DNA of 64,000 bases from Arthrobacter sp. AQ5-05 (GTDB lineage Bacteria; Actinomycetota; Actinomycetes; Actinomycetales; Micrococcaceae): NCBI RefSeq assembly GCF_003287975.1, contig NZ_QMKQ01000012.1:1-64000 (forward strand), in the 5' to 3' direction. Position 1 is the stretch's first letter, and the number at the start of each line of letters is the position of its first letter. The notes below the pieces were generated by a model. That model made no database searches. It saw only the letters and a list, made by a program, of their open reading frames with translations, and was not told the DNA's origin. Made by a program: the position numbers and the translations under genes. Below are positions 1-64,000 of the stretch, one piece after another.

Positions 1-187
1 TAAAAAAATCCCGGCAAATTGCCCCAGGAATCCACACGGGGGTGCGGACCCTGAAACCATTCACCAATAAAATAAATAAATTGGTATCAACAAATTTGGC
101 ACACTATTGAGTTCTCAAACAACAGACAGCTCCCGGTTCGGCATCCGTGCGATCAAACGATCTGTCGGTGTTTCTTCCGGGGTGATG
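1..187 (-). other. 5' leader of a rRNA operon (16S gene off-window)
   Basis: Read on the minus strand, 102-124 gives TGTTGTTTGAGAACTCAATA followed by GTG. This is the box A-like antitermination/processing motif found in actinobacterial rRNA leaders. AT-rich sequence follows down to the window edge. The 16S gene itself is not present and should begin a short distance beyond base 1. tyrS followed by an rRNA operon is a familiar order in Arthrobacter relatives. The assignment is motif-based. Confidence 0.6.
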
Positions 188-193
188 TGTAAT

Positions 194-222
194 AATTTAA
201 TACATGTTCTTCGCGGTGTCAA
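194..222 (-). promoter_or_regulatory. rRNA operon promoter
   Basis: On the minus strand a -35 TTGACA (217-222) and a -10 TAAATT (194-199) are separated by exactly 17 bases, giving an expected start near 187. The promoter fires away from tyrS towards the left edge of the window, where the antitermination-like leader follows. This is the strongest consensus promoter in the window, which fits a stable-RNA promoter. Confidence 0.65.
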
Positions 223-461
223 ATCGGCTTTTCGCTGATTTTCATTTGCGATAAACACATAATTTCTTTCAACGAATCAACGTTGTTAGAAGAATGTTTG
301 TCATTCGCGGCCGGAAGCTTTTCGCTTGCCTTGGCCGCGGCGACTTAGAAAACAATACACAGGTTTCCCGGGCACGGCAAATCGTAGGTTCCTGCACCCA
401 ACAGCCATGGAATCCCCCGTAATCAAGAGGATTTTGAACGATTCCGCACCCAAATAACGAA

Positions 462-514
462 AAACCGGGACGAGGTCGTTGCCGTGATCCACAGCACTCC
501 CCTCGCCCCGGTTT
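462..514 (-). terminator. Terminator of tyrS
   Basis: A 14-pair stem with one mismatch (461/462-475 with 501-514; arm AAACCGGGGCGAGG on the minus strand) closes a loop of about 25 bases. It is followed on the minus strand by TTTTCG. It sits 37 bases after the tyrS stop and separates tyrS from the rRNA promoter. Confidence 0.65.
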
Positions 515-550
515 ATTGCCTTCAAAAAAACCCGGTAATACGTCGCCTAA

Positions 551-1867
551 TTACGCGACTTCAACAACGGCCAGGTTCTTCTTGCCGCGGCGAACCAAGA
601 GGTAGCGGCCGTGCAAGAGATCGTCCCGGCTAACCACCGAATCGATGTCCGAGTACTTCACGTTGTTGATGTATGCACCGCCCTCGCTGACCGTTCGACG
701 TGCGGCCGACTTGGATTCCGAAAGTCCCGATGCCATCAAGACGGAGATGATGTCCAGTTCTTCACCGTCGACGGTGGTGCTGTTCAGCTCCTGGGTCGCC
801 GCACGCAACGTGGCCTCGTCCATGTCGCGCAACTCGCCCTGTCCGAAGAGAGCAGCCGAAGCGGCAATGACCTTGTCGGTGGCTTCGACGCCGTGAACCA
901 ATGAGGTTATGAGGTAAGCCAGCTCCTTCTGTCCCTTGCGTGCGAACGGACGGTCGGTGACTTCCTGCTCCAGGGCCTCGATCTCCGCACGTGTCAGGAA
1001 CGTGAAGATCTTCAAACGCGCAGCAACATCGGCGTCGGCGGTGTTGAGCCAGAACTGGTAGAAGGTGTACGGGCTGCACATCTCCGCATCCAGCCAGATG
1101 GCGTTGCCTTCGGACTTGCCGAACTTGGTGCCGTCGGAATTGGTGATCAACGGCGTGCCGTAGGCGTAGGCGCTCTTGCCTTCAACCTTCCGGATCAGGT
1201 CCGTACCGCTGGTGAGGTTGCCCCACTGGTCCGAGCCGCCGGTCTGCAGGGAGCAGCCGTAGAGCTGGTGCAGCTTGAGGTAGTCGTAGCCCTGCAGGAC
1301 CTGGTAGCTGAACTCCGTGTAGCTGATTCCCTCGTCGGAGTTCAGACGCGCGGCAACTGTTTCCTTCTTGATCATGGTGCCCACGCGGAAGTACTTGCCG
1401 ACCTCGCGCAGGAAGTCGATGGCGCTCAGCTGCGCGGTCCAATCCAGGTTGTTGACCATGCGCGCGGCGTTGTCGCCCTCGAAGGACAGGAAGCGGGCGA
1501 CCTGCGCCTGCAGCTTGCCGACCCACTCGGCCACGGTTTCCTTGGTGTTCAACACCCGCTCGGCGGTCTGGCGCGGATCACCGATCAAGCCGGTGGAGCC
1601 GCCGACCAGGCCCAGGGGCTTGTGGCCGGCCAGCTGCAGGCGGCGCATGTTCAGCAGCTGGACCAGATTGCCCAGGTGCAGCGACGGTGCGGTGGGGTCG
1701 AAACCGCAGTAATAGGTAATGGACTCCTCGGAGAGTACCTTTTCCAGCTCGGCCTCATCGGTGGACACGTGGACCAGGCCACGCCACTTCAGCTCCTGCC
1801 AGATGTTGGCAAACGACGGATCATTACTTTGTCCCACCAGTGCGGGATTCTGCTCAATTTCAGACAC
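551..1867 (-). CDS. tyrS: Tyrosyl-tRNA synthetase
   Basis: This is the class I aminoacyl-tRNA synthetase that charges tRNA-Tyr in the cytosol. The 438-residue length is normal. Seen in the sequence: the HIGH-type motif HLGN at residues 64-67, the tyrosine-pocket stretch QTGGSDQWGN near 208-217, the KFGKS catalytic loop at 248-252, and a C-terminal S4-like RNA-binding segment (residues about 370-438). The start codon is GTG at 1865-1867. There is no spaced Shine-Dalgarno, but TAATTT lies exactly 6 bases upstream, so the mRNA is probably leaderless. The HelD-like gene ends 29 bases upstream, so tyrS may also be reached by read-through. Confidence 0.97.
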   Translation of the reverse strand: MSEIEQNPALVGQSNDPSFANIWQELKWRGLVHVSTDEAELEKVLSEESITYYCGFDPTAPSLHLGNLVQLLNMRRLQLAGHKPLGLVGGSTGLIGDPRQTAERVLNTKETVAEWVGKLQAQVARFLSFEGDNAARMVNNLDWTAQLSAIDFLREVGKYFRVGTMIKKETVAARLNSDEGISYTEFSYQVLQGYDYLKLHQLYGCSLQTGGSDQWGNLTSGTDLIRKVEGKSAYAYGTPLITNSDGTKFGKSEGNAIWLDAEMCSPYTFYQFWLNTADADVAARLKIFTFLTRAEIEALEQEVTDRPFARKGQKELAYLITSLVHGVEATDKVIAASAALFGQGELRDMDEATLRAATQELNSTTVDGEELDIISVLMASGLSESKSAARRTVSEGGAYINNVKYSDIDSVVSRDDLLHGRYLLVRRGKKNLAVVEVA

Positions 1868-1896
1868 CCTACTAAATTAGCAGTCTCCGCGCCGGA

Positions 1897-4185
1897 TTAC
1901 GCGTCCGTGTCTATGCCCGCCGGGATCGCGCCCTCGGCCAGGATCCGCAGCCGCTGGGTGGTTCGGGTCATGGCAACGTACAGGTCGCCGACGCTTCCTT
2001 CCACTTCGTCGATCAGTTCCTGCGGTTCGATCACGAGCACCACATCGAATTCCAGGCCCTTGGCCTCGCGTGCGCCAAGCACCACGATGTCCTGGCTCAG
2101 TCCGCCGGAGCCGGTCCCCACGCGGCGGCCGAACTGCCCAACCACCGCGGCGCGCACCTGCGCCAGGCGCGGTTCGGGCACGATGACTGCCAACAGGCCG
2201 CCATCGGCGATGGCCACCTCGCCGGGCAGCACCTCGTGCAGCTTGGCCAGCAGCTGGCCGGGTGCCAGCCGGTCGACCAGAGGCGGCCACTGGCCCTCGC
2301 GCACGGCCTTGGGCGTGGAGATCTTCAGCCCCGCGGCGTGTGCGACCCGGGTTGCGGCTTCGGCGATCTGCATGGGGGTGCGGTAGTTGACCGTCAGTTC
2401 CTCGAGCATGAAGCGCTCGGCCACGAACGGCTTCATGGCCTGCGCCCAGCTGTTGGCGCCGGAGGCCGAGGAAGTCTGGGCGATGTCCCCGACCACGGTG
2501 AAGGACTTCAGCGGGCAGCGGCGCATCAGCAGGCGCCACTGCATCGGGGAAAGCTCCTGGGCCTCGTCGACCACCACGTGCCCGTAAGCCCAGTTCCGGT
2601 CGGCCACCGCGCGCTCGGCTGCGGTTTGGCGTGCCTCGGTCTCCTGGTTCATGGCGGCCAGGTCCTCGGCATCCACCAGACCGTCGATGCCGGCGTTGAA
2701 GAGCATCTCGTTGACGTTGCGCAGGGTCGCCTCGGCGTTTTCCACGTCGCGCTTCAGTTGTGCCTCGACCCCGGCGTCTTTGTTGCCCACGGCCTTGAAA
2801 TCGCCCAGCAGGTCCGCGGCCTCGTCCAGCAGCGGCACGTCGGACTCGGTCCACGGCGCCCCGGGCTCCCGGTGCAGTGCCGCCAGTTCCCCGGCGTTCA
2901 GCTGCGGCGCGGCCGCCGCGAGCAGGTGCTCCTTGGCGAAGAGTTCCTCAAGCAGCGACTGCGGGGTCAACGGCATCCAGCAGAGGTTCAGCGCGATGCG
3001 GACATCGCGCGATTCGCGCACTTCCTGGACCAGGTAGCTGCGGTCCACGGCGTTGCCGGTGCCCGAGGAGTCCTCGAGGACCTGCTGCAGCTGGTCGGCC
3101 AGCTCGCGCACCAGGGTCTTGGTGAAGATCTCGCGGGCCTCGTTGTGCGGCTTGCGGGAGGCACGTGCCTTCTCGCGCGCATGGCGCACCGCACCGCGGG
3201 TGAGCACCAGCCGGGTGCCCTCGACCACGACGCGGCGATCCTCGGCCAGCAGCCGCTGGCGGTTTGACACGGCCCTGGCCACGACCTTGGCCATGAAGGC
3301 CTTGCCCTTGATGCGGGCGGCTTCGCGGCTGTGCTCGGGCACGGCGTGGATCCCGGGATACAGCTCCCCCACCGAGGACATGACCACGCCGGTCTCGCCC
3401 AGGGAGGGCAGGACGCGTTCGATGTAGCGCATGAAGGAGTTCGAGGGTCCGACCAGCAGCACGCCGGCGCTCTTGAGCCGTTCGCGGTGTTCGTAGAGCA
3501 GGAAGGCGGCGCGGTGCAGCGCCACGGCGGTCTTGCCGGTGCCCGGTCCGCCCTGGACCACCAGGACACCGGCCAGCGGGGAGCGGATGATCCGGTCCTG
3601 CTCGGCCTGGATGGTGCCCACGATGTCGCCCATGCGCCCGGTGCGCTTCTGGGTCAGGGCGGCCATCAGCGCGCCCTCGCCCTGCAGGCTGCCGGTTTCA
3701 CTGAAGAGATCGGTGTCCAAGACCTCGTCGTCGATGCCCAGCACGGTGCGCCCGCGCAGCATCAGGTGCCGGCGGCGGCGCACGCCCTGGCGGTGCAGGG
3801 CGGTGGCCTGGTAGAAGGCCGCGGCCTCGGGGGCACGCCAGTCGACCATCAGCCGGGTGAGGTCCTCGTCGGTCATCCCGATGCGCCCGATGTAGCGCGG
3901 GGATCCTGCTTCCTCCCCGGCCCGGTTGGCGTCGTCGTCCAGGTCCAGCCGGCCGAAGACCAGGCGGTCCTCCACGGCGTTGAGCTGGGCCAGGCGGTCC
4001 TCGTAGAGTGCGGCGAAGGAGTCACGTTCGGACACGTTCTGGATGGAGCCCTGCGGGCCGGTGCGGCGGGTGCGGGTCAGCTGCTCGACCTTCTCGGCGC
4101 GCAGCTCGTCAAGGCGGCTGTAGAGCATCGAAACGTAGTTGCGTTCGGCTTCGAGCTCCGGTTGAACGGTCGTGGACTCTGGCAT
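1897..4185 (-). CDS. helR: HelD/HelR-type RNA polymerase recycling ATPase
   Basis: This 762-residue superfamily 1 (UvrD-like) ATPase has the architecture of HelD proteins, which enter RNA polymerase, displace nucleic acid and recycle stalled enzyme. Actinobacterial members (HelR) also protect against rifamycins. Seen: an N-terminal coiled-coil-like stretch (about 10-75), the HelD-typical DWRAPEAAAFYQAT (115-128), Walker A QGGPGTGKTAVALH (211-224), Walker B VVVDEAQELSPMQW in the middle third, and the C-terminal helicase motif GLEFDVVLVIEP. The start at 4185 is preceded by GGAGTGCTGA. I found no rifamycin-associated palindrome in the short upstream gap. A generic UvrD-like DNA helicase is the alternative, but the N-terminal motif argues for HelD. 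Confidence 0.85.
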   Translation of the reverse strand: MPESTTVQPELEAERNYVSMLYSRLDELRAEKVEQLTRTRRTGPQGSIQNVSERDSFAALYEDRLAQLNAVEDRLVFGRLDLDDDANRAGEEAGSPRYIGRIGMTDEDLTRLMVDWRAPEAAAFYQATALHRQGVRRRRHLMLRGRTVLGIDDEVLDTDLFSETGSLQGEGALMAALTQKRTGRMGDIVGTIQAEQDRIIRSPLAGVLVVQGGPGTGKTAVALHRAAFLLYEHRERLKSAGVLLVGPSNSFMRYIERVLPSLGETGVVMSSVGELYPGIHAVPEHSREAARIKGKAFMAKVVARAVSNRQRLLAEDRRVVVEGTRLVLTRGAVRHAREKARASRKPHNEAREIFTKTLVRELADQLQQVLEDSSGTGNAVDRSYLVQEVRESRDVRIALNLCWMPLTPQSLLEELFAKEHLLAAAAPQLNAGELAALHREPGAPWTESDVPLLDEAADLLGDFKAVGNKDAGVEAQLKRDVENAEATLRNVNEMLFNAGIDGLVDAEDLAAMNQETEARQTAAERAVADRNWAYGHVVVDEAQELSPMQWRLLMRRCPLKSFTVVGDIAQTSSASGANSWAQAMKPFVAERFMLEELTVNYRTPMQIAEAATRVAHAAGLKISTPKAVREGQWPPLVDRLAPGQLLAKLHEVLPGEVAIADGGLLAVIVPEPRLAQVRAAVVGQFGRRVGTGSGGLSQDIVVLGAREAKGLEFDVVLVIEPQELIDEVEGSVGDLYVAMTRTTQRLRILAEGAIPAGIDTDA

Positions 4186-4272
4186 TCAGCACTCCGATGA
4201 GGTAACGAAATCGTGGACAGACCAGTTTACGCTCTGCGGCGCCGGCCAATTGACCGGGCCGGGCGGGGCCGG

Positions 4273-4809
4273 CTAGACGAGCTGGAGGGAATGGACCTTC
4301 AGGCCGGCGAGCTTCTCGCGCCCGCCCAGGCTTTCCAACTCCAGGACCACTCCGACACCGGCGACCTTGGCGCCGACCTTTTCCAGCAACCTGGCCGCTG
4401 ATCCGACGGTGCCGCCGGTGGCCAGCACGTCGTCGAGGATCAGCACCCGGGTGCCCGGGGCGACGTCGTCGCGGTGCAGTTCCAGGGTGCCGGTGCCGTA
4501 TTCGAGCGTGTATTCATCCCTGTGCACCGGCCTGGGCAGCTTGCCCGCCTTGCGGATGGTGATCATTCCGGTGCCGGTGGCGTAGGCGGCGGCCGCGGCC
4601 ATCACGAATCCGCGGGCCTCGAGCCCGGCAATGACGTCGAATTGGCCGGCGAAAGGCGCGATGACCTCATCGACGATCCGGCGCAGCCCGGCGGGGTCGG
4701 CAAACACCGGGGTCAGGTCCTTGAACGAGATACCCGCCGCGGGGTAGTCGGGGACGATGGCGCTCAGGCGGTCAAGGAGGTCGCTAATGCTTTCAGGCTC
4801 TGGAATCAC
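4273..4809 (-). CDS. apt: Adenine phosphoribosyltransferase
   Basis: It converts adenine and PRPP to AMP in purine salvage. The 178-residue protein is the usual size. Its PRPP-binding loop VLILDDVLATGGTVGSA lies at about residues 122-138, and the aromatic PDYPAAGISFKDLTPVF segment typical of Apt is near the N-terminus. The start is GTG (4807-4809). TAGACT lies exactly 6 bases upstream and overlaps the stop codon of the glycosylase gene, suggesting a leaderless internal promoter as well as possible co-transcription. Confidence 0.95.
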   Translation of the reverse strand: MIPEPESISDLLDRLSAIVPDYPAAGISFKDLTPVFADPAGLRRIVDEVIAPFAGQFDVIAGLEARGFVMAAAAAYATGTGMITIRKAGKLPRPVHRDEYTLEYGTGTLELHRDDVAPGTRVLILDDVLATGGTVGSAARLLEKVGAKVAGVGVVLELESLGGREKLAGLKVHSLQLV

Positions 4810-4818
4810 CCATCAAGT

Positions 4819-5472
4819 CTAGTCCCTGCGGGCCCGGGTCTTTGGCCCTGCCGCCCGGCGGTAGGGCGAGACACTCGGTTCGCCCGGCAGCCAGAAGCGC
4901 CACGGGTACTCCTCGGTGCCCCCGGCCCCGGCAACCCCGGTGCGCGGGCCTGCCAGGAACGGGAGCGGGGAGCCTGACACGTTCTCCAGTCCCAGCTCCG
5001 GTCCCGGGGGCCCGGCCACGCCGTTGCGGAAGCTGGATGTGTTGTTGTCCAGGGTCAGGCCCAGGCCCTGGGCCAGTCGCGCCGGGCCGCTGAGCAGCCT
5101 GGAGTCGGATCCCTTGGGGTGCCCGCGCCGGGCCAGGACCGTTTCGAGGCCCGAGACGACCGCGGCGGCACGCAGCAGCACCGCAGAGGCGGTGCCTTCC
5201 GCCCCGCAGACCACGTTGGCGCAATGGTGCATCCCGTAGGTGAAGTAGACATAGGCGGTGCCCGGCGGGCCGAAGAGCCCGGCGTTGCGGGCGGTCCGTC
5301 CGCGGTAGGCGTGGGATCCGGGGTCCCCGGACCCGTCGTAGGCCTCGACCTCCGTCAGCCGCACCACCACGAGCTGCCCGCCGATGTAGCTCGAGACGCG
5401 TGCGCCGAGCAGGTGCGGGGCCAATTGCAGCGATGGCAGTGCCAGCAGCTCGTCCCTCGTGCCCGTCCCCAC
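4819..5472 (-). CDS. DNA-3-methyladenine glycosylase (AAG/MPG family)
   Basis: This is a base-excision-repair glycosylase that removes alkylated purines. The 217-residue protein shows the family signature: [25 protein letters not shown] with the catalytic Glu in TEVEAY, then [22 protein letters not shown] and the [15 protein letters not shown] core. I chose the GTG at 5470-5472 because GGGAGGAAAAC lies just upstream and the frame above it is repetitive Arg/Gly sequence without family similarity. It lies 9 bases upstream of apt, so the two are probably one transcript. Confidence 0.9.
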
Positions 5473-5513
5473 AGCGTTTTCCTCCCTGGAACTCCCGGTT
5501 GGTTGCTTCCTGG

Positions 5514-6251
5514 TTACTGGTTCTTGGCCTTCGGCTTCACGACCCAGGGGCCGAGCTCGGGAAGGTCGGTGCCGTCCGCGTCGGCGGTGGCCTGCACGGG
5601 TCCCAGCGGCGTGCGGCCGGCCAGCCATGCGGCCAGGTCGAAGGCCGTGCCACTGAGCACCGTGGCGTCGTCGCCGTTGCCCAGGGTGATGCGCTGGGCA
5701 CCATGTGGCTGGAGGATGTAGCGACGGGATTCGGGCACCCGGGCCTCGAGCGCTTCGAAGAGGTGCGCGCAGAATTCCGGCTCCCAGTCGGCGACCGAAT
5801 TCGACAGGGCCAAATCCGAGGTGTGGATGACCAGCTCGCGCCAGATCGCGTGGAAGAGGTCCTCCACGGTGCCGTTGCGGAACCCGGTGGCCAGGTGCCA
5901 CTCCCCCGCGCTGATCCCGCGGATGCTGGTTTCCAGCCCGTCGAGGGACTCGGTGGTGCGGGCCACCAGAGCGTCGGGGCGCATCAACGCCGTCATCTCG
6001 ATGGCGTCGTGGCGCGCATCCATTCCCCCGTCATACATCTCGAAGGGTTCCTCGGTGCCGGCGGTGTCCAGCTGGCGTGCCGCGGCGCGGGAAAAGCCGT
6101 CGATGTGGGCCACGACGTGGGCGCGGTCCCAGCCGGGCAGCGCGCTGGGTCCGGACGCGGCGGCATCGTCCACGGTGGCGATGATCTGGCGGGCTGTGGA
6201 CAAGGCGGCGAGGATCCGGGTTGTCAGGTCCTGTTGCGTGAGCTCGGTCAT
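5514..6251 (-). CDS. Mycothiol-dependent maleylpyruvate isomerase-like (DinB fold) protein
   Basis: This 245-residue protein has an N-terminal four-helix MDMPI/DinB-type domain (about 10-160) with [16 protein letters not shown]. Its His, with later acidic and His residues ([11 protein letters not shown]), is a candidate metal site. A C-terminal SCP2-like domain of the MDMPI_C type follows ([19 protein letters not shown] through [15 protein letters not shown]). The family uses mycothiol as cofactor in actinobacteria, but most members have no known substrate. There is no Shine-Dalgarno; TAGGCT sits 6 bases before the ATG. It lies 41 bases upstream of the glycosylase gene, and no partner indicates the substrate. 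Confidence 0.8.
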
Positions 6252-6289
6252 ACCCCCAGCCTATCTCGCAGGTGCCTGCGGAAACCACG

Positions 6290-6323
6290 CTGGCGGGGCC
6301 CACCCTCCGGTGGGCCCCGCCAG
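6290..6323 (-). terminator. Terminator of argH
   Basis: A perfect 15-base-pair stem (arms 6290-6304 and 6309-6323, CTGGCGGGGCCCACC) closes a CTCC loop. It lies just downstream of the argH stop. There is no U-tract, as is common in actinobacterial hairpin terminators. Confidence 0.6.
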
Positions 6324-6344
6324 GGGATCGCGGATCGGGGTGCG

Positions 6345-7868
<1,524 letters not shown>

Positions 7869-7869
7869 C

Positions 7870-7905
7870 TAATACTTATTCATAAGTCTACATAAGTATT
7901 CACAA
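7870..7905 (-). promoter_or_regulatory. Paired ArgR operator upstream of argH
   Basis: Two abutting 18-base ARG-box-like sites are read on the minus strand: TTGTGAATACTTATGTAG (7888-7905) and ACTTATGAATAAGTATTA (7870-7887). Both show the TGAAT...ATTCA-type symmetry of ArgR operators. This AT-rich island stands out sharply from its surroundings, and it also lies 50 bases upstream of the divergent ankyrin gene. Confidence 0.7.
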
Positions 7906-7954
7906 CCCGTTCTCACGGACCAATCCACCCCATGCCAGCCGGTACGATTTGGAT

Positions 7955-8365
7955 ATGACTGATTCGAGCGCCCCCGACTCCTTGAACGACGAAGAGATCG
8001 CGTTCCTGCACTCCATATTCGACCTGGCCCGCGAAGGCAGCACCGCGAAGCTGATGATCCTGCTTGACCAGGGAATTCCCGCCGACCTGACTGACCCCAA
8101 GGGCGACACGCTGATGATCCTGGCCGCCTACAACGGCCACAACGACATCGTTTCAGGCCTGCTCGAGCGCGGCGCGGACATCAACCGGCTCAACGACAAG
8201 GGCCAGGGCGCGCTGACCTGTGCGGTGTTCCGCAAGAACGAACCGCTCGCCCGGCTGTTGCTGTCCAAGGGCGCCGATCCGCGCCTCGGGGCGCAGAACG
8301 CGATCGCCGTTGCCAAGATGTTCGACCTGCCCGAGTTCGAGGCAGTGATCACGGAGTACCTGTAG
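7955..8365 (+). CDS. Small ankyrin-repeat protein
   Basis: This 136-residue protein consists almost only of ankyrin repeats. Three units are visible: KGDTLMILAAYNGHNDIVSG, KGQGALTCAVFRKNEPLARL and a degenerate C-terminal one. They are preceded by a short acidic helix region (LNDEEIAFLHSIFDLAREGS). Such proteins act through protein-protein contacts and no partner can be inferred. The ATG at 7955 has no Shine-Dalgarno, but TACGAT (7943-7948) lies 6 bases upstream, so a leaderless mRNA is likely. An upstream in-frame TTG (7949) is a less attractive start. It is divergent from argH. Confidence 0.8.
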   Translation: MTDSSAPDSLNDEEIAFLHSIFDLAREGSTAKLMILLDQGIPADLTDPKGDTLMILAAYNGHNDIVSGLLERGADINRLNDKGQGALTCAVFRKNEPLARLLLSKGADPRLGAQNAIAVAKMFDLPEFEAVITEYL

Positions 8366-8644
8366 GCCTCCTCCGCCGCCGCGGCCCGCACCGCGGGCAC
8401 TATACGGCCACGGGTTGCAGCTGGACAGTGGGCCTGCGCGCATCGGCATGCAACCGTGACCGGCCCGCCGCCGCCCCCGGCCCAACCCCTGTCACACAAG
8501 CCCCCCAGGGCCCGGCTTTCGGCACCCTTTTCGGCTTTGCGCTAGTCACACCTGAGAATCCCCTGTGTGACCCTCCCCAAGGGCAGGGCTGACGCGTATC
8601 GTGGTGCTTATCAGGTGTATTGGATCACTGACAGGAGCGAACAA
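8366..8644. promoter_or_regulatory. Region before the macrodomain gene with GTCACAC palindrome
   Basis: No gene is evident. Arms GTCACAC (8545-8551) and GTGTGAC (8565-8571) form a 7+7 inverted repeat with a 13-base spacer, about 75 bases before the macrodomain start. A further GTCACAC copy lies at 8491-8497. This could be an operator, but no regulator can be assigned. Confidence 0.3.
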
Positions 8645-9205
8645 ATGCATATCGACATCGTGCGAGGGGACATCACCGAACAAAAGGTCGATGCGATCGT
8701 CAATGCTGCAAATCCCTCCCTGCTTGGTGGCGGTGGCGTTGACGATGCCATTCGCGCGGCGGCGGGCCCGGCCCTGCTGGCCGAATGCCGGAAGCTCAGG
8801 GCCACGACCCACCCGGACGGGCTGGCCTCCGGGCTCGCCCTGGCCACTGGCGCCGGCAATCTTCCCGCGCGTTGGGTCATCCACACCCCGGGGCCCAACC
8901 GCCATGTGGGGCAGACGAACCCCAAGACGCTGGACAAGTGCTTCACCAATTCCCTATACGTCGCCTCGCGACTGGGAGCCACCAGCATTGCATTTCCGGC
9001 CATCGGCGCCGGGGCCTACGGCTGGGCCCCGGAAGACGTCGCCTCGATCGCCGCCCACGCCATCCGCGCGTGGTTTGAGCTGTACGTGCACTCGACATCG
9101 ATCCACCGGGTCGTGCTGGTTGCGTACAACGACGAGGTCGAAGCCGCCTTCCGCAAGGCCTTTGACACACCGCGCACCGAGAGCCAGCTCGTCCACGGGC
9201 TGTAG
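8645..9205 (+). CDS. Macrodomain protein (O-acetyl-ADP-ribose deacetylase type)
   Basis: This 186-residue single-domain macro protein binds ADP-ribose and probably hydrolyses O-acetyl-ADP-ribose or removes ADP-ribose from proteins. Seen: GDITEQKVDAIVNAANPSLLGGGGVDDAIR, the ADP-ribose-binding and catalytic Asn/Asp/Gly-rich loops of the MacroD class, and AFPAIGAGAYGWAPEDVA as the second loop. The ATG at 8645 follows CAGGAGCG at normal spacing. It stands alone on the plus strand and ends at a strong hairpin, so it is monocistronic. Confidence 0.9.
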   Translation: MHIDIVRGDITEQKVDAIVNAANPSLLGGGGVDDAIRAAAGPALLAECRKLRATTHPDGLASGLALATGAGNLPARWVIHTPGPNRHVGQTNPKTLDKCFTNSLYVASRLGATSIAFPAIGAGAYGWAPEDVASIAAHAIRAWFELYVHSTSIHRVVLVAYNDEVEAAFRKAFDTPRTESQLVHGL

Positions 9206-9245
9206 GGCTCCACGGCGCACCGACCGGGAGTGCATGGCTCCTTGA

Positions 9246-9276
9246 GGGGCTGCCCGCGCGTCGCGCGGGCAGCCCC
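9246..9276 (+). terminator. Terminator of the macrodomain gene
   Basis: A perfect 13-base-pair stem (GGGGCTGCCCGCG at 9246-9258 with 9264-9276) lies about 40 bases after the stop codon. It has no U-tract. Confidence 0.55.
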
Positions 9277-9340
9277 CAGGCATTTCGTGGGCGTCGGGTC
9301 CATTCACCATTCGCGGGCCGGCGCATTCCGATGCCTGGTC

Positions 9341-9661
9341 CTACCGGGAATCGGTGCTGCTCGCGTCCGTTCCCCCGGCCCCGGTCCCCAAGGCATTGAT
9401 GTAGCCGGTCGCCGGCCCCAGCCCGTCCACGACCAGCTCGAAGACAATCTCCCGTCCTTCCCTGCGCCTGCGGGCCAGGCCGGCCTCCACGAGGATCCTC
9501 AGGTGCTTGGCCACGGCCTGCCTGCTGATCCCCAGCGGCGCACTCAATCGGGACGCACTGGCCGCCTTCTCTCCTAGTCGCGCAAGCACCTGCCGCCGGG
9601 TCTCATCCGACAACGCCGCAAAGATCAGCTGAGTCGAGTCGGTGCCCGGCAGCCCATTCAT
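9341..9661 (-). CDS. ArsR-family transcriptional regulator
   Basis: This 106-residue winged-helix repressor carries DETRRQVLARLGEKAASASRLSAPLGISRQAVAKHLRILVEAGLARRRREGREIVFELV, a complete ArsR/SmtB DNA-binding domain. No Cys metal site is present, so it is of the non-metal type usually paired with an AHSA1/SRPBCC protein. Its ATG overlaps the TGA of that gene (ATGA), implying translational coupling. It is the obvious candidate to bind the palindrome at 10121-10152. Confidence 0.85.
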   Translation of the reverse strand: MNGLPGTDSTQLIFAALSDETRRQVLARLGEKAASASRLSAPLGISRQAVAKHLRILVEAGLARRRREGREIVFELVVDGLGPATGYINALGTGAGGTDASSTDSR

Positions 9662-10098
9662 TTACCGCTCAAATAACGTTGCGCCGCGAGCATCTCGGCA
9701 TTCCAGCCCCGGGTGTTGGCGCTGATGACACGGGCATGTTCGTCCTGGTCGAAGGCGCCGAATCCACTCTCCATGACCCGGAGCCTCACCGCACCGGAGT
9801 TGGTGCTTTCCACCCAGAACTCAACGAGCGTGTTGGGGACCGGATCGTCCCATTCGTCCCCGCCCAGCGAACGGAAGGCCGCGTAGCGCGGAGCCTCGAG
9901 GGTGACCGTCTCGAATTCGAATTGGCCGTAGATGGCGTCATTGACGGTGGAGAATGCGCCGTTGGTCTCGATGCGGTGGGGCGTGATCGCCCCGCCGTTG
10001 ATGAACCAGCCAGGTTCGCTGACCAGCGCCCAGACGGATTCCGCGGTGGCGGTGATGTCGATGGTTGCCTCGATGGCATCCTGTCGTTCGGTGTCCAT
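9658..10098 (-). CDS. SRPBCC / AHSA1-domain protein
   Basis: This 146-residue protein has the START-like hydrophobic-pocket fold. It begins IEATIDITATAESVWALVSEPGWFINGG, the classic AHSA1 N-terminal strand and helix, and has a middle YAAFRSLGGDEWDD and a C-terminal helix (ISANTRGWNAEMLAAQRYL). The ligand is unknown. The ATG at 10098 follows GAGGGGAAACAC, and the frame above it lacks family similarity. It is the first gene of the two-gene unit with the ArsR regulator. Confidence 0.85.
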   Translation of the reverse strand: MDTERQDAIEATIDITATAESVWALVSEPGWFINGGAITPHRIETNGAFSTVNDAIYGQFEFETVTLEAPRYAAFRSLGGDEWDDPVPNTLVEFWVESTNSGAVRLRVMESGFGAFDQDEHARVISANTRGWNAEMLAAQRYLSGK

Positions 10099-10120
10099 GT
10101 GTTTCCCCTCAAGATGCAAA

Positions 10121-10152
10121 GCCCTTGTGCAACAAAATGGTTGCACAAGGGC
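10121..10152. promoter_or_regulatory. Perfect palindromic operator before the AHSA1-ArsR pair
   Basis: Arms GCCCTTGTGCAAC (10121-10133) and GTTGCACAAGGGC (10140-10152) form a perfect 13+13 inverted repeat around a 6-base spacer, 22 bases before the AHSA1 start codon. The position suits autorepression by the ArsR protein. Confidence 0.6.
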
Positions 10153-10174
10153 CTACGTTGCACAAGGGCCTACG
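10141..10174. repeat. Tandem duplication of a 17-base operator half
   Basis: TTGCACAAGGGCCTACG occurs twice head to tail (10141-10157 and 10158-10174). The first copy is the right arm of the palindrome. The second adds an extra half-site and contains the stop codon of the small membrane protein gene. Confidence 0.85.
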
Positions 10175-10346
10175 GACCGGTGGCAGCCCTGGATTCGACG
10201 GCCTGCCATCCATTGGAAGGATCCGGGCCGACGGCACCTGAAGCCAGGATGCCGGTGGACCCGATGATGATGCCGACCAGGATCACCAGCAGCACCAGGG
10301 CAAGCAGGATCGACCCGAGCACCGCTGCTCTCTTGCGTGGTTCCAT
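10170..10346 (-). CDS. Small single-pass membrane protein (58 aa)
   Basis: I do not recognise this protein. It starts MEPRKRAAVLGSILLALVLL, with a positively charged N-terminus and one long hydrophobic helix (residues about 7-29), then a short polar tail ending ESRAATGP. The ATG at 10346 is preceded by AGGAGGCAAGC, one of the best ribosome-binding sites in the window, which supports it being real. It begins 35 bases after the argR stop, so it may be the last gene of the arg transcript. Its stop codon lies in the tandem repeat. Confidence 0.6.
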   Translation of the reverse strand: MEPRKRAAVLGSILLALVLLVILVGIIIGSTGILASGAVGPDPSNGWQAVESRAATGP

Positions 10347-10381
10347 GCTTGCCTCCTGGAGCCCGGAAGCCGGCGTGCCGG

Positions 10382-10897
10382 CTACTGCGGGTCGGCCAGT
10401 GCCAGGAACCGGGCGGCAACCTCTGCGCCGCCGTCGACCTCGCGGGTCACCAGCATGACGGTGTCGTCCCCGGCAATGCAGCCCAGGACCTGCGGCATCG
10501 TGGAGTGGTCGATGGACAGGGCCAGGAAATTTGCGGCCCCCGGCGGGGTGCGCAGCACCACGATGTTCCCCGAGGCCTCGGCGGTGATCAGCAGTTCAGC
10601 GCATTGCTTGGCGAGCTTGGCGTCATGGATTTCCTGGCTGACCCCTGCCTGCGGGCTGCGGTCACCACCCTCCTGGCGCACCGCATAGACCAGCCCGCCG
10701 TCGACCCCGCGCACACGCACCGCGCCAAGTTCCACCAGGTCCCGGGACAGCGTGGCCTGGGTGACGGCCATTCCGTCCTCGGCCAGCAGGGCCACGAGCT
10801 CGGCCTGCGAACGGACGGTTTGGGTGGACAGGATCGAGCTCACCCGCGCCTGGCGGGCAATCTTCGTTGTTGGCTGGAACGATGCGGGGGTGCTCAT
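10382..10897 (-). CDS. argR: Arginine repressor
   Basis: This hexameric arginine-sensing repressor of arginine biosynthesis has 171 residues. The N-terminal winged helix (about 13-80) contains ARQARVSSILSTQTVRSQAEL and VTQATLSRDLVELGAVRV. The C-terminal domain ends with the ArgR arginine-binding/trimerisation signature GCIAGDDTVMLVTREVDGGAEVAARFLAL. Its ATG overlaps the argF stop (ATGA). It probably acts on the paired boxes before argC (16310-16346) and argH (7870-7905). Confidence 0.96.
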   Translation of the reverse strand: MSTPASFQPTTKIARQARVSSILSTQTVRSQAELVALLAEDGMAVTQATLSRDLVELGAVRVRGVDGGLVYAVRQEGGDRSPQAGVSQEIHDAKLAKQCAELLITAEASGNIVVLRTPPGAANFLALSIDHSTMPQVLGCIAGDDTVMLVTREVDGGAEVAARFLALADPQ

Positions 10898-11862
10898 CGG
10901 CCGGTGTCCACTCCGGCGACGTCTGCCAGGCCCGACTTGGCCAGCAGCCAGGCCATGATGGCCTTCTGCGCGTGGACGCGGTTCTCGGCCTCGTCAAAGA
11001 CGACCGACTGCGGGCCGTCAATGACGTCGGCGGAGATCTCGTAGCCGCGGTAGGCCGGCAGGCAGTGCAGCACCACGGCGTCCGGATCCGCGTGGGCCAT
11101 GGCCGCAGCATCCACGGCATAGTCGCGGAACAGCTCCATGCGCTGGGCCTTCTCGTCTTCCTGTCCCATGGAGACCCAGGTGTCGGTGGCCACCACGTCG
11201 GCGCCGGCCAGGGCGGCGGCGGCATCGGTGGTCACCAGCACCGACCCTCCGGTTTCGGCGGCGCGGGCCTCGGCCGCGGCGACGATCTCCGCGGCCGGCA
11301 GGTAACCCTCGGGTCCGGCAATGCGCACGTGCATGCCCGCCGTGACCCCGGCCAGCAGGTAGGAGTTGGCCATGTTGTTGGCCGAGTCCCCCAGGTAGGC
11401 CATGGACAGCCCGGCCAGCGCGCCCTTGTGCTCTCGCACGGTGAGCAGGTCGGCCAGCAGCTGGCACGGGTGGTAGTCGTCGGACAGGGCGTTGATGACC
11501 GGGACGTGTGAGTTCTGCGCCATTTCCTCCAGGCCGGCCTGGGCGTAGGTGCGCCACACGATGGTGGAGACCATGCGCTCGAGGACCTTGGCCGAATCGG
11601 AGATCGATTCCTTGTGGCCCAGCTGCGATTCGGCGGAGTTGATGATCAGCGGGGAACCGCCGAGCTCGGCGATGCCGGCGGCGAAGGAGACGCGGGTGCG
11701 GGTGGAGGTCTTGTCGAAAAAGACCGCCACGGTCTGCGGGCCGGCGTACGGCTTGTATCCGTACTTGTCTTTCTTCATGGCCACGGCAAGGTCAAGGACC
11801 TCCCCCTGCTCGGCCTGGGTCAGGTCCAGGTCGGTCAGGAAATGGCGAACGGTGTTGGTCAT
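10894..11862 (-). CDS. argF: Ornithine carbamoyltransferase
   Basis: It forms citrulline from ornithine and carbamoyl phosphate. In 322 residues it shows the carbamoyl-phosphate motif STRTRVSF, the MVWR-equivalent stretch STIVWRTYAQAGLEEMAQ, and the ornithine loop HCLPAYRGYEI. The start MTNTVRHFLTDLDL at 11862 lies 11 bases after the argD stop, and the open frame above it belongs to the antisense noise of argD. It overlaps argR by four bases downstream. Confidence 0.96.
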   Translation of the reverse strand: MTNTVRHFLTDLDLTQAEQGEVLDLAVAMKKDKYGYKPYAGPQTVAVFFDKTSTRTRVSFAAGIAELGGSPLIINSAESQLGHKESISDSAKVLERMVSTIVWRTYAQAGLEEMAQNSHVPVINALSDDYHPCQLLADLLTVREHKGALAGLSMAYLGDSANNMANSYLLAGVTAGMHVRIAGPEGYLPAAEIVAAAEARAAETGGSVLVTTDAAAALAGADVVATDTWVSMGQEDEKAQRMELFRDYAVDAAAMAHADPDAVVLHCLPAYRGYEISADVIDGPQSVVFDEAENRVHAQKAIMAWLLAKSGLADVAGVDTGR

Positions 11863-11873
11863 GGTCGCGGGTC

Positions 11874-13118
11874 CTATTCCTTGGTGGCGGCAACGGCGGC
11901 GGCGTAAAGCGCCGGCAGTGCCGCAACGAATGTGTCGAGTTGCTCGGTGGTGATGATCAGCGGGGGTGCCAGGCGCAGCGTGTTGGGGCCCGGGGCGTTG
12001 ATGATGAATCCGGCATCCAGTGCCGCGGTCACCACGGCCGGTGCGACCGCCGTTTCCAGGTCCAGCCCGATGAGCAGGCCGCGGCCGCGGACGGCGGTGA
12101 CGAAGTCCAGCGCGGCAAGCTTGGAGCGCAGCTGGGCCCCCACGGACTTCACCTGGGCCAGGAGGTCCTGGGTTTCGATGACGTGCAGGGTCGCCAGCGC
12201 CGCGGCGGTGGCCACGGGGTTGCCCCCGAAGGTGGTCCCGTGCTGCCCGGGGGCCAGCAGGCCGGTGGCCTGCGTGCCGAAGACGATCATGGCCCCGATG
12301 GGGAAGCCGCCGCCCAGGCCCTTGGCCAGGGTCATGGCGTCGGGCGTGACCCCGGCGGAGGCGAACCATTCCCCGGTGCGGCCGATGCCCGTCTGGACCT
12401 CGTCGAAGACCAGCAGTGCGCCGGCCTCCGCGGTGATCGTCCGTGCCGCCTGCAGGTAGCCGGGGGCGAATTCGATGACGCCGGCCTCGCCCTGGATGGG
12501 CTCGATGAACACCGCTGCGGTGGTCTCATCCACCGCCGCGCGCAGCGCCTCGATATCTCCGGCCGGGATCCATTCCACGCCCCCGGGCAGCGGTTCGAAC
12601 GGTTCGCGGTAGGCCTGCTTCCAGGTCAGTGCGAGTGCTCCCATGGTGCGGCCGTGGAAGGCTTGCTCCAGGGCAATGATCTTGGAGCGGGGCGCCTGCC
12701 GGGTGCCGGCGTTGCGGCGGGCGAGCTTGAACGCCGCCTCGTTGGCCTCGGTTCCGGAGTTGGTGAAAAAGACCTTGGAACCGGCCGGTGCCTGGCTGAT
12801 TTCCAGCAGTTTTTCGGCCAGGGCGATCTGCGTGGGGCTGGTGAAGAAGTTGGAGATGTGTCCCAGCGTTGCCAGCTGGGAGGAGATCACCGAGGTGACC
12901 AGCGGGTGGGCGTGGCCCAGGGCGTTCACGGCGATCCCGGAGAGCAGGTCGAGGTATTCCTTGCCGTCCGCGTCCCACACGTGGCAGCCGGCCCCGCGCA
13001 CCAGCACCCGCTGCGGGGTGCCGAAGACACCGAGCAGCGAGTGGTTGTAGCGGGCCAGCAATTCGCTGCCGGCCAGGGCGTTCAGGTCGCCGGTTTCCTG
13101 TTCAATGATCTCGTTCAT
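11874..13118 (-). CDS. argD: Acetylornithine aminotransferase
   Basis: This class III PLP aminotransferase makes N-acetylornithine from N-acetylglutamate semialdehyde. The 414-residue protein contains the PLP phosphate-binding [19 protein letters not shown], the [18 protein letters not shown] Asp motif, and the Schiff-base lysine in [16 protein letters not shown]. Its start overlaps the argB stop by four bases (ATGA). Confidence 0.96.
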
Positions 13119-14035
13119 GCCTTGTCCTTGGGAATGACTTGGGTTCCGACGCCGGCGGAGGTGAAGACCTCCAGCAGCATGGAGTGCGGTTGGCGGCCAT
13201 CGACGATGTGGGCCTGGCCCACGCCCCCGTCCACGGCCTTGAGGCAGGCTGCCATCTTGGGGATCATGCCCGATTCCAGCGAGGGCATCAGGGCGCGCAG
13301 CGTCTCGGTGTCCAGCGAGGAGATCAGCGATGACTTGTCGGGCCAGGCGGCGTAGAGCCCCTCGACGTCGGTGAGGATCACCAGCTTGGAGGCGCCCAGT
13401 GCGCTTGCCAGCGCCGCGGCGGCGGTGTCGGCGTTGACGTTGAGCACCTGCCCGGTGGGGTTGTCCTTGTCGTCGACCTCCGGGGCCACGGTGGAGACGA
13501 CCGGGATCTTGCCGGCGGCCAGCAGGTCCAGGATCTGGTCGGGCTTGACACCGGTCACTTCGCCGACGAGTCCGAGGTCCACGTGCTGGCCGGCGATGTA
13601 GGTCCCGGTCCGCACGGCGCGCAGCAGGGCGCCGTCCTCGCCGGAGAGCCCCACCGCGTAGGGGCCGTGCGAGTTGATCAATCCGATCAGTTCGCGCTGC
13701 ACCTGCCCGGTGAGCACCATGCGCACCACGTCCATGGCTTCGGGGGTGGTGACGCGCAGCCCGCCCTTGAACTCGGATTCGATGCCCAGGCGGCTGAGCA
13801 TGGAATTGATCTGCGGGCCTCCCCCGTGCACGACCACGGGGTTGATGCCCACATGGCGCAGGAAGACGATGTCCTCGGCGAAGGCGCGGCGCAATTCCTC
13901 GTTGACCATGGCGTTGCCGCCGTACTTGATCACCATGGTGGTGCCGGCGAAACGCTGGATCCAGGGAAGCGCCTCGATCAGGGCCTCGGCCTTGCGTTGG
14001 GCCACGTCCATGGCCGTGGGTGTTTTCTCAGACAT
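13115..14035 (-). CDS. argB: Acetylglutamate kinase
   Basis: It phosphorylates N-acetylglutamate, usually the feedback-inhibited step. The 306-residue amino acid kinase shows [45 protein letters not shown] and a C-terminal [16 protein letters not shown] plus [17 protein letters not shown]. The N-terminal extension before TTMVIKYGG includes a helix ([15 protein letters not shown]) typical of arginine-sensitive enzymes. It lies 54 bases after argJ. Confidence 0.96.
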
Positions 14036-14089
14036 GCTCTTGGGTGATCCTCACTGGAACGTTTGGGTCGAAGGGGCGAAAAGCGCCAT

Positions 14090-15268
14090 CTAGCTGCTGT
14101 AGGCGGAGTTCTCGTGGACGTAGTCGTGGGTCAGGTCGTTGGTCCACAGGCTGGCCTCGGCCGTCCCGGCGTTCAGGTCGATTTCCACGAGCACCTGGCG
14201 GCCGCTGAGGTCCACCAGGTTCCTGTCGTCGCCCACCCCGCCGTTGCGGCAGACCTGCACGCCGTTGATGGACACGTTCAGCTCGTCGGGCTCGAAGGCC
14301 GCCTGGGTGGTCCCGACCGCGGAGAGCACCCGTCCCCAATTGGGGTCCTGGCCGAAGATCGCGGTCTTGAACAGGTTGGAGCGCGCCACGGTGCGCGAGA
14401 CCTCCACGGCCTCGTCCTCGGTGGCCGCGTTGAAGGTGCGGATGGTGATCTCGTGGGCCGCGCCCTCGGCGTCGGAGATCAGCGTCTTGGCCAGCTCCAC
14501 GCAGGTTGCCCCAAGTCCGGCGGAGAACTCCGCGAGGTCGGGGACGGTGCCGGAAGCGCCGGAAGACATCAGGATGACGGTGTCGTTGGTGGACATGCAG
14601 CCGTCTGAATCGGCGCGGTCGAAGCTCACCCGGGTGGCCTCGCGCAGCGCGGCGTCCAGCTGGGAGGGATCCAGCACGGCGTCGGTGGTGATGACCACGA
14701 GCATGGTGGCCAGCCCGGGGGCGAGCATGCCAGCGCCCTTGGCCATGGCACCGATCGAGTAGCCTGTGCCGGTGAATCCGGCCTGCTTGGACACGGTGTC
14801 GGTGGTCATGATGGCGGTGGCTGCGACGGAGCCGCCGTCGAACTCGTTGCCGGTGCCCAGTGCGGCGGCCGCGGCGTCGACGCCGGGCAGGATCTTGTCC
14901 ATCGGCAGCTGCTCGCCGATCAGCCCGGTGGAGCACACCAGCACGTCACCGCTGGAAACGCCCAACACCGTGGCGACATGCTCGGCGGTGGCGTGGGTGT
15001 TGGCGAAGCCCTCGGGGCCGGTGCAGGCGTTGGCGCCGCCGGAGTTCAGCACCACGGCGTCGGCGCGTCCGTCGGTGATGACCTGGCGGGACCAGTGCAC
15101 CGGGGCGGCTGCCACGCGGTTGGAGGTGAACACGGCCGCGGCGTCGAAGCGCGGGCCGTTGTTGCGCACCAGGGCCAGGTCCGGGTTTCCCGAGGCCTTG
15201 AGCCCGGCGGTGATGCCCGAGGCATCGAAGCCTGCCGGGGTGGTGATTCCCATCGGTGCGGTGCTCAC
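14090..15268 (-). CDS. argJ: Glutamate N-acetyltransferase / amino-acid acetyltransferase (OAT)
   Basis: This enzyme recycles the acetyl group from acetylornithine to glutamate. The 392-residue precursor has the autocleavage signature [13 protein letters not shown] with the nucleophile Thr188, giving alpha and beta chains. The GTG start (15266-15268) overlaps the argC stop (GTGA), and GGAGTAGCACC lies upstream. Whether it also uses acetyl-CoA (bifunctional) cannot be judged from sequence, but no separate argA is nearby. Confidence 0.96.
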
Positions 15269-16296
15269 GGTGCTACTCCTTCAAATGCCAGGCCGGCGGT
15301 TTCGTTCAGGCCCAGGGCGATGTTCATGGATTGGACGGCGCCGCCGGCGGTGCCCTTGGTCAGGTTGTCGATGACGGTGGAGACGATCACGCGGCCCGCG
15401 TGCGGGTCGAAGGCCAACTGGATCTGGGCGTGGTTCGAGCCCATGACCGAGGAGGTCGCGGGCCATTGGCCCTCGGGCAGCACGTGCACGAACGGTTCGT
15501 CGGCGTAGGCTGCCACCCAGGCGGCGCGCAGCGTTGCCTCGTCCACGCCGGGCTTGACCTTCGCGGTGGCGGTGGTGAGGATGCCGCGGGGCATCGGGGC
15601 CAGGGTCGGGGTGAAGGAGACCGTCACCGGGACCCCTGCCGCATTGGACAGGCCCTGTTCCATTTCCGGGGTGTGGCGGTGGGACCCGCCCACGCCGTAG
15701 GGGTTCATCGATCCCATGACCTCGGCGCCGATGAGGTTGACCTTGGCGCTCTTGCCGGCGCCGGAGGTTCCGGAGGCGGAGACCACCACGACGTCGTCGG
15801 GCTCGAGCAGGTCCGCGGCGAAGCCCGGCACGAGGGCCAGTTGGACCGAGGTCGGGTAGCAGCCTGGCACCGCGATGCGCTTGGCGCCCACGAGCTTGGC
15901 GCGGGCCCCGGGCAGCTCGGGCAGTCCGTAGGGCCAGGTTCCGGCGTGTGCCGAACCGTAGAACTTTTCCCAGGCCTCGGGCGATTCGAGGCGGTGGTCC
16001 GCTCCGGCGTCGATGACCAGGGTCTCGGCCGGGAGCTGGGAGGCGATTTCGGCGCTGTGCCCGTGCGGCAGGGCCAGGAACACGACGTCGTGTCCGCTCA
16101 GTTGCTCGACGGTGGTTTCCACCAGGATGCGGTCGGCCAGGGAATGCAGGTGCGGGGCGAGTTCGCCCAGTCGCTGCCCGGCATTCGAGTGGGCGGTAAT
16201 GGCCCCGATGGTTACGTCCGGGTGATTGGACAGCAAGCGCAAGACCTCGCCGCCGGCATACCCACTGGCTCCGGATACAGCTACTGAAATCGTCAT
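15265..16296 (-). CDS. argC: N-acetyl-gamma-glutamyl-phosphate reductase
   Basis: It reduces N-acetylglutamyl phosphate to the semialdehyde using NADPH. The 343-residue protein starts with a Rossmann motif ([18 protein letters not shown]) and carries the catalytic Cys in [15 protein letters not shown]. It is the first gene of argCJBDFR. TAGGGT lies exactly 6 bases before the ATG with no Shine-Dalgarno, so transcription probably starts at the codon itself. The two ARG boxes lie immediately upstream of this -10, placed to block polymerase. Confidence 0.96.
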
Positions 16297-16309
16297 GAAC
16301 CAACCCTAC

Positions 16310-16346
16310 TACGCATTTATGCATGATTGCTAATAAATATTCACAA
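16310..16346 (-). promoter_or_regulatory. Paired ArgR operator upstream of argC
   Basis: On the minus strand the sites TTGTGAATATTTATTAGC (16329-16346) and ATCATGCATAAATGCGTA (16310-16327) lie one base apart, just upstream of the probable argC -10 element (TAGGGT, 16303-16308). The first site shares TTGTGAATA and a TTAT core with the argH operator, supporting a common regulator. Confidence 0.7.
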
Positions 16347-16449
16347 TGGGGTGTCCCATCACGCAACATCCCCGCCACCTGGCCTGGAGGTTACGAGGTC
16401 GAACGCTAGGGTTGTGTCAAAACCAAGAGCTGACCAAGGAGTTGCGCAC

Positions 16450-17418
16450 GTGAGTCCCCATGCAATTATCGCCCGCCAGGCCGGCGGGCCCGAAGTATTC
16501 GACTATGTTTCCTCGGAAACCCCCTCTCCGCATGCCGGGCAGCTGCTGGTAAAGGTCGCCGCCGTGGGCGTGAACTTCATCGAAACCTACCAGCGCTCGG
16601 GGGTCTACAAGGTCAAGTACCCCTTCATCCCGGGCAGCGAATACGCGGGCATTGTCGAGGCCGTCGGGGACGGCGTCACCGGCTTCGCCGTCGGCGACCG
16701 GGTGGCCACCACCGAGGGGTCCAAGGCGTACGCCAACTACACCCTGCTGGATGCCGAGAAGGCGTTGCCGGTTCCCGCAAACGTCGCGCTGGATGTCGCC
16801 GGCGCGCTTCCCCTGCAGGGCATCACCGCCCACTACCTCGTGAATTCCAGCTACGACGTGCAGCCCGGGGACACCGTGCTGACCTATGCCGGGGCCGGCG
16901 GGGTGGGCCTGCTGCTGATCCAGCTGCTCAAACTGCGCGGGGCCACCGTCATCACCACCACCTCGACCCCGGAAAAGGCGGCATTGGCGCGCGGCGCAGG
17001 TGCCGACCATGTCTTGGGCTACGACGAGGTCCCTTCACGCGTCCGCGAAATCACCGGGGGTCGCGGCGTGGATGTCGTGTACGACGGCATCGGCAAGGAC
17101 ACCTTCGACGGGTCCCTCGAGTCCCTGAAAATACGCGGCACCCTGGTGCTCTTTGGCGGGGCGTCGGGCCAGGTCCCGCCCTTTGACCTGCAACGCCTGA
17201 ATGCACACGGCTCACTCACCGTGACCCGACCCAAGATCGGCGACTTCCTGCTCGACGCCGAGGAGCGCCGCTGGCGCTCGGGAGAGATCTTCGGCCTGGT
17301 CGCCGACGGCAAGCTCAATGTCAGGATCGGCGCCCGCTTCCCGCTGGCCGAGGCCGGTGCCGCGCACACGGCCCTCGAATCCCGCGCCACCACCGGCAAG
17401 GTCATCCTGGTTCCGTAA
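16450..17418 (+). CDS. Quinone oxidoreductase (zinc-free MDR family)
   Basis: This 322-residue medium-chain reductase resembles NADPH:quinone reductase (Qor). Seen: an N-terminal GroES-like part with GVNFIETYQRSGVYKVKYPFIPGSEYAG, the NADPH-binding VLTYAGAGGVGLLLIQLLK, and no zinc-ligand cysteines. It probably reduces quinones or other electrophilic carbonyls in the cytosol. The GTG at 16450 follows AAGGAG at 8-10 bases. It is divergent from argC and has no operon partner. Confidence 0.88.
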   Translation: MSPHAIIARQAGGPEVFDYVSSETPSPHAGQLLVKVAAVGVNFIETYQRSGVYKVKYPFIPGSEYAGIVEAVGDGVTGFAVGDRVATTEGSKAYANYTLLDAEKALPVPANVALDVAGALPLQGITAHYLVNSSYDVQPGDTVLTYAGAGGVGLLLIQLLKLRGATVITTTSTPEKAALARGAGADHVLGYDEVPSRVREITGGRGVDVVYDGIGKDTFDGSLESLKIRGTLVLFGGASGQVPPFDLQRLNAHGSLTVTRPKIGDFLLDAEERRWRSGEIFGLVADGKLNVRIGARFPLAEAGAAHTALESRATTGKVILVP

Positions 17419-17737
17419 CCGCAAACCAGCACTTGCCGCACGCCGTCGGGCCACGTACGGCGTACGGCGTACGGCGCTAAGGAAACCACATCGGCAGACT
17501 TTCCCATGGGCAAACTGCCACTCCAAGTCGGATGCCAAGGACCTGAAGAAAGAGGCAGTCGTCCGGGACCTGCTGCGCCCCGTTACCCATGAAGGACCTG
17601 TCCCAAGGTCGGCCGATGGTAGCGGAGTTGACCGGGCGGGGAGCTATTGGCGCGGTGGTCGAACGGAATCGACTGAGACATTCGGCGCCTAAGCGCCCGG
17701 GGCGACCTGCCGCCCTGGGACCCGGATGCGAAAGCGG
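17419..17737. other. Intergenic region with a 7-base triplication
   Basis: No credible gene is seen in this 319-base gap between convergent genes. GTACGGC is repeated three times in tandem (17455-17475), close to the quinone reductase stop. Codon use in the open frames is unlike the neighbouring genes. No tRNA or insertion-sequence remnant was recognised. Confidence 0.5.
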
Positions 17738-18211
17738 CTAACGCAAGGCACGAAGATACCTCCGGCGAACGATGCCCTGCACGATCAGGAGCAAGGGGAA
17801 CAGTGCCCGCCAAGGCTGCTGCGGTGCAGCACGAGTGAGGGATCGCACCGTGAGGCGCACTTCGTCTCCGTGCCGGCTGACCATGAACGCTTCCTCGCCA
17901 CTGACCGGGTGCCCGGGCAGGGTGCGGTAGGAGAATCCGACCCGATCAGGCTCATCCACGACGGCCACCACCTCCACCGGCTCAATGATGCCAACGCCGA
18001 ATAGGCGCGCCGTGACTTCCACGCGGTCGCCCGCTCTCACCGTAGCGGAGGAGCCCACAGTGAAGCCGCTGGCCGTCTTGACTCCCCAGCGCAACACCTC
18101 CGCAATGGACCGTTCCCACACCTGGTCCCCGGTCCCAATGACCGACGAGGCTTCCGAGCGACGGTACTTCCCATCACTCGGTGGCCAAAGCCCAAGATCC
18201 GGATTCGTCAT
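17738..18211 (-). CDS. DUF1990-family protein
   Basis: This 157-residue protein has the DUF1990 pattern: a central RWGVKTASGF, then DRVEVTARLFGVGIIEPVEVVAVVDEPDRVGFSYRTLPGHPVSGEEAFMV. That layout resembles a lipocalin/START-like ligand-binding barrel. The biological role is not known. The ATG at 18211 is preceded by GAGGATGGCGC, and this start gives the usual family length. It is divergent from the ROK regulator across 271 bases. Confidence 0.8.
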   Translation of the reverse strand: MTNPDLGLWPPSDGKYRRSEASSVIGTGDQVWERSIAEVLRWGVKTASGFTVGSSATVRAGDRVEVTARLFGVGIIEPVEVVAVVDEPDRVGFSYRTLPGHPVSGEEAFMVSRHGDEVRLTVRSLTRAAPQQPWRALFPLLLIVQGIVRRRYLRALR

Positions 18212-18482
18212 GCGCCATCCTCTTCGTGGTGCCCGCGGGCACCGACCGGATGCCCCTGGAACATTCTTACTACAGTCCGCTGCCGTGCGGAATCGGCGTC
18301 GCCTGCAGAGCCGTCCCCCGCCACCCTGCGGTGCGCATCCCGTGCCGACCATTCATCCGCATCTCCCGCCCGCGGTCCATGAACGCAAGAAATCAAGGCC
18401 ATGCATTCAAGAAAAACGCTTCAACCGAATATTTTGTGTTAACCTCTTGACTGCAATCGATATGTGACGCAAGCTTCATTGC

Positions 18483-19700
18483 ATGACCGACGCCCCACGC
18501 GCCAAACCCGGACGAGCAAACCCTGGTTCCCAATCAGCCCTGCGCAAGCTCAACGAGCAGCGCATCCTGGACACCCTGGCCTCCCACGGAACACTGACCC
18601 AGGCAGGCTTGGCGCGCGTCACCGGGCTGTCCACCGCAACGGTCTCAAACATCGTCAAGACCCTGGCCGCGCAGAACCGCGTGGAAACAGCCACCGTCAC
18701 CAGCTCGGGCCGCCGGGCCCTGGGCGTGAGCCTCCTGGACGTGGCGGACGTGGCCGCCGGCATCGACTTCGGGCGCAGCCACGTACGCGTGGTCCTGGCC
18801 CGGCCCGGATTCCGCCTGCTCGACGAATCCTCCGCCGCGCTGCCCATCGGGCACCGGGTTGAGGACAGCATCGCCATTGCCGCCCGGATGCTCACCGAGG
18901 CCTGCGAGCGCACCGGCACCAACCCCCGGCAGCTGCTGGGTGCCGGGATCGGGGTTCCCGGGCCCATCGACCACCGGACCAATCGGGTGATCCATGGAGC
19001 CATACTGCCCGACTGGGTGGGCATCGACATCGCAGGACAGCTGCGCGGCGCACTGGGGATCCCCGTCATCATTGACAACGACTCGAACCTTGGGGCGCTG
19101 GCCCAGGTCACCTGGGGCGAGCACCAGGCCTGCGCCAACCTGTGCTTCCTGAAGATCGGCAGCGGGATCGGCTCGGGCCTGATCCTGAACGGGTCGCTGT
19201 ACTACGGGCATCTGGGGATCACCGGCGAGATCGGGCATTCGACCATTTTCGACCAGGGCCTGATCTGCCGCTGCGGCAACCGGGGCTGCCTGGAAACCGT
19301 GGCCTCGACCTACACCATGACCGAAATGCTCGGCCACGCCGAGGGCCGGACAATCACGGTGGACGACATCATCAAGCGCGCCCTGGCCGGCGACTCGGCC
19401 ACGCTGCGGGTCATCGACGACGCGGGGGTCGCCGTCGGGCACGCGCTGGCGAACGTTGCGAACCTGATCAATCCCGAGGCCATGGTCATCGGCGGACCGC
19501 TGGCGCCCCTGGGCGAGCTGCTCCTGGACCCCATCCGCCGTGGCCTGAACCGCCACGCAATTCCGGTGGTCGGCGAAAACACGTCCCTGCACATGTCCAT
19601 GCTCGGCGACCGCGCCGAGGCACTCGGCGCGGTCGCGCTGGTGCTTCGCCAGGGCGCGACAGGGCATTCCCCAGACCCGCGGAAGGCAACAAGTCGGTGA
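18483..19700 (+). CDS. ROK-family sugar-responsive repressor
   Basis: This 405-residue protein has an N-terminal winged helix (about 22-75, LNEQRILDTLASHGTLTQAGLARVTGLSTATVSNIVKTL) and a ROK sugar-kinase-like domain. The ROK zinc motif CRCGNRGCLE begins at Cys262, and the active-site-like DNDSNLGALAQ is present. Such NagC/Mlc/XylR-type regulators repress sugar uptake genes until a sugar or its phosphate binds. The importer genes directly downstream are the likely target and may share a transcript; only 109 bases separate them. Confidence 0.88.
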   Translation: MTDAPRAKPGRANPGSQSALRKLNEQRILDTLASHGTLTQAGLARVTGLSTATVSNIVKTLAAQNRVETATVTSSGRRALGVSLLDVADVAAGIDFGRSHVRVVLARPGFRLLDESSAALPIGHRVEDSIAIAARMLTEACERTGTNPRQLLGAGIGVPGPIDHRTNRVIHGAILPDWVGIDIAGQLRGALGIPVIIDNDSNLGALAQVTWGEHQACANLCFLKIGSGIGSGLILNGSLYYGHLGITGEIGHSTIFDQGLICRCGNRGCLETVASTYTMTEMLGHAEGRTITVDDIIKRALAGDSATLRVIDDAGVAVGHALANVANLINPEAMVIGGPLAPLGELLLDPIRRGLNRHAIPVVGENTSLHMSMLGDRAEALGAVALVLRQGATGHSPDPRKATSR

Positions 19701-19716
19701 AGATTGCGTTCAGTAG

Positions 19717-19745
19717 TTGACGCCAAGGTGTGATGCGGGTAACCA
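19717..19745 (+). promoter_or_regulatory. Probable promoter of the sugar ABC operon
   Basis: TTGACG (19717-19722) and TAACCA (19740-19745) are 17 bases apart. Downstream, 19758-19795 holds loosely repeated ACA/TTTT elements that could be a repressor site. Seen by eye only. Confidence 0.4.
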
Positions 19746-19809
19746 TTAGGTAGCACTGAGACACTTTTAGACAATTTCACACATTTTCAAACAACTCTTG
19801 GAGGCAGAC

Positions 19810-21102
19810 ATGCGCCGTAGTCTTACATTGATTGCAGCGGCCGCGACATTGGGACTCACTCTCGCTGGGTGTGGCGGCTCCGGACAGGCCCCCGCCGACT
19901 CGGCGGCACCGGCCAGCGAGGCCACCGGCGAGGTCGGCGTGTTCACCTGGTGGGCCGACGGCTCCGAAAAGGCCGGGCTTGACGCCCTGGTTGACGTCTT
20001 CAAGGCCGATTACCCCGGCCTGACCTTCGACAACCTCGCGGTTGCCGGCGGCGCCGGATCCCAGGCCAAGAGCGTGCTTGCCGCACAGCTCAAGGCCGGA
20101 ACCCCGCCGGATTCTTTCCAGGCACACGCCGGTGCCGAGTTGCAGGACTACATCGACGCCGACCAGCTCGAGGACCTCACCGGCTTCTACGCCGAGAACA
20201 AGCTCACCGACCAGTTCCCCAAGGACCTGGTCGACAGGCTCACCGTTGACGGCAAGATCTACTCGGTCCCTTCCAACATCCACCGCTCCAACGTGGTGTG
20301 GGCCAACGTCGAGGTGTTGAAGAAGGCAGGGGTCGACCCGAACAAGCCGGCAGACAGCCTCGAGGGCTGGTTCGCCGACATGGACAAGATCAAGGCCAGC
20401 GGCAAGACCCCGCTGGCGGTTGCCGGCACCTGGACCCAGACCCAGCTGTTCGAAAACGTCCTGCTCTCTTCCCTGGGCGTCGACGGCTACAACGGGCTGT
20501 GGGACGGGCAGACCGATTGGAAGGGCGCGGACGTCACCAAGGCCATCGAGGCCTACAAGAAGACGCTGAGCTACACCAACTCCGACCGCGACTCCCTCAG
20601 CGACTGGGCCCCGGCCACGCAGCTGGTCGAGGACGGGGCTGCCGCCTACAACCTCATGGGCGACTGGGCCGAGGCCAAGTTCGCTCAGGACGGCAAGAAG
20701 GCCGGCTCCGACTACTCCTACTTCCCGATGCCGGGAACCGCGGGGGTCTTCAACTTCCTCGCAGACTCCTTCACTCTGCCGGTGGGCGCGCCCAACCCGG
20801 CCGGTGCCAAGGCCTGGCTGAGCACCATCGGCTCGGCCGAGGGCCAGACGGCATTCAACAAGGTCAAGGGATCGATCCCGGCGAACACCACCGCCAAGAC
20901 CGATGACTTCTCCGACTACCAGAAGAGCGCCATCAAGGACTTCTCCCAGGACAAGATCGTTTCTTCCCTTGCCCACGGCGCTGCGGTTCCGGTGGCCTGG
21001 CTCAACGAGCTGAGCACCGCGGTCAGCAAGTTCGGCGGCGACGGCAACGTCGCGGCCCTTCAGGACGCGGCGGCAGCCACTGCCGAGAAGTTCGCCAAGT
21101 AA
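19810..21102 (+). CDS. Sugar ABC transporter, substrate-binding lipoprotein
   Basis: This 430-residue family 1 solute-binding protein has a lipoprotein signal peptide whose lipobox LAGCGG puts the acylated Cys near residue 21. The mature part begins VGVFTWWADGSEKAGLDALVDVFKADYPG, close to glucose/mannose-type binding proteins. It carries the C-terminal SBP motif AFNKVKGSIPANTTA. It captures a sugar outside the membrane for the two permeases that follow. The ATG at 19810 is preceded by TTGGAGGCAGAC. The sugar cannot be named from sequence. Confidence 0.9.
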   Translation: MRRSLTLIAAAATLGLTLAGCGGSGQAPADSAAPASEATGEVGVFTWWADGSEKAGLDALVDVFKADYPGLTFDNLAVAGGAGSQAKSVLAAQLKAGTPPDSFQAHAGAELQDYIDADQLEDLTGFYAENKLTDQFPKDLVDRLTVDGKIYSVPSNIHRSNVVWANVEVLKKAGVDPNKPADSLEGWFADMDKIKASGKTPLAVAGTWTQTQLFENVLLSSLGVDGYNGLWDGQTDWKGADVTKAIEAYKKTLSYTNSDRDSLSDWAPATQLVEDGAAAYNLMGDWAEAKFAQDGKKAGSDYSYFPMPGTAGVFNFLADSFTLPVGAPNPAGAKAWLSTIGSAEGQTAFNKVKGSIPANTTAKTDDFSDYQKSAIKDFSQDKIVSSLAHGAAVPVAWLNELSTAVSKFGGDGNVAALQDAAAATAEKFAK

Positions 21103-21194
21103 CAACACCACCATGGATGTGGGGGCGGTCGCAGCCGATCCGGCAGCAACCGCCCCCGTCTCCATGCGGCGCCCATTTCCCCAGGGAGGAAACC

Positions 21195-22100
21195 ATGCTT
21201 AGGCGCGTAAAACATTGGGGACCGGGACTCTTGCTCCTGGCACCCACCATCATCCTGGTTGGCGTGTTCGTCTACTGGCTGATCATCGAAAACTTCCGGG
21301 TCAGCCTGACCAACCAGCACACGGCCAAGCCCAGCAACAAGTACGTCGGCTTCGAGAACTACACCAACCTGCTGGCCGACCCAAACTTCCAGCACTCCTT
21401 GTGGAACCTGCTGATCCTGACCATCGTCTTCCTGGGCGGAACGCTGATCTTCGGCTTCCTCTGGGCCTGGATGCTGGACAAGCCCGCCAAGGGCGAGGGC
21501 TTCTTCCGCGCCGTGTACCTCTTCCCCATGTCGGTCTCCTTCATCGCCTCCGGCGTGGTGTGGCGCTGGCTGCTCTCTTCCCTGCAGACCGACCAGCCCG
21601 GCGGCGAGCGCACCACCGGCCTGAACCGGCTGCTCGACTCCGTGGGACTGGGCTTCATGCAGAACGACTGGTGGTCCAACCCCACCTGGGGCATCGCCGC
21701 CATCGCGGTCCCGGCGATCTGGCAGCTTTCCGGCTACGTCATGGCCCTGTTCCTGGCCGGATTCCGCGGCATCCCCGAGGAACTGCGCGAGGCCGCGCGC
21801 ATTGACGGCTGCAGCGAGTGGAAGCTGTACCGCCACGTGATCTTCCCGCAGCTGAACCCCGTGATGCTCTCGGCAGTGATCATCATCGGCCACATGTCGC
21901 TGAAGCTCTTCGACCTCATCCGCGCCATCGTCCCGGATGCCAACACCTACGACGTCCAGGTCCCGGCGACCATGATGTGGGTCAAATACATCGGCAGCGA
22001 CTACGCCGACGCCGCGGCCATCGGCATGATCCTGTTGGTGCTGGTCGCCCTCGTGGTGGTCCCCTACCTCATGTACACCTCGCGAGCGGAGAAGCGCTAA
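21195..22100 (+). CDS. Sugar ABC transporter permease (MalF type)
   Basis: This 301-residue inner-membrane permease has six predicted transmembrane segments. The EAA loop EELREAARIDGCSEWKLYRHVIFPQLNP contacts the ATPase. The ATG follows GGGAGGAAACC. It lies 92 bases after the binding protein, and its stop overlaps the next start (TAATG). Confidence 0.92.
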   Translation: MLRRVKHWGPGLLLLAPTIILVGVFVYWLIIENFRVSLTNQHTAKPSNKYVGFENYTNLLADPNFQHSLWNLLILTIVFLGGTLIFGFLWAWMLDKPAKGEGFFRAVYLFPMSVSFIASGVVWRWLLSSLQTDQPGGERTTGLNRLLDSVGLGFMQNDWWSNPTWGIAAIAVPAIWQLSGYVMALFLAGFRGIPEELREAARIDGCSEWKLYRHVIFPQLNPVMLSAVIIIGHMSLKLFDLIRAIVPDANTYDVQVPATMMWVKYIGSDYADAAAIGMILLVLVALVVVPYLMYTSRAEKR

Positions 22101-22987
22101 TGGCCACCTCGATCCTTGACCGCACCGCGGCCCCGGCCGCCAAGACGGCCCTGGGCGCCCCGAACCCGGGCCGCCGCCGGATCAACCGCACCCTGAAGTA
22201 CGCGCTGCTGATGCTCTTCGTGGTGATCGTGCTGATCCCCGCCTACGTCCTGTTCATCACCAGCTTCAAGGGCAGCGCCGACGCCGACCCCTCGCGGGCC
22301 TGGTTCCTGCCGACCACCTGGGAAACCGGCGGCTGGGCCAAGGCCTGGACCACGCTGGCCCCGGCCCTGGGGCGCACCTTCGCCCTGGTGGTCCCCGCGG
22401 CCATCATTTCCGCCACGCTGGGCTCGATCAACGGCTATGTGCTGTCCAAGTGGCGGTTCCCCGGCGCCAACGTGGTGTTCACGCTGATCCTCTTTGGCAT
22501 GTTCATCCCCTACCAGGCGGTCATGATCCCGCTGACCCAGCTGATGAGCAACCTCGGGGTGCCCCAGGGCGTTCCGTCGCTGATGCTGTTGCACATCGTC
22601 TACGGGCTGCCGATCTGTACGCTGATCTTCCGCAACTACTACGAGTCGGTGCCCTCCGAACTCATCGAGGCCGCCCGCATGGACGGAGCCGGGATCCTGC
22701 GCACCTACGCCTCGGTGATCTTCCCGATCTCCGCCCCGGGCTTCGTGGTCGTGCTCATCTGGCAGTTTACCTCCGCCTGGAACGACTACCTGTTCGCCGC
22801 GTTCTTCTCCTCGGGACGCAACGGGCCGGTGACCATCGCGCTGAGCTTCCTGGCAGGCGGCCAGCTCACCGACTACGGGGCCTCCATGGCCGGCGCACTG
22901 ATCGCCTCGGTGCCCACGCTTCTCGTCTACATCCTGCTGGGCAAGTACTTCGTCGGCGGGCTGATGAGCGGTTCGGTCAAGGGCTGA
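22100..22987 (+). CDS. Sugar ABC transporter permease (MalG type)
   Basis: This 295-residue second permease has the EAA loop ELIEAARMDGAGILRTYASVIFPISAPGF. A proline- and charge-rich cytosolic N-terminus (about 30 residues) precedes the first membrane helix. Translation is coupled to the upstream gene through TAATG. No ATPase gene follows, so the importer presumably borrows a shared MsiK-type ATPase encoded elsewhere, as is common in actinobacteria. Confidence 0.92.
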   Translation: MATSILDRTAAPAAKTALGAPNPGRRRINRTLKYALLMLFVVIVLIPAYVLFITSFKGSADADPSRAWFLPTTWETGGWAKAWTTLAPALGRTFALVVPAAIISATLGSINGYVLSKWRFPGANVVFTLILFGMFIPYQAVMIPLTQLMSNLGVPQGVPSLMLLHIVYGLPICTLIFRNYYESVPSELIEAARMDGAGILRTYASVIFPISAPGFVVVLIWQFTSAWNDYLFAAFFSSGRNGPVTIALSFLAGGQLTDYGASMAGALIASVPTLLVYILLGKYFVGGLMSGSVKG

Positions 22988-23011
22988 GACCCGCCGCCAT
23001 TCGATATCCTG

Positions 23012-23054
23012 CGTGGGTGCGTTCGCCGTTGGGGCGGGCGCACCCACGTTTTTT
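23012..23054 (+). terminator. Terminator of the sugar ABC operon
   Basis: The stem CGTGGGTGCG (23012-23021) pairs with CGCACCCACG (23039-23048) and is followed by six T residues, a canonical intrinsic terminator 25 bases after the last permease gene. Confidence 0.8.
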
Positions 23055-23070
23055 GTGTCCGGCGCAATGC

Positions 23071-23820
23071 TCAGGGCACCCAGACGATGCCGGCCACCAG
23101 GGTGCCGGGAAGCGTGCGTCCCAGGGAATCGGGGGTTCCCGGCAACGGCTCGAGCACGCGCGTGCCCGCGGCCCGCAGCAACGGATGCCGGTGCTCCCCG
23201 GCAACCACCGGGATTCCGCCCTCACCCGCCAGGCCCTCCCCGGCGGCCTTGGCCACCGCTTCCTTCAGCGCCCACCACCGGGCCCGCAGTTGCTGCCGTG
23301 CCGGGCCCGGCAGCGCCCGAAGCCGGGTGCGTTCCCCCGGTGCGTAGGCGTAGTCCTCGAGCAGGTTCCCGTCCCCCGGGCCGAACGCGGCATCGGCCGA
23401 ATCGGCCAGGTCCACGCCCAGCCGCCCGCGCCCGGGGGCCAGGCCCAGCAGCAGCCAACCCGCGGTGCGGGCGTAGGACAGCGCGTAGCGGTCCCCGCGG
23501 TGCGGCAGGCACAGCCGCGGGGCCCCATGCGCGGTGGAGGCGCATTGCGGACACCACTGGGCGAGCTGGAGATCGCCCGGAAGGACATCCCGGCCCTGCA
23601 CCCCGGCGAGGCCCAGGAGTTCGGCCGCCAGCACCCTGGCCAGGATCCGCCCGGCCACGAAGTCCTCGCGCGGGCGCCCGGCGGCGTAGCCCCGGGCGCG
23701 GGCGAGTTCTTCCGGGAGCAGCTTGACCCCGGGGTGCGCCGCGGCGGCGGACAACGGGGCAATGGCCCACCACGGGGCACCGGGGCCAATGCCCGCTCCG
23801 GGCGCTGCTTGCACATCCAT
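23071..23820 (-). CDS. 4'-phosphopantetheinyl transferase (Sfp type)
   Basis: It transfers phosphopantetheine from CoA to the serine of carrier domains. The 249-residue protein has the magnesium-binding LGVDLAD (GVD at 135-137) and WALKEAVAKAAGEGL (W183, K186-E187), the two Sfp/EntD hallmarks. Two Cys pairs (CPQC 90-93, Cys104) are an unusual extra. The ATG at 23820 follows AAGAAGGGGACATGC. It is divergent from the NRPS-like gene by 305 bases and is the natural activator of that protein's carrier domain. Confidence 0.85.
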   Translation of the reverse strand: MDVQAAPGAGIGPGAPWWAIAPLSAAAAHPGVKLLPEELARARGYAAGRPREDFVAGRILARVLAAELLGLAGVQGRDVLPGDLQLAQWCPQCASTAHGAPRLCLPHRGDRYALSYARTAGWLLLGLAPGRGRLGVDLADSADAAFGPGDGNLLEDYAYAPGERTRLRALPGPARQQLRARWWALKEAVAKAAGEGLAGEGGIPVVAGEHRHPLLRAAGTRVLEPLPGTPDSLGRTLPGTLVAGIVWVP

Positions 23821-24125
23821 GCATGTCCCCTTCTTGTGCTGGCCCGGTGGCCGGTTCCGGCTGCCTCGAGTATGGCGCATCGGGCAGCGGATTCCGGAAT
23901 CACGTCCGCCTTCGCGGCACATGATCCGCGGCACATTTCGCCCACAACCCCATGTCGTTCACCCTCTGTACGCCTGGCGTTAACCTTCCCTGCATACGGT
24001 TGCCGCGTACGTGCCGGCCGGGCGGTGGCGGGCGCCCCGGCGGCGCCGCGGGTCCCGGCAGGGCCCCCGCGTCTTGGGTCTCCCCGCACGGGGAAGTCCG
24101 GGCACCACTTTTCAAGAAAGCCGCA
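23821..24125. promoter_or_regulatory. Divergent control region of PPTase and Pls-like genes
   Basis: This 305-base gap holds no credible gene. The plus-strand frame above the Pls-like start (from an ATG at 23952) is open, but it reads as Gly/Pro/Arg-rich non-family sequence. No clear operator was identified. Confidence 0.4.
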
Positions 24126-27100
24126 GTGGATACGACACCCAGCACTTCAGACCCGGCAACCACCGCCACCGTCTTGTCTCCGCAATACCCCGGCAGCGGG
24201 CTGGCCCCGGCGCCCCGCACCCTCATGGACATCCTAGCGGCCAGTGCGTCCGCCCACCCCGAGGCCCCCGCACTGGATGACGGCGAGCGCTCGCTGACCT
24301 ACGCGGATCTGCTGGCGGCCATCGACGAGATGGCCCAGCGCCTGCGGGCCGCCGGACTCGGTGCCGGAGACCGCATCGGAATTCGCATCCCCTCCGGCAC
24401 CCGCGAGCTCTACATCGGCATCCTGGCCACGATGGAGATCGGCGCCGCCTACGTCCCCGTCGATGCCGATGATCCCGAGGAACGTGCCCGGCTGGTCTTT
24501 TCCGAGGCCGGGGTTGCAGCTGTCATCGGCGAAAAGGGGACGATCACCTCCCTGCGCGCAGCGCCCAACCCGGAGCCCGCCCGCGACGCCGGGCCGGGCG
24601 ATGACGCCTGGATCATCTTCACTTCCGGATCCACCGGAACACCCAAGGGCGTGGCCATCACCCAGCGCTCGGCGGCCGCCTTCGTCGACGCCGAGGCCCG
24701 GATCTTCCTGGCGGGTGATCCGCTGGGCGCCGAGGACCGCGTGCTGGCCGGGCTGTCGGTGGCCTTCGACGCCTCCTGCGAGGAAATGTGGCTGGCCTGG
24801 CGCCATGGCGCCTGCCTGGTGCCCGCACCGCGCGCGCTGGTGCGTTCGGGCATGGACCTGGGACCCTGGCTGGTGACCCGAGGGGTCACCGTCGTCTCCA
24901 CCGTCCCCACCCTCGCCGCACTCTGGCCCGCGGAGGCCCTGGAAAATGTGCGGCTGCTGATCTTCGGCGGCGAGGCCTGCCCGCCCGAGCTCGCCGCCCG
25001 GCTGGCCGTTCCGGGACGAGAGGTCTGGAACACCTACGGCCCGACCGAGGCGACCGTCGTGGCCTGTGCCGCGCAAATGGACGGCACCGACCCGGTCCGC
25101 ATCGGCCTGCCGCTTCAGGGCTGGGACCTTGCGGTCGTCGACGCTTCGGGCTTGCCCGTGGCCCCGGGCCAGAGCGGGGAACTGATCATCGGAGGCGTCG
25201 GGCTGGGCCGCTACCTGGACCCGGCCAAGGACAAGGAGAAATACGCGCCCTTCGAGACCCTGGGCTGGGAGCGCGCCTACCGCTCCGGGGACCTCGTGCA
25301 GGCCGACCCGGCCGGGCTCATTTTCCTGGGCCGCATGGACGAACAGGTCAAGCTCGGCGGCCGGCGCATCGAACTCGGCGAAATCGACGCGGCGCTGCAA
25401 TCCCTGCCCGGGGTTTCCGGGGCCGCGGCCGCGGTAAAGACCACGGCGGCCGGCAACCAGATCCTCGTCGGCTACCTGGCCGCCGCCCCGGGCTACGACA
25501 CCGCTGCCGCGCGCGGCCGGCTTTCCGATGTGCTTCCGGCGCCGCTGATCCCGCTGCTGGCCGTGGTGCAGATCCTGCCCACCAAGACCAGCGGCAAGGT
25601 CGACCGCCACGCGCTGCCCTGGCCGTTGCCCGGCGCCACCGGAACGGGCCCCGCCGGGGTGCTGCCGGAGCTGGACGGCGATGCGGCCTGGGTCCTCGAG
25701 CAGTGGACCCGGGTACTGGGAACCGAGGTCGGCTCCCTGGAGGCCGACTTCTTCGCCTCCGGCGGCGGCTCGCTTTCCGCCGCACAGCTGGTCTCCGCCC
25801 TGCGCGTGCGCTACCGCACCGTCACGGTGGCCGAGATCTACTCCCATCCGCGCATCGGGTCGCTGCTCGAGGCCCTTGGTGCCCGAAGCGGCGAGGCACC
25901 CGAGACCCGCACCGTTCAACGCACCACCAGGCGCGCCCAGGTCTTCCAGACGCTGATGGGCATCCCCACCTTCATCCTGGTGGGCATGCGCTGGCTCGTG
26001 TACCTGGCCGCCGGCAACAACGTGCTCGCGGCCCTGGGCGTGTTTTCCGACGCTCCGCGGCTGTCCTGGTGGGCCGTGGCCGCGCTCTGGCTCGTCTTCG
26101 TCTCCTCCCCCGGGTGCATGGCGCTGTCCGTCGTGGCGGCCCGCACGCTGCTGCGCGGCCTGAAGCCCGGGAACTACCCGCGTTCGGGCAAGGTGCACCT
26201 GCGGCTGTGGATGGCCCAGCAGATCGCCGACCTCGCCGATCCCGTCTCGCTGGGCAGCGCCCACTGGATCCAGTTCTACGCCCGCGCCCTGGGCGCGAAG
26301 ATCGGCAGCGATGTGCAGCTGCACTCGATCCCGCCGGTCACCGGCCTGCTCGCCGTGGGCCGCGGCGCCAGCATCGAACCCGAGGTCGACCTCACCGGCT
26401 ACTGGATCGATGGTGACCGACTGATCGTGGGCGCCGTCGAGATCGGCGCCGAGGCCAGCATCGGGGCACGCAGCACGCTGATGCCCGGCTCCGTGGTCGC
26501 CGACGGCGTGGAGCTTGCCGCCGGCTCCGCCCTGGCCGGAACCACCCGCGCTTTCTCCGCCTACTCCGGCTCGCCGGCCGAACGCAGCGGCAAGGCCAAG
26601 CCGGCCTGGCCGCAGGCCCCGCTCCGCACCCGCAAGGTGCGCAACTCCCTGCTCGCCGCCGCGTCCTCGGCCCTGGGCGCCATCCCCCTGCTCTCCATCC
26701 TCGGCGCCGTGTTCGTCTCCGCGCTGCTGCTGCGCGGCCAGGCCTCGCTGCACGACGCCCCGCTCCGGCTCACGCTGGTGGTTCCCGCGGCCGCACTGGT
26801 GTGGTTCGGACTGAACATGCTGCTGGTGCTTGTCGCCACCCGCCTGCTGGGCCTTGGCCTGCGCGAGGGCTGGCACCGGGTCGACAGCCGCATCGGCTGG
26901 CAGGTCTGGGCCACCGAGCGCCTGCTGGACATGGCCCGCGACCTGCTCTTCCCGCTTTACGCCTCGCTCTTCACCCCGGTGTGGCTGCGCCTGCTCGGCG
27001 CCAAGGTCGGACGCAACGTCGAGGCCTCCACGGTGCTGCTGATCCCCAAGATGACCACCATCGGCAGCGGCTCCTTCCTGGCCGACGACACCATGGTCGC

Positions 27101-28028
27101 CACCTACGAGCTCGGCGGCGGCTGGCTGAAGGTCGGACGCACCAAGATCGGCAAGCGCGCCTTCCTGGGCAACTCCGGCATCGCCGGTGCCGGGCGCCGC
27201 GTGCCGCGCAACGGCCTGGTCGCCGTGCTCTCGGCCACCCCCGCCAAGGCCAAGTCCGGGACCTCCTGGCTGGGCAGCCCGCCGGTGCGCCTGCGCCGCA
27301 CCGCGGTGGCCTCCGACGACTCGCTCACCTACGCCCCGCCGACGCGGTTGAAGGTCGCCCGCGCGCTGTGGGAACTGTGCCGCTTCGTGCCGGTCGTCGT
27401 GACCGTGGGCGTCGCGGCCCTGGTGCTGGTGCTGCTTGACCTGCTGGCCGCGCACTACGGCTACCAGGTTGCCGCGTTGCTCAGCGGCGCGGTGATGCTG
27501 GCGGCAGGCGCCGTCGCGGCCACCTCCGCCGTCGTTGCCAAGTGGCTGTTGGTCGGCCCCATCCGCCCGGGCGAACACGCCCTGTGGAGCTCGTTCATCT
27601 GGCGCAACGAGGTCGTTGACACGTTCATCGAGATGGTCTGCGCCCCGTGGTTCGCCCACTCCGCCGCCGGGTCCCCGGCCCTGGTCTGGTGGCTTCGCGC
27701 CCTGGGCGCGAAGATCGGCCACGGCGTCTGGTGCGAAAGCTACTGGCTGCCCGAGGCCGACCTGGTCACCCTCGGGGATTCGGCGACGGTCAACCGCGGC
27801 ACCGTGGTCCAGACCCACCTCTTCCACGACCGGGTCATGGCCATTGATACGGTGGAACTCTCCGCGGGATCCACGATGGGCCCGCACGGGGTCATCCTGC
27901 CCGCCGCCTCCCTGGCCGCGGGCGCCACGGTGGGCCCGGGCTCGCTGGTGATGCGCGGGGAAACCGTTCCCCCGTCGAGCTACTGGATGGGCAACCCCGT
28001 CCAACCCTGGAGCCAGCCGCACGCATGA
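24126..28028 (+). CDS. Pls/PosA-family membrane non-ribosomal peptide synthetase
   Basis: This 1300-residue protein matches the layout of epsilon-poly-L-lysine synthetase: adenylation domain (about 30-500), carrier domain with GGGSLSAAQLV (Ser549), then three pairs of membrane helices alternating with three left-handed beta-helix, acetyltransferase-like C-domains. Each C-domain opens LGAKIG or LGAKVG (residues 722, 957 and 1193). There is no condensation or thioesterase domain. Adenylation motifs include IIFTSGSTGTPKGV and NTYGPTEATVV. By eye the pocket residues are D215, A216, E219, S258, I279, G281, T303, V311, V312 and K491, close to the lysine code. The GTG start is chosen because the upstream frame is not family-like. 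The M1 peptidase gene overlaps its end (ATGA). Confidence 0.88.
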   Translation: MDTTPSTSDPATTATVLSPQYPGSGLAPAPRTLMDILAASASAHPEAPALDDGERSLTYADLLAAIDEMAQRLRAAGLGAGDRIGIRIPSGTRELYIGILATMEIGAAYVPVDADDPEERARLVFSEAGVAAVIGEKGTITSLRAAPNPEPARDAGPGDDAWIIFTSGSTGTPKGVAITQRSAAAFVDAEARIFLAGDPLGAEDRVLAGLSVAFDASCEEMWLAWRHGACLVPAPRALVRSGMDLGPWLVTRGVTVVSTVPTLAALWPAEALENVRLLIFGGEACPPELAARLAVPGREVWNTYGPTEATVVACAAQMDGTDPVRIGLPLQGWDLAVVDASGLPVAPGQSGELIIGGVGLGRYLDPAKDKEKYAPFETLGWERAYRSGDLVQADPAGLIFLGRMDEQVKLGGRRIELGEIDAALQSLPGVSGAAAAVKTTAAGNQILVGYLAAAPGYDTAAARGRLSDVLPAPLIPLLAVVQILPTKTSGKVDRHALPWPLPGATGTGPAGVLPELDGDAAWVLEQWTRVLGTEVGSLEADFFASGGGSLSAAQLVSALRVRYRTVTVAEIYSHPRIGSLLEALGARSGEAPETRTVQRTTRRAQVFQTLMGIPTFILVGMRWLVYLAAGNNVLAALGVFSDAPRLSWWAVAALWLVFVSSPGCMALSVVAARTLLRGLKPGNYPRSGKVHLRLWMAQQIADLADPVSLGSAHWIQFYARALGAKIGSDVQLHSIPPVTGLLAVGRGASIEPEVDLTGYWIDGDRLIVGAVEIGAEASIGARSTLMPGSVVADGVELAAGSALAGTTRAFSAYSGSPAERSGKAKPAWPQAPLRTRKVRNSLLAAASSALGAIPLLSILGAVFVSALLLRGQASLHDAPLRLTLVVPAAALVWFGLNMLLVLVATRLLGLGLREGWHRVDSRIGWQVWATERLLDMARDLLFPLYASLFTPVWLRLLGAKVGRNVEASTVLLIPKMTTIGSGSFLADDTMVATYELGGGWLKVGRTKIGKRAFLGNSGIAGAGRRVPRNGLVAVLSATPAKAKSGTSWLGSPPVRLRRTAVASDDSLTYAPPTRLKVARALWELCRFVPVVVTVGVAALVLVLLDLLAAHYGYQVAALLSGAVMLAAGAVAATSAVVAKWLLVGPIRPGEHALWSSFIWRNEVVDTFIEMVCAPWFAHSAAGSPALVWWLRALGAKIGHGVWCESYWLPEADLVTLGDSATVNRGTVVQTHLFHDRVMAIDTVELSAGSTMGPHGVILPAASLAAGATVGPGSLVMRGETVPPSSYWMGNPVQPWSQPHA

Positions 28029-29419
28029 GCCACACCCCACCACACGACACGGGCGCCACGGCCCCCTTCATCCCGGATACCTATGTGCCGCGCTCCGGAA
28101 GCGCCGACTACCGCGTCACGCACTACGACCTGGACCTGGACTGCAGGCTCGGGGGCAACCGGCTCGACGGACGGGCCACCATCACCGCCGTGGCCCTCAC
28201 CGAGCTGCTGCGCATCGGCCTGGACCTCTCCGGGCTGCGCGCCTCGCGCTGCCAGGTCAACGGCTCCAAGATCGCCAGGTCCACGCAGAAGGCCGGAAGG
28301 CTGGAACTGCACCTGCACTCCCCGGTGCCGGCCGGGGAGGAATTCACCGTGGAGATCCGCTACGGCGGGGTCCCGAACGTGCGCCGGGGAACCTGGGGCG
28401 AGGTCGGCTGGGAGGAGCTCCAGGACGGGGTGCTTGTGGCCGGCCAACCCAACGGGGCCCCCACCTGGTTCCCCTGCAACGACCACCCCAGCCAAAAGGC
28501 GACCTACCGCATCCGCGTCAACACCGATGCCGGTTACCGCCCGGTGAGCAACGGGAAGCTGGTGGACCGCCAACGGCGCTCCAGCCGCGAACGCTGGACC
28601 TATGAGGTCAACGAGCCGATGGCCACCTACCTGGCGACGCTGCAGATCGGCCGCTATGATTTGTGTTCCCTGGCCGGGACCTCCGCCGCGGCAGCCGGGC
28701 GGCACGCCGGCGCCCCGGCGCCGGTGCCCCAACTGGTGGCCGCCAACTCCGCGGCACTGCACCGGGTCGCGGCCGCACTGGCCGACCAGCCGCGGATGAT
28801 GGAAACCTTCATCGAGGCCTTCGGCCCCTACCCGTTTGCGGACTACACCGTCGTGGTCACCGAGGACGAGCTGGAAATCCCGCTGGAGGCGCACGGGATT
28901 TCCATCCTGGGCGACAACCACCTGGCCCCGGGCTGGGAGCAGCAGCGGCTGATCGCCCACGAGCTCTCCCACCAGTGGTTCGGCAACTCGTTGACCGTCG
29001 GGTCGTGGAAAGACATCTGGTTGCACGAGGGCTTCGCCTGCTACGCCGAATGGATCTGGTCCGAAGCCGCCGGCGGCCCCGGCGCCGACGCGCGTGCCAG
29101 GGATGCCTGGGATTTGCTCGCTTCCCTGGAGCAGGACATCGCCGTCGGGGACCCCGGACCGGCGGACATGTTCGACGACCGGGTCTACAAGCGCGGCGCC
29201 CTGACGCTGCACGCCCTGCGGCTGGCCGCCGGAGACCGCGCCTTCTTCGCGATGCTGCGGGCCTGGACCGGGTCCCGGCGCCACGGGACCGTCACCTACG
29301 CCCTGTTCCGCGACCACGTCGACGCGCATCTGCCCCTCTTCCCCTCGGCCGAGGCGTTCCTGGAACCCTGGCTCTTCGGGAAGACGCTGCCAGCACTGCC
29401 CGCTCCCGCTGCGCCCTGA
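28025..29419 (+). CDS. M1-family zinc metallopeptidase
   Basis: This 464-residue M1 (aminopeptidase N-like) enzyme has an N-terminal beta domain (about 15-210) and a catalytic domain with the zinc site HELSHQWFGN (His312, Glu313, His316) and Glu335 in HEGFACYAEW. The spacing is an exact HExxH-18-E. In place of GAMEN it reads EIPLEAHG, a variant seen in short bacterial M1 members. No signal peptide is visible. Its ATG overlaps the Pls-like stop, so it is co-translated with the synthetase. Zn-dependent aminopeptidases are known to degrade epsilon-poly-lysine in producers, so trimming, turnover or self-protection is the inferred role. Confidence 0.85.
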   Translation: MSHTPPHDTGATAPFIPDTYVPRSGSADYRVTHYDLDLDCRLGGNRLDGRATITAVALTELLRIGLDLSGLRASRCQVNGSKIARSTQKAGRLELHLHSPVPAGEEFTVEIRYGGVPNVRRGTWGEVGWEELQDGVLVAGQPNGAPTWFPCNDHPSQKATYRIRVNTDAGYRPVSNGKLVDRQRRSSRERWTYEVNEPMATYLATLQIGRYDLCSLAGTSAAAAGRHAGAPAPVPQLVAANSAALHRVAAALADQPRMMETFIEAFGPYPFADYTVVVTEDELEIPLEAHGISILGDNHLAPGWEQQRLIAHELSHQWFGNSLTVGSWKDIWLHEGFACYAEWIWSEAAGGPGADARARDAWDLLASLEQDIAVGDPGPADMFDDRVYKRGALTLHALRLAAGDRAFFAMLRAWTGSRRHGTVTYALFRDHVDAHLPLFPSAEAFLEPWLFGKTLPALPAPAAP

Positions 29420-29507
29420 CACCGGGGGCCAATGGACCTGGTCACATTCCCCTTTCCGGCCCCCCGATGTTCATCTTCCGTTCACCGGACCCGCATACGG
29501 TCAAGAC

Positions 29508-30392
29508 ATGCAATTGCTTGATTTGGCCGCCCACGGCTATTCCATCCGAGACGATGACGATGACGACCCGGTGCTGTTGACCGCAGCCGGGGAAGTCGTG
29601 GACACCTGGCGCGAGGGTTACCCGTATTCCTCGCGCATGGACCGCTCCCGGTACGACCTGGAGAAGCGGCTGCTGCAGATCGAGCTGCTCAAGCTCCAGG
29701 TCTGGGTCAAGGCCACCGGGAGGCGCCTCGTGGTGCTCTTCGAGGGACGCGACGCCGCCGGCAAGGGCGGGACCATCAAGCGCTTCACCGAGCACCTGAA
29801 CCCCCGCGGCGCCCGTGTCGTGGCGCTGGAGAAGCCCAGCAAGCGCGAATCCACCCAGTGGTTCTTCCAGCGCTACATCGCGCATCTTCCGGCTGCCGGC
29901 GAGATGGTCCTCTTCGACCGTTCCTGGTACAACCGCTCGGGAGTGGAGCGGGTCATGCGTTTCTGCACCCGCGAGGAGTTCGACCGCTTCATGCACCAGA
30001 CCCCGGCCTTCGAGAAGCAGCTCGTCGACGACGGGATCACGCTGGTGAAGTTCTGGTTCTCGGTCACCCGCAGCGAGCAACTCACCCGCTTCACGATCCG
30101 GCAGATCGACCCGGTGCGGCAGTGGAAGCTCTCCCCCACCGACCTGGCGTCGCTGGACAAGTGGGATTCCTACACCGAGGCCAAGGAGGAGACCTTCCGG
30201 TCCACCGACACCGACTGGGCGCCGTGGACCGTGGTGAAGTCCAATGACAAGAAGCGTGCCCGGCTCGGGGCGATGCGCCACGTGCTGAGCTTGTTCGACT
30301 ACGACGGCAAGGACCACGAACTGGTCGGGACGCCGGATCCGCTCATCGTCGGTCCGGCCGCCGCGGTCATCGCCGCCGGGGAGGAATTCTAG
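29508..30392 (+). CDS. ppk2: Polyphosphate kinase 2
   Basis: This cytosolic PPK2-family enzyme uses polyphosphate to phosphorylate nucleotides, or the reverse. The 294-residue single-domain protein has Walker A FEGRDAAGKGGTI (78-90), the lid-region KRESTQWFFQRYIAHLPAAGEMVLFDRSWYNRSGVERVM with Walker B Asp, and the class I-type DPVRQWKLSPTDL. An acidic tract (DDDDDD, 15-20) lies near the N-terminus. The start has no Shine-Dalgarno, but TACGGT lies 6 bases upstream. It is probably transcribed separately from the M1 gene 88 bases before it. Confidence 0.93.
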   Translation: MQLLDLAAHGYSIRDDDDDDPVLLTAAGEVVDTWREGYPYSSRMDRSRYDLEKRLLQIELLKLQVWVKATGRRLVVLFEGRDAAGKGGTIKRFTEHLNPRGARVVALEKPSKRESTQWFFQRYIAHLPAAGEMVLFDRSWYNRSGVERVMRFCTREEFDRFMHQTPAFEKQLVDDGITLVKFWFSVTRSEQLTRFTIRQIDPVRQWKLSPTDLASLDKWDSYTEAKEETFRSTDTDWAPWTVVKSNDKKRARLGAMRHVLSLFDYDGKDHELVGTPDPLIVGPAAAVIAAGEEF

Positions 30393-30426
30393 GGGCGGGT
30401 CGGCAGACCCTCCCGTGACGCCTCAA

Positions 30427-30463
30427 GAAGACCCGGATGGGCCGCTGCCGGCCCGGGTCTTTT
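30427..30463 (+). terminator. Terminator of ppk2
   Basis: AAGACCCGG...GGGCC pairs with GGCCCGGGTCTT across a short loop with a small bulge, followed by TTTT. It lies 35 bases after the ppk2 stop. Confidence 0.65.
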
Positions 30464-30532
30464 CGATGTGGGCGCCCCGCGGTGCCGGCCACAATACAGG
30501 CGGGACCCGCCCCTGCGGCCGCGGCCTCCGGT

Positions 30533-31660
30533 TCATCGGCGTTCCGGGGGCAGCACCTCGGACTCGGGCAGCAGCTCAAACTCCGCCCGTGCCGATTCGA
30601 CGCCGTTGACCTGCAGGCTGATTGCGTGCATGCCCGGGTGGTAGCGCCTGGTGGTGATCGCCCGGAAGGAATGTTCGCGTCCGACCTTGAATTCTTCGTC
30701 CGGCTCGAGGGTGCGTGTGGCAAGCTTGAAGGTCTTGCCGGTCTGCCCGCCGTTGGCCTTGCGGTGGTAGACCGTGTAGTCGATCGCCACGCGGGCTGGT
30801 TCGTCGCCGCGGTTGTGCAGCACCGCACTGAATCCGATGCCGTGGCCGAACCCGATGCTTGCACTGCCGAGCACCGGGCCCGCGACGTCGACCGTCACCG
30901 GACCGAAACCCAGCAGTTCCAGTGCCTGCACATCCCCCTTCTTGACCAGCGTCCGCAGGGCGTGGCGCACCAGGCGGGCCGTGTTCACATCCGGCTCGGC
31001 CAGCCAGCGCCGGGCGGTGTCCACCACCAGGGCCGGGGCATCGCGGCTGAGGTCGTTGAGGTGGTTTGCCACGGAGCGGCGCACATACTCCGCGTCGTCG
31101 CGATACAGCGCTTCGAGCACGGGGATCGTTGCCCCCGGCCGTGCGGTGATCTCCGGGACCCGCATTGACCAGGGAAGATAGGGGCGGGTCCCCTCCGAGG
31201 CGAGTCGTCGCACATCCACGTCGTCCGAGGCTGTCCAGCCCAGGACGAGCTCGAGGGCACGGTCCAGGTCGTGGCGCAGCAGGGTGCGGATGGCGAATTC
31301 GGCGCTGAGCCGTCCGGTGAGCTCGGCCAGCAGTGCCATCGCGTCGTCGAAGGCCCCATGCGTGCCCTCCGCGACGGCCTTGACGGCGATGGCCGAGGTG
31401 ACCGGCCAGATCAGCCAGCCGCGGAAGGCCGCATCTTCGCCCGCCGCGCGGATCGTGCCGGCCAGGGAGGCGTAGTCCACCGGCAGGTCGTTGAGCAGTG
31501 CATCGCGCAGCATATCGGCCCGCTCACGCAAACCCAGTGTTTCGATCAGCGGCGCGGCACGGTGCAGCGCGGGCAGGCCCAAGTCCGGTACTACGGTGCC
31601 CAGCGACCCGATGAGGTCCTGGACCGTCGACTCGTTGATCAATTGGTCGGCAAATGGCAT
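30533..31660 (-). CDS. HEAT-repeat protein, DNA alkylation repair (AlkD)-like
   Basis: This 375-residue protein is mostly helical repeats. AEYVRRSVANHLNDLSRDAPALVVDTARRWL and NTARLVRHALRTLVKKGDVQALELLGF resemble the AlkC/AlkD alkylpurine-glycosylase superfamily. A C-terminal beta-rich part (about 270-375) is additional. AlkD-type proteins excise positively charged alkylated bases by flipping them away from the DNA, but some homologues have lost this, so activity is not certain. The ATG at 31660 follows GGAAGGCCAACGC. It is divergent from the PhnB-like gene. Confidence 0.75.
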   Translation of the reverse strand: MPFADQLINESTVQDLIGSLGTVVPDLGLPALHRAAPLIETLGLRERADMLRDALLNDLPVDYASLAGTIRAAGEDAAFRGWLIWPVTSAIAVKAVAEGTHGAFDDAMALLAELTGRLSAEFAIRTLLRHDLDRALELVLGWTASDDVDVRRLASEGTRPYLPWSMRVPEITARPGATIPVLEALYRDDAEYVRRSVANHLNDLSRDAPALVVDTARRWLAEPDVNTARLVRHALRTLVKKGDVQALELLGFGPVTVDVAGPVLGSASIGFGHGIGFSAVLHNRGDEPARVAIDYTVYHRKANGGQTGKTFKLATRTLEPDEEFKVGREHSFRAITTRRYHPGMHAISLQVNGVESARAEFELLPESEVLPPERR

Positions 31661-31996
31661 GCGTTGGCCTTCCGGTGTGTTGTTCGATGGTCTCCCGCGG
31701 CCCGGGACGAGAACCGATGTCGCTGATCCGTCGGCCGATGCCGGCGTTTCCCCTGCCCGGTCGGTGGATCCCGGCAGCGGAGGATTCCGGGTGCTTCGGG
31801 GCAACTCGGTCAGGTCTTGCCCGTTGTTGGAATCCGGAGCACCCGGTGCCTCTCCATCATGGACCATCCTGGCTCGCCGTGGAAAGGCCATCGGCAGCTC
31901 TGGGCGTTGGACGCAAGGGCAGATCGAGGGACGCATCTCCGGTTGCTTCGGTAGGTTCGGGGATGGAAAAGACATCAGGATTTGTATGATGTTCCC
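31661..31996. other. Divergent intergenic region
   Basis: This 336-base gap between the HEAT-repeat gene and the PhnB-like gene contains no gene I can support. The TATGAT element at 31985-31990 is the probable -10 of the PhnB-like gene. Confidence 0.4.
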
Positions 31997-32398
31997 ATGG
32001 CTGCTCCCCAGATCTACGTCAATTTTCCCGGCACCGCGCGTGAAGCCCTCGGTTTCTACGCGGAAGTCTTCGGCGGAAAACTCTCCTTGTACACCTACAA
32101 GGAGTTTGGCCGCACCGACGGTCCCCCGGATGCCATTGCCCATGGACAGCTCGAAGGAATCGTTGCCGTGGCCGGATCGGATACGCCCAAGGGCGGCAAA
32201 AGCGTCCGGTTCGAAGGCATCATGCTTTCGCTGCTGGGAACCGCCGCCCCGTCCACCCTCCACGAATGGTTCGACAAGCTCGCGGTGAACGGCACCGTGC
32301 TGGATCCGCTTTCCCCCAAACCCTGGGGAGCCTCCGATGGCCAGGTCGTGGATCGCCATGGCCTGCACTGGCTCATCGGCTACGAACCGGAGTCCTAA
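31997..32398 (+). CDS. PhnB-like VOC-superfamily protein
   Basis: This 133-residue protein resembles the PhnB/3-demethylubiquinone-9 methyltransferase-like VOC fold: IYVNFPGTAREALGFYAEVFGGKL, a middle MLSLLG strand, and the C-terminal PWGASDGQVVDRHGLHWLIGY. The substrate is unknown; despite the name, the family is not shown to act in phosphonate breakdown. The ATG at 31997 lacks a Shine-Dalgarno, but a perfect-looking TATGAT lies exactly 6 bases upstream, a textbook leaderless layout. An in-frame TTG at 31982 precedes this element and is unlikely. Confidence 0.8.
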   Translation: MAAPQIYVNFPGTAREALGFYAEVFGGKLSLYTYKEFGRTDGPPDAIAHGQLEGIVAVAGSDTPKGGKSVRFEGIMLSLLGTAAPSTLHEWFDKLAVNGTVLDPLSPKPWGASDGQVVDRHGLHWLIGYEPES

Positions 32399-32586
32399 GT
32401 CCCCCCATTGCCGCCATCGCCGCTCGAGCGGATCCGCACATCGATACCCCCGCTGCTCGAGATCGTGGTGCCGAGTGCCGCACATCCGGTCCGCGGAATC
32501 GCAACGTAGCGCCCGCCGCCCCGACGGGTGCACACTTGTCCCAGATGGCAAGTCCGCAGGGGGCGCCGGGTAAGGAGATCCGCGGC

Positions 32587-33105
32587 ATGGACAGTGAAAC
32601 GTTGCGCGACAGACAACGGCCGCTCAAGCAGCTTTACCGGGAGCGGCCCGGAGCCGGAACCATCAGGCTCAGCGCCAGCGGTGTCGTCGGCGGCGAAGGG
32701 GTTTCGTGCTCCGTGCAGACCGGCCAGGCGCTTGTTGCCGCCGGCCTGCATCCGGCCACCGGCGGCGACGGAACGATGGCGTGCTCGGGCGACCTGCTGC
32801 TCCAAGCCCTGGTGGCATGTGCCGGGGTCACCCTGGCCGCGGTCGCAACCAACCGCGGGCTTGCGGTGGCCGGGATCATCCGGGCCGAGGGAGAACTGGA
32901 TGTGCGCGGCACCCTGGGCGTGGATCCCAAGGCCCCGGTGGGCTTCCGGTCCATCCGGCTGGCCTTCGCGCTGGACACCGACGCGGACCCGGTGACGGTT
33001 GCAGGGCTGATCGCCACCACGGAAAAGTACTGTGTGGTGCTCCAGACGCTGCGCTCCGCGCTGCACGTCGAGACCGTCCTCGAGCAGAAGGCAGCCGGCT
33101 CCTAG
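32587..33105 (+). CDS. OsmC-family peroxiredoxin-like protein
   Basis: This 172-residue OsmC/Ohr-type protein has the two redox cysteines in the expected places: Cys78 in LLLQALVACAGVTLAA and Cys149 in EKYCVVLQTLR. Ohr/OsmC enzymes reduce organic hydroperoxides using a thiol. This one is nearer the general OsmC (YhfA-like) branch than Ohr, so the substrate is uncertain. The ATG at 32587 is preceded by AAGGAGA. It is monocistronic as far as can be seen. Confidence 0.85.
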   Translation: MDSETLRDRQRPLKQLYRERPGAGTIRLSASGVVGGEGVSCSVQTGQALVAAGLHPATGGDGTMACSGDLLLQALVACAGVTLAAVATNRGLAVAGIIRAEGELDVRGTLGVDPKAPVGFRSIRLAFALDTDADPVTVAGLIATTEKYCVVLQTLRSALHVETVLEQKAAGS

Positions 33106-33618
33106 TGTTGCTCCCCCGCTGCGGTGCCGAGCACCAAGGACACGACCGCCCGGGAGGTGTCGGCGCCCGGCAGCTGGGCCGGCTCAATCTCGATGATCGC
33201 CATCGCATGCCGTGCGTAGCCGTGGAGCCGCCCGGGCCCCATGGGCATCCCGGCGGCCTCGGCGGCGGCGAGCCAGCCCATGCCGCGGTCCGGCTGGTCC
33301 TGTCCCTGACGATCCCCGCCTTCGCCGATCCAGCTCGAGGTCCCGGGCTGGGTCGGCTGGATCGCCCGCTCTGGCGTCCCGGTGGCAGCGATCCAGATGC
33401 CCGCGGGGTTCTTCCCCCCGGTGCTCGGTAAAACCTCGAGAAGCCCAACCGGATTTCCGTGCTGATCGACCTCGGTGTCGCCTATCCCACCCCCGGCTTG
33501 CTGGCCGCTGGGATCGGGGCCATCACCACCGGTGCCGGCAGCGCCTGAGGAAACGCCAAAGGCCGGCTGCTCCCCCGTTTCCCGGGGGTGCGGCCGGCCG
33601 TCATGGCTCTGGTGGAAC
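33106..33618. other. Intergenic region with an unassigned minus-strand frame
   Basis: This 513-base gap lies between OsmC (+) and pheT (-). A minus-strand frame ending at 33102 stays open to beyond 33550. Over its last 110 codons it has protein-like G/C-ending codon use and ends MAIIEIEPAQLPGADTSRAV and onwards. It has no ribosome-binding site or convincing start and no family I recognise. It may be the 3' remnant of a lost gene. Confidence 0.25.
33561..33599 (-). terminator. Terminator of pheST
   Basis: A GC-rich hairpin (GGCCGGC and CCCCCG arms pairing with CGGGGG and GGCCGGCC, 33561-33599) starts 20 bases after the pheT stop and is followed on the minus strand by TTTGGCGTTTCC. Confidence 0.65.
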
Positions 33619-36159
33619 CTAGCGCTGCACGGCACCGAACCGCTCGGCCGCCAGGGCCACCGCGGCGGCACGCGCTTCCGAGGCCTCGTCGGCCGTCAGC
33701 GTGCGGTCGTTGGCGCGGAAGCGCAGGCCGAAGGCCAGCGACTTCTTGCCGTCCTCGATGCCGGTCCCGGAGTACACGTCGAACAGCGCAATGTCCTCGA
33801 GCAGCTCCCCGGCGCCTTCGCGCAGGGTTTCAAGCACGTCCGAGGCCACAACGGCCGAGTCAACGACCAGCGCGACGTCCTGGGTGGAAATCGGGAAGGT
33901 GGAGATTTCCTTGGCCACGATCACGTCGGCGGCGGCCTCGAAGAGCTCGTCCGCGTTGATTTCCATGGCCACGGTGCGCTCTGGCAAATCCAGCTCGGCC
34001 AGCAGCTTCGGGTGCAGCTCGCCGGCGTAGCCGATGTGCGTGCCGTTGCGCAGCGCCAGGGCTGCGGTGCGGCCCGGGTGGAACGCCTGGTGCGCACCCT
34101 GCGAGACCACGATCTCCACGCCCAGCACGTCGCCGACGAGCTTGGCCACGTCCAGTGCGTCGGCCCAGTCGTAGGCACGCGGGACGTGTGCGGCGGCCAC
34201 CGGCGAATCGTGCCCGGTCAGAACCGCGGCAAGGTGCGTCGGCTGGTGCGGCAGCCCGTTGTACAGTGCGTCCAGTTCCGCATCCGAGGGCCTGGCCCCC
34301 AGTGGAGGAATGGTTGCGGTGCCCAGGGTCTCGCCCGGCAGGAACACCTGTCCGGTCTCGTAGAGGGCCAGGTCGCGGAAGCCGCGGCCGTGGTTGCGCC
34401 GTGCGATGCCCAGCAGGCCCGGCAGGATCGAGGTGCGCATGAAGCCGAATTCGCTGGACATCGGGTTGTTCAGCTTCACCGCCGGAACCTCGCCGGCTTC
34501 CGCGGCACCGAAGGTGTTGTTCTGCGCCTTGGTGACGAACGGGTAGGACAACACCTCGGTCAGCCCGGCGTCGGCCAGGGACTGCACCACGCGACGGCGC
34601 TGGGACTGCACGCGGGAGTAGCCGCGGCCCGGAGGGGCCGTGGGCAGCGTGGCCGGGATCAGGTCGTAGCCGACCAGGCGGGCGATTTCCTCGACCAGGT
34701 CCTGCTTGGTGGCCAGGTCCGGACGCCAGGACGGCGCGGTGACGCGGTAGCCGCCCTCGGTCTCCTCGAGCTGCGCCCCGATCTCGCCCAGGGCCCAGGT
34801 GACCTGGTCCTTGGTGTAGTCGATGCCGATCAGCGCCGAGGCGAACCCGGCCGGCAGCTCGATCACGACGGGTTCCGGGGCGGTGCCCTCGTCGGTGACC
34901 AGGGTGGTGGCGGTGCCGCCGGCCAGCTGGACCAGCAGGTCCACGGCGCGCTGGGCCGCCACGTCGGCGATCTTCCAGTCCACGCCGCGTTCGAAACGCT
35001 TCGAGGCCTCGGAGGGCAGCTTGTGGCGGCGGCGCGAACGGGCGATGGTGATCGGTTCGAAGTGCGCGGCCTCGATGAGCACGGTGGAGGTCGCGGCGGA
35101 CACCTCGGTGGACGCCCCGCCCATGACCCCGGCAATGCCGATGGCACCGGACTCGTCGGTGATCAGCAGGTCTTCGACGTGCAGCTTGCGTTCCTTGGCG
35201 TCCAGCGTCACCAGGGTTTCCCCGGCGTTGGCGCGGCGCACCGTGATGGCCCCGGTCAGCTTGTCGGCGTCGTAGAAGTGCAGCGGCTGGCCGAGTTCGA
35301 GCATCACGTAGTTGGAGATGTCCACGACCAGGGAGATCGAGCGCATGCCGGCCAGGGACAGGCGGCTGGCCATCCACGGCGGGGTCGGCAGTGCCGGGTT
35401 CACGTTGGTGACGGTTCGGGTGACAAACCTGTCGCAGCCGTCCTTGCCGTAGATGCCCGCGGCGTCCTTGAGCCTGACCGGGTGGCCGGGGCCGGTGGCC
35501 GCGTCCACGGTGACCAGCGAGGCCGGATCCGTGAAGGGGGTGTTGGTGGCGTGGGCGAATTCGCGGGCAACGCCGCGGATCGAGAACGCGTAGGAGCGGT
35601 CCGGGGTGACGTTGATTTCCGCGGCCTGGTCGTAGAGTCCCAGCAGTTCCATCGCGTCGGCGCCCAGTTCGGGGTCAAGACCGATGCGGGAGAGAACCAA
35701 GATGCCGTCGTGGTCATCGCCAATGCCAAGTTCGCGCACGGAGGCGATCATGCCGGCAGAGAGGTGGCCGTAGGTCTTCCGGGCGCTGATGGCGAAGTTT
35801 CCGGGCAGCACGGCGCCGGGAAGCGTGACGACGACCTTGTCACCCTCCACAAAGTTGTGCGCGCCGCAGATGATGCCCTGCACGCCCGAGGGATCGATGC
35901 CCTCATTGGTCAGGGTCTGGGCGGCGCCCTCGGGCACGACGCGGACCTGGCACCAGTTGATGGTCTTGCCGTTGGTCTGCTCCTCCTTGACGATGGAGAG
36001 CACCTGACCCACGACGATCGGGCCGGAGATCTCGTCGGTGGGACGGTGCACGTCCTCTTCCTCGAGGCCCACCTTGACCAGTTCGGCCATGACGTCTTCG
36101 GCCGAGGCATCGGCCGGTACCTGCGCGTATTCGCGCAGCCATGAAAGGGGAATACGCAT
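33619..36159 (-). CDS. pheT: Phenylalanyl-tRNA synthetase beta subunit
   Basis: This is the large subunit of the alpha2-beta2 enzyme that charges tRNA-Phe. The 846-residue length is normal. Seen: the N-terminal B1 MRIPLSWLREYAQVPADASAEDVMAELVKVGLE, the EMAP/OB-like tRNA-binding insert with EGDKVVVTLPGAVLPGNFAISARKTYG, the B3/B4 editing region, and the C-terminal ferredoxin-like anticodon-binding domain ending FGLRFRANDRTLTADEA. It begins 3 bases after the pheS stop, so translation is coupled. Confidence 0.97.
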   Translation of the reverse strand: MRIPLSWLREYAQVPADASAEDVMAELVKVGLEEEDVHRPTDEISGPIVVGQVLSIVKEEQTNGKTINWCQVRVVPEGAAQTLTNEGIDPSGVQGIICGAHNFVEGDKVVVTLPGAVLPGNFAISARKTYGHLSAGMIASVRELGIGDDHDGILVLSRIGLDPELGADAMELLGLYDQAAEINVTPDRSYAFSIRGVAREFAHATNTPFTDPASLVTVDAATGPGHPVRLKDAAGIYGKDGCDRFVTRTVTNVNPALPTPPWMASRLSLAGMRSISLVVDISNYVMLELGQPLHFYDADKLTGAITVRRANAGETLVTLDAKERKLHVEDLLITDESGAIGIAGVMGGASTEVSAATSTVLIEAAHFEPITIARSRRRHKLPSEASKRFERGVDWKIADVAAQRAVDLLVQLAGGTATTLVTDEGTAPEPVVIELPAGFASALIGIDYTKDQVTWALGEIGAQLEETEGGYRVTAPSWRPDLATKQDLVEEIARLVGYDLIPATLPTAPPGRGYSRVQSQRRRVVQSLADAGLTEVLSYPFVTKAQNNTFGAAEAGEVPAVKLNNPMSSEFGFMRTSILPGLLGIARRNHGRGFRDLALYETGQVFLPGETLGTATIPPLGARPSDAELDALYNGLPHQPTHLAAVLTGHDSPVAAAHVPRAYDWADALDVAKLVGDVLGVEIVVSQGAHQAFHPGRTAALALRNGTHIGYAGELHPKLLAELDLPERTVAMEINADELFEAAADVIVAKEISTFPISTQDVALVVDSAVVASDVLETLREGAGELLEDIALFDVYSGTGIEDGKKSLAFGLRFRANDRTLTADEASEARAAAVALAAERFGAVQR

Positions 36160-36162
36160 GTC

Positions 36163-37251
36163 TTAGATCTCCATCCCGAAGTGCTCGCTGAAGCGGATAT
36201 CGCCCTCGATCATGTCGTGCATGTCGGGGACCTCGTTGCGGAACATCAGGGTCCGCTCCACGCCCATGCCGAAGGCGAACCCGGAGTATTCCTCCGGGTC
36301 GATGCCCGCGGCACGCAGCACGTTGGGGTTGACCATGCCGCAGCCGCCCCACTCGATCCATTGCGCCCCGCCCTTGGCACCCGGGTGCCAGATGTCCAGC
36401 TCGGCGGAAGGCTCGGTGAACGGGAAGAAGTTCGGGCGCAGGCGGATGGAGGCGTCCTCGCCGAACATCTGCCGGGCGAAGTGCTCCAGGGTTCCGCGCA
36501 AATCGGCCATGGTCAGGTTCTTGTCGATGGCCAGCCCCTCGAACTGGTGGAAGACCGGGGTGTGGGTGGCGTCAAGCTCGTCGGTGCGGTAGACCCGTCC
36601 CGGGCACAGCACGTAGATCGGCACCTCGCGCTCGAGCATCGAGCGGACCTGCACCGGTGAGGTGTGGGTGCGCAGCAGCAGGTGCGATTCGACGGGGTCG
36701 ATGAAGAAGGTGTCCTGCATTTCGCGGGCCGGGTGGTCCGGGGCGAAGTTCAGGGCGTCGAAGTTGAACCACTCCGACTCGACCTCGGGGCCCTCGGCGA
36801 TTTCCCAGCCCATGCCCACGAAGATGTCCGAGACGCGGTCCTGCAGCGTGGACAGCGGGTGGCGTGCCCCGGCGCGGCGGCGGCGCGGGGCCGCGGTGAC
36901 GTCGACGGTTTCCTCCACCAGGATGCGGGCGGCGTCCTCGGCCTCCAGCACCACGGTGCGCTCGGCCAGGGCCTTGTTGACCCGGCCTCGGGAGGCCCCC
37001 ATGAGCTTGCCGGCTGCGGCCTTTTCGGATTTGTCGAGGCGGCCGATTTCGCGGTTGGCCAGCGACAGCGGAGCCTTCTCCCCGGTGTGGGCCAGGCGTG
37101 CGGCCTTGAGCCCATCCAGGTTGCTTGCCGCGGCAAAGGCGGCCAGCGCCGCCTGCACCACAAGATTGATGCCGGCCTCGTCGGTGGGGTGCGGGACGTC
37201 CGGGCTGTGGGCGTCGTTGACGTCCTTTTCCGGATTCGTGGGTTCAGACAT
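36163..37251 (-). CDS. pheS: Phenylalanyl-tRNA synthetase alpha subunit
   Basis: This is the catalytic subunit of PheRS. The 362-residue class II synthetase has an N-terminal coiled coil and tRNA-contacting part (about 20-110), motif 2 [21 protein letters not shown], the Phe-binding [32 protein letters not shown], and motif 3 [17 protein letters not shown]. It is the first gene of pheST. A TAGAAT (37304-37309, minus strand) about 50 bases upstream is a possible -10. I saw no leader-peptide attenuator. Confidence 0.97.
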
Positions 37252-37404
37252 GGGGTTCTACGGCCCTTTTCACTGTTGATTGTGTATCTGGTTCTTTCCC
37301 CCCATTCTAGGTGCTCGGCCCGGCCACCCTTGAATCACGGCGCGCACCGTCTTTGGGCTGCCCGCATGTGGACAGCCACCAGTGCTTAGGCAATAGTTGA
37401 ACCC

Positions 37405-39303
37405 ATGTCGCGAGTTCTTCGAACCTTTGCCCTGCCTGCCGCTGCCCTGTTGATGATCGGCTCGCTGGGCGCCTGCTCCGCCCCTCCGTCGCCGAACGCC
37501 ACCGCCGAGTCGCTGGCCGCCTCCCTGCAGTCCCTGGACCTGGGCGCCGTCCCGCTGGCCGGGACCGACGCGGCCACGGCCACCGCGGAGCTGGACGGGG
37601 CCTTGAAGCCGCTGGGGTCCATCGACCACAAGGTCACCCTGGAGTCGGTCACCGAGGACGAGGGCTCGGCCGACCCGAAGACCGCCACCGCCACCTTCAA
37701 CACGGTGTGGGACGTCGATTCCTCCGACACCGACTGGACCTACCAGAGCACCGCCACCTTGGAACTCGACGCGGAGACCAAGACCTGGCTGGTGCGCTAC
37801 GACCCGTCCATCGCCGTGCCCGGGCTCGAGGCCGGCCAATACGTGGCCAGGGCTTCCACCCCGGCGGCACGCGGGGAGATCCTGGGCAACAAGGACCAGA
37901 CCCTGGTGACCGACCGCCCGGTGCTGCGCATCGGGATCAACAAGGAATCCATCGACGAGGCGCAGTGGGAGGGCTCGGCGAAGAAGCTCGCGAAGCTGCT
38001 GGAACTCGACGCCGATCCCTATGCCAAGCGCGTGGCCGCCGCCGGGCCGCGGGCCTTCGTCGTGGCCATCACGTTGCGTGACGATGCGGACCGCACCGTC
38101 ACCGATGCGCAGCTCGACGCCATCCCCGGGGTCCTGGCGCAACCCGATTCGCTGCCGCTGGCACCGAGCCGGAACTTTGCCCGGGCCATTCTGGGCTCGG
38201 TGGGCGAAGCCACGGCGGACATCGTGGCCGATTCCAAGGGCTCCATCGGCGCCGGGGAACAGGTCGGGCTCTCCGGATTGCAGAAGGCCTACCAGGACAC
38301 GCTGGCCGGAACCAAGGGCTACAGCATCCACATCTACGACAAGGACAAGCGCGAGGTCTCCACCCTGGTGTCCCGCGAGGCGGTGGACGGCAAGGACCTG
38401 AAAACCACGCTCGACCGCGACCTGCAGAAATCGGCCGAGTCGCTGCTTGCAGATTCGGCCTCCGACAGCGCCCTGGTCGCGGTGCGGCCCTCCGACGGGG
38501 CCATCCTGGCAGCGGCTTCCGGTCCCGCGTCCAACGCCCAGAACACCGCGTTGCTGGGCAAGTACGCTCCCGGTTCCACGTTCAAGGTCATCACCGCGCT
38601 GGCCATGCTGCGCTCCGGGGACACCCCCAAGACCACCGTCCAGTGCCCCGCCACCATGACCGTGGACGGCAAGGCATTCAAGAACTATGACGGCTACCCC
38701 TCCAGCGCGCTGGGCGGCATCCCGCTGTCCGAAGCGCTGGCGCAATCCTGCAACACCGTTTTCCTGCAAGGCGCCTCGAAGGTCAAGTCTCCGGCGCTGG
38801 CCGACGCCGCTGCCTCCCTGGGACTGGACCTGAGCCCCTCGACCGGCGCCGCGTCCTTCCTGGGCTCGGTGCCGGATGACTCGACCGGAACGGAGCTGGC
38901 GGCCAACGGCATCGGCCAGGGCATCGTCGAGGCCTCGGCGCTGGGCATGGCCACGGTTGCCGCCTCGGTCCAGAACGCTGCCACCGTCTCACCCCGCCTG
39001 GTCACCAGCCCCGCGCCCGAGGCCGCACCCAAGCCCAAGAATCCGTTGACGGCGGCCGAGGCCGAGGAGCTGGCCGGCATGATGGCCCAGGTCGTGGACC
39101 ACGGAACCCTGAAGGACCTCAAGCTCGGATCCAAGACCATCGGCAAGAGCGGCACCGCGGAATACGATGCCGAGCGCAATGCCCACGCCTGGGCCATCGC
39201 GGCCCGGGGGGACCTGGCGGTAGCGGTCTTCGTGGGCGACGGCAGCGGAGGCGCGCAAACGGCCGGCCCGATCCTTGCCAGTTTCCTTTCGGCGATCCAA
39301 TAG
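37405..39303 (+). CDS. Penicillin-binding transpeptidase, lipoprotein, MecA-N/NTF2-like domain
   Basis: This 632-residue class B-type peptidoglycan transpeptidase is probably anchored as a lipoprotein: signal peptide 1-23, lipobox LGAC with Cys24. An NTF2/MecA-N-like domain (about 25-150) and a dimerisation domain (about 155-330) precede the transpeptidase domain. The catalytic motifs are STFK (Ser391), SCN (448-450) and KSG(T) (581-583). It cross-links the cell wall at the outer membrane face. A homologous N-terminal module occurs in low-affinity PBPs such as MecA, but low affinity here is inference only. No clear Shine-Dalgarno is seen. It is convergent with the LppM-like gene. Confidence 0.9.
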   Translation: MSRVLRTFALPAAALLMIGSLGACSAPPSPNATAESLAASLQSLDLGAVPLAGTDAATATAELDGALKPLGSIDHKVTLESVTEDEGSADPKTATATFNTVWDVDSSDTDWTYQSTATLELDAETKTWLVRYDPSIAVPGLEAGQYVARASTPAARGEILGNKDQTLVTDRPVLRIGINKESIDEAQWEGSAKKLAKLLELDADPYAKRVAAAGPRAFVVAITLRDDADRTVTDAQLDAIPGVLAQPDSLPLAPSRNFARAILGSVGEATADIVADSKGSIGAGEQVGLSGLQKAYQDTLAGTKGYSIHIYDKDKREVSTLVSREAVDGKDLKTTLDRDLQKSAESLLADSASDSALVAVRPSDGAILAAASGPASNAQNTALLGKYAPGSTFKVITALAMLRSGDTPKTTVQCPATMTVDGKAFKNYDGYPSSALGGIPLSEALAQSCNTVFLQGASKVKSPALADAAASLGLDLSPSTGAASFLGSVPDDSTGTELAANGIGQGIVEASALGMATVAASVQNAATVSPRLVTSPAPEAAPKPKNPLTAAEAEELAGMMAQVVDHGTLKDLKLGSKTIGKSGTAEYDAERNAHAWAIAARGDLAVAVFVGDGSGGAQTAGPILASFLSAIQ

Positions 39304-39332
39304 ACCGGCTGCACCCCCCCTAAAGGCCCTTA

Positions 39333-39391
39333 AACACCAAAGGGACCAACAATCCTTGGGTTTCCTCCGGATTGTTGGTCCCTTTGGTGTT
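39333..39391. terminator. Bidirectional terminator, perfect 23-base-pair stem
   Basis: Arms 39333-39355 and 39369-39391 are perfectly complementary over 23 bases around a 13-base loop. The hairpin lies between convergent genes (PBP on plus, LppM-like on minus) and probably stops both. The outer arm contains CCAAAGGGAC, also present in the rplT terminator. Confidence 0.75.
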
Positions 39392-39427
39392 CGACGGCCG
39401 GTTCGGTTGGTTCGGCCGCGTGCGTGA

Positions 39428-40084
39428 TTAGGCGTTCTCCTGCGCGGTTTCCTCGGTGCGGCGCATCGTTGCCACGGCAACGACGGCACCCAGCAAGGCC
39501 AGGACGCCAAAGCCCAGCGACAGGTACAGCGGGGTGTTGTCCTTCGCCTTGGCCACCGCGGTCAGCGCGCCGGCGGAGTTGCGCATGTCGAAGCTGACGG
39601 TATTGCCGTCGATCTGCGCGCCGCTGCTGGCACTGACGATCTCGCCCGGGAAGGTCACTGTCATCGTGGATTCGGTCAGCGTCGAGGTGTCGCCGCCTGC
39701 CAGACCCTCGGCGGAGAAGTAGTACTGGCCGCCGCGGAATTCGATGTCGACCTTCGGGCCGAGCTGGCCGGAAAGATCGCCCATCTCGGTCAGGGACTTG
39801 TCATTGATCGTGAAGAGGTAGCCCTTGAAGCCGTCCTGGTCGTACGGGGTCTTCGTGGCTTCCTCGGGGAAGTTCTTGAAGATCTCTTCCTCGGTGGTCC
39901 CCATCTGGCCCAAGACCTCGCCGACGCTGGCGTCGCCGACAACCTTCTTGTCGAAGGCCATCACCATGTTCAGCGATGCCTTCTCCGGGCTCGAAACCAC
40001 CAGATCCACATCCATCTTCATGCAACCGGTCAGGCTCAACACCAGTGCCACCATCACACCAATGACGGATACGATCTTCTTCAT
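39428..40084 (-). CDS. LppM-like lipoprotein
   Basis: This 218-residue protein has a lipoprotein signal peptide (MKKIVSVIGVMVALVLSLTGC, lipobox LTGC, Cys21). An LppM-type domain (about 22-175) starts MDVDLVVSSPEKASLNMVMAFDK, and one C-terminal membrane helix (about 187-207) is followed by a short charged tail. In mycobacteria LppM affects phagosome biology, but here only a surface-exposed envelope role is justified. The ATG at 40084 follows GAGGAG at 6 bases; a TTG one codon earlier is less likely. Confidence 0.8.
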   Translation of the reverse strand: MKKIVSVIGVMVALVLSLTGCMKMDVDLVVSSPEKASLNMVMAFDKKVVGDASVGEVLGQMGTTEEEIFKNFPEEATKTPYDQDGFKGYLFTINDKSLTEMGDLSGQLGPKVDIEFRGGQYYFSAEGLAGGDTSTLTESTMTVTFPGEIVSASSGAQIDGNTVSFDMRNSAGALTAVAKAKDNTPLYLSLGFGVLALLGAVVAVATMRRTEETAQENA

Positions 40085-40227
40085 CAAATCTCCTCAGCAT
40101 TCGGGGCATTGTTCGGCAATGATGCTCCCGGTTCAACAAACAACTCTAGTGGCTGGGGTGCTTGGGCCAAGAATTGCCCGGTGGCTTCGGGACCCGGGCC
40201 CGAGGTCGGTGACTACACTTGGGCAGC

Positions 40228-40731
40228 ATGAACACCTGGGTGCGCACACGCGAGGTGGCCAACTGGCTGAACCTCAGCACGATCAGTGGACTGGCGCTGG
40301 CGTGGGCCACCCGCTGCCCCGTCGCACGCGGTGAACGCGGAATCCTTCATGCCAGGAACTACACACCCGCATTGCCACGGGCCGGGGCCTTCACGGTGGG
40401 CAACGTCGTCTTCTTCCGCACCCCGCCCCGCGGCCCGGAGCCCGACCCCCGGTTGCTGGCACATGAGGAAGCACACAGCACCCAATACGCCCTGTGCCTG
40501 GGCCTGCCGTTCCTTCCGCTGTACTTCGCGGCGGCCGGATACTCGTGGTTGCGCACCTCGGATCCGGCCTCGAGGAACTTCTTTGAACGCGCCGCCGGCC
40601 TGCAGGCCGGCGGCTACCACGAGGTCCCGGTACGCAGGCTGGCACCTGTGCTCGCCGCGCAGCTGCGCAAGGTCCTTCGAACGGGCCCGCAATCACCCCC
40701 GGCCGCATCCACAGGAGGAACCGCTGCATGA
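40228..40731 (+). CDS. Uncharacterised protein with HExxH motif
   Basis: This 167-residue protein has no function I can name. HEEAH (His79-Glu80, His83) in LLAHEEAHSTQYALCLG has the HExxH layout of zinc metallopeptidases and resembles the HExxHxxQ-like centre of DUF4157-type proteins. A hydrophobic stretch follows (LPFLPLYFAAAGYSWL). There is no downstream Glu ligand that I can place with confidence, so catalysis is unproven. The ATG at 40228 has TACACT 8 bases upstream. Its stop overlaps the next gene's ATG, pairing it with the SIMPL protein. Confidence 0.6.
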   Translation: MNTWVRTREVANWLNLSTISGLALAWATRCPVARGERGILHARNYTPALPRAGAFTVGNVVFFRTPPRGPEPDPRLLAHEEAHSTQYALCLGLPFLPLYFAAAGYSWLRTSDPASRNFFERAAGLQAGGYHEVPVRRLAPVLAAQLRKVLRTGPQSPPAASTGGTAA

Positions 40732-41381
40732 GTACCGCACCCTCGATCACCGTCACGGGAACCGCATCCGCCCCGGCCGTGCCCGACATCATGGCCATCT
40801 CCCTATCCGTCACCTCGCACCATCCACAGGCGGCCGAGGCCTTCGCGCTGGCCTCGGTTTCCGCAGGCGCGGTCATCGCAGCGGTGGGATCCGCGGACCC
40901 GGCGGCGGAGCTGTCGACCACGGGGATCACGCTTTCGGCGCGCACCACCTGGCGCAACGAGGAAGCCGTGCTTCTGGGCTACGATGCCGAAACCACCATC
41001 GAGGCCACGAATCTGGCGGTGGAAGAGGTGGCCAAGGTGCTTTCCGCCGCTGTCGGGGCCGGAGGGGACGCGCTGCGGATCCATTCCCTGCGTGCGGAGG
41101 TCTCCGACCCAACAGCTGCCCTGGAAACGGCCCGTGAGTTGGCCTTCGCCGATGCCCGTGCCAAGGCCGAACACCTGTCGCTGCTTGCCGGTGCTCGGCT
41201 CGGGGCCGCGCTGAAGGTGCGCGAATCGACCCACGAGCCGGCACTGCCGCTGCAGCGCGCCAAGGCCGTCGCCATGGCAGCGTCCTCGATGCCGGTGGTG
41301 GCCGGCCGGCGGGATCTTTCGGTGTCACTCGAGGTGACCTGGGAATTGCTCTCCGCCGGGCAGCCGGGGAGCGGGGTTTAG
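40728..41381 (+). CDS. SIMPL-domain (DUF541) protein
   Basis: This 217-residue protein has the SIMPL fold: ITVTGTASAPAVPDIMAISLSVT at the start, TTGITLSARTTWRNEEAVLLGYDAETTIEA in the middle, and a closing VVAGRRDLSVSLEVTWEL. Relatives (BP26, YggE) form large rings and are linked to oxidative stress. No signal peptide is visible here, so it appears cytosolic. The start is preceded by AGGAGGAACCGCTGC and overlaps the HExxH protein gene (ATGA). It converges on pcp with overlapping stop codons. Confidence 0.85.
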   Translation: MSTAPSITVTGTASAPAVPDIMAISLSVTSHHPQAAEAFALASVSAGAVIAAVGSADPAAELSTTGITLSARTTWRNEEAVLLGYDAETTIEATNLAVEEVAKVLSAAVGAGGDALRIHSLRAEVSDPTAALETARELAFADARAKAEHLSLLAGARLGAALKVRESTHEPALPLQRAKAVAMAASSMPVVAGRRDLSVSLEVTWELLSAGQPGSGV

Positions 41382-42010
41382 TACTCGGTTCCGGCGCTGA
41401 GCAGCGGTTCGGCCGCGTTGCCCAGTGCCAATTGGACCACGGCGGCCACCGCCTTGGCCATGTCTTCGAGGCCGGGGTGGGTGGCGTCCATCCATGGAAC
41501 ATGGATGAATCCGGCGTGGATGCCCGGCACCCCGGTGGTGTGGTGCATCAGCGCATAGAACACCTGGTTGCAGACAAAGCTTCCGGCCGAATACGAGATG
41601 CCCACCTCGATGGCGCCCCGTCCGGGGGCCGGCTCCCGCAATGCCTGAAGCGCGGCCTTCAGCGGAAGCGTGGCGAAGTAGGCAGCCGGGGCTCCGCTGA
41701 TGACCGGCCGGTCGATGGGCTGGTCCCCGGCGTTGTCCGCGATCCGGGCGTCGATGTGGTTGATGGCGACCTTTTCCAGGCCCATGGTGGTTCGCCCGGC
41801 GGCCAGCCCCAGGCTGATTACGACGTTCGGCCTGTGCGACTCGAGCAGGCCACCGAGGACGGCCGGCGCGGTGGCAAAGGCGCAGGGAAGTTCCGCGGCG
41901 TGCGCCTGGAGTCCCTGCCCGCCCAGGATGCGCGCGGCCTGCCGGGCAATGGTGAAGGACGGGTTGAAGTCCTCTCCCCCGAACGGCTCGAAGCCGGTCA
42001 GCAGAATCAC
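41378..42010 (-). CDS. pcp: Pyroglutamyl-peptidase I
   Basis: This cysteine peptidase removes N-terminal pyroglutamate from peptides. The 210-residue protein begins VILLTGFEPFGGEDFNPS and has the catalytic triad Glu79 (MGLEKVA), Cys147 (SAGSFVCNQVFYALMH) and His170 (AGFIHVPW). The GTG start (42008-42010) overlaps the NUDIX stop (GTGA), and the frame above it is not family-like. It is the last gene of the CDF-NUDIX-pcp unit and overlaps the SIMPL gene tail to tail by four bases. Confidence 0.93.
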   Translation of the reverse strand: MILLTGFEPFGGEDFNPSFTIARQAARILGGQGLQAHAAELPCAFATAPAVLGGLLESHRPNVVISLGLAAGRTTMGLEKVAINHIDARIADNAGDQPIDRPVISGAPAAYFATLPLKAALQALREPAPGRGAIEVGISYSAGSFVCNQVFYALMHHTTGVPGIHAGFIHVPWMDATHPGLEDMAKAVAAVVQLALGNAAEPLLSAGTEY

Positions 42011-42441
42011 CGGGTTGCTCCGGCCAGCGTGTCGGCGAGCACCGCGTGCACGATCGGCAGGTCCGCCGGGATCCAATCAAGGGCCGCCAGAGCGGCCTCG
42101 TCCAGGTCGACCCAGGCCAGCTGGTCGTGGTCCTCGAGGGTGTCCGGGGTTCCGTCGGAGATCTCGGCGAACCACACGCGCATCGCCGCGGTCTCGTTCA
42201 GCACCCAGCCCTCGGAAACCGGCCCGAACACCTCGCTGCCCAGCACCACCTGGACGCCAAGCTCCTCGACCAATTCGCGCCGGACCCCCGCTTCACAGCT
42301 CTCCCCCGGTTCAAGCTTTCCGCCGGGAAATTCCCACAACCCGGCCAACATCGGCGGGGAGGTGCGCCGGGCGGCAAGCAGCTTGCTCGGGGCACTGAGC
42401 GAATCCAGGATCGCGGCTGCGACTATTTGCTTGTAGGCCAT
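42007..42441 (-). CDS. NUDIX hydrolase (MutT-like)
   Basis: This 144-residue NUDIX protein has a complete box GGKLEPGESCEAGVRRELVEELGV and an N-terminal VAAAILDSLSAPSKLLAARRTSPPMLAGLWEFPG typical of MutT/8-oxo-dGTP diphosphatases. It probably cleans oxidised nucleotides, but NUDIX specificity is hard to read from sequence. It lies 5 bases after the CDF gene and overlaps pcp. Confidence 0.88.
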   Translation of the reverse strand: MAYKQIVAAAILDSLSAPSKLLAARRTSPPMLAGLWEFPGGKLEPGESCEAGVRRELVEELGVQVVLGSEVFGPVSEGWVLNETAAMRVWFAEISDGTPDTLEDHDQLAWVDLDEAALAALDWIPADLPIVHAVLADTLAGATR

Positions 42442-42446
42442 GGAAT

Positions 42447-43406
42447 CTAGCCCTGCTCCGGAATCGTCTCGGGAACCGTCTCGGGAACCGCGTCGGTGGA
42501 AACCAGGATGTCAGGTTCGATGTAGATCACGCACTTGTGCTCCACCGCGGCGCGGATCCGTGTTTCGGCCGAATCGATCGCGGTGGCAATCTGTGCCCCG
42601 GTGGCGTTCGAGGGCACGGAGATCTTGGCCGCAACCAGGATTTCCTCGGGCCCCAGGTGCAGGGTCTTGAGGTGGATCAGGCGCGCGCCCTCGGCGGTGA
42701 TGGCCGCCGCGATCAGGTTCACGTGCTCGGCGGTTGCCGATTCGCCCAGCAGCAGGGACTTGGTCTCCACCGCCAGCACGATGGCGATGGCCACCAGGAG
42801 CAGGCCGATGCAGGCGGTGCCTGCGGCATCAAAGATGCCGTTTCCGGTCAGCAGGGTGAGGCTGACTCCGCACAGCGCCAGGACCAGGCCGATGAGCGCC
42901 CCGAGGTCCTCGAGCAGGATCACCGGCAGTTCAGGCGCCTTGGCGGTACGCACGAACTTGGCCCAGGACTGCTTGCCGCGCACCAGGTTTGATTCCCTGA
43001 TCGCGGTGCGGAAGGAGAAGCCCTCGGCAATGATCGCGCCGACCAGCACCGCCAGGGGCACCCACCACCATTTTCCTTCGATGCCGTGCGGGTCCTTGAA
43101 CTTCTGCCACGCCTCATACAGGGCGAACAGGCCGCCGACGCTGAAGAGCACGATGGAGACGATGAAGGAGTAGACGTAGCGTTCCCGGCCGTAGCCGAAG
43201 GGGTGCTCCTTGTCCGCTTCCTTCCGGGCCTTCCTCCCGCCAACGAGCAAGAGGACCTGGTTGCCCGAGTCGGCCACCGAGTGGATGGCTTCGGCAAGCA
43301 TTGAGGACGAGGCCGTTACGGCCCAGGCCACAAACTTGAACAGCGCAATGGTCAGGTTGGCCGCCAGCGCGGCGACCACCGCTTTCGTTCCGCCCGATGC
43401 TGCCAT
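42447..43406 (-). CDS. Cation diffusion facilitator transporter
   Basis: This 319-residue inner-membrane exporter has about six membrane helices and the helix 2 metal motif AEAIHSVADSGNQVLLL (His, Asp). In helix 5 the usual HxxxD is replaced by an EDLGAL stretch, which suggests altered metal preference. The soluble C-terminal domain (about 235-319) ends in a PET-rich tail, DAVPETVPETIPEQG. The ATG at 43406 is preceded only by a weak GTAGGGACG. It heads the unit with NUDIX and pcp. Confidence 0.87.
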   Translation of the reverse strand: MAASGGTKAVVAALAANLTIALFKFVAWAVTASSSMLAEAIHSVADSGNQVLLLVGGRKARKEADKEHPFGYGRERYVYSFIVSIVLFSVGGLFALYEAWQKFKDPHGIEGKWWWVPLAVLVGAIIAEGFSFRTAIRESNLVRGKQSWAKFVRTAKAPELPVILLEDLGALIGLVLALCGVSLTLLTGNGIFDAAGTACIGLLLVAIAIVLAVETKSLLLGESATAEHVNLIAAAITAEGARLIHLKTLHLGPEEILVAAKISVPSNATGAQIATAIDSAETRIRAAVEHKCVIYIEPDILVSTDAVPETVPETIPEQG

Positions 43407-43558
43407 GGCGTCCCTACTCTCTATGGTTCTTGTGTTCCAGGTTCCCGCACGATGTTCCGTCCGGCAGCTCCTGCCACGGCAGGCAGGAGGTCTTGACATG
43501 GTGTTTCGGCATTCCTGCCCCATCCTATGCCACGGGCTTTGGCCGTGGCGGGGCGGGT

Positions 43559-44467
43559 TCAGCCGCGGCGCTGCGCGCGCGCGGAGGCGTACAGGCACAT
43601 GGTGGCGGCCGTTCCAACGTTCAGCGATTCGGCGATCCCGTACAGCGGCACCGCCACGCGGTGGTCCGTTCCGGCCAGTTCGGTCTCGTCCAGTCCCTGG
43701 CCCTCGTTGCCGAAGATCCATACGGTGGGTTCCTCCAGCACCGGCTGGCCCTCCGGGGCCGGTTCGGTGCTGCCGGCCCGACGTGCGGCGCTGGCGTCCT
43801 GGAGGGCGTCCAGGTCCGCTGCCCCGTAGCCGTCGGCGGCGAGGATGGTGGAGCCCTGGCCCTTGAAGGCGGCCATGGTTGCACCGAAATCGGCGTTGGT
43901 GATGATGGGCAGGTGGAAGATGGAACCGACGGTGGAGCGCACGGCCTTGGGGTTGTAGATGTCCACGCTGCCACTGGTGAGCACCACGGCATCGGCGCCG
44001 GCGGCGTCAGCGGCGCGGATAATGGTTCCCGCGTTGCCCGGGTCCTGCACGCGGGTCAGCACCGCCACCAGGCGCGGCTTGGTGTCGGCCACGTCCTGCA
44101 GGCTGGTTTCGGGGATGACGCACACGGCCACGATGCCCTGCGGGGTCACGGTGTCGGCCATCGCCGCCAGGACTTCCTGGTTGACCAAGCGGGTGTGCAC
44201 CCGCTCGGCCTTGTTCGACATGACCTCGAGTTCGGGGTGCTTGTCCAGGCAGTCCTCGGTTGCGTAGACAGCACGGACCACTTCGGCCCGGCCATGTTCG
44301 GCGTTCTCAAGATGCAGGCGCAGGGCCTCGCGGACGGCCTGCGGTCCCTCGGCCAGGAACTCGCCGCTGCGGGCACGCCCGGTACGGGTGGCCAGTCGGG
44401 CCACTTCGCGAACCTTTTCGGCACGGACGTTGGTCATGGTCAATTCATTGTCTCCGGCAAGATTCAT
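43559..44467 (-). CDS. TrmH/SpoU-family RNA methyltransferase
   Basis: This 302-residue SPOUT methyltransferase modifies 2'-O ribose in tRNA or rRNA. Seen: a substrate-binding N-terminal domain (about 10-110) with SGEFLAEGPQAVREAL, motif 1 VLTRVQDPGNAGTIIRAADAAGADAVVL, motif 2 VWIFGNEGQGLDETEL, and motif 3 VAVPLYGIAESLNVGTAATMCLY, the knotted SAM site. The chosen ATG (44467) has TAAAGT 7 bases upstream, between it and the rplT terminator; an internal ATG at 44437 is an alternative. Position next to rplT is conserved in relatives, but the exact target base is unknown. Confidence 0.88.
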   Translation of the reverse strand: MNLAGDNELTMTNVRAEKVREVARLATRTGRARSGEFLAEGPQAVREALRLHLENAEHGRAEVVRAVYATEDCLDKHPELEVMSNKAERVHTRLVNQEVLAAMADTVTPQGIVAVCVIPETSLQDVADTKPRLVAVLTRVQDPGNAGTIIRAADAAGADAVVLTSGSVDIYNPKAVRSTVGSIFHLPIITNADFGATMAAFKGQGSTILAADGYGAADLDALQDASAARRAGSTEPAPEGQPVLEEPTVWIFGNEGQGLDETELAGTDHRVAVPLYGIAESLNVGTAATMCLYASARAQRRG

Positions 44468-44491
44468 GAGAACGACTTTACCGGGGATACG

Positions 44492-44529
44492 CCAAAGGGA
44501 CGGAATCGCTAACGATTCCGTCCCTTTGG
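44492..44529 (-). terminator. Terminator of infC-rpmI-rplT
   Basis: A perfect 17-base-pair stem (CCAAAGGGACGGAATCG, 44492-44508, with 44513-44529) has a CTAA loop and lies 23 bases after the rplT stop. No U-tract follows on the minus strand. The CCAAAGGGAC part recurs in the hairpin at 39333-39391. Confidence 0.65.
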
Positions 44530-44552
44530 ACATGAGCTTAGAAGCTCAAGGA

Positions 44553-45188
44553 CTAGGCGTCCTTGATCTGCTGGCGGGATTCGCCACCTGCGGGCTCAAA
44601 GCCGGCAGCCTTGGCGGATTCGATGGTCTCGAACCAGACTTCGGCAACGGTCTGGTCGTACCAGGTCGAGCCCGGTACGTGGTACTTGTTCGACTGGGCG
44701 TTGCCCTTGATGACGAAGCCGGCCGGAGCCTCTGCAGCGTCGGCAGCCGGAGCGGCAGTCTTCTTGGCAGCGGCCTTCTTGGCAACCGGAGCAGCAACGA
44801 CTGCGGCGGCGGCCTTCGGGGCGTTGACATCAGCCGGGAGTGCGTTCTTGGCAACGGCAACCAGGGTGGCGAATGCGTTGGCATCCGACACGGCCAGCTC
44901 GGCCAGCATGCGGCGGTCGACCTCGACCTCAGCGGCCTTCAGGCCCTGGATCAGGCGGTTGTAGGTCAGGCCGTTTGCGCGGGATGCAGCGTTGATGCGC
45001 TGGATCCACAGGCGACGGAAGTCACCCTTGCGCTTGCGGCGGTGGCCGAAGCTGTAGACGAACGAGTGGAGCAGCTGCTCCTTGGCCTTGCGGTACAAGC
45101 GCGAGCGCTGACCGCGGTAGCCCTTGGCGCGAGCCAAAATGACGCGACGCTTCTTATGGGCGTTGACTGCCCGCTTCACACGTGCCAC
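44553..45188 (-). CDS. rplT: 50S ribosomal protein L20 with C-terminal extension
   Basis: L20 binds 23S rRNA early in 50S assembly. Residues 1-118 are a normal L20 ([20 protein letters not shown], then [27 protein letters not shown]). The family usually stops there, but this protein has 211 residues. An Ala/Lys/Pro linker (about 119-157) leads to a small domain, [20 protein letters not shown] then [21 protein letters not shown]. That resembles the short sunset-type module found as a tail on other actinobacterial proteins. Last gene of the infC operon, ending at a strong hairpin. Confidence 0.95.
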
Positions 45189-45294
45189 GTGTGTACTCCT
45201 TTGTTTCTGTCCCGCCGAGCCGCAAGAAGGCGAACTGGCGAAAAATCTTTATGTGGTCGGAAACCCAGGATCGGGTTTCCAAGACGGATTGGTG

Positions 45295-45489
45295 TTAGAT
45301 ACCGAGCATCCGCTTGATGGTCTTGACATCCGCCTTGGCGACCAACTGGTCAGAAGCCAGGCGACGGGTGATGCGCGACGACTTGTGCTCCAGGTAGTGA
45401 CGGCGGTTGGCCTGCTGGCGCATGATCTTGCCGCTACCGGTGAGCTTGAAGCGCTTCTTGGCGCCACTGTGGGTCTTGAACTTCGGCAT
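45295..45489 (-). CDS. rpmI: 50S ribosomal protein L35
   Basis: This 64-residue basic ribosomal protein has the usual [20 protein letters not shown] start and normal length. It lies between infC (123 bases) and rplT (106 bases) in the classic operon order. Confidence 0.97.
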
Positions 45490-45612
45490 ATCCGCCGTTC
45501 TCCTTACTTGCTCCCGGGGTCCTGTCGGGCCGGGGTTCTTGCGGACTCCCGCGTTTGGGGGAATCCGTGGTTCTGGTGTTGCTCTTGCGAGCGTGCCCCG
45601 CTCGGGAAGACC

Positions 45613-46623
45613 TTACTTGGTCGTCCCGGGCTTGGCGGCGCGGGTTGCGGGCTTGGGACCCGGCTTGCCCGCAGGCTTTGGAGCCATGGCCATTGGCTTG
45701 GGAACGGCCATCGGCTTCGGTGCTGCAACCGGCTTGGCTGCAACGACCGGCTTGGCGGCCGGCGCCGGAGCGCTTGCCGGCTTGCTGGCTGCCGGACGAA
45801 CCGGAGCCTTGGAGACTGCCGGACGGCTGGACGCTTCGCGCACCGGGGCTGCCTTGGCAGGGGCCTTGGCCACTGCCGGGGCCGCCTTGACCGGGGCGAC
45901 CTTGGGTGCAAGCTTGGCGGCGGCCTCTTCGGCTGCTGCTTCCGCACGTACCTTGGCAAGCTTTTCCATGATGTCCGACTCGATGACATCGGCAACCGAA
46001 CCGCCGATGTCGCCCTGGGGCTCCGAGGTGTCCATCTTTGCCTTGGGGTTCGCTGCCTTGGCCTTGTCCGCGTCGCGCTGTTCCAGGCGACGGGCTTCGG
46101 CCTTGGCCTCGGCCTTGTTCTTCAGCGGTCCAACAACCATGACCATGTTGCGGCCATCGATGCGGGGGCTGGATTCAATCAGACCGACCTCGGCAACTGC
46201 CTCGGCGAACTTGTTGAGCAGGCGAATGCCCATTTCCGGACGCTGCTGTTCGCGGCCACGGAACTGGATCATGGCCTTGACCTTGTCACCGGCACCGAGG
46301 AAGCGCAACGCGTGGCCGACCTTGGTTTCGTAGTCGTGCTTGTCGATCTTCAGACGGAAACGGATTTCCTTCAGCACGGTGTTCGTCTGGTTCTTGCGTG
46401 TTTCACGCGCCTTGACAGCGGCCTCGTACTTGTACTTTCCGAAGTCCATCAGCTTGCACACGGGAGGCTTGGCAGTGGGTGCCACCTCCACGAGATCAAG
46501 GTCGGACTCGACGGCAAGACGAAGAGCATCCTCAATACGGACAATGCCAACCTGTTCACCGGCAGGGCCGACAAGCCGCACCTCTGGGACGCGGATTCGA
46601 TCATTAATGCGTGGATCGCTGAT
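45613..46623 (-). CDS. infC: Translation initiation factor IF-3 with long C-terminal tail
   Basis: IF-3 checks start codons and keeps 30S subunits apart. The core (about 1-175) begins [20 protein letters not shown] and contains [13 protein letters not shown] and [14 protein letters not shown]. After [15 protein letters not shown] a 150-residue Ala/Lys/Pro-rich, disordered tail follows, making 336 residues instead of about 180. I place the start at ATC (46621-46623): AGGAG lies at 46630-46634 with 6-base spacing and the IF-3 homology begins exactly there. No ATG, GTG or TTG fits. Non-AUG starts are a known self-control device of infC. Confidence 0.92.
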
Positions 46624-46659
46624 GTGTTGCTCCTGAGTAGTTCGTAGTTTCAGGCCACC

Positions 46660-46703
46660 GCAGCAAAAAGAAAGGCCCTCGGCTGCAGGTGCAGGCGAAG
46701 GCC
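46660..46703 (-). promoter_or_regulatory. Possible attenuator in the infC leader
   Basis: On the minus strand GGCCTTCGCCTGC pairs with GCAGCCGAGGGCC (46674-46703; a few mismatches) and is followed by TTTCTTTTTG, an intrinsic-terminator layout. It sits about 25-30 bases before the infC ribosome-binding site and between the divergent DUF1844 gene and infC, so it would act as a leader attenuator. Confidence 0.5.
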
Positions 46704-46908
46704 CCAAATTCGATCGATGAAGAATCATCCAGCCAACGAACCCCGCGGGGTCATCGGCACCGAACTTACCCGGCCGCCTGATTCGGCTGCTGCGGGTGGG
46801 AGTGGCCTCCACTTGCATACTGAACCCAGGTGCTTTCGGTCGCATCCACCGAAGTGGACGACGCATCCAAATGCACGGATTCAGTCGGTCTATGGAAAGC
46901 TTAGCAGT

Positions 46909-47274
46909 ATGAGCACTCCTGAAACCAATCCGGACTCCAACAACGCCACCAACGAGATTCGCGACATTGCCGAGGTGGCAGCCGTTGAAATCATCACCAC
47001 CGCCGCCGTCCACCTCATGAGCGCCGCCGCGGTCAAATGCGGCCTGGCCGAGGGCCACGACGCCGAAGAGCTCAAGGACCTCGACGAGGCCCGCAAGCTC
47101 ATCACCGCACTGGCCGGCCTGGTCACCTCCGCAGCCCCGGAAATCGGCTCCCAGCACGCCGGACCGTTGCGCGACGGCCTGCGTTCGCTGCAGCTGGCCT
47201 TCCGCGAGGCCTCCTCGTTCCCGGACGAGCCGGGCAAGGGCCCGGGTGAGAAGCTCACCGGCCCGGTGAACTAA
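46909..47274 (+). CDS. DUF1844-family protein
   Basis: This 121-residue small helical protein has the DUF1844 core [26 protein letters not shown] followed by [18 protein letters not shown]. Its function is unknown. The family is regularly found beside infC in actinobacteria, which hints at a translation-linked role, but this is context only. The start [12 protein letters not shown] at 46909 gives the normal length; only a weak GGAAAG lies upstream. Confidence 0.85.
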
Positions 47275-47387
47275 CACCCTCGAAACCCAGGTAACACTTC
47301 GACCCATGGACCGCTCGCGTCCGAGAGATTGGCCACACCGGAGTTTCGAGGTATTTCGATCCTCCCGGCCGGGCTCGGCCGCAAGGC

Positions 47388-47434
47388 AAAAAAGTCCCCC
47401 ACCGTTCAGAATCTGAACTGCGGGGGACTTTTTT
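47388..47434. terminator. Bidirectional terminator between DUF1844 and MFS genes
   Basis: AAAAAAGTCCCCC (47388-47400) and GGGGGACTTTTTT (47422-47434) form a stem with an inner GTTCAG/CTGAAC stem. Runs of A and T on both sides make it a functional terminator in both directions between convergent genes. Confidence 0.85.
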
Positions 47435-47451
47435 GTTGTCCTGCTTCGGTC

Positions 47452-48795
47452 CTAGCTTTCCGGCACCAGCACCCTTGCCCGGCCTCGGGCGCGCCGACGC
47501 CGGATCTGCTGGGCAACCAGGGCAACGGCGCAGATGACCGCCCCGATGACACCGACCATGATGAATCCGGCGTTGGCCCCGAAGCCGTCCACCGTCGCCC
47601 CGGTGATCGGGGAACCCAGCGCGGTGCCACCGGTCAGCGCCGATCCGTACCATCCCATGGCCTCGCCGCGGCGCTTTTCCGCCACCAGATCGGTCAGCCA
47701 TTCCGAGGCCGCCGAGAGCACCGGGGCGCAGAGCATCCCGGGCGGGATCGACAGCAGGGCCAGGGACCAGGTGTCGGTGGCAAACGCCATCGGAACGGTC
47801 AGCACGGCCATGGCCAGCAGCAGCACGATCGGGGAGATGCGCCGGTTCAGGCTGCCGTAGAACAAGCCGCCCACCAGCGAGGCTCCACACCAGAACAGGA
47901 ACACGATGCCCAGCTGGCCCTCGCTGCCGTTCTCGTCCAGCAGCGAGAGGATGCCGACCTCGGTGCCCGAAAGCACCAGCCCGGCCCCGGAGGCGGCGAT
48001 GAACACCGCGACGACCGAGGCGCTGACCCAGCCGAACTTGTGCCGGAAGCTGCGCCCGCGCGCCACGACCCGGGCCTTGGTCGACTTCGCGCCGGCCACG
48101 ATCAGCTCGGCCTCCACGTCGGCCAGGCCGCCGGGGCCCGCAGCGATCAGCGAGGCTTCGGCCCCGAGGCGCTCCTCATGCGGGTTGGCCTTGTGCGCGA
48201 CGGCGCCGGGCTGGCCGGAGCGCGTGGGCGGGTTCAACAGCATCAGTGCCAGCCCGGAGACCGAGGAGGCGATGCCGATGCCGATCATCCCGACGGTGGT
48301 GTCCAGCGAGGTCGCCACGATGCCAGCGCCCGCGGGGCCGACGATGAAGACCAGTTCGGTGGCCATGGCGTCCAGCGCGAAGGCCGAACGCCGGGTGTCC
48401 CCGGTGGTCATCACGCCCAGCGCCGTGCGCACCACGGAGAAGACCGGCAGCGAGAAAAGCCCGCCGATGAACACCAGCGGCAGCACCCAGGTGAAGGAGA
48501 CCTGCGGGACGATGCTCCAGACCACGACCTCGGCGATGACCGAGGGGATCAGGGCCCGGCGCAGCCCGTACATGTCAACGATGTGCCCGCGCCAGGGTGC
48601 GCCCAGCGCGATGCCGATGGTCATCAGGGCAACCACCAGTCCGGCCGATCCCCATTCCTGGTCCAGTTCATTGACCAGGTGCAGCAGCAGGAGCATGCCG
48701 ACCGCGGCGTGCGGCAACCGTGCGACCATGCCGATGAGCAGCAGGGCGCCGACCCCGGGTTGCTTCAGCAGTTGGCCGTAGCGACCGAATTTCAT
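47452..48795 (-). CDS. MFS transporter
   Basis: This 447-residue major facilitator superfamily protein has about twelve membrane helices in two halves, separated by a central cytosolic loop (about 190-240). Segments include the signature-like RGHIVDMYGLRRALIPS after helix 2 and the second-half GSLNRRISPIVLLLA. The substrate is unknown; the sequence is of the drug-efflux-like type. Its ATG overlaps the SseB-domain gene's TGA, so the two are co-translated, a pairing also seen near hisA in relatives. Confidence 0.87.
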   Translation of the reverse strand: MKFGRYGQLLKQPGVGALLLIGMVARLPHAAVGMLLLLHLVNELDQEWGSAGLVVALMTIGIALGAPWRGHIVDMYGLRRALIPSVIAEVVVWSIVPQVSFTWVLPLVFIGGLFSLPVFSVVRTALGVMTTGDTRRSAFALDAMATELVFIVGPAGAGIVATSLDTTVGMIGIGIASSVSGLALMLLNPPTRSGQPGAVAHKANPHEERLGAEASLIAAGPGGLADVEAELIVAGAKSTKARVVARGRSFRHKFGWVSASVVAVFIAASGAGLVLSGTEVGILSLLDENGSEGQLGIVFLFWCGASLVGGLFYGSLNRRISPIVLLLAMAVLTVPMAFATDTWSLALLSIPPGMLCAPVLSAASEWLTDLVAEKRRGEAMGWYGSALTGGTALGSPITGATVDGFGANAGFIMVGVIGAVICAVALVAQQIRRRRARGRARVLVPES

Positions 48796-49694
48796 GCGCC
48801 GGTGCCGGGTGCCGCCCGCAGGGCGACCTCGAGCGAGTCGACGTTCTCGGCGAAGTGCCGGTCGGCGGCCAGCCGCGTGTGCACGCGGGTGACGCAGTCG
48901 CGGGCGGCGGCCTCGTCGGTGCCGGGGCGGAAGAAGAATTCGAGGCGCAGTTCGGGGCCCGATCCCCCGCCGGGCACGGCGGTGCCCGCGGCGGTGCGCG
49001 TTCCCACGCCCTGGCCCGGTGCCATGTGGATCGCTGCCAGGGCATCTTCCGAGGCCACCTGCTCCTCGATGGCCACTGCCAGCTCCTCGTTGAGGTAGCT
49101 GGGCGTCCACGCGCGTTGTTGGGCCAGCGCCCACATGCCGGGGCGGCGCAGCACGAAGGTGAAGTCGGTTCCGGGATCGAGCACCAGCATCTGGGCTTCC
49201 TCGCTGACAGCGGAGAGCGCGGCGCGCGGTGCGAAGACCGCCACGGGGCGGGCCTCGGCGTGCCAGGCCTGGAGGTTGTCGACGCTGCTGAAAACGGGCA
49301 GGGCGGTGCGGCCGTCCGGGGCGGTGAGCGTGACCAGTGCCATGTCCGCTTCCTTGTCCTCGGTGAAGCCGTGTTCCCCCAGGCCTCCCTCGGCCAGCTG
49401 GGCCACCACGGCAATGTAGACGCGGGCCTCGGCCAGGGCTGCGTGGATCTGCTGCTCGCTGCCGGTTCCCGCGACCAGGGCGGCCAGGGCGGCCTCGAGC
49501 TTCGGGTCGATCAGGCCGTTGTCGTTGTCGAAGTTGTGCAGCGGGTTTCCCTCGCCGGACAGGTCCCGGCCTTCCCAGCTTTGGCCCGCCGAGTCGACGG
49601 CGCCGCCGGCGCGCTGCAGGGCCGCGGCAATGTGGCCGGGCAGGTGTCGTTCGGCACCCTGGCCGGCGTGGGAAGAAGGAGAATTCGCGCTCAT
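48792..49694 (-). CDS. SseB-domain protein
   Basis: This 300-residue protein has an SseB N-terminal-type domain (about 50-180, with VYIAVVAQL, DMALVTLTAPDGRTALPVFSSVDNLQAWH and RPVAVFAPRAAL) and a C-terminal helical/beta part. The domain name comes from enhanced serine sensitivity in E. coli, but the actinobacterial role is unknown. There is no Shine-Dalgarno; TAGCAT lies 6 bases before the ATG. First gene of a pair with the MFS transporter. Confidence 0.82.
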   Translation of the reverse strand: MSANSPSSHAGQGAERHLPGHIAAALQRAGGAVDSAGQSWEGRDLSGEGNPLHNFDNDNGLIDPKLEAALAALVAGTGSEQQIHAALAEARVYIAVVAQLAEGGLGEHGFTEDKEADMALVTLTAPDGRTALPVFSSVDNLQAWHAEARPVAVFAPRAALSAVSEEAQMLVLDPGTDFTFVLRRPGMWALAQQRAWTPSYLNEELAVAIEEQVASEDALAAIHMAPGQGVGTRTAAGTAVPGGGSGPELRLEFFFRPGTDEAAARDCVTRVHTRLAADRHFAENVDSLEVALRAAPGTGA

Positions 49695-49738
49695 ACGCCC
49701 ATGCTATCCCGCGCCCGTGCCGGGGCCTGATCGGCTGT

Positions 49739-50670
49739 TTACCCTGCCCACAGGTCCGCGGCCCACGTGCCACGGCGAATCCCTGCCGGTGGATGGTCTG
49801 CACCGTGTGGCGAACCTCGCGCGCAGCGACTGCGGCGCGACGCCGAGGAGCCTGGCTGGCCAAGGTCCCAGAGCATCCTGTAGTACCCGATGCGTTCGGC
49901 ATCCGATTCGATCCCGTAGCCGGCATAGACGTGGCCTTCGTACCCGGGACCGTGGTTCCAGGCGGTGCTCCAGGCCGCAACGGCAAGGTCCGCCCAGCGA
50001 TCGGCCACGCCCGGCCAGCCCAGATCCACGTGCGCGGCGAAGTTCCCGTGTTCATCCAGCAGCGTGTTCGGCGCACAGGCGTCGCCGTGGCACACCACCA
50101 GGTCCGGGGGTGTGGAGGAGCGGACAGCAGTTCCCGGGCCGCGGGAACACCCAGGTGCGCGTAGTCCCCTGCTCCGGTTTTCGGGTCCCGCCCCCGCCCC
50201 GACGCGTTTCTCGAAGGCCTGCAGGCGGTCGCCCACCGACCATTCGAAGGGGCAGCCTTGGAGCGGCAAGGCGTCGTGCAGCTTCCGGAGTCGCGCACCC
50301 AGGGCGCAGGCGGCCTGCCCGGGGCGTTTCATCCAGGTCTCGGACACCGCGGATTCACCCGGCAGGGCGGCGGTGGGCAGCCAGCTTCCCGATTCGTCGT
50401 TGCCGACCTCGATCACCGGCTGCACGCGGGCATGCCCGGACGCCCAGCGAAGCCGCAGGGCTTCTGCGGCGAAATCGGTGTCCTCGGTGTCGGTCGGGGC
50501 GCACTTGAGGTACCGGTCGGTGGCGGTGCCGGCCCCCATCCGGTAGGTCGTTCCCCCGCTTGGTTGACCCAGACCGCCTCGATGTCTTGGCCCCCGGCCA
50601 TCCGGGAGACGGAGGCGGGAACGGTGCCGGTCCCTGCGGGGATGAAGGTAAGGGGAGATCGAATGCCCAT
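49739..50670 (-). pseudogene. Aminoglycoside phosphotransferase, APH(3')-like, frameshifted
   Basis: The homology is clear but split across frames. MAGGQDIEAVWVNQA is in one frame, then GGTTYRMGAGTATDRYLK in the next (shift near 50551, in a G run). GDYAHLGVPAARELLSAPP (about 50115-50180) is again out of frame, before PDLVVCHGDACAPNTLLD returns to the main frame. That piece holds the catalytic HGDxxxxN and the DLGWPGVADRWADLAV metal site. Three single-base shifts in or near homopolymers are needed to restore the protein, and the C-terminus runs on past the usual end. A working kinase is therefore not encoded as written. Sequencing error is the alternative. Confidence 0.8.
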
Positions 50671-50738
50671 CCTCCCGGCATGCCCGATCCCCGCCCGGCG
50701 TCGCGAGCCGAATCCGCCGAAACACCGGCGGGACAGGA

Positions 50739-50769
50739 AAAGGGTGAAGTCCGCTGGACTTCACCCTTT
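50739..50769 (-). terminator. Terminator of the his cluster
   Basis: AAAGGGTGAAGTCC (50739-50752) pairs perfectly with 50756-50769 around a GCT loop, and the stem can be extended outwards with mismatches. It lies about 45 bases after the hisA stop. Confidence 0.75.
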
Positions 50770-50814
50770 CCTTGTCAATGCCGTACGCCGGCCCATGTGG
50801 CCGGCACCGGGGAC

Positions 50815-51558
50815 CTAGCGGCGGCCTGCCACGTCCAGGGCCTCGGCCATGGTGAACTTGCCCGCGTACAGGGCCTTGCCCACGATGGCGCCTTCGACGC
50901 CGGCCGGGACCAGCTCGCGCAGCACGCGCAGGTCCTCGAGGCTGGAGATGCCGCCGGAGGCGATGACCGGCTTGGAGGTGCGCGTGCACATCTCGGCGAG
51001 CAGTTCCACGTTCGGTCCGCGCAGCGTTCCGTCCTTGGTCACGTCGGTGACGACATAGCGGGCGCAGCCGGCGTCCTCCAGGCGGGCGAGCACGTCCCAG
51101 ATGTCGCCGCCTTCCTTGGTCCAGCCGCGGCCCGAAAGCACGGTGCCGCGCACGTCCAGGCCGACGGCGATCTTGTCGCCGTGGCGGGCGATGGCGCGGG
51201 CGGTCCATTCCGGGTTTTCCAGGGCCGCGGTGCCCAGGTTCACGCGGGTGGCCCCGAATTCGAGGGCGCGCTCGAGGGATTCGTCGTCGCGGATGCCGCC
51301 GGAGAGCTCGACCTTGATGGTCAGCTCCCTGGCGATGCGGCCCAGCAGTTCGGTGTTGGCGCCACGGTCGAAGGCAGCATCCAGGTCAACCAGGTGCACC
51401 CATTCGGCGCCGGCTTCCTGCCAGGCCAAGGCGTTTTCGAGCGGGTCGCCGTAGCTGGTCTCGGAGCCGGCCTCACCCTGGACCAGGCGCACGGCCTGGC
51501 CGTTCACCACGTCGACGGCAGGCAGCAGCTCAAGGATGTTGTTTTGGTTCTCGGACAT
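50815..51558 (-). CDS. priA: Phosphoribosyl isomerase A (HisA/PriA)
   Basis: This (beta-alpha)8 barrel isomerises ProFAR in histidine synthesis. In actinobacteria it usually also performs the TrpF reaction of tryptophan synthesis. The 247-residue protein begins [20 protein letters not shown] with catalytic Asp in PAVDV, has [13 protein letters not shown], and [15 protein letters not shown] with the second catalytic Asp. Dual function is family knowledge, supported by this lineage but not tested here. It is the last gene of hisC-B-H-(52 aa)-A. Confidence 0.95.
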
Positions 51559-51627
51559 GATCGATCCTTAGGTTCGGTGTCGGCCGACGCCGGGGCAGGG
51601 GTGCGGTGCCGGCAGGCGGGCCGTTGG

Positions 51628-51786
51628 TTAAAGCAGGGTGAGGCGGTAGGCGGCGAAGAGCGAAACCCCGGCCAGCGCCCAGACGGCGATGATCCAGGAG
51701 AGGTGCGCACGTTGCTGGCGCAGGGAGAGCGCGCCGCCGGCTAGGATCCCGGCGACGCCCATGAGTACAACTGACCAGATGAGCAT
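51628..51786 (-). CDS. Small two-helix membrane protein (52 aa) between hisH and hisA
   Basis: I do not recognise this protein. It reads MLIWSVVLMGVAGILAGGAL and ends in AYRLTLL, with two hydrophobic helices (about 2-20 and 30-46) joined by a basic loop SLRQQRAH. The ATG (51784-51786) lies only 3 bases after the hisH stop, so translation is likely coupled. Codon use matches neighbouring genes. A small membrane protein at this place is commonly annotated in Arthrobacter-type genomes. Its role is unknown. Confidence 0.6.
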   Translation of the reverse strand: MLIWSVVLMGVAGILAGGALSLRQQRAHLSWIIAVWALAGVSLFAAYRLTLL

Positions 51787-51789
51787 GGA

Positions 51790-52425
51790 CTACAGGCTCT
51801 CCAACCAGTTGCGCAGCAACCTTGCCCCGGCTTCCCCGGACTTCTCCGGGTGGAATTGCAGGGCGCACAGCGGCCCGTTTTCGATGCCGGCGATGAAGGG
51901 GACCCCGTGTTCGGCCCAGGTGACCTGCGGCGGGGTCATCTTGGGCTGGGCGACCTCGAAGTTCCATTCCTGCACCGCGTAGGAGTGCACGAAGTAGAAG
52001 CGTTCGTTTTCAATCCCGGCGAACAGCTTGCTGCCGGCCGGAGGGGTGACGGTGTTCCATCCCATGTGCGGGATGACCGGGGCCTTGAGCAGCTCCACGG
52101 TGCCGGGCCATTCGCCCAATCCGGGGGTGCGGATACCGTGCTCCACACCCTCGTCGAAGAAGACCTGGTGTCCGACACAGACACCGAGCACCGGCCGTCC
52201 GCCGGCGATGCGGCGTCCGATCCAGCGGATCGCACCGACGTCCTTGAGCGCCTGCATGACCGCGGCAAACGCGCCGACGCCTGGAACGAAAAGCCCGTCG
52301 CATTCGAGGATGTCCTCGGGCTTGGCCGAGAGCTTGACCTGCGCGCCGGCAGCCTCAAGTGCCCGGACGGCGGAACGGACATTGCCCGATCCGTAGTCCA
52401 GGACCGTGACGGTCTTGGCCGCCAT
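51790..52425 (-). CDS. hisH: Imidazole glycerol phosphate synthase, glutaminase subunit
   Basis: It supplies ammonia from glutamine to HisF. The 211-residue class I amidotransferase starts [18 protein letters not shown] and has the nucleophile Cys83 in [12 protein letters not shown] and the His/Glu of [12 protein letters not shown]. HisF is not in the window. It lies immediately after hisB with no gap. Confidence 0.95.
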
Positions 52426-53046
52426 CTACAGCGCACCCTTGGTGGACGGGATGGCGTCGCCGATGCGGGGGTCGATTTCCACGGCTTCGCGCAACGCGCG
52501 GGCCAGTGCCTTGAACTGGGCCTCGACGATGTGGTGCGGGTCGCGGCCCGAGAGCACCTCGATGTGGGCGCAGATCTGCGCGTGGAAGGTCAGCGACTCG
52601 AACACGTGGCGGGTCATCGAACCGGTGAAGTGCCCGCCGATCAGGTGGTACTCCTGGCCGGCCGGCTCGCCACCGTGGACCAGGTAGGGGCGCCCGGAGA
52701 TGTCGACCACGGCGCGGGCCAGGGCCTCGTCCAGCGGCGCGTAGGCGGTGCCGAAACGGCGGATGCCTGCCTTGTTGCCCAGCGCAGTGCGCAGCACCTC
52801 GCCGATGGTGATCGCGGTGTCCTCGACGGTGTGGTGCACATCGATGTCGATGTCGCCGGTGGCACGCACGGTGAGGTCGATGAGCGAATGCTTCGACAGT
52901 GCCGTCAGCATGTGGTCGTAGAACGGTACGCCGGTGCTGATTTCGGAGCGGCCGGTGCCGTCCAGATCTAGTTCGACAAAGACGGAGGACTCGCTGGTGA
53001 TGCGTTCGAGGCGAGCGCGACGACCCGTGAGTTTTTCGGCAGACAT
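52426..53046 (-). CDS. hisB: Imidazoleglycerol-phosphate dehydratase
   Basis: This manganese enzyme dehydrates IGP in histidine synthesis. The 206-residue protein has the metal-binding signatures [31 protein letters not shown] and [18 protein letters not shown] chose the ATG at 53046, six bases after AAAGGA, over the ATG two codons earlier, which touches that site. Confidence 0.95.
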
Positions 53047-53160
53047 GCACATTCCTTTAGATCAGGCGGTGAGACGAGGATGTGGGGCGGCGGAACACCG
53101 ATGCACTATCGGAAGAAGGGCCACGGCCCGTCCTCCGGCACCATTGCCACCTACCCAAGT

Positions 53161-54282
53161 TTAGCTTGAGAGCGTGTGAGGACCCTGATCGAGCAGTTCC
53201 TCGAGGCGGACAAGGAACGCGGTGGTTTCGTCCTCGGTGCCCGCGGTGACCCGCAGGTGGCCGGGAATCCCCACGTCACGGATGATCACCCCGGCCTCGA
53301 GCAGCCCGTTCCAGATGGCCTTGGTGTCCTTGACTCCCCCGAAGAAGACGAAGTTGGAATCGCTGGAGGCAGGGTGCAGCCCCATCCGGGTGAGCTCGTT
53401 GACGATGCGGTCGCGCTGGACCTTGATGGCCTCGACGTTGGCCAGCAGGATGTCCGCGTGCTTGAGTGCGGCATTCGCCGTTGCCTGGGTGACTGCCGAG
53501 AGGTGGTACGGCAGCCGCACCAGGCGGATCGCGTCGGCGACCTCCGGAGCTGCGGCCAGGTAGCCGAGACGGGCGCCGGCCAGGGCGAACGCCTTGGACA
53601 TGGTCCGCGAAACGATCAGGCGTTCGCGGCCCGGCAGCAGGGAAAGAGCCGAAAGCGTCCCGGTGTGGGCGAATTCCGCGTACGCCTCGTCGACGATCAC
53701 GATGGCGTTGCTGGCTTTGCCCGCCTCGTAGACGGCCTCGACGACATCCAGGCCAAGCGCGGTGCCGGTCGGGTTGTTCGGCGAGCACAGGATGACAATG
53801 TTCGGCGCGGCCTCGCGGACCTGTGCCGCGGCGTCGATGGCCGAAAGCCCGTAGTCCGCCGAGCGGACGCCGGCCAGGTAGGTGGTGTCGGTCCCGGAGG
53901 CCAGCAGCGGGTACATCGAGTAGGTGGGAGGGAAACCCATCACCGTGCGCCCGGGCCCGCCGAAGGCCTGCATGATCTGCTGGAGGACCTCGTTGGATCC
54001 GTTGGCAGCCCAGACGTTGTCGGCTTCCAGTCCGTGGCCCAGGTAGGCGGCGAGACGTTCGCGCAATTCGGTGAACTCGCGGTCCGGGTAGCGGTTCAGT
54101 CCCACGGCTGCTGCGGAGACTTCTTCGACGATGGCCCGGTGCACTTCCGCGGGAAGCGGATGGGTGTTTTCGTTGACGTTCAACTGAATGGGTACGTCGA
54201 TTTGGGGTGCGCCGTAAGGTTCAAGACCTTGAAGATTCTCTCGCAGGGGCAGATTTGCCAGGCGATTTAGCCGTTCATTCAC
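53161..54282 (-). CDS. hisC: Histidinol-phosphate aminotransferase
   Basis: This PLP-dependent aminotransferase acts in histidine synthesis. The 373-residue fold-type I enzyme has ILCSPNNPTGTALG, VIVDEAYAEFA and the PLP lysine Lys230 in SRTMSKAFALAGARLGY. The start is GTG (54280-54282). There is no Shine-Dalgarno; TAGACT (54289-54294) lies 6 bases upstream, so this is probably the leaderless start of the his transcript. hisB begins 114 bases downstream. Confidence 0.95.
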   Translation of the reverse strand: MNERLNRLANLPLRENLQGLEPYGAPQIDVPIQLNVNENTHPLPAEVHRAIVEEVSAAAVGLNRYPDREFTELRERLAAYLGHGLEADNVWAANGSNEVLQQIMQAFGGPGRTVMGFPPTYSMYPLLASGTDTTYLAGVRSADYGLSAIDAAAQVREAAPNIVILCSPNNPTGTALGLDVVEAVYEAGKASNAIVIVDEAYAEFAHTGTLSALSLLPGRERLIVSRTMSKAFALAGARLGYLAAAPEVADAIRLVRLPYHLSAVTQATANAALKHADILLANVEAIKVQRDRIVNELTRMGLHPASSDSNFVFFGGVKDTKAIWNGLLEAGVIIRDVGIPGHLRVTAGTEDETTAFLVRLEELLDQGPHTLSS

Positions 54283-54360
54283 GGTGCAAGTCTACGGCGG
54301 CGGTGTGGCGACCTTGGAATCTTCACCGGTACCACGGGTAATAAACGGTTAGCAATGATT

Positions 54361-54386
54361 GGGCGCGGCAGCGATCGGCGCGCCCC
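54361..54386 (-). terminator. Possible terminator of the LysM gene
   Basis: GGGCGCG and CGCGCCC-type arms (54361-54386) form a short stem just after the LysM gene stop. Weak evidence. Confidence 0.3.
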
Positions 54387-54399
54387 AGCGGTGCTGGCC

Positions 54400-54804
54400 C
54401 TAGCTTCCGGTGGGGACGAAGATTTCCGCCCCGGGGTGCAGCACGGAGCTGTTGAGGTTGTTCATGTCGCCGATCCGCCGAACGGCTTCGCGGGGCTCGA
54501 GTTGCGGGGCGAACTCGCGGGCAATCCCCCACAAGGTGTCGCCCTCGATGACGGTGACGCTGACGGCCTCGACGCCCAGCGGGGTGTCGTCCGAGGCGTT
54601 GGCCGGGGACTGGAACAGGCCAAGGAGCATGAGCACCGCCGCGCTGACCAGGAAGATGGGCAGTGCAATCAACACGAATTTTCCGCGGCGCGTGAGTCGC
54701 AGGGGCGCCAGCGCGGGCTGCGAACCCAGTGCGGATTGTGGCGCCGGGGTGTAGTCGTCGGATGTTACAAGGTGGAGCGGGGCCGAGAAAGCAGTGTTTG
54801 CCAT
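54400..54804 (-). CDS. LysM membrane protein next to lexA (YneA/ChiZ-like)
   Basis: This 134-residue protein has a cytosolic N-terminus (about 1-40), one membrane helix (FVLIALPIFLVSAAVLMLLGL, about 43-63) and an extracytoplasmic LysM domain (about 82-131, VTVIEGDTLWGIAREFAPQL) that binds peptidoglycan. Genes of this shape divergent from lexA are SOS-induced division inhibitors in other Gram-positives (YneA in Bacillus, the lexA-adjacent Rv2719c/ChiZ in mycobacteria). The shared region holds a perfect SOS box (54888-54901), about 85 bases before this start, which supports the same role here. Confidence 0.85.
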   Translation of the reverse strand: MANTAFSAPLHLVTSDDYTPAPQSALGSQPALAPLRLTRRGKFVLIALPIFLVSAAVLMLLGLFQSPANASDDTPLGVEAVSVTVIEGDTLWGIAREFAPQLEPREAVRRIGDMNNLNSSVLHPGAEIFVPTGS

Positions 54805-54887
54805 GTCTTTGCCTTTCCTCTGTATTCATTTGCCGGACGGGCCTGGTGGCCCATTCGAACAGATGACGGTTATTCGAACGCATCTTT

Positions 54888-54901
54888 CGAACGTGTGTTC
54901 G
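54888..54901. promoter_or_regulatory. LexA operator (SOS box)
   Basis: CGAACGTGTGTTCG is a perfect match to the Gram-positive SOS pattern CGAAC-N4-GTTCG. Further CGAAC half-sites lie at 54855-54860 and 54875-54880, and an inverted GTTCGAAC at about 54949-54957, just before the lexA -35 element. Confidence 0.85.
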
Positions 54902-54964
54902 TAGTGCGCATCTTATTTCTAGCACCTTTGGACGACACGTGTCCAGATCTGTTCGAACAAATCT

Positions 54965-54993
54965 TTGAAAGTAGTGTCTTTGTCTACTAAGAT
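54965..54993 (+). promoter_or_regulatory. lexA promoter
   Basis: TTGAAA (54965-54970) and TAAGAT (54988-54993) are 17 bases apart. The start would fall near 55000, leaving a leader of about 90 bases before lexA. Confidence 0.55.
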
Positions 54994-55088
54994 GGAGGTT
55001 GTGGAGCGATGTATTGACTACATCAGTCCACACCGACAATTTGCGGCACGCGCGGGCAACCGGCGACGATCGGGATGAGGCACTGACA

Positions 55089-55808
55089 ATGACTACCGAA
55101 CAAAGAACCCCTCGACGCGACGCGAAGAGCCTGACCATCCGTCAGAAGAAGGTTCTTGAGACCATCCAGCGCTCCGTGAGCACCAATGGCTACCCGCCAT
55201 CGATGCGGGAAATCGGGGACGCCGTGGGACTGGCGAGCCTCTCAAGCGTGACCCACCAGCTGAGCCAGCTCGAGAAGCTCGGCTACATCCGCCGCGACCC
55301 GCGCCGTCCGCGGGCCATGGAGATCCTGCTTCCCCTGCAGCTCAAAAGCGAGAGCAAGCTCGAAGTGGTGGAGGGCCAGGCAGACCTGAAGGCTGCCAAC
55401 GGGATGAGCGTCTCGGAGCTGACGACCTCCGCGGACACCGTCATGGTTCCCCTGGTGGGGCGCATTGCCGCCGGCGGTCCGATCCTGGCCGACCAGGCGG
55501 TCGAGGACGTCTTCGCCCTGCCGCGCCAACTGGTGGGACACGGCGAGCTCTTCATGCTGAAGGTCAGTGGAGACTCGATGATCGACGCCGCCATTTGCGA
55601 CGGCGACTGGGTGGTGGTGCGCCGCCAGCAGACCGCAAACAACGGCGATATCGTTGCTGCGCTGCTCGAGGACGAAGCCACGGTGAAGACCTTCCGGCAG
55701 CGCGACGGGCACACCTGGCTGCTGCCGCAGAACTCCCGCTACGAACCCATCCTCGGTGACGCCGCAACCGTCATGGGCAAGGTCGTTTCGGTCATGCGTT
55801 CGGTCTAG
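55089..55808 (+). CDS. lexA: LexA repressor
   Basis: This self-cleaving repressor controls the SOS response. The 239-residue protein has a winged helix (about 14-75, [20 protein letters not shown], then [14 protein letters not shown]), the cleavage site Ala128-Gly129 in VGRIAAGGP, catalytic Ser163 in KVSGDSM, and Lys200 in EDEATVKTF. The ATG at 55089 follows GATGAGG, and the frame upstream lies in the leader. It is autoregulated through the SOS box shared with the LysM gene. Confidence 0.97.
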
Positions 55809-55833
55809 GCCCGCACCAACACACATCCCCCGC

Positions 55834-55875
55834 AAACACGTGAGGACCGGTCGAATGACCGGTCCTCACGTGTTT
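55834..55875. terminator. Bidirectional terminator between lexA and dinG
   Basis: A perfect 19-base-pair stem (AAACACGTGAGGACCGGTC, 55834-55852, with 55857-55875) has a GAAT loop and T-rich flanks on both strands. It lies between convergent genes. Confidence 0.8.
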
Positions 55876-55902
55876 CCCGTGAACCCACGGGCCTGGGAAT
55901 TT

Positions 55903-57909
55903 CTAGCCTTCGCTCAGGCGCTCAAGTGCGGAAATCACTGTCGCCTTGTCGGGCGTGGCCCACAGCGGTGGCAGCGAGGCACGCAGGAACGTGCCGTAGC
56001 GCTCGGTGGCCAGGCGCGAATCCAGCACTGCCACAACGCCCTTGTCGTTGACCGAACGGATCAGTCGACCCGCACCCTGCGCCAGGCGCACCGCGGCGTG
56101 GCTCGCTGCCACGGCCATGAAGCCGTTGCCGCCGTGCTTGGCCACGTCTCGGCTGCGGGCCGAGGAGAGCGGGTCGTCGGGCCGCGGGAACGGGATCTTG
56201 TCGATGATCACCAGCCGGCAGGCGTTGCCCGGCACGTCAACGCCCTGCCAGAGCGTCATCGTGCCAAAGAGGCAGGTGTCGGGTTCGACGGAGAACTGGT
56301 CCACCAGGGCCTTCATGCTGGATTCGCCCTGGCACAGGATCGGGATGTCCAAGCGTGCCCGCAGGATCTCCGCGGCTTCCTCCGCGGCGCGGCGCGAGGT
56401 GAACAGCGCCAGAGCCCCGCCGCCGGAGGCCTTGATCAGGTCCTCGATCTCGGACAGGGTTTCCTGGGACATCTGGCGCCCGGGCTTGGGCAGGTGCTTG
56501 GCAACGTACAAGATGCCTTGCTTGGGATAGTCGAAGGGGCTTCCCACGTCCACACCGTTCCAGGTGGGCGCCCCCTCGCCCACGAGCCCCAGCGTGCCCG
56601 CCACGGGCTCGAAGGCCGCTCCGATGGCCAGGGTTGCGCTGGTAAGGATCACCGTGCGCCCGTCAAAGAGCCCCTCGCGCAACTTGCCGGCGACCGAGAG
56701 CGGGGCGACATTCAGCGTCGGCTGGCTGGACTCGTCGGGCTGGACGTAGCCCTCCCCCGGGCTGAAGTGCCCGGGGCGCGAGGCCCAGATGACTTCTCGT
56801 TCATCGGTCATTTCAAGCATCTTGCTGCACTGCTCCACCAGGTACATGACCTGCGAGCGGGCCATCTGGCGTCCGCCGTCGGCGGGGGCGTTGGCCTCGG
56901 GCTTTGAATCGGACAGCACCACGCGTGCGGCCTCGGCGATCTGGTTGATCGCCGCCTGCTGGTCCTCGTTCAAGCCGCGGGCCATGAGTCCGGTGGGGAC
57001 GCCCTCCAGGGAGCGCTGCAGCGCCTTGGCACCCTGGTTCAGCGAGTCAACGCTGACCGAGCAGTGCTTGCGTGCCGCCGAGGCGGCGGTTTGGACCATG
57101 GCCACCGACAGGGGCCGGGTCACCGAGGACGTCACACGGTCCTGCAGCTCGTGGGCCTCGTCAATGATGACGGTGTCGAAGTCAGGCAGCACGGCCAGTC
57201 CCTCGAAGGCCGAGACGGCCAGCATCGCATGGTTGGTGATCACAACGTCGGCGTTGGCCGCGCGGGCGCGGGCCAGTTCACTGAAGCATTCGGAGGCCAT
57301 GGGGCATTTTTGGGCTCCAAGGCAGTCCATCGCGCTGACCGAGACCTGTCGCCAGGCCTTGTCGCTGACACCCGGGGTGATGTCGTCGCGGTCCCCGGTG
57401 TCGGTCTGTTCGGCCCACTGCCGCAGGCGCACCACTTCCTTGCCCAGCACCGAGCCGGGCCCGTCCGCGGAACCGCCCAGTGCGGGGGTTCCGGAGTCCA
57501 TCGAAAACAGGGCACCCTCGTCGTCATCCGGGTAGCCGCCGCCGAGCTTGTACTGGCACACGTAGTTGGAGCGTCCCTTGACCAGGGCCACGTCCATCTC
57601 GCGCGGCAGCTTGTCCTTCAGCGAGGACAGCAGGCGCGGGACGTCCCGGCCGACGATCTGGGCCTGGAGCGCCAGGGTTGCGGTGGAAATCACCACCGGC
57701 TTTTCCGATTCGAGCGCGTGGGCCAGCGCGGGGACCAGATAGGCCATGGACTTGCCGGTTCCGGTTCCGGCCTGCACCAGCAGGTGCTCGCCGGTTTCCA
57801 TGGCCCGCACGACCTGGCGGGTCATTTCGTGTTGGCCCGGTCGGCTTTGTCCGCCCATCGTGGACACCGCAGCGTCCAATAGGGCGATGACATCTGATTC
57901 CTCAGCCAT
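55903..57909 (-). CDS. dinG: DinG-family ATP-dependent helicase with Fe-S cluster
   Basis: This XPD-like superfamily 2 helicase probably unwinds replication or repair structures. The 668-residue protein has Walker A QAGTGTGKSMAYLVP (47-60), four cysteines in the iron-sulphur domain (Cys118, 196, 202, 208), DEAH (250-253), and the C-terminal motifs TLWQGVDVPG and QGAGRLIRS. DinG is LexA-controlled in E. coli, but here I see no SOS box at its start. It begins inside the end of hflX (8-base overlap), so it is read from the hflX transcript. Confidence 0.93.
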   Translation of the reverse strand: MAEESDVIALLDAAVSTMGGQSRPGQHEMTRQVVRAMETGEHLLVQAGTGTGKSMAYLVPALAHALESEKPVVISTATLALQAQIVGRDVPRLLSSLKDKLPREMDVALVKGRSNYVCQYKLGGGYPDDDEGALFSMDSGTPALGGSADGPGSVLGKEVVRLRQWAEQTDTGDRDDITPGVSDKAWRQVSVSAMDCLGAQKCPMASECFSELARARAANADVVITNHAMLAVSAFEGLAVLPDFDTVIIDEAHELQDRVTSSVTRPLSVAMVQTAASAARKHCSVSVDSLNQGAKALQRSLEGVPTGLMARGLNEDQQAAINQIAEAARVVLSDSKPEANAPADGGRQMARSQVMYLVEQCSKMLEMTDEREVIWASRPGHFSPGEGYVQPDESSQPTLNVAPLSVAGKLREGLFDGRTVILTSATLAIGAAFEPVAGTLGLVGEGAPTWNGVDVGSPFDYPKQGILYVAKHLPKPGRQMSQETLSEIEDLIKASGGGALALFTSRRAAEEAAEILRARLDIPILCQGESSMKALVDQFSVEPDTCLFGTMTLWQGVDVPGNACRLVIIDKIPFPRPDDPLSSARSRDVAKHGGNGFMAVAASHAAVRLAQGAGRLIRSVNDKGVVAVLDSRLATERYGTFLRASLPPLWATPDKATVISALERLSEG

Positions 57910-59473
57910 GAATACTAAATTGCTCCACTTCTGCGGCCATGCCTTCGCGGACCTTGACCATCATGCGTGTTCCCGTTTCGGTGTGTTCGACGGCCAGGAT
58001 CTCGGCCTCGGCGCCGTGGAGCTTGTTGACCACGTCGCCTCGATCATAGGGAATCATCAATTCTAGTTGGACATCGGGGCGGGGAATTGCCGCACTGATT
58101 TTTGCCAGCAGTTCCTCGATGCCCTCGCCGGTGCGTGCCGAGACGATGACGTGGTTCGGTTCGCGCTGGCGCAAGCGCTCGACGACGAACGGGTCTGCCA
58201 CATCCGCCTTGTTCAGCACGATGATTTCCGGGATGCCGCGCGCGTTCACGTCGTTGAACACCTCGCGCACCGCCTGGATCTGTCCTTCCGGATCCGGGTG
58301 CGCGGCGTCGACCACATGCAGGATCAAGTTGGCGTCGGCCACTTCCTCCAGCGTGGAGCGGAAAGCCTCGACCAGTTGGGTGGGCAGCGACTTCACGAAG
58401 CCGACGGTGTCCACCAGCGTGTAGGTCAGCCCGTCGCTGGTTTCTGCCTGTCGGACCGTGGGATCCAGTGTCGCGAACAGCGCGTTTTCAACCAGGACGC
58501 CGGCGTGGGTGAGCCGGTTGAGCAGCGAGGATTTTCCGGCGTTGGTGTAGCCGGCGATGGCCACCGAGGGCACCGCATTGCGCTTGCGGTTGGCGCGCTT
58601 GGCCTCGCGGGCCGGGAGCATCCCCTTGATTTCCTTGCGGAGCTTGGCCATGCGGTCGCGAATGCGTCGGCGGTCCAATTCGATCTTGGTTTCGCCAGGG
58701 CCGCGGGAGCCGATGCCGCCGCCGGCGGTGCCGACCCGGCCACCGGCCTGGCGGGACATCGATTCGCCCCAGCCGCGCAGGCGCGGCAGCAGGTATTCGA
58801 GCTGGGCCAGTTCCACCTGGGCGCGACCCTCGTGGCTCTTGGCGTGCTGCGCGAAGATGTCCAGGATCAGCGCCGTGCGGTCGATGACCTTGACCTTGAC
58901 GACGTCCTCGAGGGCGCGTCGCTGGGAGGGCGCGAGCTCGGAGTCGATGATGACGGTGTCAGCCCCGGTTGCCGCGACGATTTCACGCAGTTCCACGGCC
59001 TTGCCCGACCCGAGGTAGGTCGCGGCGTCGGGTTTTGCGCGGCGCTGGACCATGCCGTCGAGCACCTCCGAGCCGGCGGTTTCGGCCAGGGCGGCCAGCT
59101 CCCGCAGGGAGTTCTCCGCGTCTTCCGCGGTGCCTTCGTTCCAGATGCCGGCCAGGACCACGCGTTCAAGGCGCAGCTGCCGGTTTTCGACCTCGGTGAC
59201 GTCCTCGAGCTCGGTGGACAGGCTTGCCGCCCGGCGCAGGCCGCGGCGTGCGGCGAGTTCTTCCTGGTCGCCGTCGAACACGGAGTGTTCGCCGGCTTGC
59301 TTGCTCAGTGCCTGGGCGCGTCCGGCGAGGATGTTCTCTTCCTCCGGGGCACCGAAGTGCGTGCTTTTGCTGGCTGTGGCGGCGTCACTGGCAAGGATCC
59401 GTTCGATGGCAGCTTGGAGCTGGGCCTCGTCCATGTCGTTGTCCTGCGGGCCGGAAGGCTGTGGATTGGTCAT
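57902..59473 (-). CDS. hflX: Ribosome-associated GTPase HflX
   Basis: HflX splits stalled 70S ribosomes. The 523-residue protein has an acidic, variable N-terminus (about 1-85), the HflX domain with MVQRRAKPDAATYLGSGK, a coiled linker (RMAKLRKEIKGMLPAREAKRANRKR) and a GTPase domain with G1 GYTNAGKSSL, G3 DTVGF and G4 NKAD. The start at 59473 follows AAAGGGGAAC. An in-frame ATG at 59578 also has AAGGAGCCACC, but the added 35 residues have poor G/C-ending codon use, so I prefer the shorter form. Confidence 0.93.
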   Translation of the reverse strand: MTNPQPSGPQDNDMDEAQLQAAIERILASDAATASKSTHFGAPEEENILAGRAQALSKQAGEHSVFDGDQEELAARRGLRRAASLSTELEDVTEVENRQLRLERVVLAGIWNEGTAEDAENSLRELAALAETAGSEVLDGMVQRRAKPDAATYLGSGKAVELREIVAATGADTVIIDSELAPSQRRALEDVVKVKVIDRTALILDIFAQHAKSHEGRAQVELAQLEYLLPRLRGWGESMSRQAGGRVGTAGGGIGSRGPGETKIELDRRRIRDRMAKLRKEIKGMLPAREAKRANRKRNAVPSVAIAGYTNAGKSSLLNRLTHAGVLVENALFATLDPTVRQAETSDGLTYTLVDTVGFVKSLPTQLVEAFRSTLEEVADANLILHVVDAAHPDPEGQIQAVREVFNDVNARGIPEIIVLNKADVADPFVVERLRQREPNHVIVSARTGEGIEELLAKISAAIPRPDVQLELMIPYDRGDVVNKLHGAEAEILAVEHTETGTRMMVKVREGMAAEVEQFSIHG

Positions 59474-60023
59474 GTTCCCCTTTGCTTGCTGTATTCCAGA
59501 ATAGTGCCCCGCACCGACAGAAGCGCCTTCGTGCGTGGATTGGTTGTCTTGGGTGTGGCGATTGTCGGACGTATGCATGGTGGCTCCTTGGATGGGCACC
59601 GTGTGCAACGGTTTGCCCTGGATGCTGGGACCGGGCCGCTTCGCGAGGCGCGGTCCCCGGGTTGCTTCGATGGTGGTGGTGGTTCCGGTGTCGCGGGGGC
59701 ACCTGTGGCCATGGTTCATCCGGTGCGGCCTGGGTGGGTTCGCGGGGCCGGCGACGAAAACGATGCGAGTTTTCTCGGACTGGATGCCGTGAAATGACTT
59801 TTGGGCGCTCCGCCGAACGGTCCGGCCTGATCGACTTCCCTGGATCGGGCCCGGGGAAGGATGCGGGGACTGAAGTGCGTTCGGTCGCGTCTTACAAGTA
59901 AGTCATAGGGAAAACTCTATCACTTTGTTCCCCGATGCACCTTGAGGCATCTCACACTGAACCCGGGCCGCGTTTGGGGCCTTGGGTTTGGGTTTGTCAC
60001 CCGTGGCCGGTTAACCTGCAAAC
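59474..60023. other. Long divergent region between hflX and a methyltransferase gene
   Basis: This 550-base region has no gene I can support. The hflX frame stays open upstream for about 80 codons, with weakening codon bias. AT-rich sequence at about 59895-59935 is the likely site of the hflX promoter, which would give a leader of about 400 bases. TAACCT (60012-60017) is the probable -10 for the methyltransferase. Confidence 0.4.
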
Positions 60024-60641
60024 ATGAGCCCGGAACACTATTTCAGCGCCCAACCGTCCACTCCAGAGAAGCGGCGCACCATCAGCGTCGAATTGGGCGG
60101 TGCCACGCGCAAGCTGCAGTCGTCCGGCGGCGTGTTCAGCCCCGACCGGATTGACAAGGGAACCGCGGTGCTTTTGCGCGGTGTTCCGGCCCCGGCGACC
60201 GAGGGGAACCTCCTGGACATCGGCTGCGGCTGGGGACCGATCGCGCTCTCCATGGCCTTGGCCTCACCGGGGGCAACCATCCACGCGGTCGATGTCAATG
60301 AGCGAAGCCTCTCGCTGACCCGGGACAACGCAGCGGCCCTGGGCCTGAAGAACGTGGTGGTCGCCCTTCCGGATGACGTCGATCCGGCCCAGACCTACAA
60401 CACCATCTGGTCCAACCCGCCGATCCGGATCGGCAAGGAGGCGCTGCACGAGCTGCTGTTGCTGTGGCTGCCGCGCCTGTCCCCGGGCGGGGAGGCCTGG
60501 CTGGTGGTGCAAAAGAACCTGGGTGCGGACTCGCTGCAGAAATGGCTGGGCACGGTCCTGCCGCAAGACTGGAGCATCGGCCGGGTCTCGACGGACAAGG
60601 CATTCCGGATCTTGAAGGTCGTACGCCCGAAGGGATCCTAG
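60024..60641 (+). CDS. Class I SAM-dependent methyltransferase (RsmC-like)
   Basis: This 205-residue protein has the small-subunit RsmC-type fold: FSPDRIDKGTAVLLRGV, SAM motif I LLDIGCGWGPIALSMAL, acidic loop AVDVNERSL, and the base-amine motif SNPPIRIGK (NPP[F/I]). This suggests N-methylation of a guanine in rRNA, as in RsmC, although only one of the two E. coli RsmC domains is present. The ATG at 60024 has no Shine-Dalgarno, and TAACCT lies 6 bases upstream. Confidence 0.85.
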   Translation: MSPEHYFSAQPSTPEKRRTISVELGGATRKLQSSGGVFSPDRIDKGTAVLLRGVPAPATEGNLLDIGCGWGPIALSMALASPGATIHAVDVNERSLSLTRDNAAALGLKNVVVALPDDVDPAQTYNTIWSNPPIRIGKEALHELLLLWLPRLSPGGEAWLVVQKNLGADSLQKWLGTVLPQDWSIGRVSTDKAFRILKVVRPKGS

Positions 60642-60662
60642 GATTCCTTCGGGGCAAGGGCC

Positions 60663-61619
60663 TTAGGCTGCCGAGACCTCGCCCCGGGACACCAGCACCG
60701 CGGGGCCGCTGAGCACCACGTGCTCGAGCCCGTCGGGGCCATCGACGAAACCGACGCCCAGCTCTCCTCCGGGAACCTGGACCGACCACTGCCGGATGTT
60801 GTGGGTCTGGGCCCAGTGCCGGGTGGCGATGGCCGCCGCGCAGGCGCCGGTGCCGCAGGAGAGCGTCTCGCCGACGCCGCGTTCGTGCACGCGCATGCGC
60901 ACCGAGCCGCGGCCCCCGCTCACCAGCGGGTCGGCGGCCAGCACGTATTCGACGTTCGTCCCGTGCGGGGGCAGCGGATCGACCCCGGGGGTCGTGGTGA
61001 GTTCGATGCCCTCCAGCTCGCCGGCGTCGGCGATCGCCACGACGGTGTGCGGGTTGCCCATGGACACGCTCAAGGCCCCGCGGGCGTTGGCGAGCCCGGT
61101 GGTTTCCACCCGGGAGTCCAGGCCGTTGGTCGCCGCGGCCTGCGCATGGATGAATTCCCAGGTGCCCATGTCCACGGCGTAGCCGTCTTCCAGACGCGTG
61201 ACGATTTTCAGGCCCCCGCGCGTGCCAATCGGAAGCGTTGCGCCCACCGGCATCTCCACGAGGTTTTCGCAGACCAAAAAGTGCACGAACACCCGCACGC
61301 CGTTGCCGCACATTTCCGACAGGGATCCGTCGGCGTTGCGGTAGTCCATGAACCAATAGGCGTCGGGGCGGGTTTCCAGGATCGCCCGGCCCTCGGGCAG
61401 GGCGCTGGAGGGGACTGCGCGAATCAGCCCGTCCCCGCCGATCCCCCGGTGCCTGTCGCACATCCGGGCGACCTGCCCGGGCTCGATGCTGTGCACATCC
61501 AGCGGGTCGGCAACGAGGATGAAGTCGTTTCCCGTGCCATGCCCCTTGGCATAGGGAAGCCTGCCCACCGCCGCTTGGAGGGTGTGGGCGGTGCTGGTGG
61601 CGGGTTCGGTCGATCTCAT
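60663..61619 (-). CDS. dapF: Diaminopimelate epimerase
   Basis: It converts LL- to meso-diaminopimelate for lysine and cell-wall synthesis. The 318-residue protein has the two catalytic cysteines, Cys104 in SEMCGNGVR and Cys255 in ETLSCGTGAC, and the early GHGTGNDFILV segment. The chosen ATG (61619) has TATTCT 7 bases upstream and no Shine-Dalgarno. The frame above is not dapF-like. It follows miaA by 67 bases and converges on the methyltransferase gene. Its product pathway also yields the lysine that the Pls-like enzyme is predicted to use. Confidence 0.95.
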   Translation of the reverse strand: MRSTEPATSTAHTLQAAVGRLPYAKGHGTGNDFILVADPLDVHSIEPGQVARMCDRHRGIGGDGLIRAVPSSALPEGRAILETRPDAYWFMDYRNADGSLSEMCGNGVRVFVHFLVCENLVEMPVGATLPIGTRGGLKIVTRLEDGYAVDMGTWEFIHAQAAATNGLDSRVETTGLANARGALSVSMGNPHTVVAIADAGELEGIELTTTPGVDPLPPHGTNVEYVLAADPLVSGGRGSVRMRVHERGVGETLSCGTGACAAAIATRHWAQTHNIRQWSVQVPGGELGVGFVDGPDGLEHVVLSGPAVLVSRGEVSAA

Positions 61620-61686
61620 GGTTTCAAGAATACGTGCAGCAAAACCCCGCGGCCTATTTTTACCCCTACCGGGGCCGTGCCCCGGA

Positions 61687-62586
61687 TCAGGATGCGCGGA
61701 TGCGGGCCAGGACCCCGGGAACCAGGGAGGGTGCCAGCGGGTCGAACCAGGCGACCCGATCATCGGCGCCGAACCAGGTGACCTGGCGCCTTGCGAATTG
61801 GCGCGTGGCGATGACGGTCTTTTCCGCGGCGTCCTTCAGGGACATCGTTCCATCGAGCACCGCCAGGAACTGGGCGTAGCCGATGGCCCGCGAGGCGGTT
61901 TTGCCCTCCCGCAGCCCCTGCGAATCAAGTCTGCGGACCTCCTCGAGCAGGCCCTGCTCGACCATCCGCGCCACCCGGGTCTCCAGCCGCGCATGCAGCA
62001 GCGAGCGGTCGATGTTCAGTCCGATCTGGATGGCCGGGGCATGGTATTGCCGTTGCGGCATGAAGGAGCTGAAGGGCTTGCCGCTGATTTCGTGGACTTC
62101 CAAGGCACGGATCAGGCGCCTGTCATCCAGGTTGCGGGCCGCCGAGTCCGGGTCGACGGCGGCCAGCCGCTGGGCCAGCGCTTCGATACCGCCTGCCGCG
62201 GCCTCGGCCTCCAGGCGTTGGCGAACCACCGGGTCGGTGGGCGGGAAATCGATCTCGTCCAGGGCCGCGCGCACATACAGGCCGGACCCGCCGACCAGGA
62301 TGGGCACGTGCCCGCGGGCACGGATCTGGGCAAAGGCCCCCCGGGCCTCGGCTTGGAAGCGTGCCACGCTGGCTTCCTGGCGCACCTCCATGATGTCGAG
62401 CAGGTGGTGGGCGATGCCCCCGCGCTCATCCTCGGGGAGCTTGGCCGTGCCGATGTCCATGCCGCGGTAGAACTGCAGGGCGTCGGCATTGACAATTTCC
62501 CCGCCCAGTTCCTGGGCCAGGGCGATCGACAGGTCGGATTTGCCCGTTCCGGTTGGTCCCAGGACGGCAATGACCGGCAATGTCAT
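61687..62586 (-). CDS. miaA: tRNA dimethylallyltransferase
   Basis: It adds the isopentenyl group to A37 of tRNAs that read U-starting codons. The 299-residue protein has the P-loop [16 protein letters not shown], the [18 protein letters not shown] substrate segment, the [19 protein letters not shown] motif and [16 protein letters not shown]. It follows miaB by 10 bases, and the two act in sequence on the same adenosine. Confidence 0.95.
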
Positions 62587-62596
62587 GGTCGGCGAC

Positions 62597-64000
62597 CTAC
62601 TTGCGTGCCGGCAGGGCGGGCATGCCCAGCGAGACGCCGGTGGTGCCGGTGGTGCCGGTGCCGCAGGATTCGGCCTGCGAGCGGTCCCAGGCGTCGCCGG
62701 CCCGCGAGCGGCGCACCGAGTATTCGGCCAGCGTGGCGGGGTCCGAGACCAGGTGGAAGGCAGCCGATCCTGTCACCGGAACGGTGACCAGGTCGCCGGG
62801 GCGCGGGGTTTCCCCTCCGGCGGGGACGGAGAAGTGCACGAGACGCTGGTCGGTGGAACGGCCGCTGAGCCGGTGGGTTTCGGTGGACTTCCGCCCGGCG
62901 TGCTCGGTGACCAGCACCTCGACGGTGCGCCCGACCTGCTTGGCGTTTTCCTCGGCACAGATCCGGTCCTGCAGGGCCGTGAGGCGCTCAAAGCGTTCCT
63001 GCACCACGGCCTTGGGCAGCTGGTCGGGCAATTCGGCCGCGGGGGTGCCGGGTCGCTTGGAGTACTGGAAGGTGAAAGCGCTGGCGAAGCGCGAGGCCTC
63101 GACCACATCCAGGGTTCCCTGGAAGTCCTCCTCGGTTTCCCCGGGGAAACCGACGATGATGTCGGTGGTGATGGCGGCGTGCGGGATCAGGGTCCGGACC
63201 TTCTCCAGGATGCCAAGGAACTTCTTGGACCGGTAGGAGCGGCGCATGTCCTTGAGGACCTTGTCCGAGCCGGATTGCAACGGCATGTGCAGCTGCGGCA
63301 TGACGTTGGGGGTTTCGGCCATGGCCTCGATGACGTCGTCGGTGAACGCGGCGGGGTGCGGGCTGGTGAAGCGCACGCGTTCGAGTCCCTCGATCTGCCC
63401 GCAGGCGCGCAACAGCTTCCCGAAGGCCAGTCGGTCCCCGAATTCCACGCCGTAGGAGTTGACGTTCTGCCCCAGCAAGGTCACCTCGATGACGCCGTCG
63501 GCGACCAGTGCCTCGATCTCGGCCAGGATTTCCCCGGGGCGGCGGTCGCGTTCCTTGCCGCGCAGGGCGGGGACGATGCAGAAGGTGCAGGTGTTGTTGC
63601 AGCCCACGGAGATCGATACCCAGCCCGAGTGCACCGAGTCCCGCTTGGTGGGAAGCGTGGAGGGGAAGACCTCCAGGGATTCGAGGATCTCCAGTTGGGC
63701 TTCGTTGTTGTGGCGGGCGCGTTCCAGCAATGCCGGCAGGGAGCCGACGTTGTGGGTTCCGAAGACCACATCCACCCAGGGGGCCTTCTTCAGGATCGTT
63801 TCGCGGTCCTTCTGGGCCAGGCAACCGCCGACGGCGATTTGCATCTCGGGGCGCTTTTCCTTGACGTGGGAGAGCATCCCAAGGTTTCCGTAGAGCTTGT
63901 TGTCGGCGTTTTCCCGAACGGCGCAGGTGTTGAAGACCACGACATCGGCGATCCCGTCGCCGGTTTCCTGTCTGGACAGGCCGCTGGCCTCCAGCAGGCC
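62597..64000 (-). CDS. miaB: tRNA methylthiotransferase MiaB (5' end off-window)
   Basis: This radical-SAM enzyme adds the methylthio group to i6A37. 468 codons are visible and the reading frame is open at the right edge, so the start lies beyond 64000. Seen: part of the N-terminal cluster domain ([19 protein letters not shown] and [13 protein letters not shown], cysteines of the auxiliary cluster), radical-SAM CNNTCTFC, and a C-terminal TRAM domain ([13 protein letters not shown] through DLVTVPVTG). An internal GTG at 63940 is not the start, because homology continues upstream. First visible gene of miaB-miaA-dapF. Confidence 0.95.

Follow-up and report, generated by a model that had tools for sequence, protein, structure and literature searches.

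A predicted epsilon-poly-L-lysine locus of Arthrobacter with a linked PPK2-family polyphosphate kinase and PHO-box-type promoters

Epsilon-polylysine is a natural antimicrobial and an approved food preservative, and homologues of its synthetase Pls are common in coryneform actinobacteria. A stretch of 64,000 nucleotides from Arthrobacter sp. AQ5-05 (contig NZ_QMKQ01000012.1, positions 1 to 64,000; hereafter the window) probably carries an epsilon-polylysine locus in which the synthetase is primed by a neighbouring 4'-phosphopantetheinyl transferase (PPTase), the polymer is trimmed by an M1 peptidase, ATP is regenerated by a PPK2-family polyphosphate kinase, and PhoP acts as a joint switch under phosphate limitation. 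The gene identities, the substrate pocket, a gene overlap, the linkage and the promoter repeats from which this picture is built can be read directly from the sequence. The pls-peptidase operon was known already; what is added here is a group of PPK2 genes at pls and the presence of PHO boxes at both promoters.

The synthetase lies in a long forward-strand frame (23952-28028) that contains an AMP-binding and a PP-binding domain, and neither a condensation nor a thioesterase domain was found in its Pfam list. The ATG at 23952 sits just 5' of the first promoter repeat, and GTG 24126 is the better start of pls; the gene (24126..28028, + strand) then encodes 1300 residues, ordered as an A domain, a T domain and three C-terminal domains. 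The latter are separated by three pairs, i.e. six, membrane segments (hydropathy, residues 668-1201), and LGAKIG, LGAKVG and LGAKIG occur at residues 780, 1015 and 1251 (all in the numbering of the long frame); an extra marginal hydropathy peak within the A domain was taken as false and not counted as a membrane segment. The terminal domain of the 'Pls/PosA family NRPS' (NCBIfam TIGR02353) scores 678 bits against a cut-off of 423, and the best solved relative is the epsilon-polylysine synthase 7WEW (666 bits). At the ten pocket positions of the A domain Pls reads DAESIGTVVK and equals 7WEW at every position of the printed alignment. The same pocket is found in 103 of 121 aligned Pls rows and DAESIGTVIK in another 14/121, and paralogues in related genomes have different pockets (DFECLSVVTK and DGESVSVVNK). 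In a lower-scoring Pls group, pls is followed at three scanned loci by a gene for dihydrodipicolinate synthase, i.e. lysine supply. We infer that pls encodes an epsilon-poly-L-lysine synthetase, the product of which would be epsilon-polylysine. A preliminary description of the locus had already proposed a layout of Sfp-type PPTase, A-T synthetase and M1 peptidase, with a synthetase of 1300 residues, six membrane helices, three LGAK[IV]G domains and no condensation or thioesterase domain. The frames, Pfam and TIGR02353 bear out the former, and the GTG start, hydropathy and Pfam the latter; the proposed membership of the Pls/PosA family is confirmed by TIGR02353 and 7WEW, and the proposed lysine-type substrate gains support from the pocket and from the dihydrodipicolinate synthase neighbours.

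The gene directly downstream encodes an M1 Zn-peptidase in the PldII position (28025..29419, + strand; Pfam M1), whose ATG overlaps the pls stop by four bases (ATGA, 28025 versus 28028). The zinc motif HELSH and the later E are kept (186 aligned sequences), and PLEA occupies the place of GAMEN, the usual motif of M1 aminopeptidases. The closest structure is 6a8z, presumably the M1 peptidase of D. radiodurans, and no membrane segment was found in the hydropathy profile. An M1 gene lies directly 3' of pls in 98/98 survey loci with a Pls of at least 1400 bits, and a homologue is found downstream of pls in all 80 named loci from Streptomyces, Kitasatospora and other actinomycetes (S. albulus itself not among them); the survey counts derive from single-sequence phmmer searches, an M1 profile having been set aside after it drifted to 358 ORFs. 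Around the plasmid-encoded Pls of R. opacus and of M. avium no M1 gene was found within 3.5-5 kb.

Divergent from pls lies a gene for an Sfp-type PPTase (23071..23934, - strand; probable start ATG 23820 or 23880), recognized by the Pfam ACPS domain (33 bits, cut-off 25). Its G-V-D and K-E motifs are present, D175, E225 and K229 are invariant in 44 rows, and the window protein has A in place of the second acidic residue of its first motif. Genome-wide, ACPS domains were matched twice with E <=0.001, by this PPTase and by an AcpS-like frame of 131 aa. Within the family of the window a PPTase occurs within 6.5 kb of pls in 76 of 90 loci, 71 of the 76 scoring at least 80 bits and five (L116-L119, L121) less than 60 bits; three PPTases (window, L095, L057) were confirmed individually by Pfam and the other counts come from the profile. 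Outside the family one of eight loci has such a neighbour, and none was found in the pls flanks (up to 6 kb, shorter at contig ends) of the 80 named Streptomyces-type loci. Linkage of PPTase and pls is thus largely a feature of the family to which the window belongs. The preliminary description had anticipated both the divergent PPTase and the four-base overlap, and had named beforehand a lack of association between M1 gene and synthetase in related genomes as a refutation; the association was found at every locus of the two surveys. Its three-gene unit for making, activating and trimming the polymer agrees with the linkage of the M1 gene and, in the family, of the PPTase, but needs PPK2 and the promoters to be complete.

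The next gene (29508..30392, + strand) encodes a PPK2-family polyphosphate kinase of the class I type (TIGR03707, 370 bits, cut-off 302); neither this gene nor either promoter box figured in the preliminary description. The nearest structures are 5ll0, 4yeg, 3czq and 6dzg, which we take to belong to class I, whose reaction leads from polyphosphate and ADP to ATP. One of the best relatives is named polyphosphate:ADP phosphotransferase, and polyphosphate:AMP enzymes score well below. In 197 genomes of the family there are 31 PPK2 matches of at least 480 bits, all of them at pls. The ten genera with a pls-linked PPK2 comprise 33 genomes with pls and PPK2, four with pls alone and 17 without a pls orthologue, and a PPK2 of at least 480 bits is absent from all 17 of the last; the corresponding Fisher value (1.3e-10) is far too small owing to shared descent and is not leaned on. 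The pls-linked PPK2s form one group in a tree of 52 rows (97/90 support; the split PPK2 of L087 was omitted by the score filter and long branches were warned of), which is recovered with only moderate support (92/85) when order-level relatives are included (65 rows, six near-identical ones of 71 having been dropped and the remainder trimmed to the core). One genome (G144) has broken copies of all three genes, pls, M1 and PPK2.

A linked PPK2 accompanies no more than 31 of the 90 family loci with a Pls of at least 1400 bits; none was found near pls at the other 59, nor in any of the 80 pls flanks of the Streptomyces-type loci (up to 6 kb, shorter at contig ends), so that synthesis in general does not require it. 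In other families of the order, PPK2s reach 478 bits (75% identity) without being linked, and no Pls orthologue was found in 18 of the 20 genomes queried. The linkage events are not independent, because the chromosomal context of pls (argJ, pheST) is common to several genera. The argument that the pairing of PPK2 and pls persists across two distinct chromosomal contexts was dropped, since the window also has argJ, pheT and pheS; its context looks the same, a sugar ABC operon lying between. A merely ancestral syntenic PPK2 was rejected because pls-less genomes of the same genera lack that PPK2, and an acidic N-terminus was rejected as a signature of the linked group because order-level PPK2s have it too. 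Among the matches listed in the open-licence literature we found no report of PPK2 linkage to pls, nor of Pho control of pls.

Both pls and PPK2 are preceded by tandem 11-nt GTTCAC units, perfect at PPK2 and imperfect at pls. The PPK2 box (29469..29501, + strand) consists of GTTCATCTTCC GTTCACCGGAC, 3 nt and CATACGGT, ends 6 nt before the ATG, matches the pattern exactly and is the best site in the window (26.6 bits). The PHO-box-type promoter of pls (23957..24000, + strand; shuffle p = 0.001) has three 11-nt units (GTTCACCCTCT, GTACGCCTGGC, GTTAACCTTCC), followed by 3 nt and the same -10-like element CATACGGT; with GTACGC in its middle unit it is weaker than the PPK2 box, and its 15.2 bits are exceeded by only one other site on either strand of the window. 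The perfect pattern has four matches in the 4.65-Mb genome: one lies at PPK2, one at a pstS, and a TIGR03364 gene and a GntR-type regulator flank the other two. With the box matrix, seven pstS genes that belong to one type within the genus, the genome's own included, score 23-27 bits, and six of eight pstS loci of a second type, among them the genome's own second pstS, less than 12 bits. A box of at least 10/12 precedes PPK2 in 32/32 upstream regions (13 perfect) and unlinked PPK2s in 6/20 and 10/19. Among 121 pls upstream regions, forward boxes of at least 14 bits occur in 21, against one in reversed sequence, and boxes on the opposite strand in nine; the shuffle test gives p <=0.01 in 29/121, against 13/121 reverse complements and 5/121 reversed sequences, and the strongest reverse-strand sites (L136, L137, L139, L142-L144, L069) are good PHO boxes themselves. 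The signal is weak in Streptomyces-type regions (p <=0.01 in 9/80). A terminator scan gave one site, no more than chance.

Taken together, these features suggest a mechanism in which the A domain of Pls would activate L-lysine and load it onto the T domain of the same protein, which the PPTase next to pls would have primed; the lysine would be polymerised at the membrane by means of the three C-terminal domains. Coupled to pls in translation, the M1 peptidase may cut the polymer to control its length or to protect the producer, while PPK2, from its own promoter, would run towards ATP, converting polyphosphate and ADP for ATP-hungry synthesis. Under phosphate limitation PhoP would switch on pls-M1 and PPK2 together. 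To the further proposal of a polyphosphate-powered polylysine factory, i.e. that starvation induces, via PhoP, pls-M1 and a dedicated PPK2 that burns stored polyphosphate, phosphate limitation being the missing trigger of silent coryneform pls clusters, we give slightly less than even weight.

The most serious competitor, still unlikely in our estimate, is an ordinary epsilon-polylysine locus, in which pls and the peptidase are partners and PPK2 is a Pho-regulon neighbour outside the pathway. The operon itself is known (PMC8117764), no PPK2 was found near pls in 59/90 family and 80/80 Streptomyces-type loci, unlinked PPK2s bear PHO boxes as well, and the loci share their chromosomal context. 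Against such a bystander, the 197 genomes contain no PPK2 match of at least 480 bits outside a pls locus, within its genera the gene is missing wherever pls is missing, in G144 it has decayed along with pls, and the pls promoter has a like box and -10-like element. PPK2 reactions are reversible, and the enzyme might instead make polyphosphate, a polyanion that would pair with the intracellular polycation and shield the producer until export; near Pls on two R. opacus plasmids lie phoU and a gene with a CYTH/CHAD domain, CHAD being a polyphosphate-binding domain. We hold this very improbable, given a polyphosphate:ADP phosphotransferase among the best solved relatives, well ahead of the polyphosphate:AMP enzymes, and given that polyphosphate synthesis would presumably be uneconomic under phosphate starvation. 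Least probable is a different product, i.e. another diamino-acid polymer or a short isopeptide: the products of Pls/PosA relatives do include poly-ornithine, poly-diaminobutyrate, poly-diaminopropionate and poly-beta-lysine (PMC10522769, PMC8117764), but the pocket is identical to that of the lysine enzyme, and it is the paralogues of related genomes that deviate.

If the favoured reading of a PhoP-switched, PPK2-assisted locus is true, the pls-linked PPK2 is a natural counterpart of the ATP regeneration that has been engineered to raise yield, and could directly supply a matched enzyme. The PHO boxes at pls and at the neighbouring PPK2 furthermore make phosphate limitation a concrete candidate trigger for silent clusters.

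Among known systems, S. albulus pls-pldII shares with the window an A-T-C1-C2-C3 synthetase with six helices, an identical lysine pocket and a translationally coupled downstream peptidase; PldII is reported to reside outside the membrane (PMC9223678), whereas the M1 peptidase of the window has no obvious membrane segment. The 80 named Streptomyces-type loci (S. albulus itself not included) differ in that neither PPTase nor PPK2 was found in their flanks (up to 6 kb). PMC8117764 describes the pls-peptidase operon for Streptomyces and Corynebacterium variabile, the latter having, like the window, a Pls orthologue and a peptidase gene, and reports Pls homologues in Arthrobacter, Micrococcus and Glutamicibacter. 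In culture the cluster of C. variabile was silent, and what would trigger it is called unknown by the authors; PPTase linkage, PPK2 linkage and PHO boxes at coryneform loci are not reported in the Results/Discussion of that paper. PosA of Acinetobacter, a delta-poly-L-ornithine synthetase, has the same architecture as the window Pls and its A core is 36% identical to 7WEW, but it has an ornithine pocket (DMEHNGTVSK) and forms a single-gene operon (PMC10522769). In S. albulus, finally, an engineered PPK2 together with a polyphosphate:AMP phosphotransferase led to more epsilon-polylysine and ATP (PMC10012588); as in the window, PPK2 and pls are present in one cell, but there PPK2 was introduced by hand, whereas the group to which the window PPK2 belongs is found at pls naturally.

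The synthetase gene pls (24126-28028, forward strand) was described preliminarily as encoding 1300 residues, a length that agrees with a start at GTG 24126, and this is the better start compared with ATG 23952 of the long open reading frame; that ATG lies directly 5' of a promoter repeat. Sequence and domain searches recovered all gene parts named in that description at their positions, including the overlap with the M1 Zn-peptidase gene (28025-29419, forward strand), whose start lies within the pls stop codon (ATGA). Pls matches the AMP-binding and carrier domains in Pfam, with the hexapeptide repeat below threshold, and exceeds the NCBIfam cut-off for the Pls/PosA terminal domain; its best solved relative is 7WEW, the A domain of epsilon-poly-L-lysine synthase (666 bits). 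The ten pocket residues were obtained by transferring the PheA positions to the A-domain motifs. They read DAESIGTVVK and, in the alignment with 7WEW, are identical at 10/10 positions, so that the pocket speaks for the lysine-type substrate proposed earlier.

To view the locus in its evolutionary context we used a survey of 120 loci, i.e. the places listed in the family (Micrococcaceae) at 1250 bits or more, minus the window's own, some of lower score, and eight from a phylum search. Among the 121 aligned rows (window included) the pocket reads DAESIGTVVK in 103 and DAESIGTVIK in 14, the latter belonging to a lower-scoring Pls group (1000-1400 bits); the others read DFECLSVVTK (2), DGESVSVVNK (1) or are truncated (1). 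In the three scanned loci of the lower group (L057, L060, L063) pls is directly followed by a dihydrodipicolinate synthase gene, which fits lysine as substrate, and then by a membrane acyltransferase gene. We regard loci of this type as a lysine-supply variant of the Pls locus, the polymer of which is perhaps acylated. The acyltransferase is of the HGSNAT type and M1 lies farther downstream in some; judged by gene family, L152, L153 and L155 share the arrangement. L066, L067 and L076 hold distant Pls paralogues of related genomes with two other pockets: DFECLSVVTK, whose size-gating residue is Phe, a feature reported for poly-diaminopropionate, and DGESVSVVNK, which is near the reported poly-beta-lysine code.

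The proposed association of M1 with the synthetase is borne out in related genomes: M1 follows pls directly and on the same strand in all 98 loci with a Pls frame of at least 1400 bits (90 from the family and 8 from outside), and it is present in 80/80 named loci of Streptomyces, Kitasatospora and other actinomycetes (74 under a strict distance rule). At 1000-1400 bits (n = 19) it is found farther downstream in 8, including the broken locus L145, otherwise placed in 1 and absent in 10; the three lowest-scoring Pls loci of the survey are without M1. Counterexamples to the association are the plasmid-borne Pls genes of R. opacus (L296, L299) and M. avium (L295), near which M1 is missing within 3.5-5 kb. 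The HE--H zinc motif is kept in 186/186 aligned M1 sequences and the subsequent E in at least 182. At the position where M1 aminopeptidases carry their GAMEN motif, all twelve commonest types (136 of the 186 sequences) read P-L/V/I-E-A. The S. albulus peptidase PldII has been described as endo-type, self-protective and coupled to pls (PMC9223678).

The Sfp-type PPTase gene (23071-23934, reverse strand) is one of two ACPS-domain matches in the own genome, the other being an AcpS-like frame; a further frame with an internal stop matches positions 25-158 of the 266-position PPTase profile. The expected conservation of the gene trio within Micrococcaceae holds fully for M1 (90/90 loci with Pls of at least 1400 bits) and partly for the PPTase: in 76 of these loci a relative of it is encoded no farther than 6.5 kb from pls, in 14 none is in that range, and outside the family 1/8 loci have one. 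The gene is divergent and upstream of pls in the window's genus, and downstream of M1 on the opposite strand in other genera, a few lower-scoring loci excepted. Nine same-genus genomes with pls have a PPTase match of 3e-67 or better; a strong match is absent from the three without pls (G074 none, G094 8.7e-7, G126 6.2e-18). In L042 (G180, same genus), which is without PPK2, pls-M1 is flanked by a PPTase on both sides; this may be a vestige of the PPTase's move from one side to the other. In Arthrobacter sp. StoSoilB13, a named member of the family, pls (split over two overlapping frames), M1 and PPTase show the downstream-of-M1 arrangement. The motif of the window's PPTase reads GVDLA and lacks the second acidic residue; among 44 aligned sequences the last of these five positions is E in 26, A in 11 and another residue in 7.

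The next gene downstream of M1 (29508-30392, forward strand) encodes a polyphosphate kinase, PPK2, above the TIGR03707 cut-off. Its best solved relatives (307-366 bits) are 5ll0/4yeg and 3czq, both of class I and from Francisella and Sinorhizobium, as well as 6dzg, which is a polyphosphate:ADP phosphotransferase; polyphosphate:AMP enzymes trail at 171 bits or less. Across 197 genomes from 32 genera of the family, all 31 PPK2 matches of at least 480 bits, the window's own included, lie at pls loci, two more linked copies (G144, G029) being damaged; the next matches listed (at most 440 bits) lie away from pls, the damaged one of G144 excepted. Within the ten genera that hold the linked group, pls is accompanied by PPK2 in 33 genomes and occurs without it in 4, and the 17 lacking a pls orthologue (among them G024 and G113, whose Pls matches are no stronger than those of other A domains) contain no linked-group PPK2. 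Other families of the order yielded matches of 443-478 bits, and of the best 20 such genomes 18 lack a Pls orthologue and 2 have one that is unlinked. The linked PPK2s fall on one side of a branch in a 52-row tree (97/90, with a long-branch warning) and group again in a 65-row tree with 19 order-level sequences (92/85, 92% of bootstrap trees). In L145 (G144) each of the three genes pls, M1 and PPK2 is interrupted, which we read as joint decay of the cluster.

A PHO box is formed by a pair of 11-nt direct repeats, the core in S. coelicolor being GTTCACC (PMC4415409). Upstream of PPK2 (29469-29501, forward strand) we find GTTCATCTTCC GTTCACCGGAC, then CATACGGT and six bases to the ATG; of the 12 key positions, 10 or more are kept in all 32 upstream boxes of linked PPK2s, and 13 of these boxes are perfect. 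Exact copies of the pattern number four in the own genome, versus one for a backward control: one is at PPK2, one some 130 bases upstream of a pstS, and the other two lie between a TIGR03364 oxidoreductase (a phosphonate-metabolism family) and a UTRA/GntR regulator that stays below both the PhnF and HutC cut-offs. A matrix built from 19 linked PPK2 boxes, excluding the window's and including close relatives, was applied to 14 of 22 pstS matches plus the own first-type locus; seven promoters of one type in the genus score 23-27 bits (own 26.0), and of eight second-type loci two score 21 and 15 bits and six, the own second pstS among them, below 12. On both window strands the top two sites are the PPK2 box (26.6 bits) and the pls promoter (23957-24000, forward strand; 15.2 bits; p = 0.001 versus 3000 shuffles), where three 11-nt units precede CATACGGT at the same spacing as before PPK2. 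Sites of at least 14 bits in the 121 pls upstream regions number 21 forward and 9 reverse, versus 1 in reversed sequence. L136, L137, L139, L142-L144 and L069 carry boxes of 21-27 bits 5' of pls on the opposite strand.

Most likely, the cluster works by a phosphate-triggered scheme. Phosphate limitation would, via PhoP, jointly switch on pls-M1 and PPK2; Pls, primed by the neighbouring PPTase, would polymerise lysine at the cost of two phosphoanhydride bonds of ATP per residue, as is usual in A-domain chemistry; PPK2 would recycle ADP using polyphosphate; and M1 may restrict chain length or protect the producer. Since A domains release AMP, a further AMP-to-ADP step is required beside PPK2, which adenylate kinase could provide. 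Outside support for the role of PPK2 comes from engineering: when S. albulus was given C. glutamicum PPK2B together with a polyP:AMP phosphotransferase, its epsilon-PL rose by 21% and its intracellular ATP by 72% (PMC10012588), and ppk overexpression with added polyphosphate raised epsilon-PL by 24% (PMC10157215).

Pls relatives also occur on plasmids; the nearest named match in the plasmid search is an Arthrobacter (68.6% identity). On two R. opacus plasmids (L296, L299) a CYTH/CHAD gene and phoU lie within a few kb of Pls, possibly an independent tie of Pls to phosphate and polyphosphate; a histidine phosphatase gene is also nearby, and no M1 was found within 3.5-5 kb. On M. avium plasmid pMAH135 (L295), without M1 within 3.5 kb, the Pls/PosA gene adjoins a cysteine-synthase-like gene, and its surroundings also hold a large NRPS and a PE/PPE/WXG100 group.

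Among the literature matches listed, we found no report of PPK2 linkage or PHO boxes at pls. The pls-peptidase operon itself is on record for Streptomyces and C. variabile, and the genera with reported Pls homologues include Arthrobacter, Micrococcus and Glutamicibacter (PMC8117764). According to the same source, C. variabile pls directs epsilon-PL production in S. coelicolor, and the native C. variabile cluster is silent, in its authors' view because an unknown trigger is missing.
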